A DNA stretch of 64,000 nt from Sinomonas atrocyanea (GTDB lineage: Bacteria; Actinomycetota; Actinomycetes; Actinomycetales; Micrococcaceae): contig NZ_JAUSTE010000007.1 of the NCBI RefSeq assembly GCF_030812675.1, forward strand, positions 1-64,000. Reading direction: 5' to 3'. The translations under genes and the position numbers were made by a program. Positions 1-64,000 of the stretch are shown one piece after another. Numbering within the stretch: the first letter of the stretch is position 1; each line of letters begins with the position of its first letter. The notes below the pieces were generated by a model. It did not search any database. It was given only the letters and a program-made list of their open reading frames with translations, and was not told where the DNA came from.

Positions 1-119
1 ACAAGCACATCTACGGCGAAGAAGGCGTCGCCTTCTACACCCGCGCCAAAGTCATCACCCAGCGCTGGCCCGAACCCACCCACGCCTCCGACGCCACCTA
101 CAACTTCCCCTCCAACTGA
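1..119 (+). CDS. mmsA: Methylmalonate-semialdehyde dehydrogenase, C-terminal end (partial)
   Basis: Only the last 38 codons are present, in the frame that starts at base 3 and ends with TGA at 117-119. The visible peptide contains GVAFYTRAKVITQRWP, which is the characteristic C-terminus of CoA-acylating (methyl)malonate-semialdehyde dehydrogenases (MmsA/IolA). In inositol degradation this enzyme turns malonate semialdehyde into acetyl-CoA. An iolE-like gene follows 23 bp later on the same strand, so it is probably the upstream member of the same operon. The gene is cut by the window edge; the assignment rests on the tail motif and on the inositol context. Confidence 0.82.
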   Translation, partial: KHIYGEEGVAFYTRAKVITQRWPEPTHASDATYNFPSN

Positions 120-142
120 GCGCAGCCGCGAGGAGCAGAGAC

Positions 143-1054
143 ATGACTGAGAACACGCTCATCATCGGCACGGCCCCCGACTCCTGGGGCGTCTGGTTCG
201 CCGACGACCCGAAGCAGACCCCGTGGGAGCGCTTCCTCGACGAGGTGGCCGAGGCCGGCTACCAGTGGATCGAGCTCGGACCCTACGGCTACCTCCCCAC
301 CGACCCGTCCCGGCTCGCCGACGAGCTCAAGGCCCGCAACCTGAAGGTCTCCGCCGGCACGGTGTTCACCGCCTTCCACCGGGGACGGGACCAGTGGGAG
401 GAGGCCTGGCAGCCTGCCCGCCAGGTCGCAGAGCTCACGGCCGCGATGGGCGGCGAGCACATCGTCGTCATCCCGGCCATGTGGCGCGACGACGTCACCG
501 GCGAGGCCGTCGAGAACGAGGTCCTCACTCCCGAGCAGTGGGACTCCCTGTTCACAGGCCACGACGAGCTGGGCCGCCGCCTCGCCGAGCAGTTCGGCCT
601 CAGGCAGCAGTTCCACTCGCACGCGGACTCCCACGTCCAGGCGCAGGCGGACATCGAGAGGCTGCTCGAGAACACCGACCCCGAGCTGCTCACCCTGTGC
701 CTCGACACGGGACACGCGGAGTACGGCGGGGCGAGCAGCGTAGACCTCATCCGCAAGTACCCGGAGCGCATCGGCTACCTCCACCTGAAGCAGATCGATC
801 CGGACGTCCTGGCGAAGGTGCGCGCCGAGAACATGACCTGGGCCGCCGCCAACACCGCCGGCGTCATGGCGGAGCCGCCGTCGGGCCTGCCCGACCTCCG
901 CGAGGTCATCGAGGCCGTCGAGGCGCTCGACCGCCCGATCTTCGGCATCGTCGAGCAGGACATGTACCCCGTCGCGTTCGACGTCCCGCTCCCGATCGCC
1001 AAGCGCACCCGCAACTACCTCCTCTCGTGCGGCTCCCGCACGCGGGTTTCCTGA
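143..1054 (+). CDS. iolE: Sugar phosphate isomerase/epimerase, IolE-like (inosose dehydratase family)
   Basis: This 303-residue protein is a single TIM-barrel domain of the AP-endonuclease-2/xylose-isomerase-like family. The N-terminal GTAPDSWGVW motif (residues 9-18), the IELGPYGY segment near residue 43 and an LDTGHAEYGG metal-site segment near residue 190 match IolE/MocC-type proteins. IolE dehydrates 2-keto-myo-inositol to 3D-(3,5/4)-trihydroxycyclohexane-1,2-dione. A GAGGAG ribosome site at 130-135 supports the ATG at 143. It lies between mmsA and iolG, which agrees with the call. The family also contains epimerases for other keto-sugars, so the exact substrate is inferred from context. 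Confidence 0.75.
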   Translation: MTENTLIIGTAPDSWGVWFADDPKQTPWERFLDEVAEAGYQWIELGPYGYLPTDPSRLADELKARNLKVSAGTVFTAFHRGRDQWEEAWQPARQVAELTAAMGGEHIVVIPAMWRDDVTGEAVENEVLTPEQWDSLFTGHDELGRRLAEQFGLRQQFHSHADSHVQAQADIERLLENTDPELLTLCLDTGHAEYGGASSVDLIRKYPERIGYLHLKQIDPDVLAKVRAENMTWAAANTAGVMAEPPSGLPDLREVIEAVEALDRPIFGIVEQDMYPVAFDVPLPIAKRTRNYLLSCGSRTRVS

Positions 1055-1069
1055 GAAAGGCACACCATC

Positions 1070-2095
1070 ATGGCTGAGAACCTGCGCGTCGCCGTCATCG
1101 GCGCCGGCCGTATGGGCGCGGACCACATCCAGCGCCTGCACACGCGCATCCACGGCGCCGACGTGGCCGCCGTCGTCGACATCGACCTTGAGCGCGCGAA
1201 CGCGGCGGTCGCCCACATTCCCGGTGCCCGCGCCTACGCCACCGCCGCGGAGGCCTACGAGGCCGGCGACGTGAACGCCGTCCTCATCGCCACGCCGGGC
1301 TTCCTCCACGAGCAGGCCCTCCTCGAAGCGCTCGAGCGGGACATCCCGATCCTGTGCGAGAAGCCGCTCACCCCTGACGCCGCGTCCGCGTGGAAGATCG
1401 TCGAGGCCGAGCAGAAGCTGGGCCGCCAGCGCATCCAGGTCGGCTTCATGCGCCGCTTCGACACCGAGTACGCCCAGCTCGGCGGCCTGGTCCGCTCGGA
1501 GGAGCTCGGCGAGCTGCTCATGCTCCACTGCCGGCACCGCAACCCCGACACCCCGCCGGGGTTCACCAACGAGATGCTCATCAACGACTCCGTGGTGCAC
1601 GAGTTCGACGTGATCCGCTACCTCACCGGGGAGGAGATCACCTCCGTCCAGGTGCGTCTCGGCAAGGCCACGTCGAAGGCGCCCGCTGGCCAGCACGATC
1701 CGCAGCACGTCCTCATCGAGACCTCGTCCGGCGTGCTGGCCGACGTCGAGATCTACGTCAACGCCCAGTTCGGCTACCAGGTGGCCACCGAGGCGGCGTT
1801 CGAGGACGGAATCGTGGACATCGGCGGCGACTCCGGCCCCTACCTCCGGCGTTCGGGCCGGTGGGGCGGGCAGGTCACCCCGAGCTTCATCGAGCGCTTC
1901 GGCACGGCCTACGACGTCGAGGTCCAGTCTTGGGTCGACGCCGCGCTCCGGGGCGAGATCGGCGGTCCCTCGGCCTGGGACGGCTACGCGACGGCCGCCT
2001 GCTGCGAGGCGGGGGTCGAGGCACAGAAGAGCGGCGAGCGGGTCGCCGTCGTCCTCAACGAGAAGCCGGCGCTCTACGCGGGGGCCGCGCAGTGA
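1070..2095 (+). CDS. iolG: Inositol 2-dehydrogenase (Gfo/Idh/MocA family)
   Basis: A 341-residue NAD(P)-dependent dehydrogenase expected to oxidise myo-inositol to 2-keto-myo-inositol in the cytoplasm. The Rossmann motif GAGRMG is at residues 11-16 and the family EKP motif at 97-99. The catalytic triad is in register with characterised IolG proteins: K98, D173 and H177 in NDSVVHEFD. Length is typical. It starts 15 bp after the iolE-like gene behind a GAAAGG site, and its stop overlaps the next start (GTGA). Of the six Gfo/Idh/MocA genes in the window this is the one most like canonical IolG. Confidence 0.88.
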   Translation: MAENLRVAVIGAGRMGADHIQRLHTRIHGADVAAVVDIDLERANAAVAHIPGARAYATAAEAYEAGDVNAVLIATPGFLHEQALLEALERDIPILCEKPLTPDAASAWKIVEAEQKLGRQRIQVGFMRRFDTEYAQLGGLVRSEELGELLMLHCRHRNPDTPPGFTNEMLINDSVVHEFDVIRYLTGEEITSVQVRLGKATSKAPAGQHDPQHVLIETSSGVLADVEIYVNAQFGYQVATEAAFEDGIVDIGGDSGPYLRRSGRWGGQVTPSFIERFGTAYDVEVQSWVDAALRGEIGGPSAWDGYATAACCEAGVEAQKSGERVAVVLNEKPALYAGAAQ

Positions 2096-3000
2096 AGCTC
2101 GCGCTCGACCCCACGCCGTTCCACTCGACGCACTCGCTGCTCGAGTTCCCGGCCCTCGCCGCCGAGCTCGGCTACGAGTACCTCCAGATGACCCCGCACC
2201 GGGACTTCATCCCGTTCTTCACCCACCCGAAGGCCGACGACGAGCTCGTCCGGCAGTTCCGCAAGGCCTGCGCCGACGCGGGCGTGCAGGTGGCCTCGGT
2301 CCTGCCGGTGCTGCGCTGGTCCGGCCCGGACGAGACGCTGCGCGAGGCGGCCGTGCGGTACTGGAAGCGCGCCATCCGGATCGCCGCGGACCTGGGCTGC
2401 ACCCAGATGAACACCGAGTTCTCCGGGCGGCCGGAGAAGCCCGAGGAGTCCGAGGCCTGCTTCTACAAGTCCATGGAGGAGCTCCTTCCGGTCTTCGAGC
2501 GCGAGGGCGTCCACGTGGCGATCGATCCGCACCCGGACGACTTCGTCGAGGAGGGGCTGGCTGCGCTGCGCGTGATCCGCGGGCTCAACTCGCCGAACGT
2601 GGGCATGGTGTACGTCGCCTCGCACACCTTCCACATGAAGGACGAACCGCTGGAGATCATGCGCGCGGCCGGCGAGCGCCTGCGCGTGGTGCACGTCTCC
2701 GACACGATGGACCACCACGCCTCCCACGGCCTGCGCTACATCACGAACCCGCCGGGCAACGCCGTGCGCGTGCACCAGCACCTCAAGATCGGCGACGGCG
2801 ACGTCAACTGGGACGGGTTCTTCGACGGCCTGGCCGAGGTCGGCTTCCTGGACCGGGAGGACACCGTCATGGTCTCGAGCGTCTTCGCTGAGAACGAGAA
2901 CGCCGCCGAGGTCTCCCGCTACCAGCTCGCGCAGATGGCCGAGCGTTCCGCGCGGGCCCGCGCCGCGCGCACGGGGGAGCCGGCGCACGCGCGCGGGTAG
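2092..3000 (+). CDS. iolH: Sugar phosphate isomerase/epimerase, IolH-like
   Basis: The GTG at 2092 overlaps the iolG stop by 4 bp (GTGA), implying translational coupling; the product is 302 residues. It is a TIM-barrel protein with the N-terminus KLALDPTPFHST and the segments AIDPHPDDF and VHVSDTMDHHASHG, resembling the IolH branch of the isomerase/epimerase family. IolH proteins accompany inositol operons but their reaction is not well established. The tail (ARAARTGEPAHARG) is low-complexity. A strong hairpin follows the stop, so this is the end of the first operon. Confidence 0.78.
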   Translation: MKLALDPTPFHSTHSLLEFPALAAELGYEYLQMTPHRDFIPFFTHPKADDELVRQFRKACADAGVQVASVLPVLRWSGPDETLREAAVRYWKRAIRIAADLGCTQMNTEFSGRPEKPEESEACFYKSMEELLPVFEREGVHVAIDPHPDDFVEEGLAALRVIRGLNSPNVGMVYVASHTFHMKDEPLEIMRAAGERLRVVHVSDTMDHHASHGLRYITNPPGNAVRVHQHLKIGDGDVNWDGFFDGLAEVGFLDREDTVMVSSVFAENENAAEVSRYQLAQMAERSARARAARTGEPAHARG

Positions 3001-3018
3001 TCCGCGCACACCCACTCG

Positions 3019-3057
3019 AAGGGCCAGGCCCGGGGCATCATCCCGGACCTGGCCCTT
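3019..3057 (+). terminator. Stem-loop terminator after iolH
   Basis: A 16-bp inverted repeat starting AAGGGCCAGGCCCGGG pairs with its mirror ending CCTGGCCCTT around a 7-nt loop (GCATCAT), with one mismatch. It sits 18 bp after the iolH stop. There is no U-tract, which is common for actinobacterial terminators. Confidence 0.72.
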
Positions 3058-3139
3058 CTGCTGTCCCCGTCGTGGTTTGGGGGAGGCGCGGTATCGGGTA
3101 ACGGCGCTGCCAAGGAACCGTATCGAGCGGAGGATGACC

Positions 3140-4015
3140 ATGAACGGCATGAAGAAGAAGGCTCTGGGCACGGGGCTCGTGGGTGTGACGGCGCTGGCGC
3201 TGGCTGCCTGCACGGGCGGCGGAGGGACGTCGGCGAGCCCGAGCACGAGTGCGAGCGCCTCCGCGAGCCCGAGCGCGAAGGTCTACAGCGACTCGGACCT
3301 CCAGTCCCTGGTGTCGGGGCTGAAGGACTCGGACGGGAACGACCTCAAGCCCTACTCCAAGGACCAGGTCAACACGGGCAAGGACCTCGGGAAGGTGCTG
3401 CTCAGCACGGCGACGGTGGATCCGAGCGACTGCAAGTCCATCGCGACGGCCGGCCTGGTCAACAGCGTGGACAACGGCTCCGTGGCGGTGGCCATCTCTG
3501 ACAGCCAGAAGCCGCGGACGGTCTCGGCGCAGTCCGGCTCGGAGGGCCCCGACTCGCAGCAGGTCCTGAAGGACATCGAAGGCAAGATGGGCACCTGCGC
3601 GAAGTTCACCGTCTCGGCGCTGGGCCAGAAGGTCACGGTCTCGAGCAAGCAGCTCCAGGCCACGACGGACGCCGCGGAGACGTTCGGCACGGTCAGCACC
3701 CGCGGCGACAACAGCTCGGACATGCTCATGCAGGTCTCGGGCGCCCAGGGCAGGCTCCTGGTCGTCGCGACCAAGAGCGGCGGCAACCTCGGCGACACCG
3801 ACCAGCACGAGCTCGAGGGGCTCGTGAACGACGTCCTGCACAAGGCCACCGGGTCCTCGACGTCTTCGACGTCGAGCCCGTCCTCGAGCATGACGAGCTC
3901 CTCGTCGACGTCCACCGAGACCAGCAGCCCGAGCTCCTCGAGCACGTCCAGCAGCTCGGAGACCTCGGGCATGTCGTCGAGCCCGTCGTCGAGCGCGAGC
4001 CCCTCGGCGTCGTAG
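3140..4015 (+). CDS. Ser/Thr-rich lipoprotein of unknown function
   Basis: The product is about 291 residues from the ATG at 3140, chosen because GAGCGGAGG lies just upstream; an alternative ATG is at 3134. It begins MNGMKKKALGTG, followed by a hydrophobic stretch and the lipobox LAAC, so it should be a lipid-anchored envelope protein. A short Ser/Ala/Pro linker precedes a globular region of about 190 residues, and the last 50 residues are almost entirely Ser/Thr with a few Pro and Glu. Such tails often span or contact the cell wall. No enzymatic motif was recognised. It converges on iolB with only 12 bp between them and is unlikely to belong to the inositol pathway. Confidence 0.7.
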   Translation: MNGMKKKALGTGLVGVTALALAACTGGGGTSASPSTSASASASPSAKVYSDSDLQSLVSGLKDSDGNDLKPYSKDQVNTGKDLGKVLLSTATVDPSDCKSIATAGLVNSVDNGSVAVAISDSQKPRTVSAQSGSEGPDSQQVLKDIEGKMGTCAKFTVSALGQKVTVSSKQLQATTDAAETFGTVSTRGDNSSDMLMQVSGAQGRLLVVATKSGGNLGDTDQHELEGLVNDVLHKATGSSTSSTSSPSSSMTSSSSTSTETSSPSSSSTSSSSETSGMSSSPSSSASPSAS

Positions 4016-4027
4016 GCGGGCCGCTGC

Positions 4028-4933
4028 CTAGGACGTGAACGGCAGGCGCGGGTCCACCTGCTGGCCCTCCCACGTCGAGCGCACCCAGCCGTGGTGCGGG
4101 TCGTCGCTGATGAGCCAGTCGCGGACGCGGCCCGGGCCTGCCATCACGTTGAGGTAGTACAGGTCGTAGCCGGGGGCCGCCATCGCGGGCCCGTGCCAGC
4201 CGTAGGGGACGAGCACCACATCGCCGGTGCGCACCTCCGCCTGGACGTCGATGGGCCGCTCGTCGGAGGCATACACACGGGCGTACCCGACCGGGTCTTG
4301 GCCGGCGCCGTCCTGGTCGGCGGTGTCGGAGCCGGGAGCGAGGCGGGTCTCGAAGTAGTAGATCTCCTCGAGCGCCGTCTCGCCGTCCTTCTCCTCGTCG
4401 TGCTTGTGCGGGGGATAGGAGGACCAGTTGCCGGCGGGGGTGATGACCTCGCACACGATGAACCGGTCCGCCTCGAGCGCCGCCGGGGTCCCGAAGTTGT
4501 GCACCTGGCGCGAGCAGTTTCCGGCGCCGCGCAGCTCTACGGGGGTCTCCTCGGCGCGGACCAGCCGGGTCGGGTACTCCGCCTTGGCGGGGGCGAGCGC
4601 GACGGCGACCCTGCCGCCGTCGGCCGACGTAATGGTGACGGCTGTCCCGATCCCCGTGTAGAGCACGTCGCTGGGGCCCGCGAAGACCGAGGGGCGGCCG
4701 CGCAGGAGGTGGGGCTCGCCGTCGACCCTGACGTCGAAGGCGCCGGTGAGCGGGACCACGATCCGCTCCTCGTCGGCAGCGTCGAGGGCCACGCTCGCGC
4801 CGGGTGCGAGCTCTGCGACCTTGAGGCCTGTGTGCGCCCAGCCGCTGACGGCCGTGGAGGAGTCGTGCGCGCCGAGCGAGACCTGCCAGTCGCCGTCCTC
4901 CGCCGCGCCGAGGGGATAGACCCACTGTGCCAT
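4028..4933 (-). CDS. iolB: 5-deoxy-glucuronate isomerase
   Basis: This 301-residue protein converts 5-deoxy-D-glucuronate to 2-deoxy-5-keto-D-gluconate in the inositol pathway. It is a two-cupin protein: the metal-site segment SYPPHKHDE is at residues 172-180, EEIYYF at 189-194, and the conserved C-terminal block HGPAMAAPGYDLYYLNVMAG at 247-266. These are hallmark IolB motifs and the length is typical. It lies 29 bp downstream of the GntR gene on the same strand, so the regulator and iolB are probably cotranscribed. iolC and iolD are not in the window; they may lie upstream of base 1. Confidence 0.92.
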   Translation of the reverse strand: MAQWVYPLGAAEDGDWQVSLGAHDSSTAVSGWAHTGLKVAELAPGASVALDAADEERIVVPLTGAFDVRVDGEPHLLRGRPSVFAGPSDVLYTGIGTAVTITSADGGRVAVALAPAKAEYPTRLVRAEETPVELRGAGNCSRQVHNFGTPAALEADRFIVCEVITPAGNWSSYPPHKHDEEKDGETALEEIYYFETRLAPGSDTADQDGAGQDPVGYARVYASDERPIDVQAEVRTGDVVLVPYGWHGPAMAAPGYDLYYLNVMAGPGRVRDWLISDDPHHGWVRSTWEGQQVDPRLPFTS

Positions 4934-4962
4934 CTGGTTCCTTCCGTCGTGCCGGCCGCGCG

Positions 4963-5703
4963 TTACCGCTGGACCAGCGTCATCTCGAAGCTGTAGGAGT
5001 CGGCACGGTAGACGTGCCGGCCGGTCTCGACGCTGCGGCCCGTGTCGTCGACCGCGGTGCGCTCCATGGTCACGAGCGCCGAGCCGGGTGCCACCTCAAG
5101 CAGTTCGGCCTGGTGTTCGTCGGCCACCGCCGCGCCGATGCGCTGGTTGGCGAGCCGGAAGTTGACGCCCGCGTCCCGGAGGATCTGGTACATGCCGTGC
5201 TCCCGCAGGCCGACCTCGGTGAGCTCCGCGACGTCGTCCCGCACCCAGTTCTCCATGAGCGCGAGCGGCTTGTCGTCGACCGAGCGCAACCGGGTGAAGT
5301 GGTAGACGCCCACGCCCGCGGGCAGCTGCAGCGTCTCCTTGAGGTCCGGTTCGGCAGGCCCGTGGCGGAAGCTGAGCACCCTGGTAGCAGGTGACTTGCC
5401 GCCTCGGGACAGATCGTCCCAGAGGCTCGACAGCTCGAGGTGGCGCCTCACCTGGTTGGCGACCACCTGGGTCCCCACTCCGCGCTTGCGGACGAGCAGG
5501 CCCGCCCGGACGAGCTCGTCCATGGCCTTGCGCATGGTGGGACGGGACAGGTTGAGCTGGGACGCGAGCTCGATCTCGTTCTCGAGCTTCGAGCCGGGCT
5601 CCAGGGTCCCGCTGCGGATCATGGCCTCGATGCCCTGGACCACCTGGTGGTACAGCGGGACGGGCGATGACCGGTCGATGGCGATATTGAGCGTCGTTGC
5701 CAT
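4963..5703 (-). CDS. GntR/HutC-family regulator, likely IolR-type
   Basis: A 246-residue repressor-type protein. Residues 10-80 form a GntR winged helix (PVPLYHQVVQGIEAMIRSGTL, then LSRPTMRKAMDELVRAGLL and the RKRGVGTQV wing). Residues 95-240 form a UTRA ligand-binding domain (YHFTRLRSVDDKPLALMENWV, ending YRADSYSFEMTLVQR). The ATG at 5703 is preceded by GGAGGGGTC and the open frame upstream lacks domain character, so this start was chosen. It precedes iolB and is divergent from the ABC importer. A TGWYAGGACAAA motif in its promoter region recurs at two other iol-type promoters. Its ligand is inferred to be an inositol intermediate. Confidence 0.87.
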   Translation of the reverse strand: MATTLNIAIDRSSPVPLYHQVVQGIEAMIRSGTLEPGSKLENEIELASQLNLSRPTMRKAMDELVRAGLLVRKRGVGTQVVANQVRRHLELSSLWDDLSRGGKSPATRVLSFRHGPAEPDLKETLQLPAGVGVYHFTRLRSVDDKPLALMENWVRDDVAELTEVGLREHGMYQILRDAGVNFRLANQRIGAAVADEHQAELLEVAPGSALVTMERTAVDDTGRSVETGRHVYRADSYSFEMTLVQR

Positions 5704-6027
5704 GACCCCTCCTTGGGTCCGGGCTCCCGGGGCCTCCCGTGGGAGAAAGGACTCCGGTCCGCATGTTTGTTTGATAGGACAAAATATCCACCCTGATCGT
5801 AGCACCCCGATCTGCGGAATGTCAGGCAAATCACGCCGTCTCTGTGGAAAGTCTCGCGATCCAGCTGAGCTGACAAAGGCGCTCGGAGCGGTCGTCGCGT
5901 GTGAGGAATTAGTGCATATGTGTGGACAAAGTATTGACATGGGTGATTTCCGTCACCCAAGATCGTCCCAAGCCCGGTCGCCGCGACGGAGTGTCAGCGG
6001 CGGGGCACGGATCGAAGGAGATTCCCT
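5704..6027. promoter_or_regulatory. Divergent regulatory region between GntR and the ABC importer
   Basis: This 324-bp gene-free region is AT-richer than its neighbours. It contains TGATAGGACAAA at 5772-5783, a member of the motif shared with the promoters at 12.3 and 21.8 kb. A looser copy, TGTGTGGACAAA, ends at 5930. A plausible plus-strand promoter has TTGACA at 5934-5939 and a weak -10 (CAAGAT) at 5958-5963. Between these lies a perfect inverted repeat, GGGTGA-TTTCCG-TCACCC, at 5941-5958, well placed to be an operator. A GAAGGAG ribosome site precedes the GTG at 6028. Confidence 0.6.
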
Positions 6028-7020
6028 GTGACGAAGTACTCGTGGCGGCGCGCAGCACTCGCCGCCCTCGCCGTTCCCCTGCTCGCCCTCTCCGCCTGCT
6101 CCGGCGGCGGCAAGGCCCAGGACGCGAGCGGCAGCGGCGGCGGAGGCCAAGTTGCCTCGACGCCGAAGATCAAGGTCGCGCTCATCACACATGCTGCGGC
6201 GGGCGACACGTTCTGGGACATCGTGCGCAAGGGCGCCGAGGAGGCTGCTGCGAAGGACAACGTTGACCTGCAGTACCTCAACGACCCGGAGGCGGGCCGC
6301 CAGGCGCAGCTAGTCCAGCAGGCCATCGACCAGAAGGTCGATGGCATCGCGGTAACGCTCGCCACCCCGGATGCGCTCAAGGACGTCGTCAAGAAGGCGA
6401 CGGACGCCGGCATCCCGGTCGTGAGCCTCAACGCCGGCGAGGACGTCTCAGCCCAGCTCGGCGCCTTCACGCACTTCGGCTCCAACGAGAAGCTCGCGGG
6501 CGAGGCCGTCGGTGCCAAGCTCGCCTCCGAGGGCTTCAAGCACCCCATCTGCGTCATCCAGCAGCAGGGTCATGTGGGCCTCGAGAACCGCTGCGCGGGC
6601 GTCAAGTCCAAGGTCGCCGGTACCGAGATCCTCTACGTCAACGGCCAGGACATGACCTCGGTCCAGTCCACGGCGACCGCGAAGCTCCAGGCCACGAAGG
6701 ACGCCGATGTGATCATCGGCCTCGGCGCCCCGATCACCATCACGCTGCTGAAGTCCGTCTCGGACGCCGGCAGCTCCGCGAAGGTCGCCAGCTTCGACCT
6801 CAACGCGGAGCTCGCCCAGGACATTGTGGACGGCAAGGTCATCTTCACCGTTGACCAGCAGCCGTGGCTGCAGGGCTACATGTCGGTCGATGCGCTCTGG
6901 CAGAACAAGCGGGGCGGCTTCAAGATCGGAGGCGGACAGCCCGTGCTGACCGGTCCGACCATCGTGGACAAGTCCAACGCGTCCGACGTCCTCAAGTTCG
7001 CCCAGCAGGGCGTCCGCTAG
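6028..7020 (+). CDS. Sugar (inositol-type) ABC transporter substrate-binding lipoprotein
   Basis: A 330-residue periplasmic-binding-protein type 1 lipoprotein starting with GTG. The signal peptide ends in the lipobox LSAC (Cys24), followed by a Gly/Ser linker and the two-lobe domain starting at KIKVALITHAAAGDTFWDIVRKGAEEA. Segments such as VDGIAVTLATPD and GIPVVSLNAGED are typical of ribose/inositol-binding proteins. It is the first gene of an operon with a permease and an ATPase and is divergent from the GntR gene. Myo-inositol or an isomer is the inferred ligand. Confidence 0.88.
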   Translation: MTKYSWRRAALAALAVPLLALSACSGGGKAQDASGSGGGGQVASTPKIKVALITHAAAGDTFWDIVRKGAEEAAAKDNVDLQYLNDPEAGRQAQLVQQAIDQKVDGIAVTLATPDALKDVVKKATDAGIPVVSLNAGEDVSAQLGAFTHFGSNEKLAGEAVGAKLASEGFKHPICVIQQQGHVGLENRCAGVKSKVAGTEILYVNGQDMTSVQSTATAKLQATKDADVIIGLGAPITITLLKSVSDAGSSAKVASFDLNAELAQDIVDGKVIFTVDQQPWLQGYMSVDALWQNKRGGFKIGGGQPVLTGPTIVDKSNASDVLKFAQQGVR

Positions 7021-7030
7021 AACCGGTACT

Positions 7031-7066
7031 GGGCCGCGCGGCGTGCGTACGGACGCCGCGCGGCCC
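7031..7066 (+). promoter_or_regulatory. Intercistronic hairpin between binding protein and permease
   Basis: A perfect 14-bp stem (GGGCCGCGCGGCGT at 7031-7044, complement at 7053-7066) encloses an 8-nt loop. It lies right after the binding-protein stop and before the permease ribosome site AAGGAG. Such hairpins often protect the upstream message or partly terminate, giving more binding protein than permease. That role is inferred from position. Confidence 0.6.
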
Positions 7067-7086
7067 GCCCACAAGGAGTCATTCCC

Positions 7087-8145
7087 ATGGCAACAGCAAC
7101 AGTGCCCTCGGCCCCGGCACCCGTGCCGGCAGCCGACGAGCGGCTTGGGCGCCGCAGTCCCTTCCAGAAGCTTCTGGGACGTCCAGAGGTCGGCGCGCTC
7201 GTCGGCGCCATCGTCCTGTTCATCTTCTTCTCCGCCGTCTCGAGCACGTTCCTCCAGCCCAACGCCTTCGCGACCGTGCTGTACGGGTCCTCCACCATCG
7301 GGATCATGGCTGTGGGCGTGTCACTGCTCATGATCGGCGGCGAGTTCGACCTCTCCGCCGGCGTCGCGGTGATCTCCTCGGCCCTGACCGCGTCGCTGTT
7401 CTCGTGGAACTTCGGCGTGAACGTCTGGGTGGGAGTGGTGCTGGCCCTGGTCGTCTCGCTCGGTATCGGGTTCATCAACGGGTGGATCCTGGTCAAGACC
7501 AAGCTGCCGTCCTTCATCGTCACCCTGGCGACGTTCCTGATGCTCACCGGTCTCAACCTGGCGCTCACCCGTGCCATCGGCGGAGCTGTGTCGTCTCCCT
7601 CCATCGCCCAGATGGACGGCTTCGGCGCGGCCAAGGCGATCTTCGCCTCGTCCGTCAGCATCGCGGGCGTGGACGTGAAGATCACCGTCTTCTATTGGGT
7701 GGTCCTGGTCGTCGTCGCCTCGTGGATCCTGCTGCGCACCCGCGTGGGGAACTGGATCTTCGCCGCGGGCGGGGACGCCAACGCCGCCCGCGCCGTCGGC
7801 GTGCCGGTCACGGCCACGAAGATCGGCCTCTTCATGGGAGTCGGATTCTGCGGCTGGATGCTGGGCATGCACAACCTCTTCGCCTTCGACGCGGTGCAGT
7901 CCGGCGAGGGCGTGGGCAACGAGTTCCTCTACATCATCGCGGCGGTGATCGGCGGATGCCTGCTCACGGGCGGATACGGCTCGGCCGTCGGCGGGGCCAT
8001 CGGGGCCTTCATCTTCGGCATGGCCAACAAGGGCATCGTGTACGCGCAGTGGAACCCCGACTGGTTCAAGTTCTTCCTTGGCCTCATGCTCCTGCTGGCC
8101 ACCATCGTGAACCTCATCGTCAAGCGCCGCGCAGAACTGAAGTAG
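7087..8145 (+). CDS. Sugar ABC transporter permease (RbsC-like)
   Basis: A 352-residue integral membrane protein of the BPD_transp_2 family with about nine hydrophobic segments. It contains the family segment GVSLLMIGGEFDLSAG (near residue 80), the substrate-path motif TLATFLMLTG, and the cytoplasmic loop GGDANAARAVGVPV near residue 230 that docks with the ATPase. It is the second gene of the importer operon. A single permease gene implies a homodimeric channel. Confidence 0.9.
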   Translation: MATATVPSAPAPVPAADERLGRRSPFQKLLGRPEVGALVGAIVLFIFFSAVSSTFLQPNAFATVLYGSSTIGIMAVGVSLLMIGGEFDLSAGVAVISSALTASLFSWNFGVNVWVGVVLALVVSLGIGFINGWILVKTKLPSFIVTLATFLMLTGLNLALTRAIGGAVSSPSIAQMDGFGAAKAIFASSVSIAGVDVKITVFYWVVLVVVASWILLRTRVGNWIFAAGGDANAARAVGVPVTATKIGLFMGVGFCGWMLGMHNLFAFDAVQSGEGVGNEFLYIIAAVIGGCLLTGGYGSAVGGAIGAFIFGMANKGIVYAQWNPDWFKFFLGLMLLLATIVNLIVKRRAELK

Positions 8146-8151
8146 GCAACC

Positions 8152-9066
8152 ATGGCACAGCACGTCAGCAACAAGGAACTCCTCGCCGCTTCGGGGGAGA
8201 CCGACCCGCTCACCGACAGAGCCGTGCACCTGCTGCGGCTGGACAAGATCGGCAAGCACTACGGCAACGTCATCGCACTGCGGGACGTGACCATGGCCGT
8301 GGACAACGGGCGCGTGACCTGCGTCCTGGGCGACAACGGCGCGGGCAAGTCCACGCTGATCAAGATCATCGCCGGCCTGCACCAGCACGATGAGGGCACC
8401 TTCACCATCATGGGCGAGGAGCGGAAGCTGAGCAGCCCGCGGGCGGCCCTGGACGCCGGAATCGCGGCGGTCTACCAGGACCTCGCCGTCGTCTCGCTCA
8501 TGCCCATCTGGCGCAACTTCTTCCTCGGATCCGAGCTGACCACCGGGTTCGGCCCGTTCAAGCGCATGGACGTGAACCGGATGAAGGAGATCACCAAGAA
8601 GGAACTGGCGGACATGGGCATCGACCTGCGCGACGTCGAACAGCCCATCGGCCAGCTCTCCGGCGGCGAGCGCCAGTGCGTGGCCATCGCCAGGGCTGTC
8701 TACTTCGGCGCCAAGGTCCTCATCCTCGACGAGCCGACGGCCGCCCTCGGGGTGAAGCAGTCCGGCGTCGTCCTGCGCTACATCCTCCAGGCCCGCGACC
8801 GCGGGCTCGGAGTCATCTTCATCACCCACAACCCCCACCACGCCTACCCGGTCGGCGACCGGTTCCTGCTCCTCAAGCGCGGCCGCTCGATCGGCTACTA
8901 CGACAAGAAGGACATCACGCTCGAGGAGCTCACCGCCCAGATGGCCGGCGGCGCCGAGCTCGCCGAGCTGGCCCACGAGCTCGAACAGCTCGGCGGCCAC
9001 ACTCAGGCGTTGAAGGAAGTCAAAGCCGAGGCCGCTGCCGTCGAGGCAGAGGCGCCCAAATCCTAG
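8152..9066 (+). CDS. Sugar ABC transporter ATP-binding protein (single-domain)
   Basis: A 304-residue ATPase with Walker [10 protein letters not shown] (60-68), signature LSGGERQ (169-175), Walker [11 protein letters not shown] (190-199) and switch histidine H226. RbsA/MglA-type partners usually have two fused ATPase domains of about 500 residues; this one has a single domain plus an Ala/Glu-rich C-terminal tail of about 40 residues, so two copies should assemble per transporter. It begins 6 bp after the permease stop and completes the importer operon. Confidence 0.9.
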
Positions 9067-9077
9067 CCAGCTGAACG

Positions 9078-9127
9078 GCGCACGACGGCGCGGTGGGCAC
9101 CCAGCCCGCCGCGCCGGCGTCGTGCGC
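9078..9127 (+). terminator. Stem-loop after the ABC importer operon
   Basis: The left arm GCGCACGACGGCGCGG (9078-9093) pairs with a right arm ending GTCGTGCGC at 9127, with a 2-nt bulge. The GCACGACG core is shared with terminators at 19.1 and 22.9 kb. It separates the importer from the next dehydrogenase gene, although read-through is possible because no clear promoter was seen after it. Confidence 0.6.
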
Positions 9128-9174
9128 TCGGCGAGCGGGCAGCCGGAGTACGCATGGACACCGAGAGGACCACT

Positions 9175-10179
9175 ATGACCATCAGAGTTGGCGTCATCGG
9201 CGCCGGAATCATGGGCGCGGACCACGTGCGCAATCTCGCCGGCAGGATCGGCGGTGCCTCCGTTGCCCTCGTCGCGGACCTGGATGCTGGCCGTGCCGCG
9301 GCCGCGGCAGGCCCCGCGGGCGCGCGGACCACGGCCGACCCGAAGGCCCTCATCAAGGACCCGGACGTGGATGCCGTGGTGATCGCCTCCCACGACTCGA
9401 CCCACGCCGAGCTCATCCTCGCGTGCCTCGACGCCCGCAAGCCCGTGCTGTGCGAGAAGCCGCTCGCGCCCACGGTCGAGGAAGGCCGCGCGGTGGTCGC
9501 GGCCGAGGAAGCCATGGCGGCAGAGCTCGGCCTGAGCCTTGTCTCCCTCGGCTTCATGCGCCGCTTCGACCCCGCCCACACCGAGCTCAGGCGCCGCCTC
9601 GCCGCCGGGGAACTCGGGGAGGTGCTCACGGCGCACTGCGTGAGCCGCAACGTCCGCTCCGCGCCGGATGCGACCGACGTCTCCGCCATCACGAACTCCG
9701 CGATCCACGAGCTGGACTCGATGCCGTGGCTCCTCGGCACCGACGTGGCCGAGGCGGCCTGGGTCAGCGGGCGCAAGGCCTCCGCCCTCGCGCCCGCTGG
9801 CCTCCAGGACCCGGCCTTCATGCTCCTGCGGATGGCAGACGGCGCCCTCGTGACCCTCGAGCTGTTCCTCAACGCCCAGTACGGCTACTCGACGCGGCTC
9901 GAGGTGGTGGGCGAGCGCGGCACGGCGAGCTTCACCGAGGCCCCGCTCCTCGAGCTCAGCCTCGACCGGCGCCGCGCCGCCGAGTACCCGGCCGACTGGC
10001 GGCCGCGCTTCGCCGACGCCTACCGGATCGAGCTCCAGGCGTGGATCGACTCCCTCCGGACGGCCGCGCCGTCGCCCCTCGCGAGCGCCCGCGACGGACT
10101 GCGCGCCTCCGAGATCGCTGCGGCCCTCGCGGCCTCGATCGACGCCGGCGGCGCGTTCGTCCCGGTGGTGTACGAGTGA
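9175..10179 (+). CDS. Gfo/Idh/MocA family dehydrogenase (IolG-like paralogue)
   Basis: About 334 residues from the ATG at 9175, preceded by GAGAGGA; an in-frame ATG at 9154 is an alternative. The Rossmann motif GAGIMG is at residues 9-14 and EKP at 94-96. Where IolG has catalytic Asp and His, this protein has N174 and H178 (ITNSAIHELD), so one catalytic residue is changed. It shares the LGFMRRFD and FLNAQYGY segments with the IolG at 1070 and is probably a paralogue acting on a related cyclitol or sugar. Its stop overlaps the next start (GTGA). Confidence 0.85.
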   Translation: MTIRVGVIGAGIMGADHVRNLAGRIGGASVALVADLDAGRAAAAAGPAGARTTADPKALIKDPDVDAVVIASHDSTHAELILACLDARKPVLCEKPLAPTVEEGRAVVAAEEAMAAELGLSLVSLGFMRRFDPAHTELRRRLAAGELGEVLTAHCVSRNVRSAPDATDVSAITNSAIHELDSMPWLLGTDVAEAAWVSGRKASALAPAGLQDPAFMLLRMADGALVTLELFLNAQYGYSTRLEVVGERGTASFTEAPLLELSLDRRRAAEYPADWRPRFADAYRIELQAWIDSLRTAAPSPLASARDGLRASEIAAALAASIDAGGAFVPVVYE

Positions 10180-11201
10180 GCGCCTTCGAGTTCCCTGCGC
10201 CCCGCGTGCCCGACCCAGCCGATGCGCCCTCGCTGCGGTGGGGCATTGCCGGGCCCGGCTGGATCGGTGAGCGCTTCACCGAGTCCCTCGCGCGCCACGG
10301 CTCGCAGCGCGTCACAGCGGTCGGCTCCCGCTCGCTCGGCCGCGCCGAGGCCTTCGCCGCCCCGCGCGGGCTGCGGGCACACGGCTCCTACGAGTCCCTT
10401 GCCGCGGATCCCGAGGTCGACGTCGTCTACGTCGCCGTCCCGCACACGGCCCACTTCGAGGTGGCCCTCGCCGCGCTCGAGGCCGGCAAGCACGTCCTCG
10501 TCGAGAAGCCCTTCGGGATCAACGCGGCAGAGGCCGAGAAGATCGCCGGCGCGGCGCGGGCACGCGGACTCTTCGCTGCCGAGGCGCTCTGGACCGTCTT
10601 CCTGCCCTCGTACGACGTGGCACGGCAGCTCATCCGCGAAGGCCGCCTGGGGTCGCTGACCGCCGTCATGGGCGACTACGGCGAGTACCTCCCGCCGAGC
10701 CACCGCGCGCACAGCCCCGCGCTCGCCGGCGGCCCCCTGCTGGACCTGGGCATCTACCTCATCGCCCTCGCGACCGACATCCTGGGCGAACCGGACCGGG
10801 TGCTCGGCATCGGCCAGGCCCTTCCGAACGGGGTCAACGGCCAGCTCTCCGCGATGCTCGGCTTCTCCGGCGGCGCGCAGGCCACGCTCGCCACGACGAT
10901 GCTCGGGTACACGCCCGCCCAGCTGACGGTGCTCGGGGCCGAGGCTGCGATGACGTTCGACGGGCCGTTCAACTCGCCGGGCGGACTCACGGTGCGGACC
11001 GCCGATGGGGAATCCCACCGCTGGGACGGGGCTCCGGGGGACCACGTGGCCGGGCTGCACTCCCAGGCCGCCGCCGCGGCCCGGGCGATCGCGGCAGGGC
11101 AGACCGAGGTCGCCGAACGCCCGCACGAGGCGAGCATCCTCGCCCTCCGGGTGGCCGATGAACTCCGCCGTCAGACCGGGATCGTGTACCCCGGGGAGTA
11201 G
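10176..11201 (+). CDS. Gfo/Idh/MocA family dehydrogenase (dihydrodiol/xylose dehydrogenase-like)
   Basis: The GTG at 10176 overlaps the preceding stop by 4 bp; the product is 341 residues. The coenzyme motif is GIAGPGWIG (23-31) and EKP is at 110-112. The later segment GGPLLDLGIYLIAL differs from the IolG type (DxxxH) and resembles the dihydrodiol/D-xylose dehydrogenase branch, whose catalytic residues are Lys and Tyr. It is therefore a second, non-redundant oxidoreductase in this mini-operon. Its substrate cannot be named from sequence; coupling to the upstream paralogue suggests consecutive steps or alternative isomers. Confidence 0.85.
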   Translation: MSAFEFPAPRVPDPADAPSLRWGIAGPGWIGERFTESLARHGSQRVTAVGSRSLGRAEAFAAPRGLRAHGSYESLAADPEVDVVYVAVPHTAHFEVALAALEAGKHVLVEKPFGINAAEAEKIAGAARARGLFAAEALWTVFLPSYDVARQLIREGRLGSLTAVMGDYGEYLPPSHRAHSPALAGGPLLDLGIYLIALATDILGEPDRVLGIGQALPNGVNGQLSAMLGFSGGAQATLATTMLGYTPAQLTVLGAEAAMTFDGPFNSPGGLTVRTADGESHRWDGAPGDHVAGLHSQAAAAARAIAAGQTEVAERPHEASILALRVADELRRQTGIVYPGE

Positions 11202-11233
11202 CAGGAGGTTCGGAGCTGCACTGCTGACGGCCG

Positions 11234-12253
11234 TCAACGCGTCGTCGGGGGCCGGGCCGTGGAGCCGCGCACCACGAGGTCGGGGGCGAGGAGCTCGCGG
11301 TGCGGCGGTGCCGCGCGGTCGGCGAGGCGCGCCAGGAGAGCCCCGCCGGCGGCGGCCCCCACCTCGCGGGAGTGTCCGTCCACGCTCGTGAGCGCGAGGT
11401 ACCTGTAGGCGGCCAAGGGCGAGTCGTCGTGGCCGACCACGGACACATCGTCCGGTACCGAGAGTCCCCGCTCGCGCAGCGCCGCGAGCGCGCCCACGGC
11501 CATGACGTCGTTTGCGGCGACGATTCCGGTCACCTCGGGACGCGCATCCAGGAGCGCACACGCCGCGGCGTAGCCGGCCGCCTCGGAGGTCGCGCCCCCG
11601 CCTGCGGCCGTCGGCTCGAGCCCCGCGGCCCGCATCGCCGCCTCGTACCCCCGGCGACGGGCCTCCCCGGGGCCGCCACGCCCGGCGAGGTGGGCGACCC
11701 GCCGGTGTCCCAGGCCGAGGAGGTGCTCCGTTGCCAGCCGCGCACCCAGCTCGTCGTCGCCCGCGACGACATCGAGGGCCGTTTCCAGCCCGAGGGCTCC
11801 GAGCTCTCGGGTCCCGGCAACGACGATCGGCACCTCCACGCCGTCGAGCATCCCGGCTGGCGGGTCCGCCGCGATGACGAGCGCGTCGACGTGCTGGGCC
11901 AGGAAACCCTCCACGGGGTTGCGCCCCGCGGCGTCGAGCTGGAGATCGGCGGCGCTCGCGGTGTACCCGGCCGGGTCGAGGACCGAGCGCAGGCCCGCGA
12001 GCAGCTCGACGAACCAGGGGTTGTGGAAATCGTCGATGAGGACTCCGACTGTCAGCGTGCGCTGGCTTGCGAGCGCGCTCGCGGCGCGGGACGGACGGTA
12101 GCCGAGCTCGTCGATGGCGGCCTCGACGGCCTCCCGGCGTGCATCGCTGACGTGGGGCGCCCCCCGCAGGACGAGCGAGACGAGCGACTTGGACACGCCT
12201 GCCCGCTGGGCCACGTCGTAGATCGTGGGGCGCTGGCTGGCATCTGTGGGCAC
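11234..12253 (-). CDS. LacI-family transcriptional regulator
   Basis: A 339-residue repressor starting with the GTG at 12253. Residues 8-60 form the LacI helix-turn-helix and hinge (TIYDVAQRAGVSKSLVSLVLRG, then AAIDELGYRPSRAASALASQ). The rest is a type-1 periplasmic-binding-like effector domain (TVGVLIDDFHNPWFVELLAGL, IVAANDVMAVGAL, SVVGHDDSPLA). It is divergent from the dehydrogenase/isomerase pair at 12.4-14.6 kb. A LacI-type palindrome, TTGGAGCGCTCCAA, lies at the promoter between them, so it probably controls that pair. Confidence 0.88.
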   Translation of the reverse strand: MPTDASQRPTIYDVAQRAGVSKSLVSLVLRGAPHVSDARREAVEAAIDELGYRPSRAASALASQRTLTVGVLIDDFHNPWFVELLAGLRSVLDPAGYTASAADLQLDAAGRNPVEGFLAQHVDALVIAADPPAGMLDGVEVPIVVAGTRELGALGLETALDVVAGDDELGARLATEHLLGLGHRRVAHLAGRGGPGEARRRGYEAAMRAAGLEPTAAGGGATSEAAGYAAACALLDARPEVTGIVAANDVMAVGALAALRERGLSVPDDVSVVGHDDSPLAAYRYLALTSVDGHSREVGAAAGGALLARLADRAAPPHRELLAPDLVVRGSTARPPTTR

Positions 12254-12293
12254 GGCACCATCATGGCACCCCGCCGTCAGCAGAGGATCCCCA

Positions 12294-12340
12294 TTGACAG
12301 GACAAAGTCGGGTTCCGTACTGTGATTTGGAGCGCTCCAA
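12294..12340 (+). promoter_or_regulatory. Promoter with GntR-type and LacI-type operators
   Basis: TTGACA at 12294-12299 and TACTGT at 12318-12323, 18 bp apart, form a good plus-strand promoter. The motif TGACAGGACAAA (12295-12306) overlaps the -35 box and matches sites at 5.8 and 21.8 kb. The perfect 14-bp palindrome TTGGAGCGCTCCAA (12327-12340) covers the expected start point, the classic place for a LacI roadblock. The promoter drives the gene at 12385, which has a GAAGGAGAG ribosome site. Confidence 0.75.
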
Positions 12341-12384
12341 TTTCCCGACTCCCGGCGCCGCCGGGCCCCTCGAAGGAGAGAACC

Positions 12385-13605
12385 ATGAGCAAGCCCCTCG
12401 GCGTCGCCGTCATCGGCGCAGGCATGGCCGGCAAGGCCCACGCCGCCGCCTACCGCACCGCGAGCACCCTCTACAAGCCCACCCTCCCCGGGATCCGCCT
12501 CGTCTCGATCGGCGACGTGAATGCCGAGTTCGGCCAGGCCGCCGCAACCCGCTTCGGGTACGGCCGCCACGACTCCTCGTGGCAGGCCATCGCCGAGGCC
12601 GACGACATCGACGTGGTGAGCGTGGTCATCGCCAACTCGCTGCACCGCGAGGTGGTCGAGGGCCTCCTCGCGGCCGGCAAGCACGTCCTGTGCGAGAAGC
12701 CGCTGTCCGATTCCCTCGCCGACGCCCGCGCCATGGCTGACGCCGCCCGCGCCGCCGAGGAGCGTGGGGTCCTGGGCCGCATCGGCTTCACCTACCGGCG
12801 CACGCCCGGTATCGCGGCCATCCGCCAGCTCATCCAGGACGGCACCCTCGGCCGGCCGCTGCACTTCTCCGGCCGCTACTGGACCGACTACGGCTGCAGC
12901 CCGCAGGCCCCGATGAGCTGGCGCTACAAGGGCGGCCCGGGCTCGGGCGCGCTCGCGGACGTCGGCAGCCACCTCGCCTACGTGGGCGAGTTCCTCTGCG
13001 GGGACATCCGGTCGGTCTCCGGCGGCGAGCTCTCCACGGCGATCACGGAGCGCCCGCTCCCGCTGAGGGCCGTGATGGGCCACGACCACGCCGCCGTCTC
13101 GGACACCTTCGAGCCCGTGGAGAACGACGACGTCGCCTCCTTCTCCGCCGAGTTCGCCTCGTGCACGGGGTCGCTGTCCGTCTCCCGCGTCGCCGCGGGC
13201 CACGCCAACTCGCTCGTCTTCGAGGTCTTCTGCGAGAACGGCGCGGCCTCGTTCGACCAGCGCCGCCCCGCGGAGATCGGCCTCTTCCTGAACGAGGGCC
13301 CGTACGCGCAGAACGGCTACCGCCAGGTGATCCTGGGCCCCGACCACCCCTACATCGCCGGCGGCCTGGCCATGGATGCCCCGAGCGTGGGCTTCGGCCA
13401 GAACGACGCCTTCGGCTACCAGGCCCGCGCGTTCCTCGAGGAGGTCGCAGGGGTGGCCGAGGCCGAGTCGCTGCCGCGCTGCGCGACCTTCGACGAGGGC
13501 GTGCGCAACATGGAGATCCTCGGTGCCGTCGCCCAGTCCGCCGCCGAGGCCGGCCGCCGCGTCGAGGTGCCGTCCGCCGAGAAGCCCGCCGCCGTCGTGC
13601 GCTGA
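12385..13605 (+). CDS. Gfo/Idh/MocA family dehydrogenase, 406 aa (levoglucosan-dehydrogenase-like)
   Basis: A longer member of the family. The Rossmann motif is GAGMAG (11-16) and EKP is at 104-106. The segment TYRRTPGIAAIRQLIQDG and the later MSWRYKGGPGSGALADVGSH block resemble, as far as I can recall, the family that includes bacterial levoglucosan dehydrogenase and 3-keto-glycoside enzymes rather than IolG. It is followed 25 bp later by a TIM-barrel isomerase, a pairing typical of 3-keto-sugar pathways. It is under the promoter with a LacI palindrome at 12.3 kb. The substrate (inositol isomer, anhydrosugar or glycoside) is unresolved. Confidence 0.84.
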   Translation: MSKPLGVAVIGAGMAGKAHAAAYRTASTLYKPTLPGIRLVSIGDVNAEFGQAAATRFGYGRHDSSWQAIAEADDIDVVSVVIANSLHREVVEGLLAAGKHVLCEKPLSDSLADARAMADAARAAEERGVLGRIGFTYRRTPGIAAIRQLIQDGTLGRPLHFSGRYWTDYGCSPQAPMSWRYKGGPGSGALADVGSHLAYVGEFLCGDIRSVSGGELSTAITERPLPLRAVMGHDHAAVSDTFEPVENDDVASFSAEFASCTGSLSVSRVAAGHANSLVFEVFCENGAASFDQRRPAEIGLFLNEGPYAQNGYRQVILGPDHPYIAGGLAMDAPSVGFGQNDAFGYQARAFLEEVAGVAEAESLPRCATFDEGVRNMEILGAVAQSAAEAGRRVEVPSAEKPAAVVR

Positions 13606-13630
13606 GAGACGACCCCAAGGAGAACTGATC

Positions 13631-14650
13631 ATGAAGCTCGGCGTCTACAACGCGATCCTGCACGACCGCCCGCTGCCCGTGGCCCTCGAGGTCGTCGCAG
13701 GCCTCGGCCTCACGGGGATCGAGATCAACACCGGCGGCTTCCTGCCCGCCGTCCACGTGCCCACCTTCGACGACATCCTGGCCAGCGACGCGGCCCGGGA
13801 CGACTACCTCGGCCTCTTCGAGGGCACCGGGGTGGGAATCGCGGGGCTGAACTGCAACGGCAACCCGCTGCACCCCAAGCCCGAGATCGGGCGCAAGCAC
13901 GCGGAGGACATCCGCCGCTCCATCCGGCTCGCCGAGCGCCTGGGGCAGAACCGTGTGGTGACCATGTCCGGCCTGCCCGGGGGCGAGCCGGGCGCGACCG
14001 TGACCAACTGGGTCGTCAACGCGTGGAACTCTGCCGCCCTGGACGTCCTCGACTACCAGTGGGGGATCGCCGCGGACTTCTGGCGCGAGACGGACCGCCT
14101 CGCGGCGGACCACGGCGTCAAGGTGGCCCTCGAGCTGCACCCCCAGAACCTCGTGTTCAACACCGCCGATGTCTACAGGCTGGTCGAGCTGACGGGCGCG
14201 ACCAACGTCGGCGTGGAGCTGGACGCCTCGCACCTGTTCTGGCAGCAGATGGACCCGGTGGCCGTGGTCCGCGAGCTCGGCTCCCTGGTGTTCCACGCCG
14301 CGGCGAAGGACGTGCGCGTCAACCCCGAGAACGCGAGGCTCTACGGCGTCCTGGACAACCGCTTCCGCCGGCTCTCCCCGGACGAGCCGCGCACCAACCT
14401 CGGCGGCGACGAGTGGGCCAATGAGTGGCCCAAGGACTCCGCGTGGGACTTCGTGGCCCTCGGCCGCGGGCACGACGCCGCGTTCTGGGCCGAGTTCCTC
14501 CGCGCCCTCCGGGAGGTGGACCCGGACATGAGGGTCAACATCGAGCACGAGGACGTCTCCCTGGGCCGGATCGAGGGGCTCGAGGTCGCCGCGGGCGTGC
14601 TGCTCGAGGCGACGCGGATGATCGGGGAGGGTGCCGCGGCGCGCGCCTAG
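13631..14650 (+). CDS. Sugar phosphate isomerase/epimerase (TIM barrel)
   Basis: A 339-residue TIM-barrel protein starting at ATG 13631 after AAGGAGAA. Visible family features are the N-terminal MKLGVYNAILHDRPLP strand, EINTGGFLP, ALELHPQNLVFN and a metal-site region GVELDASHLFWQQ followed by HAAAKDVRV. It belongs to the xylose-isomerase-like superfamily and is paired with the preceding dehydrogenase. It could isomerise or dehydrate the keto product of that enzyme. Its 3' end overlaps the convergent LacI gene by 4 bp. Confidence 0.8.
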   Translation: MKLGVYNAILHDRPLPVALEVVAGLGLTGIEINTGGFLPAVHVPTFDDILASDAARDDYLGLFEGTGVGIAGLNCNGNPLHPKPEIGRKHAEDIRRSIRLAERLGQNRVVTMSGLPGGEPGATVTNWVVNAWNSAALDVLDYQWGIAADFWRETDRLAADHGVKVALELHPQNLVFNTADVYRLVELTGATNVGVELDASHLFWQQMDPVAVVRELGSLVFHAAAKDVRVNPENARLYGVLDNRFRRLSPDEPRTNLGGDEWANEWPKDSAWDFVALGRGHDAAFWAEFLRALREVDPDMRVNIEHEDVSLGRIEGLEVAAGVLLEATRMIGEGAAARA

Positions 14651-15645
14651 CTGCGCGGGGCGACGGTGCTGGAGCGCACCGTGAGGGACGGTGGGACCAA
14701 GACCTGCTCGTGCCGCCCCTCAAGCGCCTCCCCAGCTGCGCGGACCGCGGCGGCGGCGAGGGCGTCCGGGTCCTGGCGCACGCTCGTGAGGCTCACATGG
14801 GCCAGGGCGGCCAGGCGGGAATCGTCGTAGCCAACGACTGAGAGGTCGTCGGGGACCCGCACCCCCTGCTCGCGGAGCCCGTGCAGCAGGCCCACCGCGA
14901 GCACGTCATTGAACGCGACGACGGCGGTGGGCCGGCTGGCCCGCTGGGCCGGATCGGCGAGCATCGCCGCCAGGCCCTCCGCCGCCTTCATGCCGTGCTC
15001 CTCCGTGGGGCCGCCTTCGAGCGCCAGGCGCGCCGTGCCGTCGTGCTCAAGGAGGGCCGCGTAGGCCTCGCGGCGGGCGCGCGCGCCCACTGCGGCGCCG
15101 CCGGTGATGTGGGCAATGCGCCGGTGCCCGAGCGAGCGCAGGTGCTCGACCGCGAGGCGCATCCCCGCGGCCTCGTCGGCGGCAACGCTCGCAAGGTGCG
15201 GGCTGCGCGACGGCTCGAGGACGGATACGGCCGGCACCGGCAGCGCCAGGAGGTCCGCCTCGCCGGTCTCCGGGGCGAGCACCAGGAGCGCCTCGACTCC
15301 GAGGTCGAGGAGATCGTCAATGGCCTCGGCCTCGGGCCTGCGGCCTCCGCGGGCGCTCAGGGCGACCCCGAACCCGGCCTCGGCCGCCGCGGGGTAGAGG
15401 GCCTCGACGAGCTCGCCGTGGAACGCGCCCTCGACCGCGAAGACGACTCCGAGCAGCCGGCTGCGTGCGCTGCGGAGGAGACGGGCGCGGGTGTCGGGCC
15501 GGTAGCCGAGGCGTTCCGCGGCGGCGAGGACGCGCTCGCGGGTGGCACCGCTCGCGCCCGGGGCGCTGCGCATGACGATGGAGACGAGCGCCCTGGAGAC
15601 TCCGGCCTCGGCGGCGACGTCGGCCATGGTGGGGCGCTTGGCCAC
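14647..15645 (-). CDS. LacI-family transcriptional regulator
   Basis: A 332-residue LacI protein. The DNA-binding head is TMADVAAEAGVSRALVSIVM with the hinge region AAAERLGYRPDTRARLL. The effector domain includes LGVVFAVEGAFHGELVEALYP, VVAFNDVLAVGLL and SVVGYDDSRLAAL. It diverges from the dehydrogenase/isomerase pair at 15.8-17.7 kb. Two identical palindromes in the intervening region, one only 38 bp from its own start, suggest it represses both itself and the divergent pair. Confidence 0.88.
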   Translation of the reverse strand: MAKRPTMADVAAEAGVSRALVSIVMRSAPGASGATRERVLAAAERLGYRPDTRARLLRSARSRLLGVVFAVEGAFHGELVEALYPAAAEAGFGVALSARGGRRPEAEAIDDLLDLGVEALLVLAPETGEADLLALPVPAVSVLEPSRSPHLASVAADEAAGMRLAVEHLRSLGHRRIAHITGGAAVGARARREAYAALLEHDGTARLALEGGPTEEHGMKAAEGLAAMLADPAQRASRPTAVVAFNDVLAVGLLHGLREQGVRVPDDLSVVGYDDSRLAALAHVSLTSVRQDPDALAAAAVRAAGEALEGRHEQVLVPPSLTVRSSTVAPRS

Positions 15646-15682
15646 TGGTGCTCCTTCTTCCCGACGATGCTTCCTCCCACAG

Positions 15683-15755
15683 TACTAGATCGATCTAGAC
15701 GCTGCGGGCAAAGCGTGGCAGACTGTCAGGGCGGCGCCTACTAGATCGATCTAGA
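15683..15755. promoter_or_regulatory. Tandem LacI-type operators
   Basis: The 17-bp sequence TACTAGATCGATCTAGA occurs twice, at 15683-15699 and 15739-15755. Each contains the perfect 14-bp palindrome CTAGATCGATCTAG, and the centres are 56 bp apart. The two copies lie in the divergent region between a LacI gene and a dehydrogenase operon, so they are most simply the operator pair of that regulator. A spacing of about five helical turns would allow looping or cooperative binding. Confidence 0.8.
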
Positions 15756-15799
15756 AGCCGCACTCCACCGACCGTGCAGATCCCCCGGAGAGGAACCCC

Positions 15800-16918
15800 A
15801 TGAGCTACGTCCCCGTCACCCCGACGCGTCCCGCGCCCGTCCGGATCGGCCTCATCGGCGCGGGCTGGATGGGTGCCTTCCACGCCCGCAGCCTTGCCGG
15901 CCGGATCCCCGGTGCCGCCCTCGCGGCCATCGCCGACCCCGCACTCGGGCCGGCCACGGAGCTCGCGGCCGAGCTCGGCGTCGGGAAGGTGACCGCAGAC
16001 GCCGCCGACCTCTTCGCAGACCCTGAGATCGACGCCGTCCTCATCGCGGGCCCCATCCGATTCCACGCCCCGCTCTCGATCGCCGCAGCCCGCGCGGGGA
16101 AGCACGTCTTCTGCGAGAAGCCCGGCTCGACCACGCTCGAGGAACTCGCCGAGGTCGAGGCCGCGGTGGCCGAGGCGGGGGTGCACTGGCAGATCGGCTT
16201 CAACCGCCGCTATACCGCCGACTTCCTCGCGGCCCGCCGCGAGCTCGCCGCCGGGGCAGTCGGAACACCGCAGCTCCTGCGCTCCCTGACCCGCGATCCC
16301 GGCACCGGTTCGATTCCCAATGCCGCCCGCGTGCCGGAGTGGACCATGTTCCTCGAGACACTCATCCATGACTTCGACGCCCTCAACTGGATGAACCCCG
16401 GCGCCGAGCCGGCCAGCGTACATGTGCTGGCGGACGCCCTCGTGGAGCCCTCGCTCAAGGGGGCGGGCTTCATCGACACGGCGGTGGCCACGATCCGGTA
16501 CAGCAACGGTGCGATCGCCGTCGCCGAGGCCAGCTTCTCAGCACTGTACGGCTACGACGTGCGCGGGGAGACCTTCGGTTCGGCCGGGATGGTCCAGGCC
16601 GGCCGCGCTACGGAGACCTCGGCCCGCCTCTTCACCTCCGACGGACTCGCCGCCGAGACCCCCCGGGTCAACATCGAGCTCTTCGCGGACGCCTACCGTG
16701 ACGAGCTCGCGGACTTCGTGGCCCACGTGTCCGCACGCCGTGACGGCACCGCCGCCCCCGACCACGGTGTGCCGCTCACGCCCGGCCTCGCCGACGCGAG
16801 GCGCGCCCTCGCCGTCGCCCGCGCGTGCATAGAGTCGGTCCAGCGCGGGGCGCCGGCCGAGATTGCCGGTTCTGCCCCCGCAGGGACGGGCGACAGCGCT
16901 GGGGCGGCAGCGCGATGA
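15800..16918 (+). CDS. Gfo/Idh/MocA family dehydrogenase
   Basis: A 372-residue oxidoreductase with Rossmann motif GAGWMG (20-25) and EKP (106-108). The catalytic-region segment is FLETLIHDFDALNW, keeping the His but with Thr-Leu-Ile around it instead of the Asp-Ser-Val of IolG. The C-terminal 20 residues are Ala/Gly/Pro-rich. The ATG at 15800 follows GGAGAGGAA. Its stop overlaps the next start (ATGA). Divergent LacI control by the paired palindromes is likely. It probably oxidises a cyclitol or sugar related to inositol; the exact substrate is unknown. Confidence 0.85.
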   Translation: MSYVPVTPTRPAPVRIGLIGAGWMGAFHARSLAGRIPGAALAAIADPALGPATELAAELGVGKVTADAADLFADPEIDAVLIAGPIRFHAPLSIAAARAGKHVFCEKPGSTTLEELAEVEAAVAEAGVHWQIGFNRRYTADFLAARRELAAGAVGTPQLLRSLTRDPGTGSIPNAARVPEWTMFLETLIHDFDALNWMNPGAEPASVHVLADALVEPSLKGAGFIDTAVATIRYSNGAIAVAEASFSALYGYDVRGETFGSAGMVQAGRATETSARLFTSDGLAAETPRVNIELFADAYRDELADFVAHVSARRDGTAAPDHGVPLTPGLADARRALAVARACIESVQRGAPAEIAGSAPAGTGDSAGAAAR

Positions 16919-17682
16919 GGCTTGCCGTCTGCGCCGAGATGGTGTTCACTGACCTGCCCTTCGTCGAGAGGGCCCGGCGGATCCACGAGGCCGGGTTCGA
17001 CGTGGAGATCTGGGACTCCCGCAGCAAGGACCTCGCCGGCCTCGCGGCCACGGGCGCGCGGTTCTCGTCGATGACGGGCTACGTGACCGGGTCGCTCGTC
17101 GAGCCGGAGACGGCCGACCACGTGGTGGACACCGCGGAGTCCCTCATCCCGACGGCGCTCGAGCTCGGCGTCGAGCGCCTCGTGGTGCATCCGGCCGAGC
17201 TCGTGGACGGGCATGCGGCGCGGCCGCACTGGCGTTCTGACGGGACGATGTGGCTCACCGCCGCGAAGGCCCTCGGGCGCCTCGGCGAGCTGGGCGCCCG
17301 CCACGGCCTCACGTTCTGCCTGGAGAACCTCAACACGCTCCGCGACCACCCCGGGGTTCCCCTGGCGCGGGCCAAGGACACGCTCGCCCTCGTGCGCGCC
17401 GTGGACCATCCGAACGTCCGGCTGATGCTCGACCTGTACCACGCCCAGATCGGCGAAGGGAACCTCATCGAACTCGTGCGCGAGGCGATGCCGTGGATCG
17501 GCGAAGTCCAGGTCGCCGACGTCCCCGGCCGGTGCGAACCCGGCACGGGCGAGATCAACTACGCCGTGGTGCATCGGGCGCTCGCGGAGGCAGGCTACTC
17601 CGGCACGGTGGGGATGGAGGCCTACGCCTCCGGCGACTCCGAGGCGGCGCTCAGCGCCTTCGGGGCCGCATTCGGGCGCTGA
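16915..17682 (+). CDS. Hydroxypyruvate isomerase-like TIM-barrel protein
   Basis: A 255-residue protein translationally coupled to the preceding dehydrogenase (ATGA overlap). The N-terminus RLAVCAEMVFTDLPFVERARRIHEAGFDVEIWD and the later FCLENLNTLRDHPG, LMLDLYHAQIGEGNL and GEVQVADVPGRCEPGTGEINY segments are those of the Hyi/OtnI (hydroxypyruvate or 2-oxo-tetronate isomerase) branch. The conserved Glu residues in LENLN and GEINY and the His in DLYHAQ are present. Paired with a dehydrogenase, it probably isomerises that enzyme's keto product. Confidence 0.82.
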   Translation: MRLAVCAEMVFTDLPFVERARRIHEAGFDVEIWDSRSKDLAGLAATGARFSSMTGYVTGSLVEPETADHVVDTAESLIPTALELGVERLVVHPAELVDGHAARPHWRSDGTMWLTAAKALGRLGELGARHGLTFCLENLNTLRDHPGVPLARAKDTLALVRAVDHPNVRLMLDLYHAQIGEGNLIELVREAMPWIGEVQVADVPGRCEPGTGEINYAVVHRALAEAGYSGTVGMEAYASGDSEAALSAFGAAFGR

Positions 17683-17722
17683 ACCGTTCGACCGCGCCGG
17701 GGCCCGGTGGGAGACTGGCGCC

Positions 17723-18298
17723 ATGACCTTGCGCATCACCGGCGACGCCGCCGCCGACCGCCTGCTCACCGAGGACCCGCTCGCCCTGCTCATCGGCATG
17801 CTCCTGGACCAGCAGGTCCCCATGGAGACCGCGTTCGCCGGTCCCCTCAAGATCGCCGAGCGCGCGGGCACCCTGGACGCCGCCGCGCTCGCCCACACGA
17901 ACCCGGACGAGTTCGCGGCGCTGTTCAAGGAGACCCCGGCCGTGCACCGCTTTCCCGGCTCGATGGCGGCCCGCGTCCAGGCGCTGTGCGCGGCGATCGA
18001 GCAGGACTGGGGCGGGGACGCGGCGGCCCTGTGGACCGAGGGCGCCCCCGACGGCGCCGAGGTGCTCAGGCGCCTGAAGAAGCTCCCGGGCTTCGGGGAG
18101 CAGAAGGCCAAGATCTTCCTGGCGCTGCTGGGCAAGCAGTACGGCTACGCCGGCGCGGGCTGGCGCGAGGCCTCCGCCCCCTACGGCGAGGACGGCTCCC
18201 ACCGCAGCGTCGCGGACATCGTCTCCCCGGAGTCGCTGGCCAAGGTGCGCGAGTTCAAGCGCGCGCAGAAGGCCGCCGCGAAGACCCGGACGCCGTAG
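17723..18298 (+). CDS. HhH-GPD-type base-excision repair protein
   Basis: A 191-residue protein with the helix-hairpin-helix motif LKKLPGFGEQKAKIFLALLG at residues 118-137 and an N-terminal helical segment LLIGMLLDQQVPMETAFAGP typical of the HhH-GPD superfamily. It is shorter than AlkA/Nth enzymes, has no C-terminal iron-sulfur cluster cysteines, and belongs to an actinobacterial branch usually annotated as a base-excision DNA repair protein. It starts 40 bp after the isomerase gene but is functionally unrelated. Actual glycosylase activity is inferred from the family. Confidence 0.82.
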   Translation: MTLRITGDAAADRLLTEDPLALLIGMLLDQQVPMETAFAGPLKIAERAGTLDAAALAHTNPDEFAALFKETPAVHRFPGSMAARVQALCAAIEQDWGGDAAALWTEGAPDGAEVLRRLKKLPGFGEQKAKIFLALLGKQYGYAGAGWREASAPYGEDGSHRSVADIVSPESLAKVREFKRAQKAAAKTRTP

Positions 18299-18640
18299 GC
18301 CGGGGCCCTGCGCCGCGTGGTAGCATCGTCGCGGCCGGGGGTCCCGGCCGCGACGAAACAGGCTCATCGAGGACGCGCCGGCCGGCGCCATGAGGGGAAG
18401 CAGACGTGATCGCTGCAGTGAGCGGGGTGGCCATGACGGCCTGCTGCGCACCCCTGCGCCCGTCTGCCTCCGCTGCCTGAACCAGGCTTCCTGAACCCGA
18501 GCCCGTAGGTGCCCGGCGCGCCGCCGCGTGCCGACCATCGGACGAGGGCACCCCACGGCACCCCGGACGGCAGACACCGCCCGTCATGCCCCGCTCCGAC
18601 GAGCGCGGGCCCGAAGCGATGCCGCAAAGTGAGCCCTCCC
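18299..18640 (+). other. Gene-free region with a strong hairpin
   Basis: This 342-bp stretch has no convincing reading frame. At 18327-18355 a perfect 13-bp stem (CGTCGCGGCCGGG and its complement) closes a 3-nt loop and is probably the terminator of the HhH-GPD gene. The rest (18361-18640) is a long GC-rich leader before the FBP gene with several imperfect complementary stretches. I could not match it to a known riboswitch or small-RNA family. Confidence 0.5.
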
Positions 18641-19135
18641 ATGCAAAAGACCACCCTGAACCAGATCCGTTCCTCCTTCATCAACGCCAGCCGGTCCGAG
18701 GCCGCCCGCCTCACCCCGCCGAAGGACTTCGACGAGCTCGACTGGGATGCCCTCGACGTCCTGGGCTGGCGCGACCCGAAGATGCCCCTGCGCGGCTACC
18801 TCGTGGTCCCGCAGCCCGGCGGCCGGATCGTCTCCGCCATGCTCCGCGCGCCCGAGGGCGGAGCACGCAAGAACCGTGCCGTGCTGTGCGACCTGTGCCG
18901 CTCGGTGGATGCCACGAATGACGTCCTGCTGTGGGTGGCCCGCCGCGCCGGCGCCTCGGGGCGCAACGGCAACACGGTCGGCACCCTCATCTGCGCCGAC
19001 TTCGAGTGCAGCGCCAACGTGCGCGTCGCACCGCCTGCGGACCCCATCAACCCCGATCCGTCGCTCGTGGTGGCGAAGCGGGTCGAGGGCCTGGGCGCGC
19101 GGGCCGGCCTCTTCGTGGAGAAGGTGCGCGGCTAG
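18641..19135 (+). CDS. FBP (elongation factor G-binding, FusB-type) family protein
   Basis: A 164-residue protein whose C-terminal half is a treble-clef zinc finger. C83 and C86 form CDLC, and C118 and C123 form CADFEC, matching the FBP C-terminal domain of EF-G-binding proteins related to FusB/FusC. Those proteins help EF-G leave the ribosome and can give fusidic acid tolerance. The N-terminal helices (TLNQIRSSFINASRSEAARL) fit as well. The ATG at 18641 was chosen because similarity begins there. A 340-bp untranslated leader precedes it. The resistance role is not implied for every member. Confidence 0.82.
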   Translation: MQKTTLNQIRSSFINASRSEAARLTPPKDFDELDWDALDVLGWRDPKMPLRGYLVVPQPGGRIVSAMLRAPEGGARKNRAVLCDLCRSVDATNDVLLWVARRAGASGRNGNTVGTLICADFECSANVRVAPPADPINPDPSLVVAKRVEGLGARAGLFVEKVRG

Positions 19136-19146
19136 GGGAGGGGACC

Positions 19147-19180
19147 CGCGCACGACGCCGGCCACCCGCCGTCGTGCGCG
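19147..19180. terminator. Bidirectional terminator hairpin
   Basis: A perfect 11-bp stem (CGCGCACGACG at 19147-19157 and its complement at 19170-19180) encloses a 12-nt loop. It lies between the convergent FBP and permease genes. It shares the GCACGACG core with the stem-loops at 9.1 and 22.9 kb. Confidence 0.68.
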
Positions 19181-19185
19181 GACCC

Positions 19186-20625
19186 TCACCGCCCGCCCGG
19201 GGCACCCGCCTGGGCATGGCGCGGGCTGTCCGGATTGAGCAGCGAGTGCCGGCGGGAGTAGCCGAAGTAGATGGCGAGGCCTACCACGAGCCACACGGCG
19301 AACCGCACCCACGTCTCCCACGGCAGGGAGATGATGAGCCAGAGGGAGAACAGGACCCCGATCGCGGGCACCACCGGCATGAGCGGCGTGCGGAAGGACC
19401 GCGGGATCTCGGGGCTGCGGTAGCGCAGCACGATTACGGCCAGGCACACCACCACGAATGCGGACAGGATGCCGATGTTGGTCAGCTCGGCGACGGTGTT
19501 GATGGGCAGGACGCCGGCGAGGATGGCCGAGCCGAGACCCACGATCCATGTGACCCGGGTGGGGACGTGCCGCTTGGGATCGGTCCGGGCGAACCACTTC
19601 GGCAGCAGCCCGTCGCGGCTCATCGAGAACCACACGCGGGTGACGCCGAGCATGAACGTGAGCATCACCGTCAGGATCGAGATGATCGCGCCGACGGCGA
19701 TCACGTCCGCGACCCCGGGGAGCCCCACCGCGGCGAACGCGCTGGCGAAGCCGGACTTCGGATCGATCTGCGTGTAGTTCTGCATCCCGGTGAGCACGAG
19801 GGTCGCGAGGACGTAGAGGACCATGGCGATCACGAGGGAGTAGATGATGGCCTTGGGCATGTGCCGGGTGGCGTCGCGCGACTCCTCGGCGGCGGTGCTC
19901 ATCGCGTCGTAGCCGAACACGGCGAAGAACACCGTGGCCGCGCCGGTCATCACCCCGCCGAAGCCGAAGGGGAAGTAGGGGTGGTAGTTGGCGCTGTTGA
20001 TGTGGAACACGCCGAGGACCACGATCACCACGACGAGCAGCACCTTCAGGGCCACGACCAGCAGCTCGAACCGGCCCGTGCTCTGGATGCCGCGGGTCAG
20101 GATCCACGCCGTGAGCAGGCACAGGATGATCGCGAAGACGTCCACCACGTGCCCCGGCCCGGTGCCGGGGGCGCCGAGCATCCACGCGGGCAGGTCGACG
20201 CCGAGCTGGCCCACGAGGAAGCCGAAGTACCCGGAGATGCCGATCGCGACCACGGCGACGATGGCCGTGTACTCGAGCAGGAGGTCCCAGCCGATGAACC
20301 ACCCCACCACCTCGCCGAGGGCCGCGTACCCATAGGTGTAGGCCGAGCCGGCCTTGGGGATCATGCCGGCGAACTCGGCGTAGGAGAGGGCGGCGGCCGC
20401 GCTCGCGACGCCCGCGACGAGGAAGGAGATGAGCACGGCCGGACCGGCGGTCTGGTGCGCCACGGCTCCGGCGAGGGAGAAGATGCCGGCACCGATGATC
20501 CCGCCGACGCCGATCGCGGTCAGCTGCCAGAGGCCGAGGGTCCGCGACAGGTGCCCGATGCCGGCCTCCTCCTCGATGTCACCGATCGGCTTGCGCCGGA
20601 GGATGGACTGTCGTGAGCCTGACAT
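19186..20625 (-). CDS. APC-family amino acid permease (cationic amino acid transporter-like)
   Basis: A 479-residue protein with about 12 membrane segments. The N-terminal half contains the APC consensus TAIGVGGIIGAGIFSLAG and SYAEFAGMIPKAGSAYTYGY. The later FFAVFGYDAMSTAAEESRD segment is the substrate- and proton-coupling helix region seen in CAT/YfnA-type transporters. The ATG at 20625 follows AGGAGG. It stands alone between the FBP gene and a LacI gene. Amino-acid symport is inferred from the family; the substrate is not predictable. Confidence 0.88.
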   Translation of the reverse strand: MSGSRQSILRRKPIGDIEEEAGIGHLSRTLGLWQLTAIGVGGIIGAGIFSLAGAVAHQTAGPAVLISFLVAGVASAAAALSYAEFAGMIPKAGSAYTYGYAALGEVVGWFIGWDLLLEYTAIVAVVAIGISGYFGFLVGQLGVDLPAWMLGAPGTGPGHVVDVFAIILCLLTAWILTRGIQSTGRFELLVVALKVLLVVVIVVLGVFHINSANYHPYFPFGFGGVMTGAATVFFAVFGYDAMSTAAEESRDATRHMPKAIIYSLVIAMVLYVLATLVLTGMQNYTQIDPKSGFASAFAAVGLPGVADVIAVGAIISILTVMLTFMLGVTRVWFSMSRDGLLPKWFARTDPKRHVPTRVTWIVGLGSAILAGVLPINTVAELTNIGILSAFVVVCLAVIVLRYRSPEIPRSFRTPLMPVVPAIGVLFSLWLIISLPWETWVRFAVWLVVGLAIYFGYSRRHSLLNPDSPRHAQAGAPGGR

Positions 20626-20724
20626 CGCGGCCTCCTGGTGGTTGGCTCTCGATCCTCGGATGCTCCGCAGGGTACTCCTGTCGCGGGCTCCTGTCGCCGC
20701 CGGAACCGGGAGGATCCGCTGGGC

Positions 20725-21768
20725 TCACCCGAGGGCGGCGGGAAGGGCCCGGCGCACGACGGCGGCCGGCGGCGCGGTGCTCGAGCGCACCTTGAGCTCG
20801 GGGTCGAGGAGAGTGGCCGCGCCGCCGTCGGCGGCGGGGTCCGGCACGCCGCGGGCGGCGATCGTCTCGGCGAGGAGGGCGGCGGCGACCCGCCCGGCCT
20901 CCCGGCTGGCGTTGTCCACGCTCGTGAGGCCGACGGCGCGCAGGCGGGCGGCAGGGGTGTCGTCGTACCCGGCCAGCGAGAGGTCCTCCGGGACGTGCAG
21001 CCCGAGTTCCTCCGCCGCGGAGAGCGCGCCGAGGGCCGCCATATCGTTGACGGCGAAGATCGCGGTGGGGCGGGGGTCGGTTCGCAGGACCTCGAGCGCC
21101 GCGAGGCGTCCGGCCTCCTCGGTGCGGCCGGCGGCGACCGTGACCGCGTCGAGCCCCGCACGGCGCGCCTCGGCCTCGAAGCCCGCACGGCGGGCGTCGC
21201 CGACGGCGGTCCCCGGATCGGCCAGATGGGCAACCCTCGTGTGCCCGAGCTCCGCGAAGTGGCGGACCACGCGGCGTGCGCCCTCGCGGTCGTCGTTGGT
21301 CACGACGGCGGCTCCGGCCACCTGGGCCCGCGCCGCACCGACCTGGACCACGGGCAGCGGCCCGAGAGGCGGCAGGGCTTCCTCGGCGCCATCCAGCGTC
21401 CCCACGAGCACGAGGCCCTCGACCCGCAGCTCGAGGTAGCGCTCGGCGAGCCCGGCCCCCTCGAGGCGCCAGTCGCCGAGCAGCGGGCTCAGCCCGGCCG
21501 CGTGGAGGCCGCCGGAGAGGCCCTCCACGGCGGGGACGTACCAGGGATTCCGGAGGTCGTCGAGAATGAGGCCGACGATCCCGCTGCGGGCGGACCCCAT
21601 GGCCCGGGCGGCGGCGTTGGGCCGGTAGCCCAGCTCCTCGGCGGCCTCGAGCACCGCGCGGCGCCTGGCCTCGCTCACGTACCCGGTGCCGCGGAGCGCC
21701 AGGGATGCGGCGGACTTCGAGACGCCTGCGCGCGCGGCGACGTCGAGGATCGTCACGGACTTGGCCAA
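20725..21768 (-). CDS. LacI-family transcriptional regulator
   Basis: A 347-residue LacI protein with DNA-binding head TILDVAARAGVSKSAASLALRG, hinge LGYRPNAAARAMGSARSG and effector domain (VGLILDDLRNPWYVPAVEGL, IFAVNDMAALGAL, SLAGYDDTPAARL). It diverges from the IolG-like gene at 21.9 kb. The palindrome GGAACGTTCC just downstream of that gene's -10 box is the likely operator. It is the third LacI gene in 11 kb, each beside its own dehydrogenase. Confidence 0.88.
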   Translation of the reverse strand: MAKSVTILDVAARAGVSKSAASLALRGTGYVSEARRRAVLEAAEELGYRPNAAARAMGSARSGIVGLILDDLRNPWYVPAVEGLSGGLHAAGLSPLLGDWRLEGAGLAERYLELRVEGLVLVGTLDGAEEALPPLGPLPVVQVGAARAQVAGAAVVTNDDREGARRVVRHFAELGHTRVAHLADPGTAVGDARRAGFEAEARRAGLDAVTVAAGRTEEAGRLAALEVLRTDPRPTAIFAVNDMAALGALSAAEELGLHVPEDLSLAGYDDTPAARLRAVGLTSVDNASREAGRVAAALLAETIAARGVPDPAADGGAATLLDPELKVRSSTAPPAAVVRRALPAALG

Positions 21769-21786
21769 CCGGTACTCCTTCTTCCA

Positions 21787-21854
21787 TGTCAGGACAAACC
21801 TTGACCCGAGGCCTTGGCTTCAGGGATACTCTAATCCTGTTGTTGGAACGTTCC
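21787..21854 (+). promoter_or_regulatory. Promoter with GntR-type and LacI-type operators
   Basis: The motif TGTCAGGACAAA is at 21787-21798. TTGACC (21801-21806) and GATACT (21825-21830), 18 bp apart, give a plausible promoter. The palindrome GGAACGTTCC (21845-21854, within TTGGAACGTTCCCA) sits downstream of the -10 box. The layout repeats that at 12.3 kb: GntR-type motif near -35 and LacI-type palindrome near the start point. The reverse complement of the first site, TGTCCTGACA, fits the IolR consensus KGWCHTRACA that I recall for Corynebacterium glutamicum. Confidence 0.72.
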
Positions 21855-21874
21855 CATACGCAAAGGAGTGTCGC

Positions 21875-22912
21875 ATGAAGACCATCACCCTCGGGCTCGT
21901 CGGCGTCGGCCGCATCGGCGTCATGCACGCCCGCAATATCGCCGCCCTCGTGCGGCACTTCGCCGACCGCGGCGTAGACCTGCGCCTGGCCCTGACCGAC
22001 GTTGCCGAGGAGCATGCCCGCAGCGTCGCCGCCGAGGTCCGCGCGGAGTTCGTGCCGGGCGGGGCGCCGAGCCTGATCGCCCATGGCGTCGACGCGCTCG
22101 TCATCGCGACCGGGACGCAGACGCACCCCGAGCTGATCCGCGCCGGGGTGGACGCCGGCATCCCGGTGTTCTGCGAGAAGCCGGTGGCGGGATCCGTGGC
22201 CGACTCCCTGCCGGTGCTCGAGTACATCGCGGCGAAGGGCGGCACGGTGCAGATCGGCCACCAGCGCCGCTTCGACGCCGGCTACCTCGAGGCCAGGCGG
22301 CGCTTCGACGCCGGGGAGATCGGCTGGATCCACTCGCTGCGCGCCATGACCGGGGACATGGTTCCCCCGTCGGTCGAGTTCATCGCCACCTCGGGCGGCC
22401 TCTTCCGCGACTGCTCCGTGCACGACTTCGACATCCTCCGCTGGCTCACCGGACGCGAGATCGTGGAGGTCTACGCCCGGGGCTCCAACAACGGCGACCC
22501 GGCAATCGGCGAGGTCGGGGACGTGGACACGGCGCTCGCCGTGGTGACGCTCGACGACGGCACCGTGGGCACCGTCTCGGCGACCCGCTACAACGGGGCG
22601 GGGCACGACGTGCGCCTCGAGATCCAGGGGTCGCAGTCCTCGGTCATGGTCGGCCTGGACGAGAAGACCGCGCTGCGCTCGACCGAGCCCGGCGCAGCGT
22701 TCCCCGGCGGGGAGACCCATAAGACCTTCGCCGAGCGGTTCGACGCTGCCTACCGTGCCGAGCTCGCGGCCTTCGTCGAGCTCGTCCTCGGCGAGCGTGA
22801 GAACCCCTGCACGCCCGAGGACGCCGTCGCCGCCTCGCGCGTGGCCGACGCTGCCCAGGAGTCCCTCGAGACGGGCGCCCCCGTAAAGGTGGCGGTGGCC
22901 GCGCGCGCCTGA
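21875..22912 (+). CDS. Inositol 2-dehydrogenase-like protein (Gfo/Idh/MocA)
   Basis: A 345-residue protein with Rossmann motif GVGRIG (10-15), EKP (101-103) and the complete IolG-type catalytic pair D179/H183 in FRDCSVHDFDILRWL. The IGHQRRFDAGY segment is also IolG-like. The start is the ATG at 21875 behind AAAGGAG. It is monocistronic, ends at a strong terminator, and is divergent from its own LacI regulator while also carrying the putative GntR motif. It may serve scyllo- or chiro-inositol, or be a second myo-inositol dehydrogenase. Confidence 0.85.
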   Translation: MKTITLGLVGVGRIGVMHARNIAALVRHFADRGVDLRLALTDVAEEHARSVAAEVRAEFVPGGAPSLIAHGVDALVIATGTQTHPELIRAGVDAGIPVFCEKPVAGSVADSLPVLEYIAAKGGTVQIGHQRRFDAGYLEARRRFDAGEIGWIHSLRAMTGDMVPPSVEFIATSGGLFRDCSVHDFDILRWLTGREIVEVYARGSNNGDPAIGEVGDVDTALAVVTLDDGTVGTVSATRYNGAGHDVRLEIQGSQSSVMVGLDEKTALRSTEPGAAFPGGETHKTFAERFDAAYRAELAAFVELVLGERENPCTPEDAVAASRVADAAQESLETGAPVKVAVAARA

Positions 22913-22930
22913 GCGCGCCGCTGTCGGCGA

Positions 22931-22980
22931 GCACGACGTCGGCGGGCCGCCTCGCGCGGGGCCGGCCGCCGACGTCGTGC
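22931..22980. terminator. Strong bidirectional terminator hairpin
   Basis: A perfect 15-bp stem (GCACGACGTCGGCGG at 22931-22945 and its complement at 22966-22980) with a 20-nt GC-rich loop lies between the convergent dehydrogenase and CehA-like genes. It carries the GCACGACG core found at other terminators here. Confidence 0.75.
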
Positions 22981-22991
22981 CTCCGGTGCCG

Positions 22992-24566
22992 CTACTTCGA
23001 CCCGAGGAAGATCGGGTTCGTCAGTGCGGCCATCGGCCCGAGGGGGAGGTCCGGCCCCATCTCGGTGCCGCTGCCCGAGGTGCCGTCCCCCTTCGGGTGG
23101 CGGACCTCGACGCGCAGGTAGGCGGCGAGCTGCGGGGTCGTGACCCACGTGACCGTGCCCTGGCCCGAGGCCGGCAGGGTGACCTGCTGCGTCTGGCCCT
23201 CGTCCGTGATGAAGCGGACCACGCCGTTCGGGACCCCGCCGACGGTCGCCGTCACCGTGACCGGGGCGTCCGGGGCGACGTCGAGCCGCTCGCCGATGCC
23301 CGCCGTCTTCCCGCCGGACTTCACGGCGAGGTCGAGCGTGATGTCCGCCGACTGGGCAATCCAGGACCGGCCGCTGCGGATGCCCTCGAGGATCGCGTCG
23401 TGCGAGAGCGCCGCGGCGTTGACCACGTTGTGCGGCCAGCCGATGACCTGCGGGGAGCTGTGCGCGTCGGAGTTGCCCATGGCCGGAAGCCAGCGGCCGT
23501 TGGTGCGGACGGAGTGGATCAGCATCGAGTCCCACGTGCTGATCGACATCTCGTCGTCATGGGTCCAGGGGCCCGTCCAGACCTCGACCGCGTCCGCGTC
23601 GTCGTAGCCGAACTTCCAGCGGCATGCGACGTAGGGGCAGTACGGGTGGGCCGGGACCACCAGGCCGCCGCGGGAGTGGATGAGCTGCGCGGCGTCCTCG
23701 AAGCCCTTGTCCCGGGCGCGGTAGCGCCAGTCGATCCAGTCGCCGGGCGGGAGGCCGAGCGCGAGGTAGTGGCCGTTGCGGGTGGTGACCTCCTCGCCGG
23801 TGAGGATGAGGAGGTCGTTGCCCGCGAGCGGCCCCCACACCCCGTGCGAGGCGGGCGTGTTGTGGTCGGTGGAGATCATGAAGTCGAGGCGGGCGGCGCG
23901 GGCGCCGGCGGCCACCTCCTCCGGGGTCCGCTTGCCGTCCGAGTAGACGGTGTGCAGGTGGGCGTCGCCGCGGTACCAGCCCGCGCCCTTGCCGGCCACG
24001 GCCTGGGCCGGGTACTTCGGCTGGAAGGGCGCGCCGTCCGGGCCGTAGTCCAGGGTGACGGTGACCGAGTAGTCGAGCCCGGCCTCGGCGACCTGGTAGG
24101 GGCCGAGGGCGATGTTCCAGGTGCCCTTGCCGATCGGTCCGGGCAGGTAGCCGGGCGTGGCCTCGGCGGCGCTGATGAAGAACTCGGTGCGGAAGCCGCC
24201 GGACCAGCCCCGGAAGCCCTTGCCCTGGAGGCGGGTGCCCTGCTCGTCGAAGATGCCGATGTCGCACGAGTTGGAGAGCAGGCCCGGCGCCACCGTGGGC
24301 CTGCTGTACGTGTAGGAGACGCTGATCTTGTTCACGCCCGCGGGGACCTCCACGGGCAGGTACACGAAGTCGGCAGCACCCGGATTGAGGTGGCCGGTGA
24401 TCGTCTTGGTCTTGCTCTTGCCGCTGTCCGCGGACGCGAAGGTCATCGGCGTCAGGGTCAGCGCCGCGCCCGCGAGCGCGGCGGCCAGGAAGCCCCGGCG
24501 CGAGGGGGAGAGGAGGGCAGGGGTGTCGCCGCTGTGGGCCTTGCAGGGGGAAGTCACCCGCGACAT
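22992..24566 (-). CDS. Tat-exported CehA/McbA-family (PHP) metallohydrolase
   Basis: A 524-residue protein with a twin-arginine signal (SRRGFLAAALAGAALTLTP, residues 22-40), so it is exported folded. Residues 200-370 hold PHP-type metal motifs: DAHLH (201-205), STDHN (232-236), GEE (257-259), PAHP (305-308) and NSDAH (365-369). This set matches the CehA/McbA family, which includes carbaryl hydrolases. The first 150 residues form a beta-rich domain and the last 110 another. The natural substrate is unknown; an extracellular phospho- or carboxyl-ester is possible. It converges on the IolG-like gene and diverges from the LOG-like gene. Confidence 0.85.
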   Translation of the reverse strand: MSRVTSPCKAHSGDTPALLSPSRRGFLAAALAGAALTLTPMTFASADSGKSKTKTITGHLNPGAADFVYLPVEVPAGVNKISVSYTYSRPTVAPGLLSNSCDIGIFDEQGTRLQGKGFRGWSGGFRTEFFISAAEATPGYLPGPIGKGTWNIALGPYQVAEAGLDYSVTVTLDYGPDGAPFQPKYPAQAVAGKGAGWYRGDAHLHTVYSDGKRTPEEVAAGARAARLDFMISTDHNTPASHGVWGPLAGNDLLILTGEEVTTRNGHYLALGLPPGDWIDWRYRARDKGFEDAAQLIHSRGGLVVPAHPYCPYVACRWKFGYDDADAVEVWTGPWTHDDEMSISTWDSMLIHSVRTNGRWLPAMGNSDAHSSPQVIGWPHNVVNAAALSHDAILEGIRSGRSWIAQSADITLDLAVKSGGKTAGIGERLDVAPDAPVTVTATVGGVPNGVVRFITDEGQTQQVTLPASGQGTVTWVTTPQLAAYLRVEVRHPKGDGTSGSGTEMGPDLPLGPMAALTNPIFLGSK

Positions 24567-24643
24567 CGTGGTGGCCCGTACTTAACGGTAGGCAACGCGG
24601 AGAGGGCCGGGGCCTGAACACCGCGGGTGGATAGTCTGGCCCC

Positions 24644-25768
24644 ATGAACGCCACGCCTGCGCTGGGCCCGATGCCCCGGACGCTCGAGGTCGAGTCGCTT
24701 GAGCGCTTCGACGCGCTCGTGGCGGCCGGTGCGACGGCGCTCGCCGGGTGGCACGTCCAGTCCGTGGACCTCACGGGGCGCTCGGACGTCCTCAAGCGTC
24801 TGGACCCCTCGGGGGCGATGTTCCTGGGGTGCCGCCTCCAGGACGGGATGGAGCAGTCGCTGCGCACCCGCGGAGCCCTCGTGTTCCCGATCCTGCCCGG
24901 CGTGCCGTTCGACCCCTACCGGCCCACCCTCTACACCGGGCCCGAGCTGTACGAGGGGGTCACCGCCCTGCCCTACGAGCAGACCCCGGACGCCCTCATC
25001 TACGCGTGGACCAAGCGGCAGGGGAGGGCCGGCGTCGAGTCCGCCATCTCGGCCGCCCTCCACGACCACCACATCGGCGATGCCCTCCAGGACGCCCTCG
25101 AGGGCGAGTTCGCGGGGCGCCGGATCGTGGGCGTCATGGGCGGCCACGTCGCCCCGCGAGGAAGCCGGACGTACGACGACGCCGCCCGCCTGGGGCGCGG
25201 GCTCGCCGCGGCGGGGCTCGTGGTCGCCACCGGGGGAGGGCCCGGCGCGATGGAGGCCGCGAACCTGGGCGCCTACCTCTCGGCCTTCCCGGAGGGCGCG
25301 CTGGACGCGGCGCTGCGGCAGATCGCCGTCGTGCCCCTGTTCCGTCCGTCCGTGAGCGCGTGGGCGCGGGCGGCCCTCGGCGTCCTCGGCGGTTTCCCCG
25401 GGGGTGCCGAGAACCTCGGGGTGCCCACGTGGTTCTACGGCCACGAGCCGCCGAACATGTTCGCGACCCACATCGCCAAGTACTTCGCGAACTCCGTCCG
25501 CGAGGCCGTGCTCCTGGAGAAGTGCACCGGCGGGGTGGTCTTCCTCCCCGGCGCGGCGGGGACCGTGCAGGAGGTCTTCCAGGACGCGTGCGAGAACTAC
25601 TACGGCGCGGACGGGACGATTACCCCGATGGTCCTCGTCGGGGTGCGGCACTGGACCGAGGAGCTGCCCGCGTGGCCGCTGCTCGAGAGCCTGGCCCGTG
25701 GCCGCGGCATGGCCGCGCGCGTGCACCTGGTCGACTCGGTCGAGGAGGCGGTCGCGGTCCTGCGCTGA
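24644..25768 (+). CDS. LOG-family-like (TIGR00730-type) Rossmann protein
   Basis: A 374-residue protein with the two signatures of the LOG/lysine-decarboxylase-like nucleotide family: GGGPGAMEAAN (197-207) and a variant PGAAGTVQE (302-310) in place of the usual PGGxGTxxE. Family members hydrolyse nucleoside monophosphates to free base and ribose phosphate. It is almost twice the length of minimal LOG proteins, with an N-terminal domain of about 155 residues that resembles the layout of PpnN-type nucleosidases. The Gly-to-Ala change in the second motif is notable. It ends shortly before a repeat element. Confidence 0.75.
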   Translation: MNATPALGPMPRTLEVESLERFDALVAAGATALAGWHVQSVDLTGRSDVLKRLDPSGAMFLGCRLQDGMEQSLRTRGALVFPILPGVPFDPYRPTLYTGPELYEGVTALPYEQTPDALIYAWTKRQGRAGVESAISAALHDHHIGDALQDALEGEFAGRRIVGVMGGHVAPRGSRTYDDAARLGRGLAAAGLVVATGGGPGAMEAANLGAYLSAFPEGALDAALRQIAVVPLFRPSVSAWARAALGVLGGFPGGAENLGVPTWFYGHEPPNMFATHIAKYFANSVREAVLLEKCTGGVVFLPGAAGTVQEVFQDACENYYGADGTITPMVLVGVRHWTEELPAWPLLESLARGRGMAARVHLVDSVEEAVAVLR

Positions 25769-25782
25769 CCACCGCCGGGCGC

Positions 25783-25886
25783 AGGGACATGACCCCTCAG
25801 CGCAGGGACATGACCCGTCACCCGGTAGACCGGTTGAGGGGTCATGTCCCTAGGTTGTGGGGTCATGTCCCTAGGTTGAGGGGTCA
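25783..25886. repeat. 21-bp-period head-to-head repeat element (family A, copy 1)
   Basis: Two direct units AGGGACATGACCCCTCA (25783-25799) and AGGGACATGACCCGTCA (25804-25820) face inverted units at 25835-25851, 25856-25872 and a truncated one at 25877-25886. Successive starts are always 21 bp apart. The last unit supplies the TGA stop of the convergent MHS transporter gene. The element fills the space between two convergent genes and can fold into a long hairpin, so it may act as a two-way terminator. Confidence 0.85.
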
Positions 25887-27209
25887 GTCGAGCTCGCGCC
25901 GGGTCCCCTCCGGGGTGGACAGCACGGCCACGAATGCGATGAGCAGGATCGCGACCCAGAACACTGCGACCGGCCACAGGGCGCCGCCCGCGGCGAGGAT
26001 CAGGCCCGTGATGACCATGGGCGTGAAGCCGGCACCGAGCATCGAGGCGCTGTGGTAGGCCAGCGAGGCGCCCGTGTAGCGGTGCCGGGTGGGGAACTGC
26101 TCGGCGACGTACGCGGCGATGGGGCCGTAGAGGACGCCCTGGACGAGGCCGTTGCCGATCACGATGGCGAGGGCGAAGCCCCAGAGGGTGCCGTTGGTCA
26201 TCAGCAGCACCGTCGGGTAGGCCGCGACGATGCCGAGCAGCGCGCCGAAGGCGAGCACGCGGCGTCGTCCGATGCGGTCGGAGAGGCGCGCCGAGACGAA
26301 GCACATCACGAGGGTCAGCACCGCCGCGGCGGCCTTGATGTTGAGCACGCCGTTCTTGTCGGCGCCCGACTCGACCGCCACGGAGACGCCCCACACCGTG
26401 GTCATGGCCTGGCAGACGTAGAAGGCGGTGGTAGCGGCGAGGCCGAGCAGGACGGCGCGCTTGGAGTGGCGGAGCACCTCCACGATCGGCACCCGGCGCT
26501 TCTCGCTGGCGGCCTCGAGACGCTGGAAGGCGGGAGTCTCCGAGACCTTGAGGCGGATCACGAGGCCCACGCCGATCAGGACGGCGGAGAGCAGGAACGG
26601 CACCCGCCAGCCCCAGACGAGGAACTGGCTGCCGGAGAGGGCGGCGAAGAGGGAGAGGCCCAGCGTGCCCAGGATCGCGCCGGCCGGGCCCCCCGCGTTG
26701 GCGAAGGAGGCGGCGAAGCCGCGGTGCTTCTGCGGCGCGTGCTCGATCGCCATCAGCGCGGCGCCGCCCCATTCGCCGCCCACCGCGACGCCCTGGATGA
26801 GGCGCAGCACCACGAGCGTGATGGGGGCGGCCATGCCGACCTGGGCGGTCGGGGGCAGCAGGCCGATGGCCACCGTGCCCGCGCCCATGACCACCATCGA
26901 GAGCACGAGCACCTTCTTGCGGCCCACGAGGTCACCGAAGTGGCCGAAGACCAGGCCGCCGAGCGGGCGCGCCACGTAGCCGACCGCGAGCGTCACGAAG
27001 GAGGCGAACAGCGCGAAGCCGGGGCCGAGGTTCGCGAAGAACACCTTGTCGAACACGAGCGAGGCGGCGGTCGCGTAGAGCATGAAGTCGTAGTACTCGA
27101 TGGCACTGCCGATGAAGGACGAGGCCAGGATGCGGCGCATGTCCTTGGTGTTGAGCGTCCCGACGGGCGCGGCGGTCTGGGAGGCCATCGTGGTGCTTTC
27201 AGTGGTCAC
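25884..27209 (-). CDS. MHS-family (metabolite:H+ symporter) MFS transporter
   Basis: A 441-residue, 12-helix MFS protein. The GTG at 27209 was chosen because AGGATT lies 8 bp upstream; ATG 27188 is an alternative. Family marks are SFIGSAIEYYDFMLYATAA, GHFGDLVGRKKVLVLSM, RLIQGVAVGGEWGGAALM and RLSDRIGRRRVL. The MHS group imports organic acids such as shikimate, alpha-ketoglutarate or benzoates. It lies 38 bp downstream of the MBL-hydrolase gene on the same strand, and both are divergent from a LysR gene, suggesting uptake and cleavage of one compound. Its stop codon lies in a repeat element. Confidence 0.88.
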   Translation of the reverse strand: MTTESTTMASQTAAPVGTLNTKDMRRILASSFIGSAIEYYDFMLYATAASLVFDKVFFANLGPGFALFASFVTLAVGYVARPLGGLVFGHFGDLVGRKKVLVLSMVVMGAGTVAIGLLPPTAQVGMAAPITLVVLRLIQGVAVGGEWGGAALMAIEHAPQKHRGFAASFANAGGPAGAILGTLGLSLFAALSGSQFLVWGWRVPFLLSAVLIGVGLVIRLKVSETPAFQRLEAASEKRRVPIVEVLRHSKRAVLLGLAATTAFYVCQAMTTVWGVSVAVESGADKNGVLNIKAAAAVLTLVMCFVSARLSDRIGRRRVLAFGALLGIVAAYPTVLLMTNGTLWGFALAIVIGNGLVQGVLYGPIAAYVAEQFPTRHRYTGASLAYHSASMLGAGFTPMVITGLILAAGGALWPVAVFWVAILLIAFVAVLSTPEGTRRELD

Positions 27210-27247
27210 AGGGGAATCCTCATTCCAATGATGGGCTGCGGGCGGCG

Positions 27248-28273
27248 TCAGCGCTGACGGCCGAAGGGGACGACGTCGAGGTCCTTCGGGAGCACGAAGC
27301 GGCCGGAGAAGTGCTCGGCTGCCTCGGTCCACACGCTCTCGGGCGCGTGGCCGGGGACGAGGTGGTGCAGGGCGAGGGCCGCGGCGCCGGCGCCCTCGGC
27401 GGCCTTGGCCGCCTCGCGCACGCTCGTGTGGGACTTGTAGTGGTGGTCCCTGGCGGCGCGGGAGGCCTCGTCGGTCCGGTCCCCGTAGAGGGACTCGACC
27501 CAGTCGAAGTCGATGGCCTCGTGCAGGAGCAGGTCCGTGCCCTGCGCGAGGGTGATGAGGTTGGGGGTGAAGCACGTGTCCCCGGAGATCGTCACGGAGC
27601 CCTCGGCGGTGTCGAAGCGGAACGCGAACGCCGGTGCGATCGGCGGGTGCTCGACGAGGATCGCGGTGACGGCCACGAGCTCGTCGCGGTAGACCTCGAA
27701 CGGGGCCATCTCGGGGGTCGCGTTGGTGTTCGGGTGGTAGCCGATGCCGTCCGGGATCTCGATGTCCTCGGCGCGGAACACCTCGAGCGGGCTGGGCTTG
27801 AGCGAGTCGAGGATGCGGTCGTTCAGGTCCGTCGCGTGCGCGGCCATGAGCGCCTCGAACATCTCCCGCGTCCCGGGGGTCGGGTTGTGCGGGGCGAGCG
27901 GGGCCGGAGGCACGACGGCGCGCGGGGACACCGGGGGCAGCTCGCCGCGGTTGCCGGGGCCGATGATGCGCACGGGGTCCGTCCCAGCGCGGTGCTGGAG
28001 GGCGTAGAGGCCGAAGATGCCGATCCCGGCGAGGTCGTAGACGTGGTCGGAGTGCAGATGGGTGATGAACAGGGCCCGCATCCCGGCGAGGTCGAGCCCG
28101 GACTGCGCGAGCCGGCGGCCGGCGCCCTGGCCGGCGTCGACGAGGTAGAACGCGTCCCCGACCACCACGGCGGTGGCGATGCCGGTGCGCTCGCCGGAGT
28201 CGGCGGCCGCCCACCAGCGCGGGCCGCCCGCGGTGCCGAGGGTGATGATGCGGGGGGCGAGGCTCGGGGCCAT
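27248..28273 (-). CDS. MBL-fold metallo-hydrolase
   Basis: A 341-residue protein with the metallo-beta-lactamase motif THLHSDH at residues 71-77, further ligands in GDTCFTPN and a C-terminal ALHHLVPGH segment, an arrangement close to tRNase Z/arylsulfatase-like hydrolases. The ATG at 28273 follows AGGAG. It leads a two-gene unit with the MHS transporter and is divergent from a LysR regulator, so an ester- or lactone-type growth substrate is likely. The actual reaction is not predictable. Confidence 0.85.
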   Translation of the reverse strand: MAPSLAPRIITLGTAGGPRWWAAADSGERTGIATAVVVGDAFYLVDAGQGAGRRLAQSGLDLAGMRALFITHLHSDHVYDLAGIGIFGLYALQHRAGTDPVRIIGPGNRGELPPVSPRAVVPPAPLAPHNPTPGTREMFEALMAAHATDLNDRILDSLKPSPLEVFRAEDIEIPDGIGYHPNTNATPEMAPFEVYRDELVAVTAILVEHPPIAPAFAFRFDTAEGSVTISGDTCFTPNLITLAQGTDLLLHEAIDFDWVESLYGDRTDEASRAARDHHYKSHTSVREAAKAAEGAGAAALALHHLVPGHAPESVWTEAAEHFSGRFVLPKDLDVVPFGRQR

Positions 28274-28378
28274 GGACGGAACTCCTGTGGGCTGGACGAC
28301 TGGGTCTGGAATCCAGTGTGGCCAGCGCCACAGCTTTTGTATAATCAATCAATCCGCACAGAACGATCAGGATTGCTT
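28274..28378. promoter_or_regulatory. Divergent promoter region of the LysR gene
   Basis: Within this 105-bp gap a perfect TATAAT (28340-28345) is followed by ATCAATCAATC, an AT-rich island in very GC-rich DNA. The position suits a LysR-controlled divergent promoter. No convincing -35 hexamer was found. A CAGGA site lies a few bases before the LysR ATG. Confidence 0.5.
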
Positions 28379-29311
28379 ATGTCCTCCGAATTCACCCTCC
28401 GTCAGCTCGAGTACTTCGTGGCGGTGCTCGACGCCGGCTCCGTCACCGAGGCGGCCCGGCGCAGCAGCATCTCCCAGGCCGCGGCCTCGATGGCGATCGG
28501 CCAGCTCGAGCGCGCCCTCGGCGTGGACCTGTTCGTGCGGGCCCGGTCCAAGCGGCTCGTGCCCACGGAGGCGGGGACCGCGCTCGGCCTGCGCGCGCGC
28601 CGGGTGCTCGACGAGGCCTCCGAGATCCCCGCGACCGTGCGGGCCGGGTGGGAGGAACTGCGGGGCCGGGTACGGCTCGGGTGCATGATCGCGATCAGTC
28701 CGCGCCTCGTGCCGAGGCTCCTGGCCGAGACCGCACGCCGGTGGCCGGAGATCGAGGTGGAGTTCGTCGAGGGCGCCGCAGAGGAGCTCCAGCGCGCGGT
28801 CGCCGAGGGCGAGCTCGACGCCGCGGTCGTCTACTCGCTGCAGGCGGTGCCCGGCGTGGACTTCGTGACCCTCGCCGAGTCGCGCCCGCACTTCCAGCTG
28901 GCCGAGGGCCACCCGCTCGCGGGGCGTGCGTCGCTGCGGTTCGCCGACCTCGCCGAGTACGACGCGGTCCTCTTCGATGTCCCCCCGAGCGCTGAGCGGG
29001 TCCTGGCCATGTTCGAGTCCGCGGGGGTGGCACCGCGGGTGCGGTGGCGCAGCGTCGTCTCGGAGACGATCCGCGCGATCGTCGCGAGCGGACTCGGCTA
29101 CTCGGTGACCAACGTCTGGGAGGGAGTCGAGGAGCTGTTCCGCGCCAGCGGCGTGGTGCTCGTGCCCGTGGCGGACCCGACGCCGCACAACGCGGTGGTC
29201 GCCGCCGTCCCGCCCGGGCTGCGCCGGCCCCGCAGGGTCGACGCCGTCCTCGGCGCTGCCCGCACGGTCGCATCCCCGGGGCGGCCCTCGGGCGATCGCG
29301 TAGGGACATGA
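28379..29311 (+). CDS. LysR-family transcriptional regulator
   Basis: A 310-residue regulator. The N-terminal winged helix is typical (FTLRQLEYFVAVLDAGSVTEAA, then ISQAAASMAIGQLERALGVDLFVR). The effector domain spans about residues 90-295. It diverges from the MBL-hydrolase/MHS pair and probably activates it. Its stop TGA (29309-29311) lies inside the first unit of a family A repeat, and the last residues (PSGDRVGT) run up to it. The repeat may therefore have replaced the original 3' end. Confidence 0.87.
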   Translation: MSSEFTLRQLEYFVAVLDAGSVTEAARRSSISQAAASMAIGQLERALGVDLFVRARSKRLVPTEAGTALGLRARRVLDEASEIPATVRAGWEELRGRVRLGCMIAISPRLVPRLLAETARRWPEIEVEFVEGAAEELQRAVAEGELDAAVVYSLQAVPGVDFVTLAESRPHFQLAEGHPLAGRASLRFADLAEYDAVLFDVPPSAERVLAMFESAGVAPRVRWRSVVSETIRAIVASGLGYSVTNVWEGVEELFRASGVVLVPVADPTPHNAVVAAVPPGLRRPRRVDAVLGAARTVASPGRPSGDRVGT

Positions 29312-29385
29312 CCGCTCAGGCTAGGGACATGACCCCTCAACCCGTGCAGGCGTTGAGGGGTCATGTCCCTGTGGTGAGCGGTCAC
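29302..29385. repeat. 21-bp-period head-to-head repeat element (family A, copy 2)
   Basis: Direct units AGGGACATGACCGCTCA (29302-29318) and AGGGACATGACCCCTCA (29323-29339) face inverted units at 29354-29370 and 29375-29385. The 21-bp spacing matches the copy at 25.8 kb. It lies between convergent genes and provides the LysR stop codon. Confidence 0.85.
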
Positions 29386-29393
29386 GCGAGCCG

Positions 29394-30512
29394 CTAGCCG
29401 ATGCCGACCCCGAAGAGGAACCCGAGGACGTACGTCACCGCGGCGGCGCCGAAGCCGATCGCGAGCTGGCGGAGGGCGCGGGTGAGCGGGGAGGCACCGG
29501 CGAGCAGGCCCACCACGGCGCCCGTGCCCAGGAGCGCGAGGCCCACGAGGGCGCCCGCCACCACGAGGGCCGGGATCCCCACCATGCCGAACAGGAACGG
29601 CAGGATCGGCACGACGGCGCCGGAGGCGAAGAAGCAGAAGCTCGCGCCCGCCGCGCCCCAGGCGGAGCCGATGGCCTCGTGCTCGTCCTCGGCGGTCTCT
29701 GCCTCGGGATGCAGGGACAGGCTCGGATCGCAGTCGCACGCGTAGTAGCCGAGGCGCTCGGCGGCGCGGTGCTCGGCAGCCTCCTGGCTCATGCCGCGCG
29801 CCTTGTAGACGAGGACGAGCTCGTTGGCGGTCAGATCGAGGTCCGGCGCGGCCGCGAGCGTGACCTGGGTGGGCCTCGACGCGGAGAGGAGCTCGCGCTG
29901 GGATCGCACGGAGATGAACTCGCCGGCGCCCATCGACAGCGCGCCCGCGAGCAGGCCGGCCACGCCGGAGAGCAGCACCACGTGGCTCGCGACCCCGGAC
30001 GCGGCCATGCCCGCCACGAGGGAGAGGTTGCTGACGAGGCCGTCGTTGGCGCCGAACACCGCGGCGCGGAACATGCCGGACAGGCGCGTGCGGCCGCGGA
30101 CCGCGAGGCCGCGGACCACCTCTTCGTGGATGCGCTCGTCCGCCGCCATGGCGGGCGTCGCCGAGGGGTCGGTGGCGTAGGGGGAGCGGCCCTCGGCGCG
30201 CTGGGCCATCGCGAGGACGAACACGCTGCCGAAGTGCCGGGCGAGGAAGCCCAGGAACTGGCTGCGGAGCGAGGCCGGACGCGGCCTGCCCACCTTGTCG
30301 CCGAGCAGGGCCAGCCAGTGCGCCTCGTGCCGGCGCTCGGCCTCGGCCAGGCCGAGGAGGATGTCGCGCTCCTCGCCCATGCGCCGGCTGGCGAGCGAGC
30401 GGTAGATCGCCGCCTCGGCCTTCTCGTCGGCCAGGTACTGGCGCCAGCGGCGGACATCGGCCGGGGTGGGCTCCGGGCGGTGGCCGGGCTCCTGGGGGGT
30501 GGTGGTGTGCAT
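29394..30512 (-). CDS. Ferritin-like/VIT1-CCC1 fusion (MbfA-like metal exporter)
   Basis: A 372-residue fusion. Residues 20-165 form a rubrerythrin/ferritin-like four-helix domain with metal-ligand patterns E30-x2-E33 and E59-x2-H62. Residues 165-372 form the VIT1/CCC1 membrane domain (VFGANDGLVSNLSLVAGM, GLLAGALSMGAGEFISVRSQ) with five predicted helices. The architecture matches MbfA-type membrane-bound ferritins that export iron or manganese under stress. The ATG at 30512 follows GCAGGAG. It converges on LysR and diverges from an XRE gene. Confidence 0.85.
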   Translation of the reverse strand: MHTTTPQEPGHRPEPTPADVRRWRQYLADEKAEAAIYRSLASRRMGEERDILLGLAEAERRHEAHWLALLGDKVGRPRPASLRSQFLGFLARHFGSVFVLAMAQRAEGRSPYATDPSATPAMAADERIHEEVVRGLAVRGRTRLSGMFRAAVFGANDGLVSNLSLVAGMAASGVASHVVLLSGVAGLLAGALSMGAGEFISVRSQRELLSASRPTQVTLAAAPDLDLTANELVLVYKARGMSQEAAEHRAAERLGYYACDCDPSLSLHPEAETAEDEHEAIGSAWGAAGASFCFFASGAVVPILPFLFGMVGIPALVVAGALVGLALLGTGAVVGLLAGASPLTRALRQLAIGFGAAAVTYVLGFLFGVGIG

Positions 30513-30718
30513 GGGTACTCCTGCGTGGACGGATGCTCGTGGCCCCGTTGCCCCCGCCACTGTAGACCCTTCGGGCCCGGATTTTCGGCCGGTGGCCCGG
30601 CATCCGGGAGTTCGGCGCACCGCAATCTGGTGGCGAGAACGACGCCGGGCGGTGCCGTCGTGCGCGAGGGGCGGCGGCGCCGTCGTGCGCGTCACCCCGC
30701 GGCGGAGGTGCCCAGCGG

Positions 30719-30740
30719 GCAACAGAAGTTGCTCTATGCT
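30719..30740 (+). promoter_or_regulatory. Putative operator and -10 box upstream of the XRE-cupin gene
   Basis: GCAAC-AGAA-GTTGC (30719-30732) is a perfect 5-bp inverted repeat directly followed by a -10-like TATGCT (30735-30740). The site lies 62 bp before the XRE-cupin start and could be its autoregulatory site. The rest of the 30513-30801 gap has two direct copies of GCCGTCGTGCGCG (30654-30666 and 30679-30691). Confidence 0.45.
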
Positions 30741-30801
30741 GGGGTACCGGAATGCAGCCCCGCCACCGCCGCGGGGGCCTGCCGCGCAGGAGAGAGAGCC
30801 G

Positions 30802-31377
30802 ATGAAAGCACTGCCCGTCGAGCCGAGCAACGCCCCCGTGGCCATAGGCTCCCGCATCCGCGCGGCCCGGCAGTCCCAGCGCATGACCATCGAGCAGGTG
30901 GCCGACGCGACCGGCCTGACCAAGGGCTTCCTCTCGCGCGTAGAACGGGACCTGACCTCGCCGTCGGTCGCGTCGCTCGTGACGCTGTGCCAAGTCCTCT
31001 CGCTCTCGATCGGCGACCTCTTCGCCCAGCCGGAGACCCACCTGACGCGGGCCGCCGAGGCTCCGCGGATCTCGCTCGGCGGGGAAGGCATCGTCGAGAG
31101 GCTGCTCACGGCCCGCTCCGAGCGGCGCGTGCAGGTTCTCCAGGCGGACATCGAGCCCCGCGGCGCCGGCGAGTCGGAGCTGTATGCCGTGGACTGCGAC
31201 GTGGACGTGCTCCACGTGGTGCGCGGCCGGATCGACCTGATCATGGCCAACGAGCGCTACTCCCTGGCCGCCGGGGACACCCTGACCTTCCCCGGGCGCG
31301 AGCCGCACACCTGGGTCAACCCCTCCGACGAGCCGGCGCGGCTCCTCTGGGTCCTCGTGCCCGCCGCCTCCCGCTGA
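30802..31377 (+). CDS. XRE-family regulator with C-terminal cupin
   Basis: A 191-residue regulator. Residues 15-72 form an XRE helix-turn-helix (IGSRIRAARQSQRMTIEQVA, LTKGFLSRVERDLTSPSVASL). Residues 105-188 form a cupin sensor (VDVLHVVRGRIDLIMANERYSL, GDTLTFPGREPHTWVNP). Proteins of this build often regulate polyamine, amino-acid or amine catabolism (PuuR-like). The agmatinase-family gene lies 4 kb away with a GC-poor promoter, so a regulatory link is possible but not shown. ATG 30802 follows GGAGAGAGAG. Confidence 0.85.
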   Translation: MKALPVEPSNAPVAIGSRIRAARQSQRMTIEQVADATGLTKGFLSRVERDLTSPSVASLVTLCQVLSLSIGDLFAQPETHLTRAAEAPRISLGGEGIVERLLTARSERRVQVLQADIEPRGAGESELYAVDCDVDVLHVVRGRIDLIMANERYSLAAGDTLTFPGREPHTWVNPSDEPARLLWVLVPAASR

Positions 31378-31426
31378 CCCGGGCCTGCCCGCCCCGTCAG
31401 GCCAGAATCTGGCCCGACCCCCTCCT

Positions 31427-31692
31427 TTTCGGGTACGCATCTCGTCGCGTTTCTCCCGTTTTGGGTACACGCTGCCGGTCGCAGCAGCGCCCCACGCCAG
31501 CAAGCGGACGACGCCCTCCGGTCGCCAGGCGCCGCCGGCGGGGCCAGCGCCGTGCGCGGCACCAGGACCCCGGGAGAGCCCTGTACCCGAAAGGGCCAGA
31601 AGGCGGCGAGCTGCGTACCCGAAACGGCCAGAGGGCGACGAGATGCGTACCCGAAACGGCCAGAGGGCGACGAGATGCGTACCCGAAATGGC
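31427..31692. repeat. 32-bp-unit repeat element (family C, copy 1)
   Basis: Three tandem 32-bp units starting GTACCCGAAACGGCCAGAGG lie at 31583-31614, 31615-31646 and 31647-31678, with a partial fourth to 31692. An inverted 32-bp unit (starting GCATCTCGTCGCG) lies at 31437-31468, preceded by a partial one from 31427. About 115 bp of non-repeated sequence separates the arms. The 581-bp gap 31378-31958 that holds the element shows no convincing gene. Its AT-richer end (31800-31840) may carry the promoter of the following lipoprotein. Confidence 0.85.
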
Positions 31693-31958
31693 AGACAAGC
31701 GGCGGGAGGGGGGAGAGGCGGAGGGGCGGGCGGCATGGCGGCGCGCTGGCGGCCGCGGGTCACAGTTTCCTCACGGCGGCCGCCCGGAAGTGTCGCCGGG
31801 TCACGGGAATATTTCAAATGAATGGATTTATCGACAAGGCCCTGTTGCCCGGACCCCGGCGGTGCCACGGTGGGCTGTGCGGGCGCACTCCCGCACCCGT
31901 CATCCGCACCCCTGATCCATACCGTCCGCCGCACCCACCGCCCCCGAGGTACACCGCC

Positions 31959-32693
31959 ATGCCCGCCACCGTCCGCCCGCGCCGGCTTGCCGCGCGCAGC
32001 TCCGCTGCCCTCTCGGCCGCCGCCCTCTCCCTCGCCCTGTCCGGCTGCGCCAGCATGGCAACGACGGCCCCGCCGGCCCCGTCCCAGACGGGCGCGGCGC
32101 CGAGCGCCGCCGCCTCCCCGAGCCGGCTGCCGCCGTCGGCCGGCATCAGCAACAGCACCAGCACCGCGGCACGCCCGGCGGCGCTGGCGACCTACACGCT
32201 CCCCGGCGGGGCGGTGTCCTTCGACTACCCCCGCGGCTGGACGGTCGAGCTGTTCCATGCCGCCTCCGCATCCGTGCCCACGGCGACGGCGACCCTCGAG
32301 GACGCGGGCGGCCGGAAGATGGCCACCGTGTCCATCGCCGCGATCGGCGACGTCGTGGGCCACGCCGGCCCGCGCATGGTCTTCGAGTCGGTTGCCGTCC
32401 CCGGGCTCGCCGGGCTGCCGGGGGCCCCGGGGCACGCCTCGTTCTACCGCGTCGGGGCCGACCGGGACGCCCAGTTCGCGCTCGAGCTCACTGCAGGGGC
32501 GGTCATCCCCGGCGAGAACGCGCCCGGGAGCGCACCGGTGGGCCTGATCCGGACCCGGGACGGCATCCTGGCGGCAGCGGCCGTGTGGGACTCTCCGGTG
32601 CCCTTCGCCTCCGACGAGGCTGCCCGCGCCTGGTATTCCTCGGCCGTGGGCCGCGCGGTGCGGGATGTGCTGCTGAGCATCCGGGCGACGTGA
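31959..32693 (+). CDS. Lipoprotein with SFDYP-type domain
   Basis: A 244-residue protein with a signal peptide ending in the lipobox LSGC, an Ala/Pro/Ser linker to about residue 70, and a globular domain that opens with AVSFDYPRGWTVELF. The same opening (LSFRYPSDWSVAAEV) is found in the next gene; the two share length, lipobox, linker and a C-terminal VLxSxxx helix, so they are tandem paralogues. No enzyme motif is visible. A binding or envelope role is likely but unproven. Confidence 0.75.
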   Translation: MPATVRPRRLAARSSAALSAAALSLALSGCASMATTAPPAPSQTGAAPSAAASPSRLPPSAGISNSTSTAARPAALATYTLPGGAVSFDYPRGWTVELFHAASASVPTATATLEDAGGRKMATVSIAAIGDVVGHAGPRMVFESVAVPGLAGLPGAPGHASFYRVGADRDAQFALELTAGAVIPGENAPGSAPVGLIRTRDGILAAAAVWDSPVPFASDEAARAWYSSAVGRAVRDVLLSIRAT

Positions 32694-32808
32694 GGCCGTG
32701 TGTGTATCGCTTCGGCAACGGCGTCTCCGGCCTCTGGCCAAACGGTGGCGCGGATGGAACAGTGGGCCTCGAGCGCTCGGCATCCATCGCGCTCAGGGGG
32801 ATGACTCG

Positions 32809-33549
32809 ATGCACTCCGCACCTCTTCGGGGGCGCCGGTGGCCTGCCGCGGCCCACACCGTCGTGGCGCTGCTCGCCGCCGGCGTCCTCGTCGGGTGCTC
32901 CGCCGGGCCGCCCCTCGCCGCGCCGCGGACGACGGCGGCCGGCCCCGCGCCGTCGTCGGCGTCACCGAGCGGGGCGTCGCCAAGCAGGGCGACCTCGGAG
33001 GCGGCGCCGGCGATCCACCGCTTCACCTCCCACCCGCTCTCCTTCCGGTACCCCTCCGACTGGTCCGTGGCGGCCGAGGTCCGCCCGATCGGCCCGGGGG
33101 GCGAGGTGCGGGAGACGGCGACCGTGCTCGACGGCGGCGGCCGCCGACTCCTCGACGTCTTCGTCAACTGGGCCCCCCAGGATGTGGGCACGGAGGTCAC
33201 GCGCGCCGTCCTCGACGCCGAGCCCGTGCCCGGACTCGGCTCGGCGGCCGTGCACCCCGGCTACTACGCCTTCTACGCGGAGACCGAGGCGGGGGCCCTG
33301 GACCGGGCAGGGCGCCCCGCCGTCACCTACTCGATGACTCTCTCCCCGGGGCGGCCACTGGACGGCCCGGGCCAGCGGCACGGCGGCCCTTTCGACAGCA
33401 CCGTCCAGATCGCCGCGGGGTACTCGGTCGGCGCCGATGCGAGCGCAGACCTCATGACCTTCGGCGACGCGGCCGAGGCGCTCGGCTGGCTCGGCTCGGA
33501 GGACGGGCAGCGGCTGAAGGCCGTCCTGATGAGCCTGACCGTGTACTAG
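32809..33549 (+). CDS. Lipoprotein, paralogue of the preceding gene
   Basis: A 246-residue lipoprotein (lipobox LVGC) with a Pro/Ser/Ala linker followed by LSFRYPSDWSVAAEVRPIG, matching the domain opening of the upstream gene. Later segments (PVPGLGSAAVHPGYYAFYAETEA, DAAEALGWLGSEDGQRL) also align with the paralogue (VPGLAGLPGAPGHASFYRVG, DEAARAWYSSAVGRAV). The ATG at 32809 is 115 bp after the previous stop. It converges on the PAP2 gene. Function unknown. Confidence 0.75.
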   Translation: MHSAPLRGRRWPAAAHTVVALLAAGVLVGCSAGPPLAAPRTTAAGPAPSSASPSGASPSRATSEAAPAIHRFTSHPLSFRYPSDWSVAAEVRPIGPGGEVRETATVLDGGGRRLLDVFVNWAPQDVGTEVTRAVLDAEPVPGLGSAAVHPGYYAFYAETEAGALDRAGRPAVTYSMTLSPGRPLDGPGQRHGGPFDSTVQIAAGYSVGADASADLMTFGDAAEALGWLGSEDGQRLKAVLMSLTVY

Positions 33550-33578
33550 CGCGGTGTGCTGGCGCTGTGTTCTGGCGC

Positions 33579-35309
33579 CTACCCCGCGGCGCCGGCGGGC
33601 AGGACCACGAGTTCGGCCTTGCCGTCGGTGAAGAACTCGTCGCCGCTCGCGTTGTGCCCCATCTGCGGGTCGGTGCGCTGGAAGAGGGTGCCGGGCAGCC
33701 CGAGGGAACCGGTGATGTAGGCCCGCTCGGCGTCGACCTGGGGATCGATGTGGTGGGTGGGCAGCTTCGCGGAGCCGGCGAGCTCGATGCCGTCGTCGAA
33801 GCTGGCCGTCGCCTCCCACACGTCCCGGCCGTCCGGCGCGGTGAACCCGGTCCGCCAGAAGCGGATATGGTGGCGCTGCCGCAGGGAGTTCGCGGCCGTG
33901 GCCTTCTGGAACGCAACGGTCTCGGGCTGGGCGTCCATGAACGCCGGCGTGACGGGGGCCGAGGCGTACTGGCCCCCCTGGAACCCGACGGCGAAGGCCC
34001 GCAGTGTGTTCGCGAGGGTCGAGGGGTCCGCCTGCTGCCACCCCGCCCGGGCGAAGGCCCGTGCCACCTGCTCCTCGGAGCCGACGAAGACGAAGCTGGC
34101 CGGCTCCATGCGGCCCCCCGTGAGCGTCTCGCTGTAGAGCGGCAGCCGGGAGAACGCCGCGGCATCCAGGGACGGGAGCGCCTGGGTGGGCTCGCGCACC
34201 GTGTGCTCCTGCGGGTGGACGAGGGCCGGCCCCAGCCCGATGGCGAAGGCGAGGGCGGCCGCCGGGGCCACGGCGACGGCCCGGCCCGGGATGCCCGGGC
34301 GGCGCCGGACCCTCCGGAGGGGGAAGCGGGCTGCGATCTCGAGGGCACCGACGGCGGCGGCGAGCAGGGCCGCTCCCAGGAGCATCCCGCCCCAGACATC
34401 GGAGACGTAGTGCACCCCGAGGTACACCCGGCTCATGGTCACGAGCAGCACCGCGAGGAGGTAGGCGGCGACCGTGAGGGTCCGCCCCCAGACCGAGCGG
34501 AGGGACCTGAACACGAGGTAGGCGATGATCCCGAACACGACCGTGGCCCGCACCGCGTGCCCGCTCGGGAAGCTCGGCGAGGTCTCGGTCACGAGCGCGA
34601 GCGCCGCGTCCGGGCGCGGCCGGCCGCCGATGTCCTTCGCGAGGGTGAACAGGAGCTCCTGCGCCGCCACGGTGGCCACCACGGCCGCCGCGAGGAGCCG
34701 CTCGCGCCGCCACCACAGGATGGCCACGGCGAAGACCGTCATCACGAGGACCGACTGGAAGCTCCCGAGCGCGGTGGCGACGGTGAACACGGCAGTCTCG
34801 CCCGGCGTGCGGACGGCCGGCATGAGGTGGGCGATCCGCGCGTCGACCTGCGTGAGCGGCCCGTGGGTCGCGACGGTGACCGCCAGTGCCAGGAACTCGG
34901 CGAGCGGCACGGCCGCGATCACTGCGGTCGCCGTGAGCCACAGGCCCGACGCCCGGTCCGGCCGGAACCTGTCCCGCAGCCACGGCAGGGGCCGCGCCTC
35001 GGAGCTGAGGGCCCGCACCACGTACTCGTTGGTGCGCAGCCCCGACCACGCCGACGCGGCGAGGGAGCGCATCACGGCCGAGGGTGCGGCGAGCGCGCGG
35101 ACGATCGCGAACACGAAGACTGCCGCGAAGACCACCTCGAGGAAGACCGCCGCGAGGAAGAGCATGGGGGAGATGAACAGCGAGAGGGTGCGCACCGCGT
35201 AGAAGCAGGCCGCCATCAGCACGATCATGGCGGCCGCCACCGCGAGGTGCCGCCCGGGTCCGCGCGACGCGCGGCGGCGCTCCGGGAGGGTCTGCCGGTT
35301 CCCTGTCAT
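33579..35309 (-). CDS. PAP2 phosphatase with C-terminal LssY-like domain
   Basis: A 576-residue membrane protein. The PAP2 (type 2 phosphatidic acid phosphatase) motifs are complete: KDIGGRPRP (225-233), PSGH (248-251) and SRVYLGVH (293-300). Several helices surround them. After a further helix, residues 350-576 form an extracytoplasmic LssY-C-like domain (LPLYSETLTGGRMEPASFVFVG, PSTLANTLRAF, DVWEATASFDDGIELA). Such fusions probably dephosphorylate lipid pyrophosphates or phospholipids at the outer face of the membrane. The start is ATG 35309. Confidence 0.85.
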   Translation of the reverse strand: MTGNRQTLPERRRASRGPGRHLAVAAAMIVLMAACFYAVRTLSLFISPMLFLAAVFLEVVFAAVFVFAIVRALAAPSAVMRSLAASAWSGLRTNEYVVRALSSEARPLPWLRDRFRPDRASGLWLTATAVIAAVPLAEFLALAVTVATHGPLTQVDARIAHLMPAVRTPGETAVFTVATALGSFQSVLVMTVFAVAILWWRRERLLAAAVVATVAAQELLFTLAKDIGGRPRPDAALALVTETSPSFPSGHAVRATVVFGIIAYLVFRSLRSVWGRTLTVAAYLLAVLLVTMSRVYLGVHYVSDVWGGMLLGAALLAAAVGALEIAARFPLRRVRRRPGIPGRAVAVAPAAALAFAIGLGPALVHPQEHTVREPTQALPSLDAAAFSRLPLYSETLTGGRMEPASFVFVGSEEQVARAFARAGWQQADPSTLANTLRAFAVGFQGGQYASAPVTPAFMDAQPETVAFQKATAANSLRQRHHIRFWRTGFTAPDGRDVWEATASFDDGIELAGSAKLPTHHIDPQVDAERAYITGSLGLPGTLFQRTDPQMGHNASGDEFFTDGKAELVVLPAGAAG

Positions 35310-35479
35310 GGCCCGATCCTTCCCCCGGGCGTCTAAGACGAATCTAAGAAACGCCCGGGGCGGCCCGGGGCGCGCCGCGGGAGGCCCCTGCTCGGGGCGG
35401 ATCCGTAAACATCGGGTGCATATGAGACAACTTGTGCGGTAGGGTGGGGCCACGGTTCCCCCACTATGGAAGGCCTGCC

Positions 35480-36460
35480 TTGGAAGAGCTGCGCATCGAG
35501 GAGAACGGCAACCTCGGTCCCATCGATTCGTCCCGCGTCCCCCGCTTCGCCGGAGCGGCGACGTTCGCCCGCCTGCCCCGCCTCGACCAGGTGGCCCGCG
35601 CGGACGTCGCCGTCGTGGGCGTGCCGTTCGACGCCGGCGTCTCCTACCGCCCGGGAGCCCGCTTCGGCGCCAACCATGTCCGCGAGGCGAGCCGCCTGCT
35701 GCGCCCGTACAACCCGGCGCTGGACGCCTCGCCGTTCGCCAACGCCCAGGTGGCCGACGCCGGCGACATGGCGGTGAACCCGTTCAACATCCACGAGGCG
35801 ATCGAATCGATCCAGCAGGACGCGCTGGACCTGACGGCCGACGGCGCGCGCCTCCTCACGCTCGGCGGCGACCACACGATCGCCCTCCCGCTCCTGCGGG
35901 CCGCGTCCGAGCGGGCGGGGGAGCCCGTGGCGCTCCTGCACTTCGACGCCCACCTCGACACGTGGGACACCTACTTCGGCGCCGAGTACACGCACGGCAC
36001 CCCGTTCCGCCGCGCGGTCGAGGAGGGCATCCTCGACACCGAGGCGATCTCCCACGTCGGCACCCGCGGCCCGCTGTACGGCAAGCGCGATCTCGAGGAC
36101 GACCGCCGCTTCGGATTCGGGATCGTGACCTCCTCGGACGTCTACTACCAGGGTGTGCGCGAGGTCGTCGCCAAGCTGCGCGAGCGCATCGGCGCCCGCC
36201 CGCTCTACGTCTCCGTGGACATCGACGTCCTGGACCCGGCCCACGCCCCCGGCACCGGCACCCCCGAGGCCGGCGGGATCACGAGCCGCGAGCTCCTCGA
36301 GATCCTGCGCGGGCTGCGCGGCCTCAACCTCGTCGGCGCCGACGTCGTCGAGGTCGCCCCCGCCTACGACCACGCCGAGATGACCGCCGTGGCTGCGAGC
36401 CACGTCGCCTACGACCTGGTGACCCTCATGAGCGAGCTCCCCGCCGGCGGTGCCCGGTGA
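35480..36460 (+). CDS. Agmatinase-family ureohydrolase
   Basis: A 326-residue ureohydrolase starting with TTG at 35480 behind GGAAGG. The dimanganese-site motifs are complete: GGDH (129-132), DAHLD (156-160) and [17 protein letters not shown] (247-263). Family members release urea from guanidino compounds (agmatine, guanidinobutyrate, arginine, proclavaminate). Its stop overlaps the start of a ThDP enzyme by 4 bp (GTGA), a pairing that points to a dedicated amine pathway rather than general agmatine use. Confidence 0.87.
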
Positions 36461-38259
36461 GCCCCGTCGAGTCGCCCTGGACGGGCGAGGCCCAGGCGCT
36501 GCAGGCGGCCGGGGCGCGGGAACTGCAGGCCCGGGAAGCATCCGGCGCGGCGGAGGCGGAGGGCGAGGAGGCCGGCGTCGTGCGCGGGGCCGGGCCCCGC
36601 AACGGCGGCGACCTCGTGGTCGAGACACTTGAGGCGCTCGGCGCGAAGACCGTGTTCGGCATCCCCGGGCAGCACGCGCTCGGCCTGTTCGACGCGATGG
36701 GCCGGGGGAGCCTCTCCTTCGTCTCGAGCCGCGTGGAGAACAACTCCGCCTTCGCGGCGGACGGCTACTCGCGCGCCACGGGCGAGGTCGGGGTCCTCTT
36801 CCTCTCGACCGGCCCGGGCGCCCTGACCTCCCTCGCGGGCCTGCAGGAGGCCTACGCGACCGGCGTGCCGATGGTCGTCATCGCCAGCCAGATCCCGCTC
36901 GAGGGCCTCGGCGCGCGCCGCAAGGGCATGCTCCACCAGCTCGACGACCAGAAGGCCTCGGCTGCGAACGTCACCAAGAGCCAGCGCCTCATCCAGCATG
37001 CCTCCGGCATCCCCTCGGCCATCCAGGACGCCTGGACGGACGCGATCTCCTCGCCGCAGGGACCCGTGTGGGTCGAGATCCCGCAGAACGTGCTCCTCGA
37101 TCCGGTCATGGTCCCGCCCGTCGAGGACGCCGTCGCCGAGGCTGCGGACAACCCTCCCCGGGTCGAGCTGGTCCGCGAGGCCGTCGCGTGGCTCCGCGGG
37201 GCGCGCCGGCCGGCGATCATCGCCGGCGGCGGGACCCGGCGCGGGCACGCCGAGGCTTCCTTGCGCCGCCTCGCCGAGCTGCTGCGGGCGCCGGTGATCT
37301 GCACCCCGGGCGGCAAGGGGGCCTTCCCGTGGGAGCACCCGCTCTCGCTCCAGTCCTGGATCGAGGACCGGCACATGACCGAGGTCCTCGAGGACGCGGA
37401 CGTGCTCGTGGTGGTCGGCTCCTCCCTCGGCGAGGTCACCTCCAACTACTTCACGTTCGAGCCCCGCGGCCGGATCATCCAGATCGACGCCGAGCCGCGG
37501 GTGCTCGAGTCCAACCGGCCGGGCCTGGGCATCCGGGCCGACGCCGGGCAGGCACTTGCCGCGCTCGAGACCGCGCTCGCCGCGCCCCCAGCCGGCACCG
37601 CCGCCGGAGGCAGCGCGGCGCCGGACTGGCACGGGAGGGCGCCGGAGGAGGTCGTGGCCGAGGCGCTCGGGAAGGTCCGGGTGCGGCTCGAGTCGCAGGA
37701 CCTGGCCAAGGAGCTGGCCTTCATGGCGGACGTCCGCGCCGCCGTGCCGGATGAGATGCAGACGTTCTGGGACATGACGATCTCCGCCTACTGGGCCTGG
37801 AGCTGCTGGGACTCCCGCGCCGGGCAGTTCCACTCCGCCCAGGGCGCTGGCGGGCTCGGGTTCGGCTTCCCCGCGGCGATCGGCGGGGCCGTCGGCCTGG
37901 CCACGCTCGGGCGGCCGGCCCGGGTCCTGGCCGTGTCCGGGGACGGCTCCGCGATGTACTCGATCGCCGAGCTGGCCACCGCGCGCCAGCACCACGTGCC
38001 GGTCACCTGGCTCATCGTGGACGACGGCGGCTACGGGATCCTGCGCGAGTACATGAACGACGCCTTCGGCAAGGCCACCGCGACCGAGCTCGCCCGGCCC
38101 GACTTCGTGGCGCTCGCCGAGTCGTTCGGCGTGCCCGCCCGGCGCGTGCCCGTGGAGGGCGTGCGGGAGGCGCTCGAGGAGAGCCTCGCCGCGGACGGGC
38201 CCAACGTCGTCGTGGTCGAGACGCTCCTGAAGATGTTCGCCCCGACCCACCTCGGCTAG
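36457..38259 (+). CDS. ThDP-dependent enzyme (acetolactate synthase-like)
   Basis: A 600-residue ThDP enzyme coupled to the ureohydrolase gene. After a 45-residue Ala/Glu-rich extension, the PYR domain carries the cofactor-activating glutamate E94 in [20 protein letters not shown]. The central domain follows at about 240-375, and the PP domain contains GDGS (495-498) with DDGGYG (522-527); the usual NN of the ThDP motif is replaced by DG. It is longer than most family members because of the N-terminal extension. Substrate unknown; a keto acid linked to a guanidino or amine compound would fit the neighbour. Confidence 0.84.
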
Positions 38260-38314
38260 CGCGGAGCGCCCGCCCACCCCGGCCCCGCCGGCCCCGCCCC
38301 GCTCCCTCCTGGAA

Positions 38315-38377
38315 GTCACCTTCTGGGGGTCACGTTCTGGGAGTCACCTCGAGTGACTCCCAGAACGTGACCCCCAG
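38315..38377. repeat. 14-bp-period perfect inverted repeat (family B)
   Basis: A perfect 25-bp inverted repeat (38323-38347 and 38353-38377) encloses a 5-nt loop (CTCGA). GTCAC recurs at 38315, 38329 and 38343, and GTGAC at 38353 and 38367, all 14 bp apart, so the arms are built from a 14-bp unit related to GTCACGTTCTGGGA. It lies 56 bp after the ThDP gene and may terminate it. A GCGCACGACG motif follows at 38391. Confidence 0.85.
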
Positions 38378-38443
38378 ATGCGTCTCTCCCGCGCACGACG
38401 CCGGCCGCCCACCCCGTGTTGCTAAGGTCACCTACCGAATTAG

Positions 38444-38484
38444 TTTGCACAAGCAACCATCAGGCGTATAGTTGTTGCAAGCAA
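38444..38484 (+). promoter_or_regulatory. MarR-type promoter with two operators
   Basis: TTTGCA (38444-38449) and TATAGT (38467-38472), spaced 17 bp, form one of the best promoters in the window. Two related palindromes, TTGCACAAGCAA (38445-38456, over the -35 box) and TTGCAAGCAA (38475-38484, just after the -10 box), bracket it. This is the expected layout for autorepression by the MarR protein encoded immediately downstream. Confidence 0.78.
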
Positions 38485-38505
38485 TCAATTGAGGAGGGGC
38501 GGCCC

Positions 38506-39003
38506 ATGCCTGTCGATCCCGGAACGGCGCGGGAACTCATCCACCGCGTCTTCGACCTCCAGCGGGTGGTCCGCTGCCTGTCGACCTCCGAGCTCAAGCA
38601 CGGAGAGCTCGGCGTCGCCTCGCAGGGTGTCCTGCGCGTGATCGGCGAGCACGGCGGCCGCGCCGTGGACCTCGCCGGGAAGCTCGGCGTGAGTGCCCCG
38701 GTGCTCAGCCGGCACCTCGCCGAGCTCGAGGGCCTCGGCCTGGTCGAGCGGCGCCGCGACCCGGAGGATCGGCGCGCCCAGCTCGTCGGGCTCACGCAGC
38801 ATGGCTGCGAGGTCCTCGAGGAGATCGAGGAACACCGCATCGAGCGGCTCCAGAGCTACCTCGCTGACTGGGACGAGGGCCGCGCCGCGGCCGCCGTCGC
38901 CGCCATCGGCCAGCTCTCCGACGCCCTGCGCTCCGGCTCCGGCCACCGCCCCGCCCCGACCACCACACCTACCGACAAGGAGGAAGCCCTTGCAGCCCGC
39001 TGA
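38506..39003 (+). CDS. MarR-family transcriptional regulator
   Basis: A 165-residue winged-helix regulator (LGVASQGVLRVIGEHGG, DLAGKLGVSAPVLSRHLAELEGLGLVERRRDPEDRRAQLVGLT). GAGGAGGGG precedes ATG 38506. Two TTGC-AAGCAA palindromes flank its promoter. The downstream drug-type MFS gene overlaps its 3' end by 14 bp, so the two are cotranscribed. The arrangement is typical of a repressor released by the toxic compound its pump exports. Confidence 0.88.
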   Translation: MPVDPGTARELIHRVFDLQRVVRCLSTSELKHGELGVASQGVLRVIGEHGGRAVDLAGKLGVSAPVLSRHLAELEGLGLVERRRDPEDRRAQLVGLTQHGCEVLEEIEEHRIERLQSYLADWDEGRAAAAVAAIGQLSDALRSGSGHRPAPTTTPTDKEEALAAR

Positions 39004-41086
39004 CGCGGCGGCTCCGCAGATGAGCCACAAGCAGATCCTCGAGGCCCTCACCGGCCTCCTGGCAGCATTCTTCACCGCGATCCTCTCCTCGACGATCGTG
39101 GCGAACGCTCTGCCGACCATCATGGCGGACCTCAAGGGCACGCAGACCGACTTCGCCTGGGTGATCACGGCGGCGCTGCTCGCCAACGCGGTCACCACCC
39201 CGATCTGGGGCAAGCTCGCGGACCTGTTCAACAAGAAGCTCCTGACCCAGCTGAACATCGTGGTGTTCGTGGCCGGCTCCGTCCTGGCCGGCTTCTCCCA
39301 GAACATCCCGTGGCTCCTCTCCGCCCGCGTGATCCAGGGCATCGGCATGGGCGGCCTCACCGCCATGGCCATGGCGATCATCGGCACCATGATCCCGCCG
39401 CGCGACCGGGGCAAGTACAACGGCTACATGGGAGCCGTCATGGCCGTCGGCACCGCGGGCGGCCCGCTCCTGGGCGGGTTCATCGTCGACTCCTCGCTCG
39501 GCTGGCGCTGGACCTTCTTCGTGTGCGTGCCGCTCGCCGTCATCGCCCTCTTCCTGATCCAGGCCACGCTGAAGATCAAGCACGTCAAGCGGGTGGCGAA
39601 GATCGACTGGCTCGGCACGCTGCTCCTGACTGCCTCGGTGAGCACCCTGCTCATCTGGGTCTCGTTCGCCGGCCAGCCGGACTACTACGACTGGTGGAGC
39701 TGGCAGACGGCCGTCATGGTGGGCGGCTCCGTGCTCGCGCTCATCCTCCTGGTCGTCGTGGAGTCCCGCGTGGCGATGCCGATCATCCCGCTCAAGATCG
39801 TGGCCAACCGCACCACCGCGCTCAGCATCATCGCCTCCGCCGCGATCGGCGTCTCGATGTTCGCCTCGTCCTCGTTCATCGGCCAGTACTACCAGGTGGC
39901 CCGCGGCGCCACGCCGACCGAGGCGGGCCTGCTGACCCTGCCCATGATCGCCGGCAACTTCCTCGGCTCGGTGGTCTCGGGCCAGCTCATCTCCCGCTTC
40001 GGCAAGTGGAAGCGCTTCCTGATCCTCGGCTCGCTGCTCATCGTCGCCGGCATGGGCCTGCTCGGCACGATCGACCACACCACGGACCTGTGGCGCGCCG
40101 GCGTGTACACGTTCGTCCTCGGCCTCGGCCTCGGCATGACGATGCAGAACCTCGTCCTCGGCGTCCAGAACACCGTCCAGGCCAAGGACATCGGCACCGC
40201 GAGCGCCACGGTCGCGTTCTTCCGCTCAGTCTTCGGCGCGGTGGGCGTCTCGGTGCTCGGCGCCGTGCTCAACAACCGCTCGGAGGAGCTCATCACCGGC
40301 GGCCTCGCGGCCAAGGGCATCCACGCCCCCGCCGGGGGCGGCGGCACGAGCCTGGACCTGAGCGACATGCCTGCCCCCATCGCGGACATCGTCCGCGGCG
40401 CGTTCGGCGATGCCTCCGCCCGGTCGTTCCTCATCGCCGGGATCATCGGCATCGTGGCGTTCATCGCGATCCTCTTCATCAAGGAGGTCCCGCTGCGCCG
40501 CACGGTGGACATCGTCAAGCCCTCCCAGGCCGGCGCCGCCCCCGGAACGGATCCGGCCACCGCCGCGCTCCCGTCCGTCGCCCCGATCGGAGCGCACGAC
40601 GCCGCGGTCTCGCCCGAGGCGACCGGCTCGCCGTCGTCCGTCCCCGCCGCAGGAGGGGGCGAGCCCGTGGACGCGGGCCGGCCGTCCGCCTCCGCGGCGC
40701 GTCGGGCCGCGATCCGCGAGGTCCTCGCGGGCGCCGAGGGAGAGGGCACTGCCCTCGACACGGAGCTGCAGCTGCTGCTCGCCGAGGCGGTCCCCGCCGC
40801 GGGCCGGGCCGCCGCGCCGGCCGCGGCCGGAACGCTCGAGGCGCTGCAGGAGACCCAGCGCATCCTGGCGCGCCAGCAGGCCCAGCTCGCCTCGCTCATG
40901 GAGCGCCTCGCCGACCAGCTCGACGAGCAGCAGCGGCTCGCCGCCGAGCAGGGCGCGACCGCGAAGGCACAGGGGGAGACCGCCGCCCAGCTCGCCCAGC
41001 TCCAGCAGGAGCTCGCCGCCGAGCGGCAGCTGCAGAAGGAGGCGGCGCTCTACCTCGCCACGCGGGGGCGCCACAGCGCCAACTGA
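38990..41086 (+). CDS. DHA2-family MFS efflux transporter with coiled-coil tail
   Basis: A protein of about 698 residues. TTG 38990 was chosen for its strong AAGGAGGA site; ATG 39020 is an alternative. Residues 10-500 form a 14-helix DHA2 exporter (LSSTIVANALPTIMADLKG, RVIQGIGMGGLTAMAMAIIG, GAVMAVGTAGGPLLGGFI). Residues 505-698 are an unusual cytoplasmic tail: a Pro/Ala linker, a short conserved-looking helix, then an 80-residue Gln/Leu/Glu-rich coiled coil (616-698). Ordinary DHA2 pumps lack such a tail. It overlaps the MarR gene and is followed by a terminator. Confidence 0.87.
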   Translation: MQPADAAAPQMSHKQILEALTGLLAAFFTAILSSTIVANALPTIMADLKGTQTDFAWVITAALLANAVTTPIWGKLADLFNKKLLTQLNIVVFVAGSVLAGFSQNIPWLLSARVIQGIGMGGLTAMAMAIIGTMIPPRDRGKYNGYMGAVMAVGTAGGPLLGGFIVDSSLGWRWTFFVCVPLAVIALFLIQATLKIKHVKRVAKIDWLGTLLLTASVSTLLIWVSFAGQPDYYDWWSWQTAVMVGGSVLALILLVVVESRVAMPIIPLKIVANRTTALSIIASAAIGVSMFASSSFIGQYYQVARGATPTEAGLLTLPMIAGNFLGSVVSGQLISRFGKWKRFLILGSLLIVAGMGLLGTIDHTTDLWRAGVYTFVLGLGLGMTMQNLVLGVQNTVQAKDIGTASATVAFFRSVFGAVGVSVLGAVLNNRSEELITGGLAAKGIHAPAGGGGTSLDLSDMPAPIADIVRGAFGDASARSFLIAGIIGIVAFIAILFIKEVPLRRTVDIVKPSQAGAAPGTDPATAALPSVAPIGAHDAAVSPEATGSPSSVPAAGGGEPVDAGRPSASAARRAAIREVLAGAEGEGTALDTELQLLLAEAVPAAGRAAAPAAAGTLEALQETQRILARQQAQLASLMERLADQLDEQQRLAAEQGATAKAQGETAAQLAQLQQELAAERQLQKEAALYLATRGRHSAN

Positions 41087-41103
41087 CCGGCGCCGGAACA
41101 CCT

Positions 41104-41142
41104 CAGGCAGCCTGCGGACATCCTCTGTCCGCAGGCTGCCTG
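41104..41142 (+). terminator. Rho-independent-type terminator after the MFS gene
   Basis: A perfect 17-bp stem (CAGGCAGCCTGCGGACA at 41104-41120 and its complement at 41126-41142) with a 5-nt loop is followed by ATTAG. It separates the MarR-MFS unit from the ABC exporter pair. Confidence 0.85.
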
Positions 41143-41236
41143 ATTAGTCCTCAAGGTGGATGCCCGCGGGCGCGCGCGAGGCCTACTCTGGACACGCCCC
41201 GCCCGGCACCGGCGGGGCCCGACCGCAAGGACCTCG

Positions 41237-43009
41237 ATGCTCCTCACCCTCATCCGGCGCTACGGCGCCCGCTACTGGCCCTCGATCGCCGCCGTGGTGG
41301 TCTTCCAGCTCGCGACGACGATGGCCACCCTGTACCTGCCCAGCATCAACGCCCAGATCATCGACCAGGGCGTCGCCAAGGGGGACACGGACTACATCTG
41401 GCGCCAGGGCGCCCTCATGCTGGGCATCGCCTTCGTCCAGGTCCTCACCGCCATCGCCGCGGTGTACTTCGGCTCCAGGACAGCCATGGCGTTCGGCCGT
41501 GACCTGCGCCGGGGCGTCTTCCGCAGGGTGACCTCGTACTCAGCCCAGGACCTCCAGCGCTTCGGCGCCCCCACCCTCATCACGCGCGGCACCAATGACG
41601 TCCAGCAGGTCCAGATGGTCATGCTCATGGGCCTGAACTTCATGGTCTCGGCCCCGATCATGTGCGTGGGCGGCATCATCATGGCCCTCAACGAGGACGC
41701 CGGCCTGTCCTGGCTCGTGTGGGTCTCGGTGGGCGTGCTGTTCGCGGTCGTCGGCTTCCTCGTCTACCTGCTCATGCCGCTCTTCCGGAAGATGCAGTCC
41801 CGGATCGACGCGATCAACGGTGTGCTGCGCGAGCAGATCATCGGCATCCGGGTGGTCCGTGCGTTCGTGCGCGAGCGGTTCGAGGAGGAGCGGTTCGCGG
41901 GGGCCAACCGGGCCCTGACGGACATCTCGCTCAGGGTCGGGCAGATCTTCGTGCTGATGTTCCCGATCATCATGCTGCTGCTCCAGGCGGCCACCGCCGC
42001 GGTCCTGTTCTTCGGCGGCCACCGCGTCGACTCCGGGGACATGCAGGTCGGCTCGCTCACGGCCTTCATGCAGTACCTGCTGCAGATCCTCATGGCGGTG
42101 ATGATGGGCACCTTCATGGCCATGATGATTCCCCGCGCCACGGTGTGCGCAGACCGCATCGGCGAGGTCCTCGGCGTCGAGCCCTCCATGGCCGAGCCGG
42201 CCGAGGCGACCGTGCCCGAGAAGGCCGAGGGCGTCGTCGAGTTCCGCAACGTCTCCTTCGCCTACCCCGGCGCCGAGGCGCCCGTGCTCAGCGGGATCTC
42301 GTTCATCGCGCGTCCGGGACAGACGGTGGCGGTCATCGGGTCGACGGGCTCGGGCAAGACCACCCTGCTGAACCTCATCCCGCGCCTTTACGACGCTGCC
42401 GAGGGCGAGGTCCTGCTCGACGGCGTGCCGCTGGCCCGGATGCCGCGGCGCGAGATCACCTCCCGCGTGGCGATGGTCCCGCAGCGGCCCTACCTGTTCT
42501 CCGGCACCATAGCGCACAACCTGCGCTTCGGCAAGGAGACGGCGTCCGACGACGAGCTCTGGGAGGCGCTCGAGGTCGCACAGGGGGCGGAGTTCGTCCG
42601 TGCCAAGGCGAAGGGGCTCGAGTCGCCGATCTCGCAGGGCGGCACGAACGTCTCCGGCGGCCAGCGGCAGCGGCTCTGCATCGCCCGCGCGCTGGTGGCC
42701 CAGCCCAACGTGTACCTCTTCGACGACTCGTTCTCGGCCCTGGACGTCGCGACCGAGGCGCGGCTGCGGCGCGCGCTCAAGGAGCGGATGCACGGGGCGA
42801 CCATGATCGTCGTCGCCCAGCGGGTCTCCACCATCATGGGCGCCGACCAGATCCTGGTCCTCGACGGCGGGAAGATCGTGGACCGCGGAACGCACGAGGA
42901 GCTGCTGGAGACCTCGCCGACGTACCAGGAGATCGTCCAGTCGCAGATCAGCGCCGAGGAAGTCGAGAGCGTCGCGGGCGCCGCGGGAGCCACGGGGGAG
43001 CAGGCATGA
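41237..43009 (+). CDS. ABC exporter half-transporter A (degenerate catalytic site)
   Basis: A 590-residue half-transporter: six membrane helices (about 1-310) followed by an ATPase domain. Walker A is GSTGSGKTT (near 368-376), the signature is VSGGQRQ (near 472), and Walker B reads VYLFDDSFSALD, so the catalytic Glu after Walker B is Asp. This is the mark of the non-catalytic-site subunit in heterodimeric exporters. Its stop overlaps the partner's start (ATGA). The pair probably exports drugs or lipids. GCAAGGACC precedes ATG 41237. Confidence 0.9.
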   Translation: MLLTLIRRYGARYWPSIAAVVVFQLATTMATLYLPSINAQIIDQGVAKGDTDYIWRQGALMLGIAFVQVLTAIAAVYFGSRTAMAFGRDLRRGVFRRVTSYSAQDLQRFGAPTLITRGTNDVQQVQMVMLMGLNFMVSAPIMCVGGIIMALNEDAGLSWLVWVSVGVLFAVVGFLVYLLMPLFRKMQSRIDAINGVLREQIIGIRVVRAFVRERFEEERFAGANRALTDISLRVGQIFVLMFPIIMLLLQAATAAVLFFGGHRVDSGDMQVGSLTAFMQYLLQILMAVMMGTFMAMMIPRATVCADRIGEVLGVEPSMAEPAEATVPEKAEGVVEFRNVSFAYPGAEAPVLSGISFIARPGQTVAVIGSTGSGKTTLLNLIPRLYDAAEGEVLLDGVPLARMPRREITSRVAMVPQRPYLFSGTIAHNLRFGKETASDDELWEALEVAQGAEFVRAKAKGLESPISQGGTNVSGGQRQRLCIARALVAQPNVYLFDDSFSALDVATEARLRRALKERMHGATMIVVAQRVSTIMGADQILVLDGGKIVDRGTHEELLETSPTYQEIVQSQISAEEVESVAGAAGATGEQA

Positions 43010-45048
43010 GCCAGGACAGCACGGGGGCGGCCGCGCCGGCCGTCGATCCGGAGGAGACGGAGGCGGAGGAGACCGCCGCGCCCGCCGGCGGCCACGGGGG
43101 CGGCGGCTTCGGCCAGCAGATGCCCACGCAGAAGGCCAAGGACTTCCGCGGGACGGCCCAGCGGCTCCTCGGCCTGATCCGCTCGGAGATGGGCTGGATG
43201 GCCGTGGTGGTCGTCTTCATCATCGTCTCCGTGGTCCTGTCCGTGATCGCCCCGAAGATCCTCGGCAAGGCCATGGACGTCATCTTCGCGGGCGTGATCG
43301 GCAAGCAGATGCCGGCCGGGGTGACGAAGGACCAGGTGATCCAGGGCCTGCACGCGCAGGGGCAGAACAACTTCGCCGACATGCTCTCGGCCATGAACCT
43401 CGTGCCGGGGCAGGGGATCGACTTCAGCGCGCTGACGCTCCTCATCGCCGTCATCCTGGTCATGTACTTCGTGGCGAGCCTGTTCATGTGGGCGCAGGGG
43501 TTCATCCTCAACCGCGTGGTGATGCGGATCGTGTACCGCCTCCGCCGGGACGTCGAGGCCAAGCTCAACCGGCTGCCCCTGGGGTACTTCGACACCCGGC
43601 AGCGCGGGGACCTGCTCTCCCGGGTCACGAACGACGTGGACAACGTCCAGCAGGCGCTCCAGCAGGCGTTCTCGCAGCTGCTCTCCTCGATCCTCCAGGT
43701 ACTGGGCATCATCGTGATGATGTTCATCGTCTCGTGGGAGCTTGCCCTCATCGCCCTCGTGGCGCTGCCGCTCTCCGCGGTCGTGACGGGCGTGATCGGG
43801 ACGCGCAGCCAGAAGCTCTTCAAGGCGCAGTGGAGGGACACGGGCATCCTCAACGGGCACATCGAGGAGTCCTTCTCCGGCCACGAGCTGGCCATCCTGT
43901 TCGGCCGCGAGAAGGAGATGGTCGAGGGCTTCGACGGCAAGAACGAGGATCTCTACCGTGCGTCCTTCGGTGCCCAGTTCGTCTCCGGCATGATGTTCCC
44001 GATCATGAACTGGATCAGCTACCTCGCCTACGTGGGGATCGCCGTGGTCGGCGGCCTGCGGGTGGCGGCCGGGCAGATGACCCTCGGCGACGCGACGGCG
44101 TTCATCCAGTACTCCCGGCAGTTCACCCAGCCGCTCGGCCAGATCGCGGGAATGGCCAACATGCTGCAGTCCGGGGTGGCCTCCGCGGAGCGTGTGTTCG
44201 AGCTGCTCGACGCGGAGGAGCAGGAGCCCGAGACGGCCACGCGCCATCTGCGGGCTGCGACGGACGGCCACGTGGACTTCGAGCACGTCTCGTTCTCCTA
44301 CTCGCCGGACAAGCCGCTCATCGAGGACCTGTCCCTGACCGCGGAGCCCGGGCATACGGTGGCGATTGTCGGTCCGACCGGCGCGGGCAAGACCACGCTC
44401 GTGAACCTCGTCATGCGGTTCTACGAGATCTCCGCAGGACGGATCCTCTTCGACGGCGTGGACATCCGCGACCTCTCCCGCGATGAGCTGCGCTCCAAGG
44501 TGGGCATGGTGCTCCAGGACGCGTGGCTGTTCGGCGGCACGATCTACGACAACATCCGCTACGGCAACCTCGAGGCGACCGAGGAGCAGGTCATGGCCGC
44601 GGCGAAGGCCACGTACGTGGACCGGTTCGTGCGGTCCCTGCCGGAGGGCTACAACACCGTGATCGACGAGGAGGGCACGAACATCGCCGCGGGCGAGAAG
44701 CAGCTCATCACGATTGCCCGCGCGTTCGTGGCCAACCCGTCGCTGCTCATCCTCGATGAGGCCACCTCGTCGGTGGACACCCGCACCGAGCTGCTCGTGC
44801 AGAAGGCCATGGCGGCCCTCAGGACGGACCGGACCTCGTTCGTGATCGCGCACCGGCTCTCCACGATCCGCGACGCCGACACGATCTTGGTCATGGAGAA
44901 CGGCAAGATCGTCGAGCAGGGCCGGCACGAGGAGCTCCTCGCGCGCGGCGGGGCGTACCACCGGCTCTACATGAGCCAGTTCGCCGGGGCGACCGACGTC
45001 GAGGCGGAGGAGGCGGCGGCCTCCGCCGGGGCAGCCCCCCGCACCTGA
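43006..45048 (+). CDS. ABC exporter half-transporter B (catalytic Walker B)
   Basis: A 680-residue partner subunit. A 45-residue Glu/Ala/Gly-rich N-terminal extension precedes six membrane helices; an insertion between the first two holds about 50 extra residues (KQMPAGVTKDQVIQGLHAQG region). Walker A is GPTGAGKTT (near 456-464) and Walker B is intact (LILDEATSSVD), but the signature is AAGEKQ instead of SGGQ (near 560). With the Asp in subunit A, this gives one active and one degenerate ATP site, as in TM287/288-type heterodimers. Confidence 0.9.
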   Translation: MSQDSTGAAAPAVDPEETEAEETAAPAGGHGGGGFGQQMPTQKAKDFRGTAQRLLGLIRSEMGWMAVVVVFIIVSVVLSVIAPKILGKAMDVIFAGVIGKQMPAGVTKDQVIQGLHAQGQNNFADMLSAMNLVPGQGIDFSALTLLIAVILVMYFVASLFMWAQGFILNRVVMRIVYRLRRDVEAKLNRLPLGYFDTRQRGDLLSRVTNDVDNVQQALQQAFSQLLSSILQVLGIIVMMFIVSWELALIALVALPLSAVVTGVIGTRSQKLFKAQWRDTGILNGHIEESFSGHELAILFGREKEMVEGFDGKNEDLYRASFGAQFVSGMMFPIMNWISYLAYVGIAVVGGLRVAAGQMTLGDATAFIQYSRQFTQPLGQIAGMANMLQSGVASAERVFELLDAEEQEPETATRHLRAATDGHVDFEHVSFSYSPDKPLIEDLSLTAEPGHTVAIVGPTGAGKTTLVNLVMRFYEISAGRILFDGVDIRDLSRDELRSKVGMVLQDAWLFGGTIYDNIRYGNLEATEEQVMAAAKATYVDRFVRSLPEGYNTVIDEEGTNIAAGEKQLITIARAFVANPSLLILDEATSSVDTRTELLVQKAMAALRTDRTSFVIAHRLSTIRDADTILVMENGKIVEQGRHEELLARGGAYHRLYMSQFAGATDVEAEEAAASAGAAPRT

Positions 45049-45106
45049 CGCCTCGCTCCCCGCCCGCCCCCTCACAGCCCCGACTCACCTGACCCGCCCC
45101 GCTCCC

Positions 45107-45198
45107 GTTTCGGGTACGCATCTCGTCGCCTTCTGGCCCTTCCGGATACGAGGGTGCGTACCCGGAAGGCGCTTTGGGCGACGAGATGCGTACCCGAG
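45107..45198. repeat. 32-bp-unit head-to-head repeat (family C, copy 2)
   Basis: Two 32-bp units in opposite orientation, at 45117-45148 (starting GCATCTCGTCGCC) and 45158-45189 (starting GTACCCGGAAGG), are flanked by partial units. The outer arms contain a perfect 20-bp inverted repeat (45111-45130 and 45177-45196), and an inner stem is formed by CCTTCCGG/CCGGAAGG. It lies in the 325-bp gap (45049-45373) between convergent genes; the rest of the gap shows nothing recognisable. Confidence 0.85.
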
Positions 45199-45373
45199 AG
45201 CAGGGCCGGTGCCGATGCCCACGGCGGTTGACGGGATGGCCGGGATGGGCCGTGGGTGAGAGACGCACTCCAGGACAACAGCGAGGACGGCCCAGAGCCC
45301 GGTCCCGCAGGAGGAACCCGTGCACAAAGGACGCCCGCGGCTCCGTGGCGCCCGGCGCAGTGCCCGGGCTTCC

Positions 45374-46123
45374 CTACACCGCGGTGTAGCCGCCGTCGAC
45401 GGCGAGGATCGCGCCTACGACGAACGAGGCAGCGTCCGAGGCGAGGAACGCGATCGCCTCGGCAACCTCTACGGGCCGCGCCAGCCGGCCGAGGGGCTGC
45501 TTCGCGGCCATCCCCGCGCGAACGTCCTCGGGCAGCCCGGCCACGAGCGGCGTGTCGGCGTATCCCGGCGCGACGGCGTTGACCCGGATCCCGCTTGCCG
45601 CGTACGTCACGGCCGCGGACCGGGTCAGGTTCGCCACGGCCGCCTTGGCGGCGGAGTAGGACGAACTGTTGGGCTGTCCCACGGTGCCCAGGATCGAGGA
45701 AACGTTCACGATGGCCCCGGACCCGGCCGCTGACATGTGCCGCAGGGCGTGCTTGCCGCACAGCGCCACGCCGGTCAGGTCGATCTCGATCACGCGGCGC
45801 CACGCGGCGACGTCGAGCTCGTGCAGCGGCGCCTTCGGCTCGGCGACCCCCGCGTTGGCCACCAACACGTCGAGGGAGCCGAATTCGGCGGCCGCGCGGT
45901 CCATGAGCGCGGCCACCGAATCCTCGTCCGTCACGTCCGTCCGGACGAACAGCGCGCGGTGACCGCCGTCGCGGAGGGATCGCGCGACGTCGCCCGCTCC
46001 CTCCGCGACGTCGCCGATCACGACGGCGGCGCCCCGCTCGGCGAGCAGGCACGCCGTCGCCTCCCCGATGCCCGACGCCGCGCCGGTCACGACCGCCGTC
46101 TTCCCGACGAAAGTGCCGTGCAC
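45374..46123 (-). CDS. SDR-family oxidoreductase
   Basis: A 249-residue classical short-chain dehydrogenase: cofactor motif TGAASGIG (13-20), NAG (90-92), catalytic S143, Y156 and K160, and the C-terminal VDGGYTAV typical of FabG-like enzymes. Asp39 after the second strand suggests NAD preference. The GTG start at 46123 directly abuts the stop of the upstream SDR gene. It is the last gene of the IclR-linked catabolic set. Confidence 0.88.
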   Translation of the reverse strand: MHGTFVGKTAVVTGAASGIGEATACLLAERGAAVVIGDVAEGAGDVARSLRDGGHRALFVRTDVTDEDSVAALMDRAAAEFGSLDVLVANAGVAEPKAPLHELDVAAWRRVIEIDLTGVALCGKHALRHMSAAGSGAIVNVSSILGTVGQPNSSSYSAAKAAVANLTRSAAVTYAASGIRVNAVAPGYADTPLVAGLPEDVRAGMAAKQPLGRLARPVEVAEAIAFLASDAASFVVGAILAVDGGYTAV

Positions 46124-46903
46124 CTACGCGTCCTGGCGCAGGTTGTTGCCGGCCGTCTCGCCGCCGTCAATCGCCAGGTTCGCCCCGGTCATGAAGCGCG
46201 ACTCGTCTGAGGCGAGGAACAGGATGAGCTCCGAGATCTCGTCGACCTCGGCGGCGCGCCCGAGCGGAATCTGGTCGAAGCCGCGCTTGAGCCCGGCGGT
46301 CATGGGCGTGTTGACCGAGCCCGGGTGCACCGAGTTGACCCGGATGCCGTACGGGCCGAGGTCCAAGGCGCTCGTCTTCGTGAGCCCCTGGACGCCCCAC
46401 TTCGCGGCGGCGTACGCCGCGCGGTTCTTGAACCCGACGAGCCCCGCGATCGAGGAGATGTTGATGATCGACCCGCCCTCGGCCTTCATCACGGGCACCG
46501 CCGCCTTCATGCCGAGGAAGTTCCCGGTCAGGTCGATGTCGATCGTCCTGCGCCACTCGTCGACGTCGGCGTCCTCGACGCTGCCCCGCGTGAAGATGCC
46601 GGCGTTGTTGACCAGGATGTCCAGCCTCCCGAAGCGCTCGACGGCGTCCTCCACCGCGCGTTGCCAGCTCTCGTGGTCGGTGACGTCGAGGTGGACTGAG
46701 TGGGCAACGTCGTCGCCGGCCGCAGCGCCGAACTCCGTGTTGATCTGCTCCGCGAGAAGCTTCCCCACGTCGTCGAGCAGGTCTCCGATGACCACCTTCG
46801 CGCCGTGCGCCGCGAGGGTGCGTGCGTGCGAGGCGCCCATGCCGCGCGCCGCTCCGGAGATGAGCGCGACCTTGCCGGCGACCCGGGCCGACACGGTGCT
46901 CAT
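46124..46903 (-). CDS. SDR-family oxidoreductase
   Basis: A 259-residue short-chain dehydrogenase with SGAARGMG (16-23), NNAG (99-102), catalytic S150, Y164 and K168, and Asp41 after the second strand (NAD preference). The ATG at 46903 overlaps the upstream flavoprotein gene stop by 4 bp. Annotated relatives are often called 3-alpha-hydroxysteroid or cyclohexanol-type dehydrogenases, which would suit a pathway with ring-oxidising flavoproteins. The substrate is inferred only. Confidence 0.88.
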   Translation of the reverse strand: MSTVSARVAGKVALISGAARGMGASHARTLAAHGAKVVIGDLLDDVGKLLAEQINTEFGAAAGDDVAHSVHLDVTDHESWQRAVEDAVERFGRLDILVNNAGIFTRGSVEDADVDEWRRTIDIDLTGNFLGMKAAVPVMKAEGGSIINISSIAGLVGFKNRAAYAAAKWGVQGLTKTSALDLGPYGIRVNSVHPGSVNTPMTAGLKRGFDQIPLGRAAEVDEISELILFLASDESRFMTGANLAIDGGETAGNNLRQDA

Positions 46904-48642
46904 CGGGCGGCCTCCTCGATGATGTCGAGCCCGCGCTTGACACCCCGCGAGGCGGCGAGCCGGGCCACATCCCGGCCGGCCCGGTATCCGAACACCAGGG
47001 CGGCGCCGATGTGCGAGCCGTATCCCGGGTAGCCGCCGCCGAACACGCTGCGTGCGGCGGCGCCGACCGCGAAGAGGCCCGGGATCGGGGTGCCCTCCTC
47101 GGTGACCACGACGTTGTCGGAGTCGACGGCGATGCCCGCGAACGTGCCCAGATCGCCCATCTGGATCTTGGCCGCGTAGTACGGGCCCGCCTCCAGGGGA
47201 GCGAGGTTGGGGTTGGGCTTGTGCTCCATGTCGCCGCGGAAGTGGTTGTACTCGGTCGAGCCCCGCCCGAAGGCCTGGTCCTCGCCGGCCCTCGCGCCCA
47301 CGTTGAACTCGGCCACGGTCTGCGTCAGGCCCGCGGCATCGACGCCGATCTTGCCCGCGAGCTCCTCGAGCGTGTTCCCCTTGACCAGGTAGCCCATCTT
47401 GTAGAAGTAGCCGCGCGGCATGGGCCAGGGCTTCGCATAGCCGATGCCGTACTTGTGCATCGTCTTCTCGTCCGCGATGACCCAGCCGAACGTCTTCTCC
47501 TCTCCGGCGTTGTGGGCGATCATCCGGCCGCCGAAGTCGTGGTAGCTCAGGGCCTCGTTGCCGAACCGCCTCCCGTGGCGGTCCACCGCGATGAGGCCCG
47601 GCAGGCCGATCGCGCGCAGGTGCGGGAAGAGCCGCTCGCGGCCGTCGCGGAAGCGGAACACGGTCACGGGGGCCCACGAGCCCACGGAGGAGACGGCGTC
47701 GTCGATGCGGCCCCCGGCGGCGAGCGCCATCGTGGCGGCGTCCCCGCCGTGTCCCACGGTCGGCGTGAAGTGGTCGTCCCCGGCGGCGTCGTGCGGGAAG
47801 TACTTCTTGCGCAGCTCGGCGTTGCCCGAGAAGCCGCCGGCGGCGAGGATGACGCCGAGCTTGGCCTCGACGCGCACCGGGTGCTCGCCGCCGAGGACGG
47901 CGCCGGTGACCGCGCCGTCGTCGCCCCTCGTGAGCTCGGTGACGGGCGAGGACTTCCACATCCGCACGCCGGCGTCGCAGGCGCTCTTGACCATGAGCGT
48001 CATGAGGGCGTTGCCGTTCGAGCGGAGCACGGGACGGCGGTAGCGGGCGGCGTCGAACCACGTGCGCAGGAGCTTCTTCGCGACGTACACGAACGACTTG
48101 ACCGACTGGTTCACGTGGAAGAACTCGTTGATGTCCGGGCCCACCTGCGGCATGTACCCGAACACCGTGTAGGAGGACATGTACGGCTGCATGAGCAGTC
48201 GCTTGTCGCCGAGGATGCGGGCGTCCGTGTCCTTCGGCAGGATGGCGCGGCCGCCGAGCCGCGCGCCCGGGAGGTCCATCTGGTAGTCGGGCGCCTTCTC
48301 CGGGTAGACGAACTCGACGTCGGTCTCCCGCTCGAAGAAGTCCAGCGCCTCGGGCACGGTGTCCAGGAACTGCGCGACGCCGTCGGCGTTGTAGGTGTCG
48401 GGGGCGAGGTTCTTGAGGTAGGTCTCGACCTCCTCGCGCGTGTCGCCCGCGGCCGTGCAGGCGCGGTTCCCGGGCACCCAGGCCCAGCCGGCCGAGATCG
48501 CCGTGGTGCCGCCGAAGTACTGCTCCTTCTCGGCGACGATCACGGTCAGGCCCTGGCTGGCCGCCTTGAGGGCTGCCGCCATGCCGGCGGCTCCGGATCC
48601 GACGACGAGGACGTCGCAGGCGATGGTCTTGTTCTGCATCAT
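46900..48642 (-). CDS. FAD-dependent dehydrogenase (fumarate reductase/KstD-like)
   Basis: About 580 residues from ATG 48642 (GGAAAG 6 bp upstream); ATG 48654 is an alternative. The N-terminal FAD motif VLVVGSGAAGMAAALKAA is followed by FGGTTAISAGWAWVPGN, and the C-terminal block PIPGLFAVGAAARSVFGGGYPGYGSHIGAALVFGYRAG closes the FAD-binding fold. This is the fumarate-reductase/3-ketosteroid-dehydrogenase superfamily. It shares a strand, a compact layout and a paralogue (50.3 kb) with the other flavoprotein of this set. Likely chemistry is introduction or removal of a ring double bond conjugated to a ketone. Confidence 0.86.
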   Translation of the reverse strand: MMQNKTIACDVLVVGSGAAGMAAALKAASQGLTVIVAEKEQYFGGTTAISAGWAWVPGNRACTAAGDTREEVETYLKNLAPDTYNADGVAQFLDTVPEALDFFERETDVEFVYPEKAPDYQMDLPGARLGGRAILPKDTDARILGDKRLLMQPYMSSYTVFGYMPQVGPDINEFFHVNQSVKSFVYVAKKLLRTWFDAARYRRPVLRSNGNALMTLMVKSACDAGVRMWKSSPVTELTRGDDGAVTGAVLGGEHPVRVEAKLGVILAAGGFSGNAELRKKYFPHDAAGDDHFTPTVGHGGDAATMALAAGGRIDDAVSSVGSWAPVTVFRFRDGRERLFPHLRAIGLPGLIAVDRHGRRFGNEALSYHDFGGRMIAHNAGEEKTFGWVIADEKTMHKYGIGYAKPWPMPRGYFYKMGYLVKGNTLEELAGKIGVDAAGLTQTVAEFNVGARAGEDQAFGRGSTEYNHFRGDMEHKPNPNLAPLEAGPYYAAKIQMGDLGTFAGIAVDSDNVVVTEEGTPIPGLFAVGAAARSVFGGGYPGYGSHIGAALVFGYRAGRDVARLAASRGVKRGLDIIEEAAR

Positions 48643-48660
48643 GGTGCTTTCCATTTCGTG

Positions 48661-50040
48661 TCAGTTGCCGGGCTTCGTCGCGGCCAGGTAGGGCTCGCCG
48701 AGCTCGTCGATCGGTGTGCGGGCGGTCTCGCGGGAGCTCACGGCGGCGATCACCGCGGCGAGTGCGCAGACCGCGCCGAAGATCGCCACAGGAACCCAGC
48801 CGGCGGGGCCCGAGGTCATGAGCAGGCCGCCGATCATCGGCCCGAAGCCAGCCACGAGGAGTCCGAGCTGGTTGCCCAGCGCCATGCCGGAGTAGCGGAC
48901 CGGCGCAGCGAACAGCTCGGCGAAGAAGCCGGGCCAGATCCCGTTGAAGCCCGAGTAGAGCACGGTCATGAACGCGAAGCTCACGATGAACACGAGGACG
49001 AGGCTGCCCGTGCCGAGCGCCCAGAAGTATGCGAACAGCGCCCCCGTGCCCCCGAGCATTGCGGTGATCATGAGTGGCTTGCGGCCGATGCGATCCGAGA
49101 GGGCGGCGACGGCCGGCATGACGAGCATGGACAGCCCGATCGTCACCGCGTTGATCGTGAGGATCGCACCCTTGTCGAGGCCGCCGTGGGTGGTCGCGTA
49201 GGAGAGCCCGAAGACCGTGAAGATGGTCTGCATGACCGAGAAGATGGACATGAACAGGACCCGGAGCACGTCCGCGGCCTGGTAGCGCAGCACCTGGCCG
49301 AGCGGCAGCTTGCGGACTTCTCCTTCGTCCTTCGTCTCCTCGAAGACCGGCGTCTCTTCCAGGTGGGTACGGGCCCAGTAGGCGATCGCGAGGACCACGA
49401 TCGAGCACCAGAACGGGACGCGCCAGCCCCATGACATGAGGTCGGCCTTGGGCAGCGCCGTGATCGGGACGAACACGAGGGTCGCGAGCACCATGCCGGA
49501 CGCATAGCCGGTCATGACGAACGAGGTGAAGAAGCCCCGGCGGCCCTCCGGAGAGTGCTCGAGCGTGAGCGTCGAGGCACCCGCCGACTCCGCTCCCGCC
49601 TAGAAGCCCTGCAGGAGGCGGCCGAGGGTCAGGAGCACGGGGGCGAGGATCCCCACCGAGTTGTACGTCGGGAGGAAGCCGATGCCGAGCGAGGCCAGAC
49701 CCATGAGCGAGAGCGTCACGAGCAGCACGTTGCGGCGCCCGAGGCGGTCACCGAAGTGGCCCATGACCATCCCGCCGAGCGGGCGGGCCACGTAGGCGAC
49801 GCCGAACGTGGCGAACGCCGCGACGAGCCCCGCGGTCGGGTTGTCGGCGGGGAAGAACAGCGCCGGGAACACGAGCGCCGCTGCCGTGCCGTAGATGAAG
49901 AAGTCGTAGTACTCGAGCGTGGAGCCGAGGAAGGAGGCGAGGGCCGCCTTGCCCGGGGTCTTGCGGTGGTTGCCGGCGCCGGCGGAGTCGGCGGACGACG
50001 CCGCGTGGCTGGCCTGGGTGCGGGGAGCGACACTGCTCAT
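48661..50040 (-). pseudogene. MHS-family MFS transporter interrupted by an in-frame TAG
   Basis: One 460-codon frame runs from ATG 50040 to the stop at 48661 but contains a single TAG at 49600-49602. Before it lie residues 1-146 ([35 protein letters not shown], ending GRLLQGF); after it the same frame continues AGAESAGASTLTLEHSPEGR and the remaining helices. MHS transporters read QGF-S-AGAE here, so a TCG (Ser) codon has become TAG by one base change. No frameshift is needed. Either the gene is a fresh pseudogene, the stop is read through or suppressed, or the base is a sequencing error. It overlaps the Dabb gene by 4 bp. Confidence 0.85.
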
Positions 50041-50342
50041 GGGGTGTCCTTGGGGATCTCGAAGTCGACGGAGAGGATCTGCTCGCTGTTCGGGAAGGAG
50101 TACTCCTTCAGCGGCTCGTGCAGGGGATGGGTGTTGTACACCTCGATGTCGGCCACGGACTCGAAGTCCGCGACGATCGCGTAGTCGAAGGCCCGCTCGG
50201 AGCGGATCACGTCAGGCCCATGCGTAAGGGCGATGAGGCCGGGGATTCTGCCTCGCATCCGGTCCAGCCCGGCGGTCCACGCCTCGCGCTGGACGGCCGG
50301 GAAGTCCGGCTTGAACTTGAACAGGACGGCGTGGCGGATCAT
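50037..50342 (-). CDS. Dabb (stress-responsive A/B barrel) domain protein
   Basis: A 101-residue ferredoxin-like dimeric alpha/beta-barrel protein ([40 protein letters not shown]). Both ends overlap neighbours by 4 bp, so it is an integral operon member. Dabb proteins include polyketide cyclases and small ring-modifying enzymes as well as proteins of unknown role. In an operon with ring-type dehydrogenases, a catalytic or substrate-handling role is possible. Confidence 0.85.
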
Positions 50343-52036
50343 CGGGTCGCCCCCTCGAGGACGGCGTCGGCGAGTCCGTCCGCGGGTCCGGCGGCAGCAC
50401 CGGCGTCGTGCGCGGCGGGCTCCCCGGCAATGGTGCGGCCGGCGAGGTAGCCCATGGTCATGAGGGGACCGAGCGTCGCGCCCGCGCCGGGGTAGCCCGC
50501 GGCGTAGGCGCTCTCGGTCACGTTGCCGACGGCGAACAGGCCCCGGATCGGGACACCGTCGACGTCGAGCACCTGTGCCCGCCCGTCGGTTGCAATGCCG
50601 CCGTTGGTGCCGAACGCGCCGTTGACAACCTCGAGGGCGTAGAACGGGCCGAGCTCGAGCGGGCCGAGCGAGGGGTTCGGCCAAGCGTTGCCGCCGTCGC
50701 CCCAATACTTGTCGTAGGCGGTCTCGCCGCGGTGGAAGTCGGGGTCCTCGCCCTTGACGGCGTACGCGTTGAAGCGCTCGACGGTCGCGACGAGGTTCTC
50801 CGCGGGGACACCGATCTTCGCCGCGAGCTCCTCGAGGGTGGCGCCCTCGATGAGGTAGTCCGGCGTGGGCTCGCCAGCGCGGTGGGCGAGGATGCCGTAG
50901 CGCTCGAGGTAGGACTGGTCGACGATGACGTGTGCCGGCGTGTTCAGCGTCGTGTTGTTGGGGGAGTCCCACGACTGCAGGCACCGGGCCAGGTCGTTGT
51001 AGTTCTGCGACTCATTCGCGAAGCGCTTGCCGTGCCGGTTGACCATGATCGAGCCGGGGCCCTGGCGCTCGAACCGCAGGAGCGTGCCGATCGGCTTACC
51101 GTCGCGGGTGTCGCCCGTGATGGACATCGGCGCCCACCACGCCTCGCGGGTGCCGCGCGTCTGGGCACCGATCCGCTGGGCCATGCGCAGGCCGTCGCCC
51201 TCGTTGGTGGGCGGGGAGCACATCGTGTAGAGGCGGCTGGCGAGCATCGAATCGGCGAGGGCACGGTTCCACTCGAACCCGCCGGTCGCGATGACAACGG
51301 CCTCGTTCGCGTCGATCTGCTCGCCGGAGTCGAGCTGGACGCCGGTCACGCGCCCGCCGCTGTAGATGAGCCGCTCGCCGCGTGCCTTGACCGCGACGTG
51401 GGCGCCCTCGCGGATCGAGGCCGCGAGCAGCATGGAGACGAGCGCCCGCCCCTTGGCAACGAGCCCGGCCTCTGCACGGGCGTCGAGCTCGTCCCAGGGG
51501 AAGCGCGTGAACGCGCCCCAGTCCTCGTACTCCTGCATCGTGAACGGCGCGCGGCCGTCGGAGCGCACGTGCGCGGCGAGGTCGCCGAGCAGGTCGGTGA
51601 TGTAGGCCAGCTGCGGTTCGAGGGTTCGTCCGCCGTCCACGGAGCCCGGGAGGTCCTGCCGGTAGTCCGGGAAGTTGTCGAGATAGAGGAACCTCACACC
51701 GAGCTCCCGCTCGACGAAGCTGAGCATCGTATCGCCGTGGGTCACGGCGGCGGCCAGGAGCTCTTCGCGGCCGCGGCCCCTGGAGACGGCGCGGACGTAG
51801 TCGAGCGCCGTGGCCGGGGAGTCCTCGAAGCCCGCCTCGCGGGCATGGTGGTTGGCGGCGATCCAGAGCATGCCGCCCGAGATGGCGCTCGTGCCGCCGA
51901 GGAGGCTCGCCTTCTCGAGCACCACGACGGACTTGCCGGCGCGCGCCGCCGTGGCTGCTGCCGTGAGGGCTCCCGCGCCCGAGCCGAGCACGACGACGTC
52001 GTACGTGCCCCGCGGACTGCCGGTGAGGTACTTCAT
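50339..52036 (-). CDS. FAD-dependent dehydrogenase (fumarate reductase/KstD-like)
   Basis: A 565-residue flavoprotein from ATG 52036, chosen for the GAAGGAGAG site. It has the N-terminal FAD motif VVVLGSGAGALTAAATAARAG, LGGTSAISGGMLWIAANHHA, and the C-terminal block PIRGLFAVGNVTESAYAAGYPGAGATLGPLMTMGYLAG. It is a diverged paralogue of the flavoprotein at 46.9 kb. It is the first gene after the IclR gene and the palindrome at 52.1 kb, so it probably begins the regulated transcript. Confidence 0.86.
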   Translation of the reverse strand: MKYLTGSPRGTYDVVVLGSGAGALTAAATAARAGKSVVVLEKASLLGGTSAISGGMLWIAANHHAREAGFEDSPATALDYVRAVSRGRGREELLAAAVTHGDTMLSFVERELGVRFLYLDNFPDYRQDLPGSVDGGRTLEPQLAYITDLLGDLAAHVRSDGRAPFTMQEYEDWGAFTRFPWDELDARAEAGLVAKGRALVSMLLAASIREGAHVAVKARGERLIYSGGRVTGVQLDSGEQIDANEAVVIATGGFEWNRALADSMLASRLYTMCSPPTNEGDGLRMAQRIGAQTRGTREAWWAPMSITGDTRDGKPIGTLLRFERQGPGSIMVNRHGKRFANESQNYNDLARCLQSWDSPNNTTLNTPAHVIVDQSYLERYGILAHRAGEPTPDYLIEGATLEELAAKIGVPAENLVATVERFNAYAVKGEDPDFHRGETAYDKYWGDGGNAWPNPSLGPLELGPFYALEVVNGAFGTNGGIATDGRAQVLDVDGVPIRGLFAVGNVTESAYAAGYPGAGATLGPLMTMGYLAGRTIAGEPAAHDAGAAAGPADGLADAVLEGATR

Positions 52037-52097
52037 GGGACTCTCCTTCGAGCCGGTGGATTGGCTACTCATGAGAGTCCCTGAGGGCGATGTATTT

Positions 52098-52136
52098 CAC
52101 ATCACATCTTCCCGATCATCGGGAAAAGGTGATGTG
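52098..52136. promoter_or_regulatory. Nested palindrome upstream of the catabolic operon
   Basis: Two inverted repeats share one centre. The inner arms TTCCCGAT (52109-52116) and ATCGGGAA (52118-52125) are separated by one base. The outer arms CACATCAC (52098-52105) and GTGATGTG (52129-52136) flank them. The site lies between the IclR stop and the start of the first flavoprotein gene. The double-palindrome form fits binding by an IclR dimer pair; a terminator for the IclR gene is the alternative. Confidence 0.62.
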
Positions 52137-52138
52137 CG

Positions 52139-52918
52139 TCAGAGGCTGCGGCGGATGGCGTCCCTCAGCGTGCCGTCCCAGCCGAGGGCGCGTGAGATGC
52201 CCCGCGCAGCCGTCCGGAGAGCGGTGATCGACGGTTGGACGGGACCATTCTCACGGGGGATCACCACGCTCAGGCCCGCGATCGCCGTCCCGTCCGCCGA
52301 GAAGACCGGTACCGCGACGCCCGTCGACTCGGGCACGATCGTCCCGGGCATGACGCAGTACCCGGAATGGCGCATCTCCGCGAGCATCCGCCGCAGCTCG
52401 TCAGGGTCCGTGACGGTGGCGTCCGTGAGCTTCGGCAGGCGGCGGAGGAACGTCTCCTGCGCCTCCGTGGGGCCGAACGCCGTCAGGATCAGGCCGGTGG
52501 ACGTCGCGTGGATCGGCAGGCGCCCCGCGACGCGCGTGATGTTGATGGTTGAGTTGTTCGAACCGATCCGCTCGATGTACAGCACGTCCTGCTGGTCGAT
52601 GACGCCGAGGGTCGTGTGATGCCCCACGACGGCCTGGACGTCCTCCATGAACGGCAGGGCGGCCTCCCGGAGCCCCAAGACCTTGGAGCCGCGGGAGACG
52701 AGTTCCCATAGCCGGGTCCCGAGGCGCAGCCGTTGCCCGTCCCGATCCAGCAGGGACTCGGCGAGCAGCTCGTCGACCATCCGGTACGCCGTGCTGCTCG
52801 GCAGAGCTGCCCTGCGGGCGAGCTCGGCCCCGCTCAGGGTCGGATGCTCGCTGTCGAAGGCCGCGATGACGCGCACCAGACGGTGGACCATCGAGTCGCC
52901 GGACGCGGAGTTCGCCAT
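52139..52918 (-). CDS. IclR-family transcriptional regulator
   Basis: A 259-residue regulator with an N-terminal winged helix (MVHRLVRVIAAFDSEHPTLSGAELARRAALPSSTAYRMVDELL, broken by normal loops) and the IclR effector domain (VGHHTTLGVIDQQDVLYIERI, LPIHATSTGLILTAF, SGYCVMPGTIVPESTGVAVPVF). It is the first gene of a minus-strand series followed by two flavoproteins, a Dabb protein, a transporter and two SDRs, and most likely controls them in response to the growth substrate. Confidence 0.88.
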   Translation of the reverse strand: MANSASGDSMVHRLVRVIAAFDSEHPTLSGAELARRAALPSSTAYRMVDELLAESLLDRDGQRLRLGTRLWELVSRGSKVLGLREAALPFMEDVQAVVGHHTTLGVIDQQDVLYIERIGSNNSTINITRVAGRLPIHATSTGLILTAFGPTEAQETFLRRLPKLTDATVTDPDELRRMLAEMRHSGYCVMPGTIVPESTGVAVPVFSADGTAIAGLSVVIPRENGPVQPSITALRTAARGISRALGWDGTLRDAIRRSL

Positions 52919-52943
52919 AGTGCCCCGGAGCCCTCCGGCCGGA

Positions 52944-53390
52944 TCAGTAGTCCCGCGCGGTGGTCTCCTCGGGCTCCGCGCCGAGCTGGAAGTGGCGGCC
53001 CTCGATCGAGGTGGGCGCGATCTCCACGTACACGCTCTTGGACGTGGGAAGCCAGGTCTCGATGTTCGCGGCCTCGGCCTCGGCGATCTCGCCGGAGTGC
53101 TCGAGCACCCGGGCGGTGCCCTTGATGACCACGCTCCAGGCCTCGTCCTGCATGATGCCGTCCGCCTCGAAGGCGACCTGCGGGTGGATGGTCAGCTCCG
53201 CGAGCTTGGTGCCCGGAGTCGTCTTGAGGTACAGCTTTCCGCCCGAGGACCTGAAATTGATCGGCACGATGTCCAGCTCGCCCGCAGCGGCGGTGGCGAG
53301 CCGGCCGTGGCGGGCGTTGTCGAGGAGCTCCCAGCTCTCAGCATCCGTGAGGACACGGATCGGCTCGTCGTTGTCATGGTCGAACAGCAT
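52944..53390 (-). CDS. Pyridoxamine 5'-phosphate oxidase-family (flavin-binding) protein
   Basis: A 148-residue split-barrel protein (ARHGRLATAAAGELDIVPINFR, KLYLKTTPGTKLAELTIHPQVAFEADG, WSVVIKGTARVL). The pattern is that of the PPOX class that binds FMN or F420. The typical substrate is unknown, and many act as flavin/F420 reductases. It is separated by 48 bp from the RclA-like gene on the same strand, so the two may form a redox-stress pair. Confidence 0.82.
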   Translation of the reverse strand: MLFDHDNDEPIRVLTDAESWELLDNARHGRLATAAAGELDIVPINFRSSGGKLYLKTTPGTKLAELTIHPQVAFEADGIMQDEAWSVVIKGTARVLEHSGEIAEAEAANIETWLPTSKSVYVEIAPTSIEGRHFQLGAEPEETTARDY

Positions 53391-53438
53391 CGTTTTCCCT
53401 CTCTCCCCGGCCCTCGGCCGGACAACCGCGGCGACTAG

Positions 53439-54860
53439 TCAGACGATAGCGCCGAGCACCTCGTTGAATGCCTCCGATGACGACGGATGCGTGTACATGC
53501 GGTCCCGCAGTTCCTGGTAGGTGATGCCATGCTGCATGGCGAGTGACACCAGGTTGATGACCTCCTGCGAATCCACGCAGAGCAGCGTGGCACCGAGGAT
53601 GTGGCCGGTCGTGCGATCGACCACGACCTTGATGAGTCCGCGTGGATCGCACACGATCTTGGGGCGCGGCATCGCCGCGATCTTCGCAACCTCCTTCGAC
53701 GCCACGCCCACGTCCCAGCCGTGCGCGCCAGCCTGGGCCCGGGCCTGCTCCTCGGTGAGCCCGACCCGTGAGAGCGGCGGTGTGACGAACACGGTGGAGG
53801 GAACGGCACGGCGGTCGGCGAGTGACCGCGGGGCACCGCCGGCCACCTGCGAGAGCACGATCCTGTGGTCGTCGAGCGAGATGTACGTGTGCTGCAGACC
53901 CCCGTTGACATCGCCGAGCGCCCACACATCCGGCGCGCTCGTGCGCAGATGGTCGTCGACCACGACGGCGCCGTGCTCGTCGGTCTCGACGCCCGCCTTG
54001 TCCAGCCCCAGGCCCCCGGTCGCCGGTGCGCGGCCCACAGCGAGCAGGACCGCCTCGGCCTCGAGGTCGAGAGGACCCGAAGGGGTGGCGACGCTCACCC
54101 GGGCGGCGGCCGATCCGCCGTCGGCCGCGCCTCCGGCCGAGTCAGTGATCCCGACGACGTGCGCACCCTGCAGGAACCGCACACCGTCGCCGGCGAGGAT
54201 TGAGGAGACGGCCTCGGCGACGTTGCGGTCCTCGCGCCTGAGCGGAATGGGGGAGCGGTCGACCACCGTGACCTCGGAGCCGAATGCGGCGTACATCGAG
54301 GCGAATTCGTAGGCGATGTATCCGCCGCCCACAATGACGAGGCGCCCGGGCAGGTTCGCCTCCGAGATGAGCTCGGTGGAGGTATGGACACGGGCGGAGA
54401 TGATCTCGCCGCCCTCAGAGGCACCGGGGATGTCCGGCACCACGGGCAGCGACCCCGTGTTGAGGTAGAACCGGTGGGCCGTGAGCTCCAGCTCGTCGCC
54501 GCCCCCACTGAGGCGTAGACGCTTGGGCCCGACGAACTCGGCGCGGGCGGTGATGGCGGTGACGGTGTCGATGGTGTCGAGCATGGAGAAGTTCACCGCG
54601 CGCAGCTTCGCTGTGAGCTCGTCCTTGCGTGCGATCGAGTCCATGTAATGGGCGGCATCCCAGCCGTCGTGCCCGAGGTGCGACGAGTAGACCAATGCCT
54701 TGGTCGGCACGCAGCCGATGTTGATGCACGTGCCGCCGTACATCGTGTCCGACTGCTCGACCATGGCGACGCGGCGACCGGCGCGTCCGAGGACACCGGC
54801 GAGCGTCTTGCCGCCCTTCCCCCAGCCGATGACTACGTCGTCGAACTCGAGTACGTCCAT
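53439..54860 (-). CDS. RclA-like pyridine nucleotide-disulfide oxidoreductase
   Basis: A 473-residue FAD/NAD(P) oxidoreductase. The N-terminal motif is the unusual IGWGKGGKTLA instead of GxGxxG, just as RclA has IGFGKAGKTLA. The redox pair is C45/C50 in GGTCINIGCVPTKALV, followed by the NAD motif VIVGGGYIAYEFASMYAAFG and the C-terminal dimer motif MYTHPSSSEAFNEVL. RclA-type enzymes reduce Cu(II) and protect against hypochlorous stress. ATG 54860 gives a normal N-terminus; an in-frame ATG at 54893 is a less likely start. Confidence 0.87.
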   Translation of the reverse strand: MDVLEFDDVVIGWGKGGKTLAGVLGRAGRRVAMVEQSDTMYGGTCINIGCVPTKALVYSSHLGHDGWDAAHYMDSIARKDELTAKLRAVNFSMLDTIDTVTAITARAEFVGPKRLRLSGGGDELELTAHRFYLNTGSLPVVPDIPGASEGGEIISARVHTSTELISEANLPGRLVIVGGGYIAYEFASMYAAFGSEVTVVDRSPIPLRREDRNVAEAVSSILAGDGVRFLQGAHVVGITDSAGGAADGGSAAARVSVATPSGPLDLEAEAVLLAVGRAPATGGLGLDKAGVETDEHGAVVVDDHLRTSAPDVWALGDVNGGLQHTYISLDDHRIVLSQVAGGAPRSLADRRAVPSTVFVTPPLSRVGLTEEQARAQAGAHGWDVGVASKEVAKIAAMPRPKIVCDPRGLIKVVVDRTTGHILGATLLCVDSQEVINLVSLAMQHGITYQELRDRMYTHPSSSEAFNEVLGAIV

Positions 54861-55105
54861 GGACACCACGCTTCCCTGAGGATCTGCTCCCATCCTAGCG
54901 ACGAGGTGCGCCGGGAACGGGGCTGGGGGCCGCGGCGCCCGTAACCGCGATTAAACGCACGCGTCACCCCCGCGCAAGATCGCCTCCGTAGGCTGGAACC
55001 AGCCGCGGGGACGGCGTCGGCGGGGCACGGAGCGCTCCGGACGCCGCCCGCGGCAGAGCAGGGCATGCCCCGGGGACACCGGAGGCGATGTGGTAGACCC
55101 GAGGA

Positions 55106-55570
55106 GTGAGCAGCGAGCGGCTTCGGGTCCTGGTCCCCATGCGATGGGGCGACATGGACGCGTATGGGCACATCAACAACGTCCAGATCGTCCGCATGCT
55201 CGAGGAGGCGCGGATCGCCGCCTTCGGCCCGCCGGGGGGCACAGGAGCGGCAGGTGTCGAGCCGCTCGTGCCGCTGTTCTCGGCGGTCCCGGACGGGACG
55301 CTCGCGCTCGTCGTCGAACACCGCGTCCGCTACGTGCGCCCGCTCGACTACCGCAACGTCCCCGCCGAGGTCGACGTGTGGGTGAGCGGGCTCAAGGCCG
55401 CCGCGCTGACCCTCGACTACCTCGTGCACGACCCCGTGGACGGGCACCAATGCGTACGGGCGACGACGCAGCTCGCCTTCGTGGAGGAGGCCACCGGCCG
55501 CCTCCTGCGGCTCACGGAGGACCAGCGCCGACGCCTCGAACCGTACGTGGGCGCCGGGCTCTTCAGATAG
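55106..55570 (+). CDS. 4HBT-type acyl-CoA thioesterase
   Basis: A 154-residue hotdog-fold protein starting with GTG. The hallmark RWGDMDAYGHINN motif (13-25) with the catalytic Asp and the conserved VVEHRVRYVRPLDYRN strand identify the 4-hydroxybenzoyl-CoA thioesterase/FadM-like family. It stands alone; the 245-bp gap before it (54861-55105) contains no gene and no evident terminator. Substrate specificity is not predictable. Confidence 0.85.
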   Translation: MSSERLRVLVPMRWGDMDAYGHINNVQIVRMLEEARIAAFGPPGGTGAAGVEPLVPLFSAVPDGTLALVVEHRVRYVRPLDYRNVPAEVDVWVSGLKAAALTLDYLVHDPVDGHQCVRATTQLAFVEEATGRLLRLTEDQRRRLEPYVGAGLFR

Positions 55571-55727
55571 GCGCAGACTCCTTCCGGGAGGACGTCCGGC
55601 AGCCCGTGGCATCCCCCGCGCCGTGCTGCATGGGCCGGGCCCAGCCGCCATGGAATACTCATCGCGGCGCGCCTTGATGTCCTAGCGAGGGGTTGGGACA
55701 GCGCAGCCTGAATCCAGGGGGGATTCC

Positions 55728-56555
55728 ATGACTCATCCTCAGTCACCCGAGCAGCCGTCGGCCCAGGGCTCGCACCCGCAGACCGGATCCGCGCCGCTTG
55801 GCGAGCCGGGATCGGGCGCTGCCGACGGCCGGCCCTACCCGCAGCCATATGGCCACCAGGGCCAGCCGTATCCGCCGTATGGCCAGCAGGGCCAGCCGTA
55901 CCCGCCCCAGGGCCAGCCCTACGGCCAGCCGTACCCGCCCCAGGGCCAGCCCTACGGCCAGCCGTACCCGCAGCCGAGCAAGACGCTGGCGATCATCTCG
56001 ATCGTGGCGGGCGGCCTCGCCGTGCTCTTCAGCCTCATTCCGTTGCTCGCCTGGCCGCTGGCCGCGGCGGCGATCGTGTGCGGGATCATCGCGCTCGTGA
56101 AAAAGGGCGGCGGAAGGGGCCTGTCGATTGCCGGCATCATCCTCGGAGGGGTGGGTACGGTCATCGCGCTGATCGTCTTCATCGTCGCGATGGCCTTTGT
56201 GTCGTCTGTGGAGAAGACCTCCGGCAAGAGCCTCGGCGAGCTCCAGTCCTCGCTTGCTTCGGCGAGCGCCGCGGCCAACGCCGAGCACACGATCCAGTAC
56301 AAGGTCACGACCAATGGCAAGGCCAAGGTCAGCTACTCGGATGCCGCGGGCACGAGCGACGAGGACATCGCCGCGCCGTGGACCAAGGACTACAAGGACA
56401 GCGGTTTCGTGCTCGCCTCGGTCTCGGTGATGGCCGACGGCGATGCCGACACCGCACAGGTGGCGTGCGAGATCCTCATCGACGGCAAGACCGTCTCGAA
56501 GAAGAGCGACGCGGGGGCCTACGCTTCCGCCTACTGCTCCGGCAGCGCACGCTGA
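55728..56555 (+). CDS. DUF4190-type membrane protein with Pro/Gln/Tyr repeat N-terminus
   Basis: A 275-residue protein. Residues 25-82 are repeats of the type GQPYPP/GQPYGQ, a flexible cytoplasmic segment. Two membrane helices follow (AIISIVAGGLAVLFSLIPLL and LSIAGIILGGVGTVIALIVF regions) joined by an IVCGIIALVKKGGGRG turn typical of DUF4190. The last 115 residues form an extracytoplasmic beta-rich domain (IQYKVTTNGKAKVSYSDAAG) resembling MmpS-like accessory domains. The tandem repeats are also visible at DNA level (two CCCCAGGGCCAGCCCTACGG copies near 55906-55960). Function unknown. Confidence 0.78.
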   Translation: MTHPQSPEQPSAQGSHPQTGSAPLGEPGSGAADGRPYPQPYGHQGQPYPPYGQQGQPYPPQGQPYGQPYPPQGQPYGQPYPQPSKTLAIISIVAGGLAVLFSLIPLLAWPLAAAAIVCGIIALVKKGGGRGLSIAGIILGGVGTVIALIVFIVAMAFVSSVEKTSGKSLGELQSSLASASAAANAEHTIQYKVTTNGKAKVSYSDAAGTSDEDIAAPWTKDYKDSGFVLASVSVMADGDADTAQVACEILIDGKTVSKKSDAGAYASAYCSGSAR

Positions 56556-56818
56556 CCACCTGCGCTGCCCGCCCCCGGCTGCTGTCCGGCGGGCGGGCGG
56601 CGCCCCGGTAGACTTGCACCGGCAGACTCGAGCCGGCGGGCCACGCGCAGGACGCATGGACGTAACCCCGGCGAAACCAGGACATGCCACGGTGGGGCGC
56701 AGCTGCTGTACGGCGCGTCACACTCGGTCACCGACAAGGCGACCCAGGAGTAACCGGCCAGCATGGACATGGAGTGCGGCATGGGCTCCGCCGGAAACGC
56801 AAGGAACAAGGGGAAGCA

Positions 56819-57646
56819 ATGGCGAGGAACGCGAACGCGGCAGAGAAGCTCGACCTCCGTCTCAAGGCGGTGCTGGACGGGCTGGCGGAGGCGGCATTCA
56901 CTGATCAGACGGCCGACGCCCGCGAGGTCCTGACCGCGGCGGTCGCGGCAGTGCCGTTCGACGAGCACGAGGCGACCCTTCTCTCCGGCGGCATCCCGCG
57001 CGGCCACAAGGCGCTCACCACCGCCACGGCCAAGCTCGTCAAGGCCGGCTGGATGGTCAAGGGACGCAGCGGCTGGGCGATCACCGAGGACGGCCTCCGC
57101 GCCACGGTCGCCTTCCCGACGGCGCAGGCCCTCGCGGCCGCGCTCGCGGACGGCACGCCGGTGCCTGCCGACACCCCGGTCCCTGCTGCCTCCGCGAAGA
57201 AGAAGCCGGCCCGCAAGGCGGCCGCCAAGAAGGCGCCCGTGGCGAAGAAGGCCGCCGCCGAGGAGGAGCTGGCTGCGCCCGTGGCCGAGGCCACCGTCCC
57301 CACCGAGGCCGAGGCGGCCGCCGACGAGCCGCTCGTCGTCGACCTCGATCAGCCGGAGTCCGTGGCCATCGCCGGCGACTTCGCCTCCCACCTGGGCGCC
57401 CCCGCCGACTGGGAGCCCAGCGCGGACGCCGTGCAGATGGGCCTCGACGCGGCCTCCCGCCGCTGGGTTCGCACCGTGGACCTCCCGGCGGGCCACTACG
57501 CCTTCAAGATCGCGATCAACCGCTCCTGGGACGAGAACTACGGAGCGTTCGGCGCCTTCGACGGCCCCAACCACGAGCTGACGCACGACGGCGGCCCGGT
57601 CACCATCGCGTACGACCACGCCACCAAGGACATCGCCTACTCCTGA
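56819..57646 (+). CDS. Mosaic protein: winged-helix-like, Lys/Ala-rich linker, X25-like module
   Basis: The product is 275 residues. Residues 1-105 look like a small winged helix (ALTTATAKLVKAGWMVKGRSGWAITEDGLRATVAF). Residues 120-150 are Lys/Ala/Pro-rich (KKKPARKAAAKKAPVAKKAA), like histone H1 or DNA-compacting tails. Residues 175-275 (VAIAGDFASHLGAPADWEPSA, WVRTVDLPAGHYAFKIAINR, NYGAFGAFDGPNHELTHDGG) match the X25 module found in pullulanases, here without any glycosidase domain. I know of no established function for this combination. The 263-bp gap before it holds no recognised feature. Confidence 0.75.
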   Translation: MARNANAAEKLDLRLKAVLDGLAEAAFTDQTADAREVLTAAVAAVPFDEHEATLLSGGIPRGHKALTTATAKLVKAGWMVKGRSGWAITEDGLRATVAFPTAQALAAALADGTPVPADTPVPAASAKKKPARKAAAKKAPVAKKAAAEEELAAPVAEATVPTEAEAAADEPLVVDLDQPESVAIAGDFASHLGAPADWEPSADAVQMGLDAASRRWVRTVDLPAGHYAFKIAINRSWDENYGAFGAFDGPNHELTHDGGPVTIAYDHATKDIAYS

Positions 57647-57654
57647 TCCAACCG

Positions 57655-57680
57655 GGGCGCCCGTCCACATAGGGGCGCCC
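57655..57680 (+). terminator. Hairpin after the mosaic-protein gene
   Basis: Two copies of the self-complementary GGGCGCCC (57655-57662 and 57673-57680) can pair around a 10-nt loop 9 bp after the stop codon. No U-tract follows. Confidence 0.5.
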
Positions 57681-57750
57681 GAGGCGGGGATTGTCGGCGG
57701 CCTCCCGTACGGTGGAACAGTCATGTCAACCACCGGCGGGGGGGCCGTCC

Positions 57751-58494
57751 ATGCTTCAGCGTTCATCCCGGCGCCTCCCGCGCCGCGGACAGCGTTCCAG
57801 GACCGTGGGCGTGGTGGCCGCCGGGACCTTCTTGGCGGCGGCGCTCGGCTGGTTCGCCGGCTTCCTCCAGATCCCCGGCTTCGAATCCCCGCTGACGGCC
57901 CAGACGCAGATCGGCGGGGTCCCCGCTGCGCAGCTTTCGGCGGCGAAGGCCTCGCTCGCAACGATCCCCGTAAGGGGGCGCGCGCCGAAGACCGGGTACA
58001 GCCGGACGGAGTTCGGCCAGGCGTGGTCGGACACCGACCACAACGGCTGCGACACCCGCAACGACATCCTCGCGCGCGATCTCCGCGGCCCCGCGTTCAA
58101 GGCGGGGACGCGGGACTGCGTGGTCCTCTCAGGCAGCCTCGAGGACCCCTATACCGGCAGCACGATCGCGTTTCAGCGCGGCGAGCGGTCGGCGGACGTC
58201 CAGATCGACCACCTCGTGCCCCTCTCGGACGCGTGGCAGAAGGGCGCGCAGCAGTGGACGCCGCAGAAGCGCCTCGGCTTCGCCAACGATCCGGCCAACC
58301 TGCGTGCGGTGGACGGCCCGGCGAACCAGCAGAAGAGCGACGGCGACCTCGCCACGTGGCTGCCGCCGAACCGGTCATTCCGCTGCGAGTACGCGGTGAA
58401 TGTCGTGGAGGTCAAGGCCGGCTACGGACTGTGGATGACCCAGGCCGAGCATGACAAGGCCGCGGAGCTGCTCGGTGCCTGCCGGGCCGAGTGA
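57751..58494 (+). CDS. Secreted or membrane-anchored HNH-family endonuclease
   Basis: About 247 residues from ATG 57751 with an N-terminal basic stretch and a hydrophobic segment (TVGVVAAGTFLAAALGWFAGF, residues 18-38). The nuclease region carries DTDHNGCDTRN (94-104), QIDHLVPLSDAW (151-162) and FANDPANL (177-184). This is the GmrSD C-terminal/DUF1524-like HNH arrangement found in many exported actinobacterial nucleases. Cys100 and Cys123 could form a disulfide. Non-specific extracellular nuclease activity is inferred. Confidence 0.84.
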   Translation: MLQRSSRRLPRRGQRSRTVGVVAAGTFLAAALGWFAGFLQIPGFESPLTAQTQIGGVPAAQLSAAKASLATIPVRGRAPKTGYSRTEFGQAWSDTDHNGCDTRNDILARDLRGPAFKAGTRDCVVLSGSLEDPYTGSTIAFQRGERSADVQIDHLVPLSDAWQKGAQQWTPQKRLGFANDPANLRAVDGPANQQKSDGDLATWLPPNRSFRCEYAVNVVEVKAGYGLWMTQAEHDKAAELLGACRAE

Positions 58495-58506
58495 ACGGGC
58501 GGGTGC

Positions 58507-59211
58507 TCAGGAGGCCTTGAGGTACCGTTCGCGGGCGCCCCGCGGCAGCTTCTCGACCGCGTACCGGAGGGCCACCCGGGCCATCCGCGGCGCGCAGCGG
58601 TCCAGGAATGCCTCCAGCCCCGGCGTCCCGACGGCCCGCAGCGCCCAGCCCGTGGCCTTCTGCACGGACTCGTCCGGGTCGTCCGCGAGCAGGGTGGCGA
58701 TCTCGAACAGGTCGTGGGGATCGCCGAGCCCCACAAAGTACGTCGCCGCGACGATCGCGGTCCGCCGCTCGTTCGGCCGGGGTGACCGGGCGAGCCCGTA
58801 CAGCGGCTCCCGCGGCTTGTCGGCCAGATAGCTGCCCACCACGTGCACGGCCGCACGGTCCACGAGGTCCCACGAGTCGATCCGGTCGTGGCGGCGCAGG
58901 TACAGCTCGTAGAGCTCCCGCCGCTGCGGCGGCGGTGTGCTGGGGCTGCGCGCCTGGAAGTCCATGATGCTCACCGCCCCTGCACGGGCCTCGTGCCATG
59001 GGCTGTCGAGGAGCAACTCGACCTCGTCGAGCGGCATGTCCGCGGAAGCCCGCGCGAGCTCGAACACGGAGCCCATCGGGACTCCGAGGAACCGGTCTCC
59101 GCCGCGCCGCGCGAGCGGGAACGCCCGCTTGTACTTCCTCAGTTCATCGCCGGAGCTCAGCGACTCCAGCGCCGCCAGGAAGGCCCCGGCGGTGCGCGTT
59201 CCGAAGGCCAT
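58507..59211 (-). CDS. DNA alkylation repair (AlkD-like) HEAT-repeat protein
   Basis: A 234-residue all-helical protein with the AlkD-type pattern: LGVPMGSVFELARASADMPLDEVELLLDSPWHEARAGAVSIM, IDSWDLVDRAAVHVVG (containing the conserved W-D pair of the active cleft) and VQKATGWALRAVG. AlkD glycosylases remove bulky or cationic alkylated bases without base flipping. ATG 59211 was chosen over an in-frame GTG at 59217. It converges on the HNH gene with a 12-bp gap. Confidence 0.85.
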   Translation of the reverse strand: MAFGTRTAGAFLAALESLSSGDELRKYKRAFPLARRGGDRFLGVPMGSVFELARASADMPLDEVELLLDSPWHEARAGAVSIMDFQARSPSTPPPQRRELYELYLRRHDRIDSWDLVDRAAVHVVGSYLADKPREPLYGLARSPRPNERRTAIVAATYFVGLGDPHDLFEIATLLADDPDESVQKATGWALRAVGTPGLEAFLDRCAPRMARVALRYAVEKLPRGARERYLKAS

Positions 59212-59283
59212 CCGCACACCCCCGCGAGATGCTCATTTGTACAGGCATTAGGCTAACCCCGGCGGGGGGTGAAAGTGCCGGGT

Positions 59284-59664
59284 CTAAATGCCCTTCCCGC
59301 GGGCCTCCGCCGTCCCCTCGATCTCGGCCGCGCGCGCGGCGAAGATGGCGCGCAGCACGTCGTCGGGCACCGGGTGCGCGGCGGTGAACCGGAGGGTGCC
59401 CTTGGACCAGTCGAAGCCCTCCAGACGGTCGCCCAGGGCAGCCAGCGCCCGACCGCTGAAGGGGAAGACGGAGAGGTGGTGCTTGGCCTGCCGGGCGCTC
59501 GCGTAGCCCTTGCCGTGCAGGAGCAGGGCGGGCATCCCGTAGCTGTGCCCCTCGGCCGCCGCGGGCGACACCTCGAGGGCTACGGCGTACACGTGCCCGA
59601 TCGCCGCTCCCTCAGGTCCGCTCAGGCCCGCGAGATAGTCCGTGACCTCTCCCATGTGCCCCAT
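59284..59664 (-). CDS. DUF1801 (YdhG-like) family protein
   Basis: A 126-residue protein with the DUF1801 pattern: EVTDYLAGLSGPEGAAIGHVYAVAL, EGHSYGMPALLLHGKGYASARQAKHHLSVFPFSG, then DWSKGTLRFTAAHPVPDDVLRAIFAAR. Members resemble the N-domain of frataxin-fold iron chaperones, but the function is uncertain. It is divergent from the histidine kinase gene. Confidence 0.82.
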   Translation of the reverse strand: MGHMGEVTDYLAGLSGPEGAAIGHVYAVALEVSPAAAEGHSYGMPALLLHGKGYASARQAKHHLSVFPFSGRALAALGDRLEGFDWSKGTLRFTAAHPVPDDVLRAIFAARAAEIEGTAEARGKGI

Positions 59665-59798
59665 GGTCCACCCGTGGGTGCGAGGAGTGGAAGGAGGCCG
59701 CGCGCGGCGCGGCCAGGAGCCTCACCTGCTCAGGGGCGGTCACCAGCGGGGGCGCGCGCTATGGTGATGCGGGGGAGCGGCCTGGAAGGGGAGCGGGC

Positions 59799-61487
59799 GT
59801 GGTCAAGCTGCTGGATGTGCTGTTGCTCGGACGGGCCCGGTTCCACGAGCTGAGCTTGCGGGGACGGGTCATGCTCAGCCAGCTGCCCGCCAATCTTGCG
59901 CTGCTGCTCGTCGTCGCGATCATCGCCGTGGCGGCGCCCGGGAAGCTCACCGAGCCCGCCTTCGTTGCGGGTCAGGCGCTTGCCGTCCTGCTCCTCATGC
60001 TCTCCGGATCCCTGCCGTGGCAGCGGCTGCCATACGGGTCGTTCCTTGTGGTGCCGTTCCTCGATTTCGTGCCCATCGGCCTGATCCAGGCCTCGGCCTC
60101 GGACCAGATGCCAGGGCTGACCTTCCTCGCCCTGTTCCCGATCATGTGGGTGGCTGGCTCGGGCTTCCGGCCCCGGCTCATGGTGCCACTCAGCGGCGCC
60201 GCGGCCCTGGCGATGGTCTGGTCACCGCTTCTCCTTGCGGGATCCCCTGACCCGGCCGCTCTGGCGGGACACCTCCTCGCGCCTTTCATGCTGCTCGCCG
60301 TGGGGGTCGGAACGTCGGTGATGACTCTGAGCGGAATGACCCAGCAGGCGCGGGTGGAGGAGCTGCTCGCCCAGGCGGAGCGGCGGGAGCGGCTTCTGGA
60401 CGCGGTGCTCGAGACCGTGGACGTCGGCGTCGTCGTGATCGACACCCAAGGCCGCGGAACCTTCACGAACACCAAGCAGGTCGAGGTGTACGCCGCCGCG
60501 GTGCCCGCGGAGGAGGACGGGCAAGAGACGGGAATGATGATCTACCGGGATGGCTCCGAAGACGCGCTGCCGCCCGAGCAGTGGGCGCTGGAGCGCGCGC
60601 TCGCCGGTGAGCGGGTGGAGCACGAGTTATTCCGGCTCGGTCGGGGACCGGGCGCCCGCACCGTGTCCGTGACCGCCAGGGACTTCCTCGACGCGGACGG
60701 CGAGCGGGCCGGGACGGTGCTCGCTTCCTCCGACGTGACCGACGTGGTCCACGCCGTGCGGGCCCGGGACAGGTTCCTCTCGACGCTCTCGCACGAGTTC
60801 CGCACCCCGCTGGCGAACATCCTCGGCTACGCCGAGCTCATTGCCGATGACCCGGACCTCTCGGATGCTTCCCGTGCTGACGTCCACGTCATCGCCCGCA
60901 ACGCGCAGCACGTGACCAGCATGGTCGACGAGCTGCTCGTGGTGGCGGTGACCGGAGCCGGCACCGCCGTCCGCCTGCCGCTGGATGTCGCGGTGATCGT
61001 CCGGGAAGCCGCGGAGTCGTTCGATGCCGCTGGGAGGGTCCGGGGCATCGAGGTCCGCGTCGAGGCGGACGGAGCGCTCATGGTCCTTGCCGACCGCACC
61101 GGGCTGGTGCGGGTCGTGGACAATCTGGTCTCCAACGCGCTCAAGTACTCAGGCGACGGCACCGAGGTCAGGCTGAGCGCCGTCCGCGAGGGCCAATGGG
61201 CCGTGGTGACGGTCGAGGACAGCGGGATCGGCATCGCCGAGGATGACCTCGAGCACATCTTCACGCGCTTCGGCCGCAGTGACGGCGTGCTCGGCGAGGA
61301 CATCCCGGGCACGGGCCTCGGCCTGTCGCTCTCGAAGGAGGTGGTGGAGGCCCACGGGGGCACCATCGAGTGCACGAGCACCGTGGGCGAAGGGAGCACC
61401 TTCACGGTCCGGCTCCCCCTCCGAGGCGATTCCCGCTCCGGCCCGAGTCCGGCCGAGGAGGCCCGGCTGATAGGTGAGCCCGGCTGA
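59799..61487 (+). CDS. Membrane histidine kinase with PAS-like domain
   Basis: A 562-residue kinase starting with GTG. Residues 30-185 contain about six hydrophobic helices, then a short linker and a PAS-like domain (LLDAVLETVDVGVVVIDTQGRG, about 198-325). The HisKA motif FLSTLSHEFRTPLANILGYAE places the phospho-acceptor at H332. The ATPase domain has the N box DNLVSNALKYSG, the G1 box DSGIGIAEDDLEHIF and the G2 box GTGLGLSLSKEVVEAHGG. An OmpR-type regulator lies 600 bp away with one small secreted gene between them on the other strand, so the two probably form a pair. Confidence 0.9.
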   Translation: MVKLLDVLLLGRARFHELSLRGRVMLSQLPANLALLLVVAIIAVAAPGKLTEPAFVAGQALAVLLLMLSGSLPWQRLPYGSFLVVPFLDFVPIGLIQASASDQMPGLTFLALFPIMWVAGSGFRPRLMVPLSGAAALAMVWSPLLLAGSPDPAALAGHLLAPFMLLAVGVGTSVMTLSGMTQQARVEELLAQAERRERLLDAVLETVDVGVVVIDTQGRGTFTNTKQVEVYAAAVPAEEDGQETGMMIYRDGSEDALPPEQWALERALAGERVEHELFRLGRGPGARTVSVTARDFLDADGERAGTVLASSDVTDVVHAVRARDRFLSTLSHEFRTPLANILGYAELIADDPDLSDASRADVHVIARNAQHVTSMVDELLVVAVTGAGTAVRLPLDVAVIVREAAESFDAAGRVRGIEVRVEADGALMVLADRTGLVRVVDNLVSNALKYSGDGTEVRLSAVREGQWAVVTVEDSGIGIAEDDLEHIFTRFGRSDGVLGEDIPGTGLGLSLSKEVVEAHGGTIECTSTVGEGSTFTVRLPLRGDSRSGPSPAEEARLIGEPG

Positions 61488-61508
61488 TCTGGCTGGGGCC
61501 GCCGCTTC

Positions 61509-61949
61509 TCAGCACGTGCGGGTGAGGGTCCACGCCGTACCGGACCAGGACCCGAGGAGCGCCTGGACAGTCAGCGTGTAGTTCCTGTTCCCTGCCGAGG
61601 TCGAGGTCCGTGAAAGCGGTGCCGGCAGGGTGGTGTTCCCAGCGCTGTCCGCTGGCCCCACCGTCGAGGACGTACTGGTGCCGTCCGGCGCTGTCAGCAC
61701 GAAGCGGTAGCCGGTGGCGCGCTGCACCGCGCTGTAGGCGGTCACCGTGGCGCTCGCGGACTTCCCGTTGGAGCTGGTGCAGGTGATGGTGGCACTGACG
61801 TTGGCGGGGGCTTGGATCTGGTACGTGCTTGCCGAGAGGCCGGACGAGTCGGTCGCGCTGAAGGCGCCCTGGGCCGCAATCGGAGACATGGCCAGGAAGA
61901 GCAGGGCGCCGAGGAGCCCGGCAAGCGTCCGCCGCAGTGCCATGGCCAC
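61509..61949 (-). CDS. Small secreted Fn3-like protein
   Basis: A 146-residue protein with a clear signal peptide (LRRTLAGLLGALLFLAMSPIAAQGAFSATDSS). The rest is a Ser/Thr/Ala-rich beta-sandwich-like domain (VSATITCTSSNGKSASATVTAYSAVQRATGYRFVL, ending TAWTLTRTC), with two cysteines that could form a disulfide. Similar Fn3/Ig-like small proteins accompany SipW-TasA loci in actinobacteria; the same neighbourhood here suggests an extracellular matrix role. It sits between the kinase and response-regulator genes on the opposite strand. Confidence 0.72.
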   Translation of the reverse strand: MAMALRRTLAGLLGALLFLAMSPIAAQGAFSATDSSGLSASTYQIQAPANVSATITCTSSNGKSASATVTAYSAVQRATGYRFVLTAPDGTSTSSTVGPADSAGNTTLPAPLSRTSTSAGNRNYTLTVQALLGSWSGTAWTLTRTC

Positions 61950-62087
61950 TCTCCCTCTTCTCTCCGATCGGTGCTATCCGTGACTCCATCCTGCCAACCC
62001 GTCCTCAAGCCGGGCGGCCCGCACAGTTCAAGATTTGCTCAACCGGGCGTTCAGCGCGGCCTCCGCCGATCTGCGAGACTCTGTGGC

Positions 62088-62846
62088 ATGGGGACAGATT
62101 CCGCCGAGCGGCGCGCCGTGGTTGTCGAGGACGATGCTGACATGCGCAGCCTCCTGGCCCGGACCCTTCAGCGCCACGGCTTCGACGTCGCGCTGGCCGG
62201 GACAGGAGCGGAGGGCCTCCGCATGGTCGGGGAGCACCGGCCCGACCTCGTCACGTTGGACCTGAACCTGCCCGATCTGGACGGCACCGAGGTCTGCCGC
62301 CGGATCCGTGCCGTTTCGGACGCCTACGTCATGATGATCACCGGCCGGGCGGACGAGATCGACGAGCTGATGGGCCTCCAGATTGGGGCGGACGACTACA
62401 TCAGCAAGCCGTTCAGCCCGCGGACCGTCCAAGCCCGGGTGGAGGCCATGTTCCGGCGTCCCCGCACGGCAGTGCCCGCTTCCGCGGTGCCGTCGCAGGA
62501 GGCCACCGTGGCCGCGGCCGCGCCGGCCCCGGGCGGATCGAGGCTGGCCCACGGGGCGCTGGAGGTCGACGTCGACGCTCGGCTCGTGCTGCTGGATGGC
62601 GAGGAGCTGGCCCTGACCCGGACCGAGTTCGACCTCCTGGTCCTCTTGGTCGGGGCGCCGAGGCGGGTGTGGACGCGGGAGATGCTGCTGCGGTCGGTGT
62701 GGGGCGACGAGTGGGCCTCGGACGAGCACCTCGTCGAGGTCCATGTCGGCAACCTGCGCCGCAAGTTGGGGGACCGCGGCAAGGCCCCCCGATTCATCCG
62801 CACCGTGCGCGGGGTGGGCTATGGGATGGTCGCCCCGGCCGGTTGA
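62088..62846 (+). CDS. OmpR/PhoB-type response regulator
   Basis: A 252-residue regulator. The receiver domain has the acidic pair near D15/D16, phospho-acceptor D58 in LVTLDLNLPDLDG, Thr85 in MMITGRAD and K107 in DDYISKPFSP. The DNA-binding winged helix covers about 155-250 (LTRTEFDLLVLLVGAPRRVWTREMLLRSVWG, VEVHVGNLRRKLGD, IRTVRGVGYGM). A 35-residue Ala/Pro linker joins the two. It is probably the partner of the kinase at 59.8 kb and may control the SipW/TasA genes downstream. Confidence 0.9.
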   Translation: MGTDSAERRAVVVEDDADMRSLLARTLQRHGFDVALAGTGAEGLRMVGEHRPDLVTLDLNLPDLDGTEVCRRIRAVSDAYVMMITGRADEIDELMGLQIGADDYISKPFSPRTVQARVEAMFRRPRTAVPASAVPSQEATVAAAAPAPGGSRLAHGALEVDVDARLVLLDGEELALTRTEFDLLVLLVGAPRRVWTREMLLRSVWGDEWASDEHLVEVHVGNLRRKLGDRGKAPRFIRTVRGVGYGMVAPAG

Positions 62847-62865
62847 GCTGGGAGGGCATGTTGAC

Positions 62866-63228
62866 TCAGCCGCCGGCCAGGAGGTCCTCGAGCGCCTGCG
62901 CGACGGCGCCGGCGCTGCGCCGCAAATCCGGCACGGAGGCCCGGGCCGAGGGGAGGTCCACCGCTCGGACCGCACGGTCCGTGCACCGGGCTGCCCGTTC
63001 GAGCTGGACGGCCCCGACCATCTCGGCCGAGGTCGCGAGGCTGAGCAGCGCCACGTGGGCGTCGTCCGTCCGCCCCGCCTCGACGGCGGCCGCGACCGTC
63101 CTGAGCCTCCGGGGGAGGAGGTCCAGGAACAGGGCCGCGAAACTCAGCGCATCGGCCGCGGAGTCGAGGTCGCCGGCGATCTCCCGCAGGCGGCCCCGTT
63201 CGAGGATGGGCAGCTCATGGGGCTCCAC
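62866..63228 (-). CDS. Hpt-like helical protein lacking the phospho-acceptor His
   Basis: A 120-residue all-helical protein starting at GTG 63228 behind GGGGGAGAA. The segment ALLSLATSAEMVGAVQLERAA aligns with the Hpt consensus AHxLKGSAxxxGAxxL, but the histidine position is Leu and the following Lys-Gly is Ala-Thr. It would therefore be unable to accept phosphate by the usual route. It overlaps the SipW gene by 14 bp and converges on the response-regulator gene. It may be a regulatory Hpt mimic; the family call is an inference from this one motif. Confidence 0.6.
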   Translation of the reverse strand: MEPHELPILERGRLREIAGDLDSAADALSFAALFLDLLPRRLRTVAAAVEAGRTDDAHVALLSLATSAEMVGAVQLERAARCTDRAVRAVDLPSARASVPDLRRSAGAVAQALEDLLAGG

Positions 63229-63865
63229 GGTTCTCCCCCTCCTCCCGCGATGCCCCCGGTGGACGCCGCCAGATCGAGGACAGCGCGATTCCGACAACGA
63301 GCATCGGGGCGCCGACCACGAGGGCCAGCCGCAACGACGGTGAGCGCAGGGCACGGATCACGTCGCCGAGGTGCGGAATCGCGGCCTTCGTGGTGTACAC
63401 GGAGTCGTCTGTGATGCCGGCGGCCCACGGGTCGGCGCCGTTGTTGGCGTCACCCTTGGTCCTGACCACGGTTGCCCCGGCGGGGTTGCGCGTGACCTCG
63501 ACGACCCGGTGGGTCTCGATGCGCTGGTCGTCCACGGGGATGCGATAGGTGATGATGTCCCCGACCGCCAGCTGCGCGGTCGGGGTCTTCACGCTCACCA
63601 CGACGTCTCCGGGATTGATGAGCGGGGCCATGGATCCGGTGAGCATCGTCGAGGTCTGGTAGCCGAGGAACCGGGGGCCCACCGCCAGGAACAGGAACGC
63701 TGCGGCGGCCGCAGCGAGCACGAGGGCGAGTCCGGCGCGGAGCGCGAGGCGTGCGGCCCTGCGCCAAGGGCGCGCCGTCCGGCCGCCGGACCGGCCCGTG
63801 GAGGGCTCGGACCGGCGGCGCCGCGGCGTGGCTGCTGTGCCGTCGCGGGACAAGGTGGTGCTCAT
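63215..63865 (-). CDS. sipW: SipW-type signal peptidase I
   Basis: A 216-residue ER-type signal peptidase. After an Arg-rich cytoplasmic N-terminus and a membrane helix (about 40-62), the catalytic Ser78 is in TGSMAPLINPGD. The general base is His119 (IETHRVVEV), replacing the Lys of ordinary bacterial enzymes, as in SipW. GDAN and a second helix (about 175-198) follow. SipW enzymes process TasA/CalY-type matrix proteins, and such a gene starts upstream at the window edge. ATG 63865. Confidence 0.88.
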   Translation of the reverse strand: MSTTLSRDGTAATPRRRRSEPSTGRSGGRTARPWRRAARLALRAGLALVLAAAAAAFLFLAVGPRFLGYQTSTMLTGSMAPLINPGDVVVSVKTPTAQLAVGDIITYRIPVDDQRIETHRVVEVTRNPAGATVVRTKGDANNGADPWAAGITDDSVYTTKAAIPHLGDVIRALRSPSLRLALVVGAPMLVVGIALSSIWRRPPGASREEGENRGAP

Positions 63866-63900
63866 GGCAGGTCCTCCTGAGGCGTGCCGCGGTCGGGGTG

Positions 63901-64000
63901 CTACTGGTTGGTGGCGCTGCGCTGCGTGCCGGTGAAGGCGAAGTTCACCGTGCTCGTGATGCCCTGGAACGTGTTGTCCGCGCCGGAGGGCAGCGTCAGG
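63901..64000 (-). CDS. TasA/CalY-like matrix protein, C-terminal end (partial)
   Basis: The last 33 codons of a minus-strand gene end at TAG 63901-63903. The visible peptide contains NTFQGITSTVNFAFTGTQRSATNQ-type sequence, the usual C-terminus of TasA/camelysin-family proteins (FQ-x5-V-x-F-x-F-x-x-TQR). The SipW-type signal peptidase follows 35 bp downstream, the standard pairing. The rest of the gene is beyond base 64000. Confidence 0.72.
   Translation of the reverse strand, partial: LTLPSGADNTFQGITSTVNFAFTGTQRSATNQ

Follow-up and report, generated by a model that had tools for sequence, protein, structure and literature searches.

Bacterial glycogen metabolism is controlled, among others, by allosteric effectors of ADP-glucose synthesis, by cAMP and ppGpp, and by CsrA. 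Intracellular reading of glucans is known from AMPK beta and SEX4/DSP4, in which the glucan-binding domain is attached to a kinase or a phosphatase, and in the plant proteins BAM7 and BAM8 a DNA-binding domain of the BZR1 type is reportedly fused to one resembling beta-amylase. The carbohydrate-binding X25 modules of the Bacillus acidopullulyticus pullulanase (2wan) and of Ruminococcus bromii Sca5 (Sca5X25-2, 7rpy) are extracellular, where they form part of enzymes or scaffolds and, in Sca5, stand in tandem. According to the excerpts of PMC9112005, the residues of Sca5X25-2 that hold maltotriose are W509, W620, K654, and W661 together with side chains of Asn, while Sas20 no longer binds once W481, the counterpart of Sca5 W661, is lost. 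The protein described here (hereafter the fusion) has 275 residues; its N-terminal winged helix is of the Mrr_N type, its C-terminal part is an X25 module, and the two are joined by a disordered linker rich in Ala, Lys, Pro, and Glu. It shares sequence family and fold with the modules of 2wan and 7rpy, and the W/K/W sugar-contact positions with Sca5, but its module is single and most probably cytoplasmic, and among these modules it alone sits on a DNA-binding-type domain. BAM7 and BAM8 come nearest to it as an idea, since a DNA-binding and a starch-recognition domain are combined in them as well, although the domains are unrelated and the proteins eukaryotic. Each of the domains of the fusion is known by itself; the combination of a DNA-binding-type domain with X25 was not found described in the open-access literature, among the matches listed.

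The gene was found in the window (i.e., the whole stretch of DNA of the soil bacterium Sinomonas atrocyanea that was analyzed, 64,000 nucleotides), where its ATG is preceded by a Shine-Dalgarno-like AAGGGGAAGCA, with similar pre-start sequences in close relatives (Table 1). The AlphaFold model, based on an alignment of 65 sequences, was confident over most of residues 5–120 and 178–275, with secondary structure at 7–111 and 182–274; its poor spots were the loop 241–246 and the linker (pLDDT about 40), and with a pTM of 0.52 the mutual placement of winged helix and X25 is undefined. Hydropathy gave no segment resembling a signal peptide (19-residue maximum 0.51 among windows starting before residue 25), and the Pfam scan returned no catalytic domain, neither nuclease nor ATPase, in line with the preliminary description, which had stated that signal peptide and catalytic domain are absent; the signal peptide and GH13 domain that characterize secreted X25 amylases and pullulanases are missing from the protein. 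Matches to SAMP2, DUF3306, and Rv3852 fell below cut-off, on or beside the low-complexity linker, and were discarded. An identical domain arrangement was present in 113 distinct aligned sequences, which excludes a frameshift confined to a single assembly, and the proposed combination of a DNA-binding-type N-terminus with X25 was confirmed by Pfam, the fold models, and these 113 sequences. In architecture, a winged helix plus a separate ligand-binding-type domain is what a one-component regulator is made of, and a regulator of this kind, sensing cytoplasmic alpha-glucan, is in our view the most likely reading, with about an even chance of being right; the parts of it that we infer are DNA binding, glucan binding, recognition of the repeat upstream of its own gene, and a regulatory output.

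Table 1. Features of the fusion gene and its upstream region (feature; coordinates in the window; strand; basis or remark)
Tandem repeat GTCACACTCGGTCAC, candidate operator	56717..56731	+	first base 102 bp upstream of start
Whole CDS	56819..57646	+	275 residues plus stop; frame open
Mrr_N-type winged-helix domain, residues 7–111	56837..57151	+	two models; Mrr_N matches; hhalign
Presumed recognition helix, residues 61–75 (R61, K64, T67)	56999..57043	+	AlphaFold helix; putative DNA contact
Beta wing, residues 79–88 (K81, R83)	57053..57082	+	AlphaFold strands; putative DNA contact
Disordered Ala/Lys/Pro/Glu-rich linker, residues 119–174	57173..57340	+	pLDDT <50 over 128–174 bar single residues
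Lys/Ala-rich stretch, residues 127–144	57197..57250	+	translation; charge not conserved
X25 starch-binding-type module, residues 178–275	57350..57643	+	PF22058 profile and fold
W198, aligned with Sca5 W620 (maltotriose contact)	57410..57412	+	113/113
K230, aligned with Sca5 K654 (maltotriose contact)	57506..57508	+	113/113
W237, aligned with Sca5 W661	57527..57529	+	113/113

At least 107 relatives were found, 80 loci of which were taken for comparison, and in 79 of these the reading frame is complete. L034, cut by a contig end, was excluded from the alignments and included in the conservation count of 113 sequences. Redundancy-reduced alignments contained 64 of the 79 whole relatives (A1) or 42 (A2 and A3).

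The recognition helix and the wing are the usual DNA-touching parts of winged helices, and here the residues they present are strongly conserved, both on the presumed helix (R61 in 113/113, K64 in 112/113, T67 in 110/113 sequences) and on the wing (K81 in 113/113, R83 in 111/113). Because the conserved R61, K64, K81, and R83 occupy these positions, the N-terminal domain is likely to bind DNA, and the DNA-binding-like character ascribed to it earlier gains support from these residues and from the winged helix present in two models. By itself, fold comparison says only "winged helix", a common arrangement (Z about 6.4–8.3 against solved winged helices, none outstanding); Foldseek with the N-domain alone gave no match at E ≤ 0.001, and a PDB sequence search with it gave a single chance-level match (E 0.26). 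Kinship in sequence is firmer. Mrr_N (PF14338) scored 16.7 bits over the whole window protein and 19.1 as a domain, below the curated cut-off of 29.5, and was matched at E ≤ 0.1 by 42 of 43 members scanned singly (best E 1.5e−6). The family profile, run over loci L081 to L159, recognized the N-terminal parts of four proteins: the Mrr endonuclease L096 (46.6 bits), L153 and L154 (36.5 and 30.4 bits), which are McrB-like AAA proteins of Micrococcaceae, and L098 (15.6 bits), which is likewise Mrr-like, the domains of L096, L153, and L154 being taken from Pfam and the identity of L098 and the name McrB assigned by eye. Aligned by hhalign with a profile of these four proteins, the family reached a probability of 99.0% (E 2.4e−18, 105 columns), by which measure the N-domain is homologous to Mrr/McrB N-termini. 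Other matches were set aside: L155 (18.7 bits with the family profile, by eye resembling a LysR-type regulator) and L122 (26.8 bits, a 217-residue frame) carry no weight, and L097, which together with the Mrr-like L096 and L098 made up the three N-part matches outside the family in the whole-protein search, is by eye a dehydratase-like frame missed by the family profile and was taken as chance.

Beyond its own family, the N-domain is most closely related to those of an Mrr endonuclease and of McrB-like ATPases, Mrr and McrB being type IV restriction enzymes. The fusion might therefore be related to defence, with an Mrr_N-type domain that reads modified DNA and an X25 that serves, for instance, to sense glucosylated phage DNA. 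This we consider very improbable: the nuclease and AAA+ ATPase domains are absent (Mrr_cat, by which Mrr restriction endonucleases are recognized, is present in L096 and not in the fusion), the single padloc match was weak (TRIP13, 17.5 bits), the fusion modules fall on one side of a branch in the X25 tree, genera that carry the gene retain it steadily, and no relative was confirmed in viral contigs.

The linker varies from 32 to 98 residues in length and from −17 to +16 in net charge (median +6, 65 members), and at least three basic/Ala-Pro units were counted in that of 45 of the 65 members. An H1-like Lys/Ala tail had been proposed for the protein; the stretch itself exists in the window protein, but it is not conserved, and a conserved basic Lys/Ala tail, as expected of a linker histone, is not found across the 65 members. 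Because the linker varies and is acidic in some of them, the likeness to H1 is a loose resemblance and not the defining part of the family. The winged helix and Lys/Ala tail of the window protein are what it has in common with linker histone H1, and the former is a likeness of fold only (6hq1, Z 6.4). The same layout, together with a linker that is long, flexible, and in many members basic, would suit an adaptor between DNA and glycogen that has little sequence preference and either anchors glycogen granules at the nucleoid or maintains order between the two. Copies of X25 gathered on DNA could in addition provide avidity for a polymer with many ends, and E. coli glycogen condensates displace nucleoids, as stated in the excerpts of PMC12706056, so that glycogen and nucleoid do influence one another. 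We nevertheless regard an adaptor as unlikely, given the unconserved charge of the linker, an N-domain whose net charge (−5 to +2, median −2) is unlike that of a bulk nucleoid protein, and a conserved, near-unique repeat upstream of the gene that favours specific DNA recognition by some protein.

Sensing of glucan by the preferred regulator would depend on the C-terminal module. That this part folds like X25 had been set beforehand as a point on which the preliminary description could fail, and the fold is indeed that of X25: a scan of the whole protein gave X25_BaPul_like (PF22058) at residues 182–271 with 73.3 bits (curated cut-off 27), and the predicted model aligned with 2wan at Z 13.7 and 1.7 Å over 91 residues. 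Further fold matches were the N-domain of Amy703 (8jn0, Z 10.8), Sca5X25-2 (7rpy, Z 9.7), SusF (4fe9, Z 8.5), and SusE (Z 7.9), and the glucan-binding domains of AMPK beta and SEX4/DSP4, whose partners are other than a DNA-binding-type domain, showed a weak profile kinship in the K/W stretch (E 0.002–0.26). The correspondence with Sca5 was obtained from a profile of 28 X25 modules that matched 7rpy (E 1.9e−5), the names W620, K654, and W661 being given to the aligned 7rpy residues by their spacing of 41 and 7. The counterparts of W198, K230, and W237 are also unchanged in all 28 modules of alignment A4, and the fusion X25 accordingly is a putative alpha-glucan binder, with no evident counterpart in the alignment for the Sca5 Asn contacts N684 and N687. 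In the excerpts of PMC9112005, single lobes from Sca5X25-2 bind neither maltotriose nor maltoheptaose, the tandem pair being needed, although for SusF a single module suffices, with binding at about 300 μM. Since both single Sca5X25-2 lobes failed to bind sugar, a lone X25 may, by analogy, need a partner or avidity. Beside the sugar site, AFG (residues 243–245, 57545–57553) is invariant and NHE (residues 251–253, 57569–57577) nearly invariant in fusions, and both differ in enzyme-borne modules. As these motifs are specific to the fusions, their ligand preference may differ. Taken further, the same motifs, together with the failure to bind that PMC9112005 describes for isolated single modules, could point to a regulator whose X25 no longer binds sugar and is used for dimerization or for binding a partner. 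The retention of W198, K230, and W237 in every sequence speaks against this, as loss of function would normally have freed these residues, and we find such a loss quite unlikely.

Enzyme-borne and fusion modules also differ in their cysteines. Two Cys flank the sugar-contact Trp in all 22 enzyme-borne X25 modules (near-full-length, from frames of at least 527 residues), mostly as C-x-x-D-W-x-P-x-C, whereas this pair occurs in none of 35 fusion modules, two of which have one Cys; these numbers remained after matches covering fewer than 81 profile positions and identical copies had been dropped. Secretion was checked for the amylase of the own genome and is presumed for the other large X25 frames. 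The pair presumably forms a disulfide, and its absence from the fusions suggests a cytoplasmic module, as would be expected there. The Bacillus module of 2wan likewise lacks it in the alignment. Whole fusion proteins were Cys-free in 78 of 79 cases. Cytoplasmic residence, which had been proposed from the missing signal peptide, is thereby supported from several sides, i.e., no segment like a signal peptide, no Cys pair, and hardly any Cys at all. In a tree of 66 X25 modules, 62 of them different, which was built from few columns and rooted at its midpoint, one branch with support 100/93 separates the fusion from the enzyme-borne modules. The window genome itself encodes a GH13 alpha-amylase (L107, contig C15, 2405–5635, − strand) with three tandem X25 modules, each with the Cys pair, and a signal-peptide-like N-terminus (by eye and hydropathy), in which Pfam also found weak CBM_20 and AMPK1_CBM matches. 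This amylase shares organism and module family with the fusion, but the fusion has neither its signal-peptide-like N-terminus, its GH13 domain, nor its Cys pairs, and the modules of the two lie across the 100/93 branch from each other. A secreted and a cytoplasm-kept carbohydrate module may thus be told apart in sequence by the missing Cys pair.

The N-domain profile had matches in 49 of 149 Micrococcaceae genomes. All 48 strong matches, in 47 genomes, had X25 in the same frame (48/48 by row comparison of N-domain and X25 matches, 35 of them read directly), and the three weak ones were the two McrB-like frames L153 and L154 and L155. In this 149-genome sample the fusion is therefore obligate, and it is a conserved Micrococcaceae family, present in 10 of 32 genera. 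A second X25 gene was present in 15 of the 47 fusion genomes and absent in 32, i.e., the fusion is kept without secreted X25 enzymes. In wider draws, PF22058 occurred across the phylum in 14 of 396 genomes, with the fusions of the window genome and of one other (G008) as the only frames below 500 residues; an earlier draw with the whole protein had matches in 14 of 296 genomes and the full fusion in the same two; and an order-wide N-domain draw matched 12 of 248 genomes, 11 of them Micrococcaceae and the last being the weak L122. Genome G312 holds two copies of the fusion on different contigs (C10 and C14; L159 and L139), one of them diverged. Among plasmids, an Arthrobacter replicon of 1.35 Mb gave one match, which was split, and in four records the match covered the X25 part only. 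Six pairs formed by the window gene and its Sinomonas relatives had dN/dS values of 0.08–0.21 for the N-domain, 0.06–0.18 for X25, and 0.09–0.56 for the linker, by which estimate both domains are under purifying selection.

A link to glycogen was also sought in gene content and neighborhood. Both glgC (E ≤ 1e−30) and GlgE (PF11896, E ≤ 1e−10) were found in each of the 47 fusion genomes, vs. 61 and 55, respectively, of the 102 fusion-free genomes. At the genome level the co-occurrence is strong (Fisher 7e−9 and 4e−10), the genomes being kin, and at the genus level it is weak (one-sided chance 0.13 and 0.03). It is consistent with a glycogen link and weakly informative; as proof, the phylogenetic profile was rejected, since kinship confounds the counts by genome and the genus figures are weak. 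A glycogen operon was rejected as well, with no glycogen gene conserved beside the fusion in 80 loci. The commonest neighbors were an adenosine deaminase upstream (at least 48/80 loci) and an acylphosphatase downstream (at least 31/80), one member of each being confirmed by Pfam, and a GH13-like gene (labeled by eye) lay within 5 kb of the fusion in at least 15/80; these counts stem from a crude gene caller and are low estimates, some loci being cut by contig ends. In the window, the next gene downstream (57691–58494, + strand) encodes a GmrSD_C/HNH-type nuclease according to Pfam, with an N-terminal segment that is hydrophobic by eye, and is perhaps exported or membrane-anchored; a look-alike (by eye) follows the fusion directly in 9/80 loci. 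The upstream gene (55728–56555, + strand) has a Pro/Gln/Gly/Tyr-rich N-terminus and matches Mycobact_memb above and DUF4190 below cut-off.

A tandem GTCAC repeat precedes the gene. Of 78 relatives, 64 carry GTCACANTNGGTCAC with up to two mismatches 87–115 bp upstream (perfectly in 17, with one mismatch in 29, and with two in 18) and 14 do not, and no other place with up to one mismatch occurred in the 813,880 bp of the same loci. Across the genome (4.12 Mb), the copy in the window is the sole perfect one; two other places differ from the motif by one mismatch, and the backwards control had no match. When 12 further genomes were scanned with a longer pattern, one mismatch being allowed, 9 of them gave 13 matches in total, nine of these matches just upstream of the fusion gene (one per genome, by coordinates) and four elsewhere, against three for the backwards control. 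The one-mismatch sites of the own genome, on C4 and C14, gave no pointer to a regulon, and no repeat with up to one mismatch lies near its glgC (C12) or GlgE (C3), so that no regulon is shown. Further conserved blocks follow downstream of the repeat, GAGTAAC in Sinomonas (56748–56754 in the window) and GTTAAC in Arthrobacter, followed by a TTGGCAAAATGC-like block; in Arthrobacter loci such blocks lie about 45 bp upstream of the start, and they are possibly the core promoter.

We regard the repeat as a candidate for either an autoregulatory operator or an MtrA-type box. The excerpts of PMC13189361 give the MtrA box as a direct repeat of GTCACAgcg in mycobacteria and as GtnAcC-n5-GTnAcn in Streptomyces, and the first repeat here, GTCACA, equals the first six bases of the mycobacterial motif (PMC2945938 and PMC13189361, both in excerpt). 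MtrA could accordingly control the gene in response to stress or growth phase, while the encoded protein acts elsewhere. For that, one perfect and two one-mismatch sites in 4.12 Mb are few beside the about 420 potential mycobacterial targets named in the excerpts of PMC2945938, and the period is 10 bp as compared with 11 bp in the excerpted Streptomyces consensus, with the proviso that degenerate MtrA sites would escape the pattern used. An MtrA box is a real possibility, although with clearly less than an even chance, and as it concerns the upstream repeat only, it is compatible with every other reading of the protein.

In the regulator that we favour, the Mrr_N-type winged helix would bind double-stranded DNA, and X25, free of the actinobacterial Cys pair, would bind alpha-1,4-glucan chains of cytoplasmic glycogen or of long maltodextrin, with a flexible linker of 32–98 residues that would permit both heads to bind simultaneously. 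The protein would sit on DNA, with the tandem GTCAC repeat of its own promoter as one probable site, and glycogen chains on X25 would alter its DNA occupancy or placement, by which route glycogen load could feed into transcription. That it reads the glycogen polymer itself, with X25-bound chains switching or relocating the winged helix on DNA, is a tentative proposal whose chances we put a little short of even. If true, the size of the carbon store would be sensed as a macromolecule and not via a small metabolite, and the fusion would be, among the literature searched, the first bacterial protein whose carbohydrate-binding module, of a type borne by secreted starch enzymes, operates in the cytoplasm and is coupled to DNA recognition. 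A protein that binds glycogen and DNA at once would link the polymer store directly to gene expression or to the position of the nucleoid.
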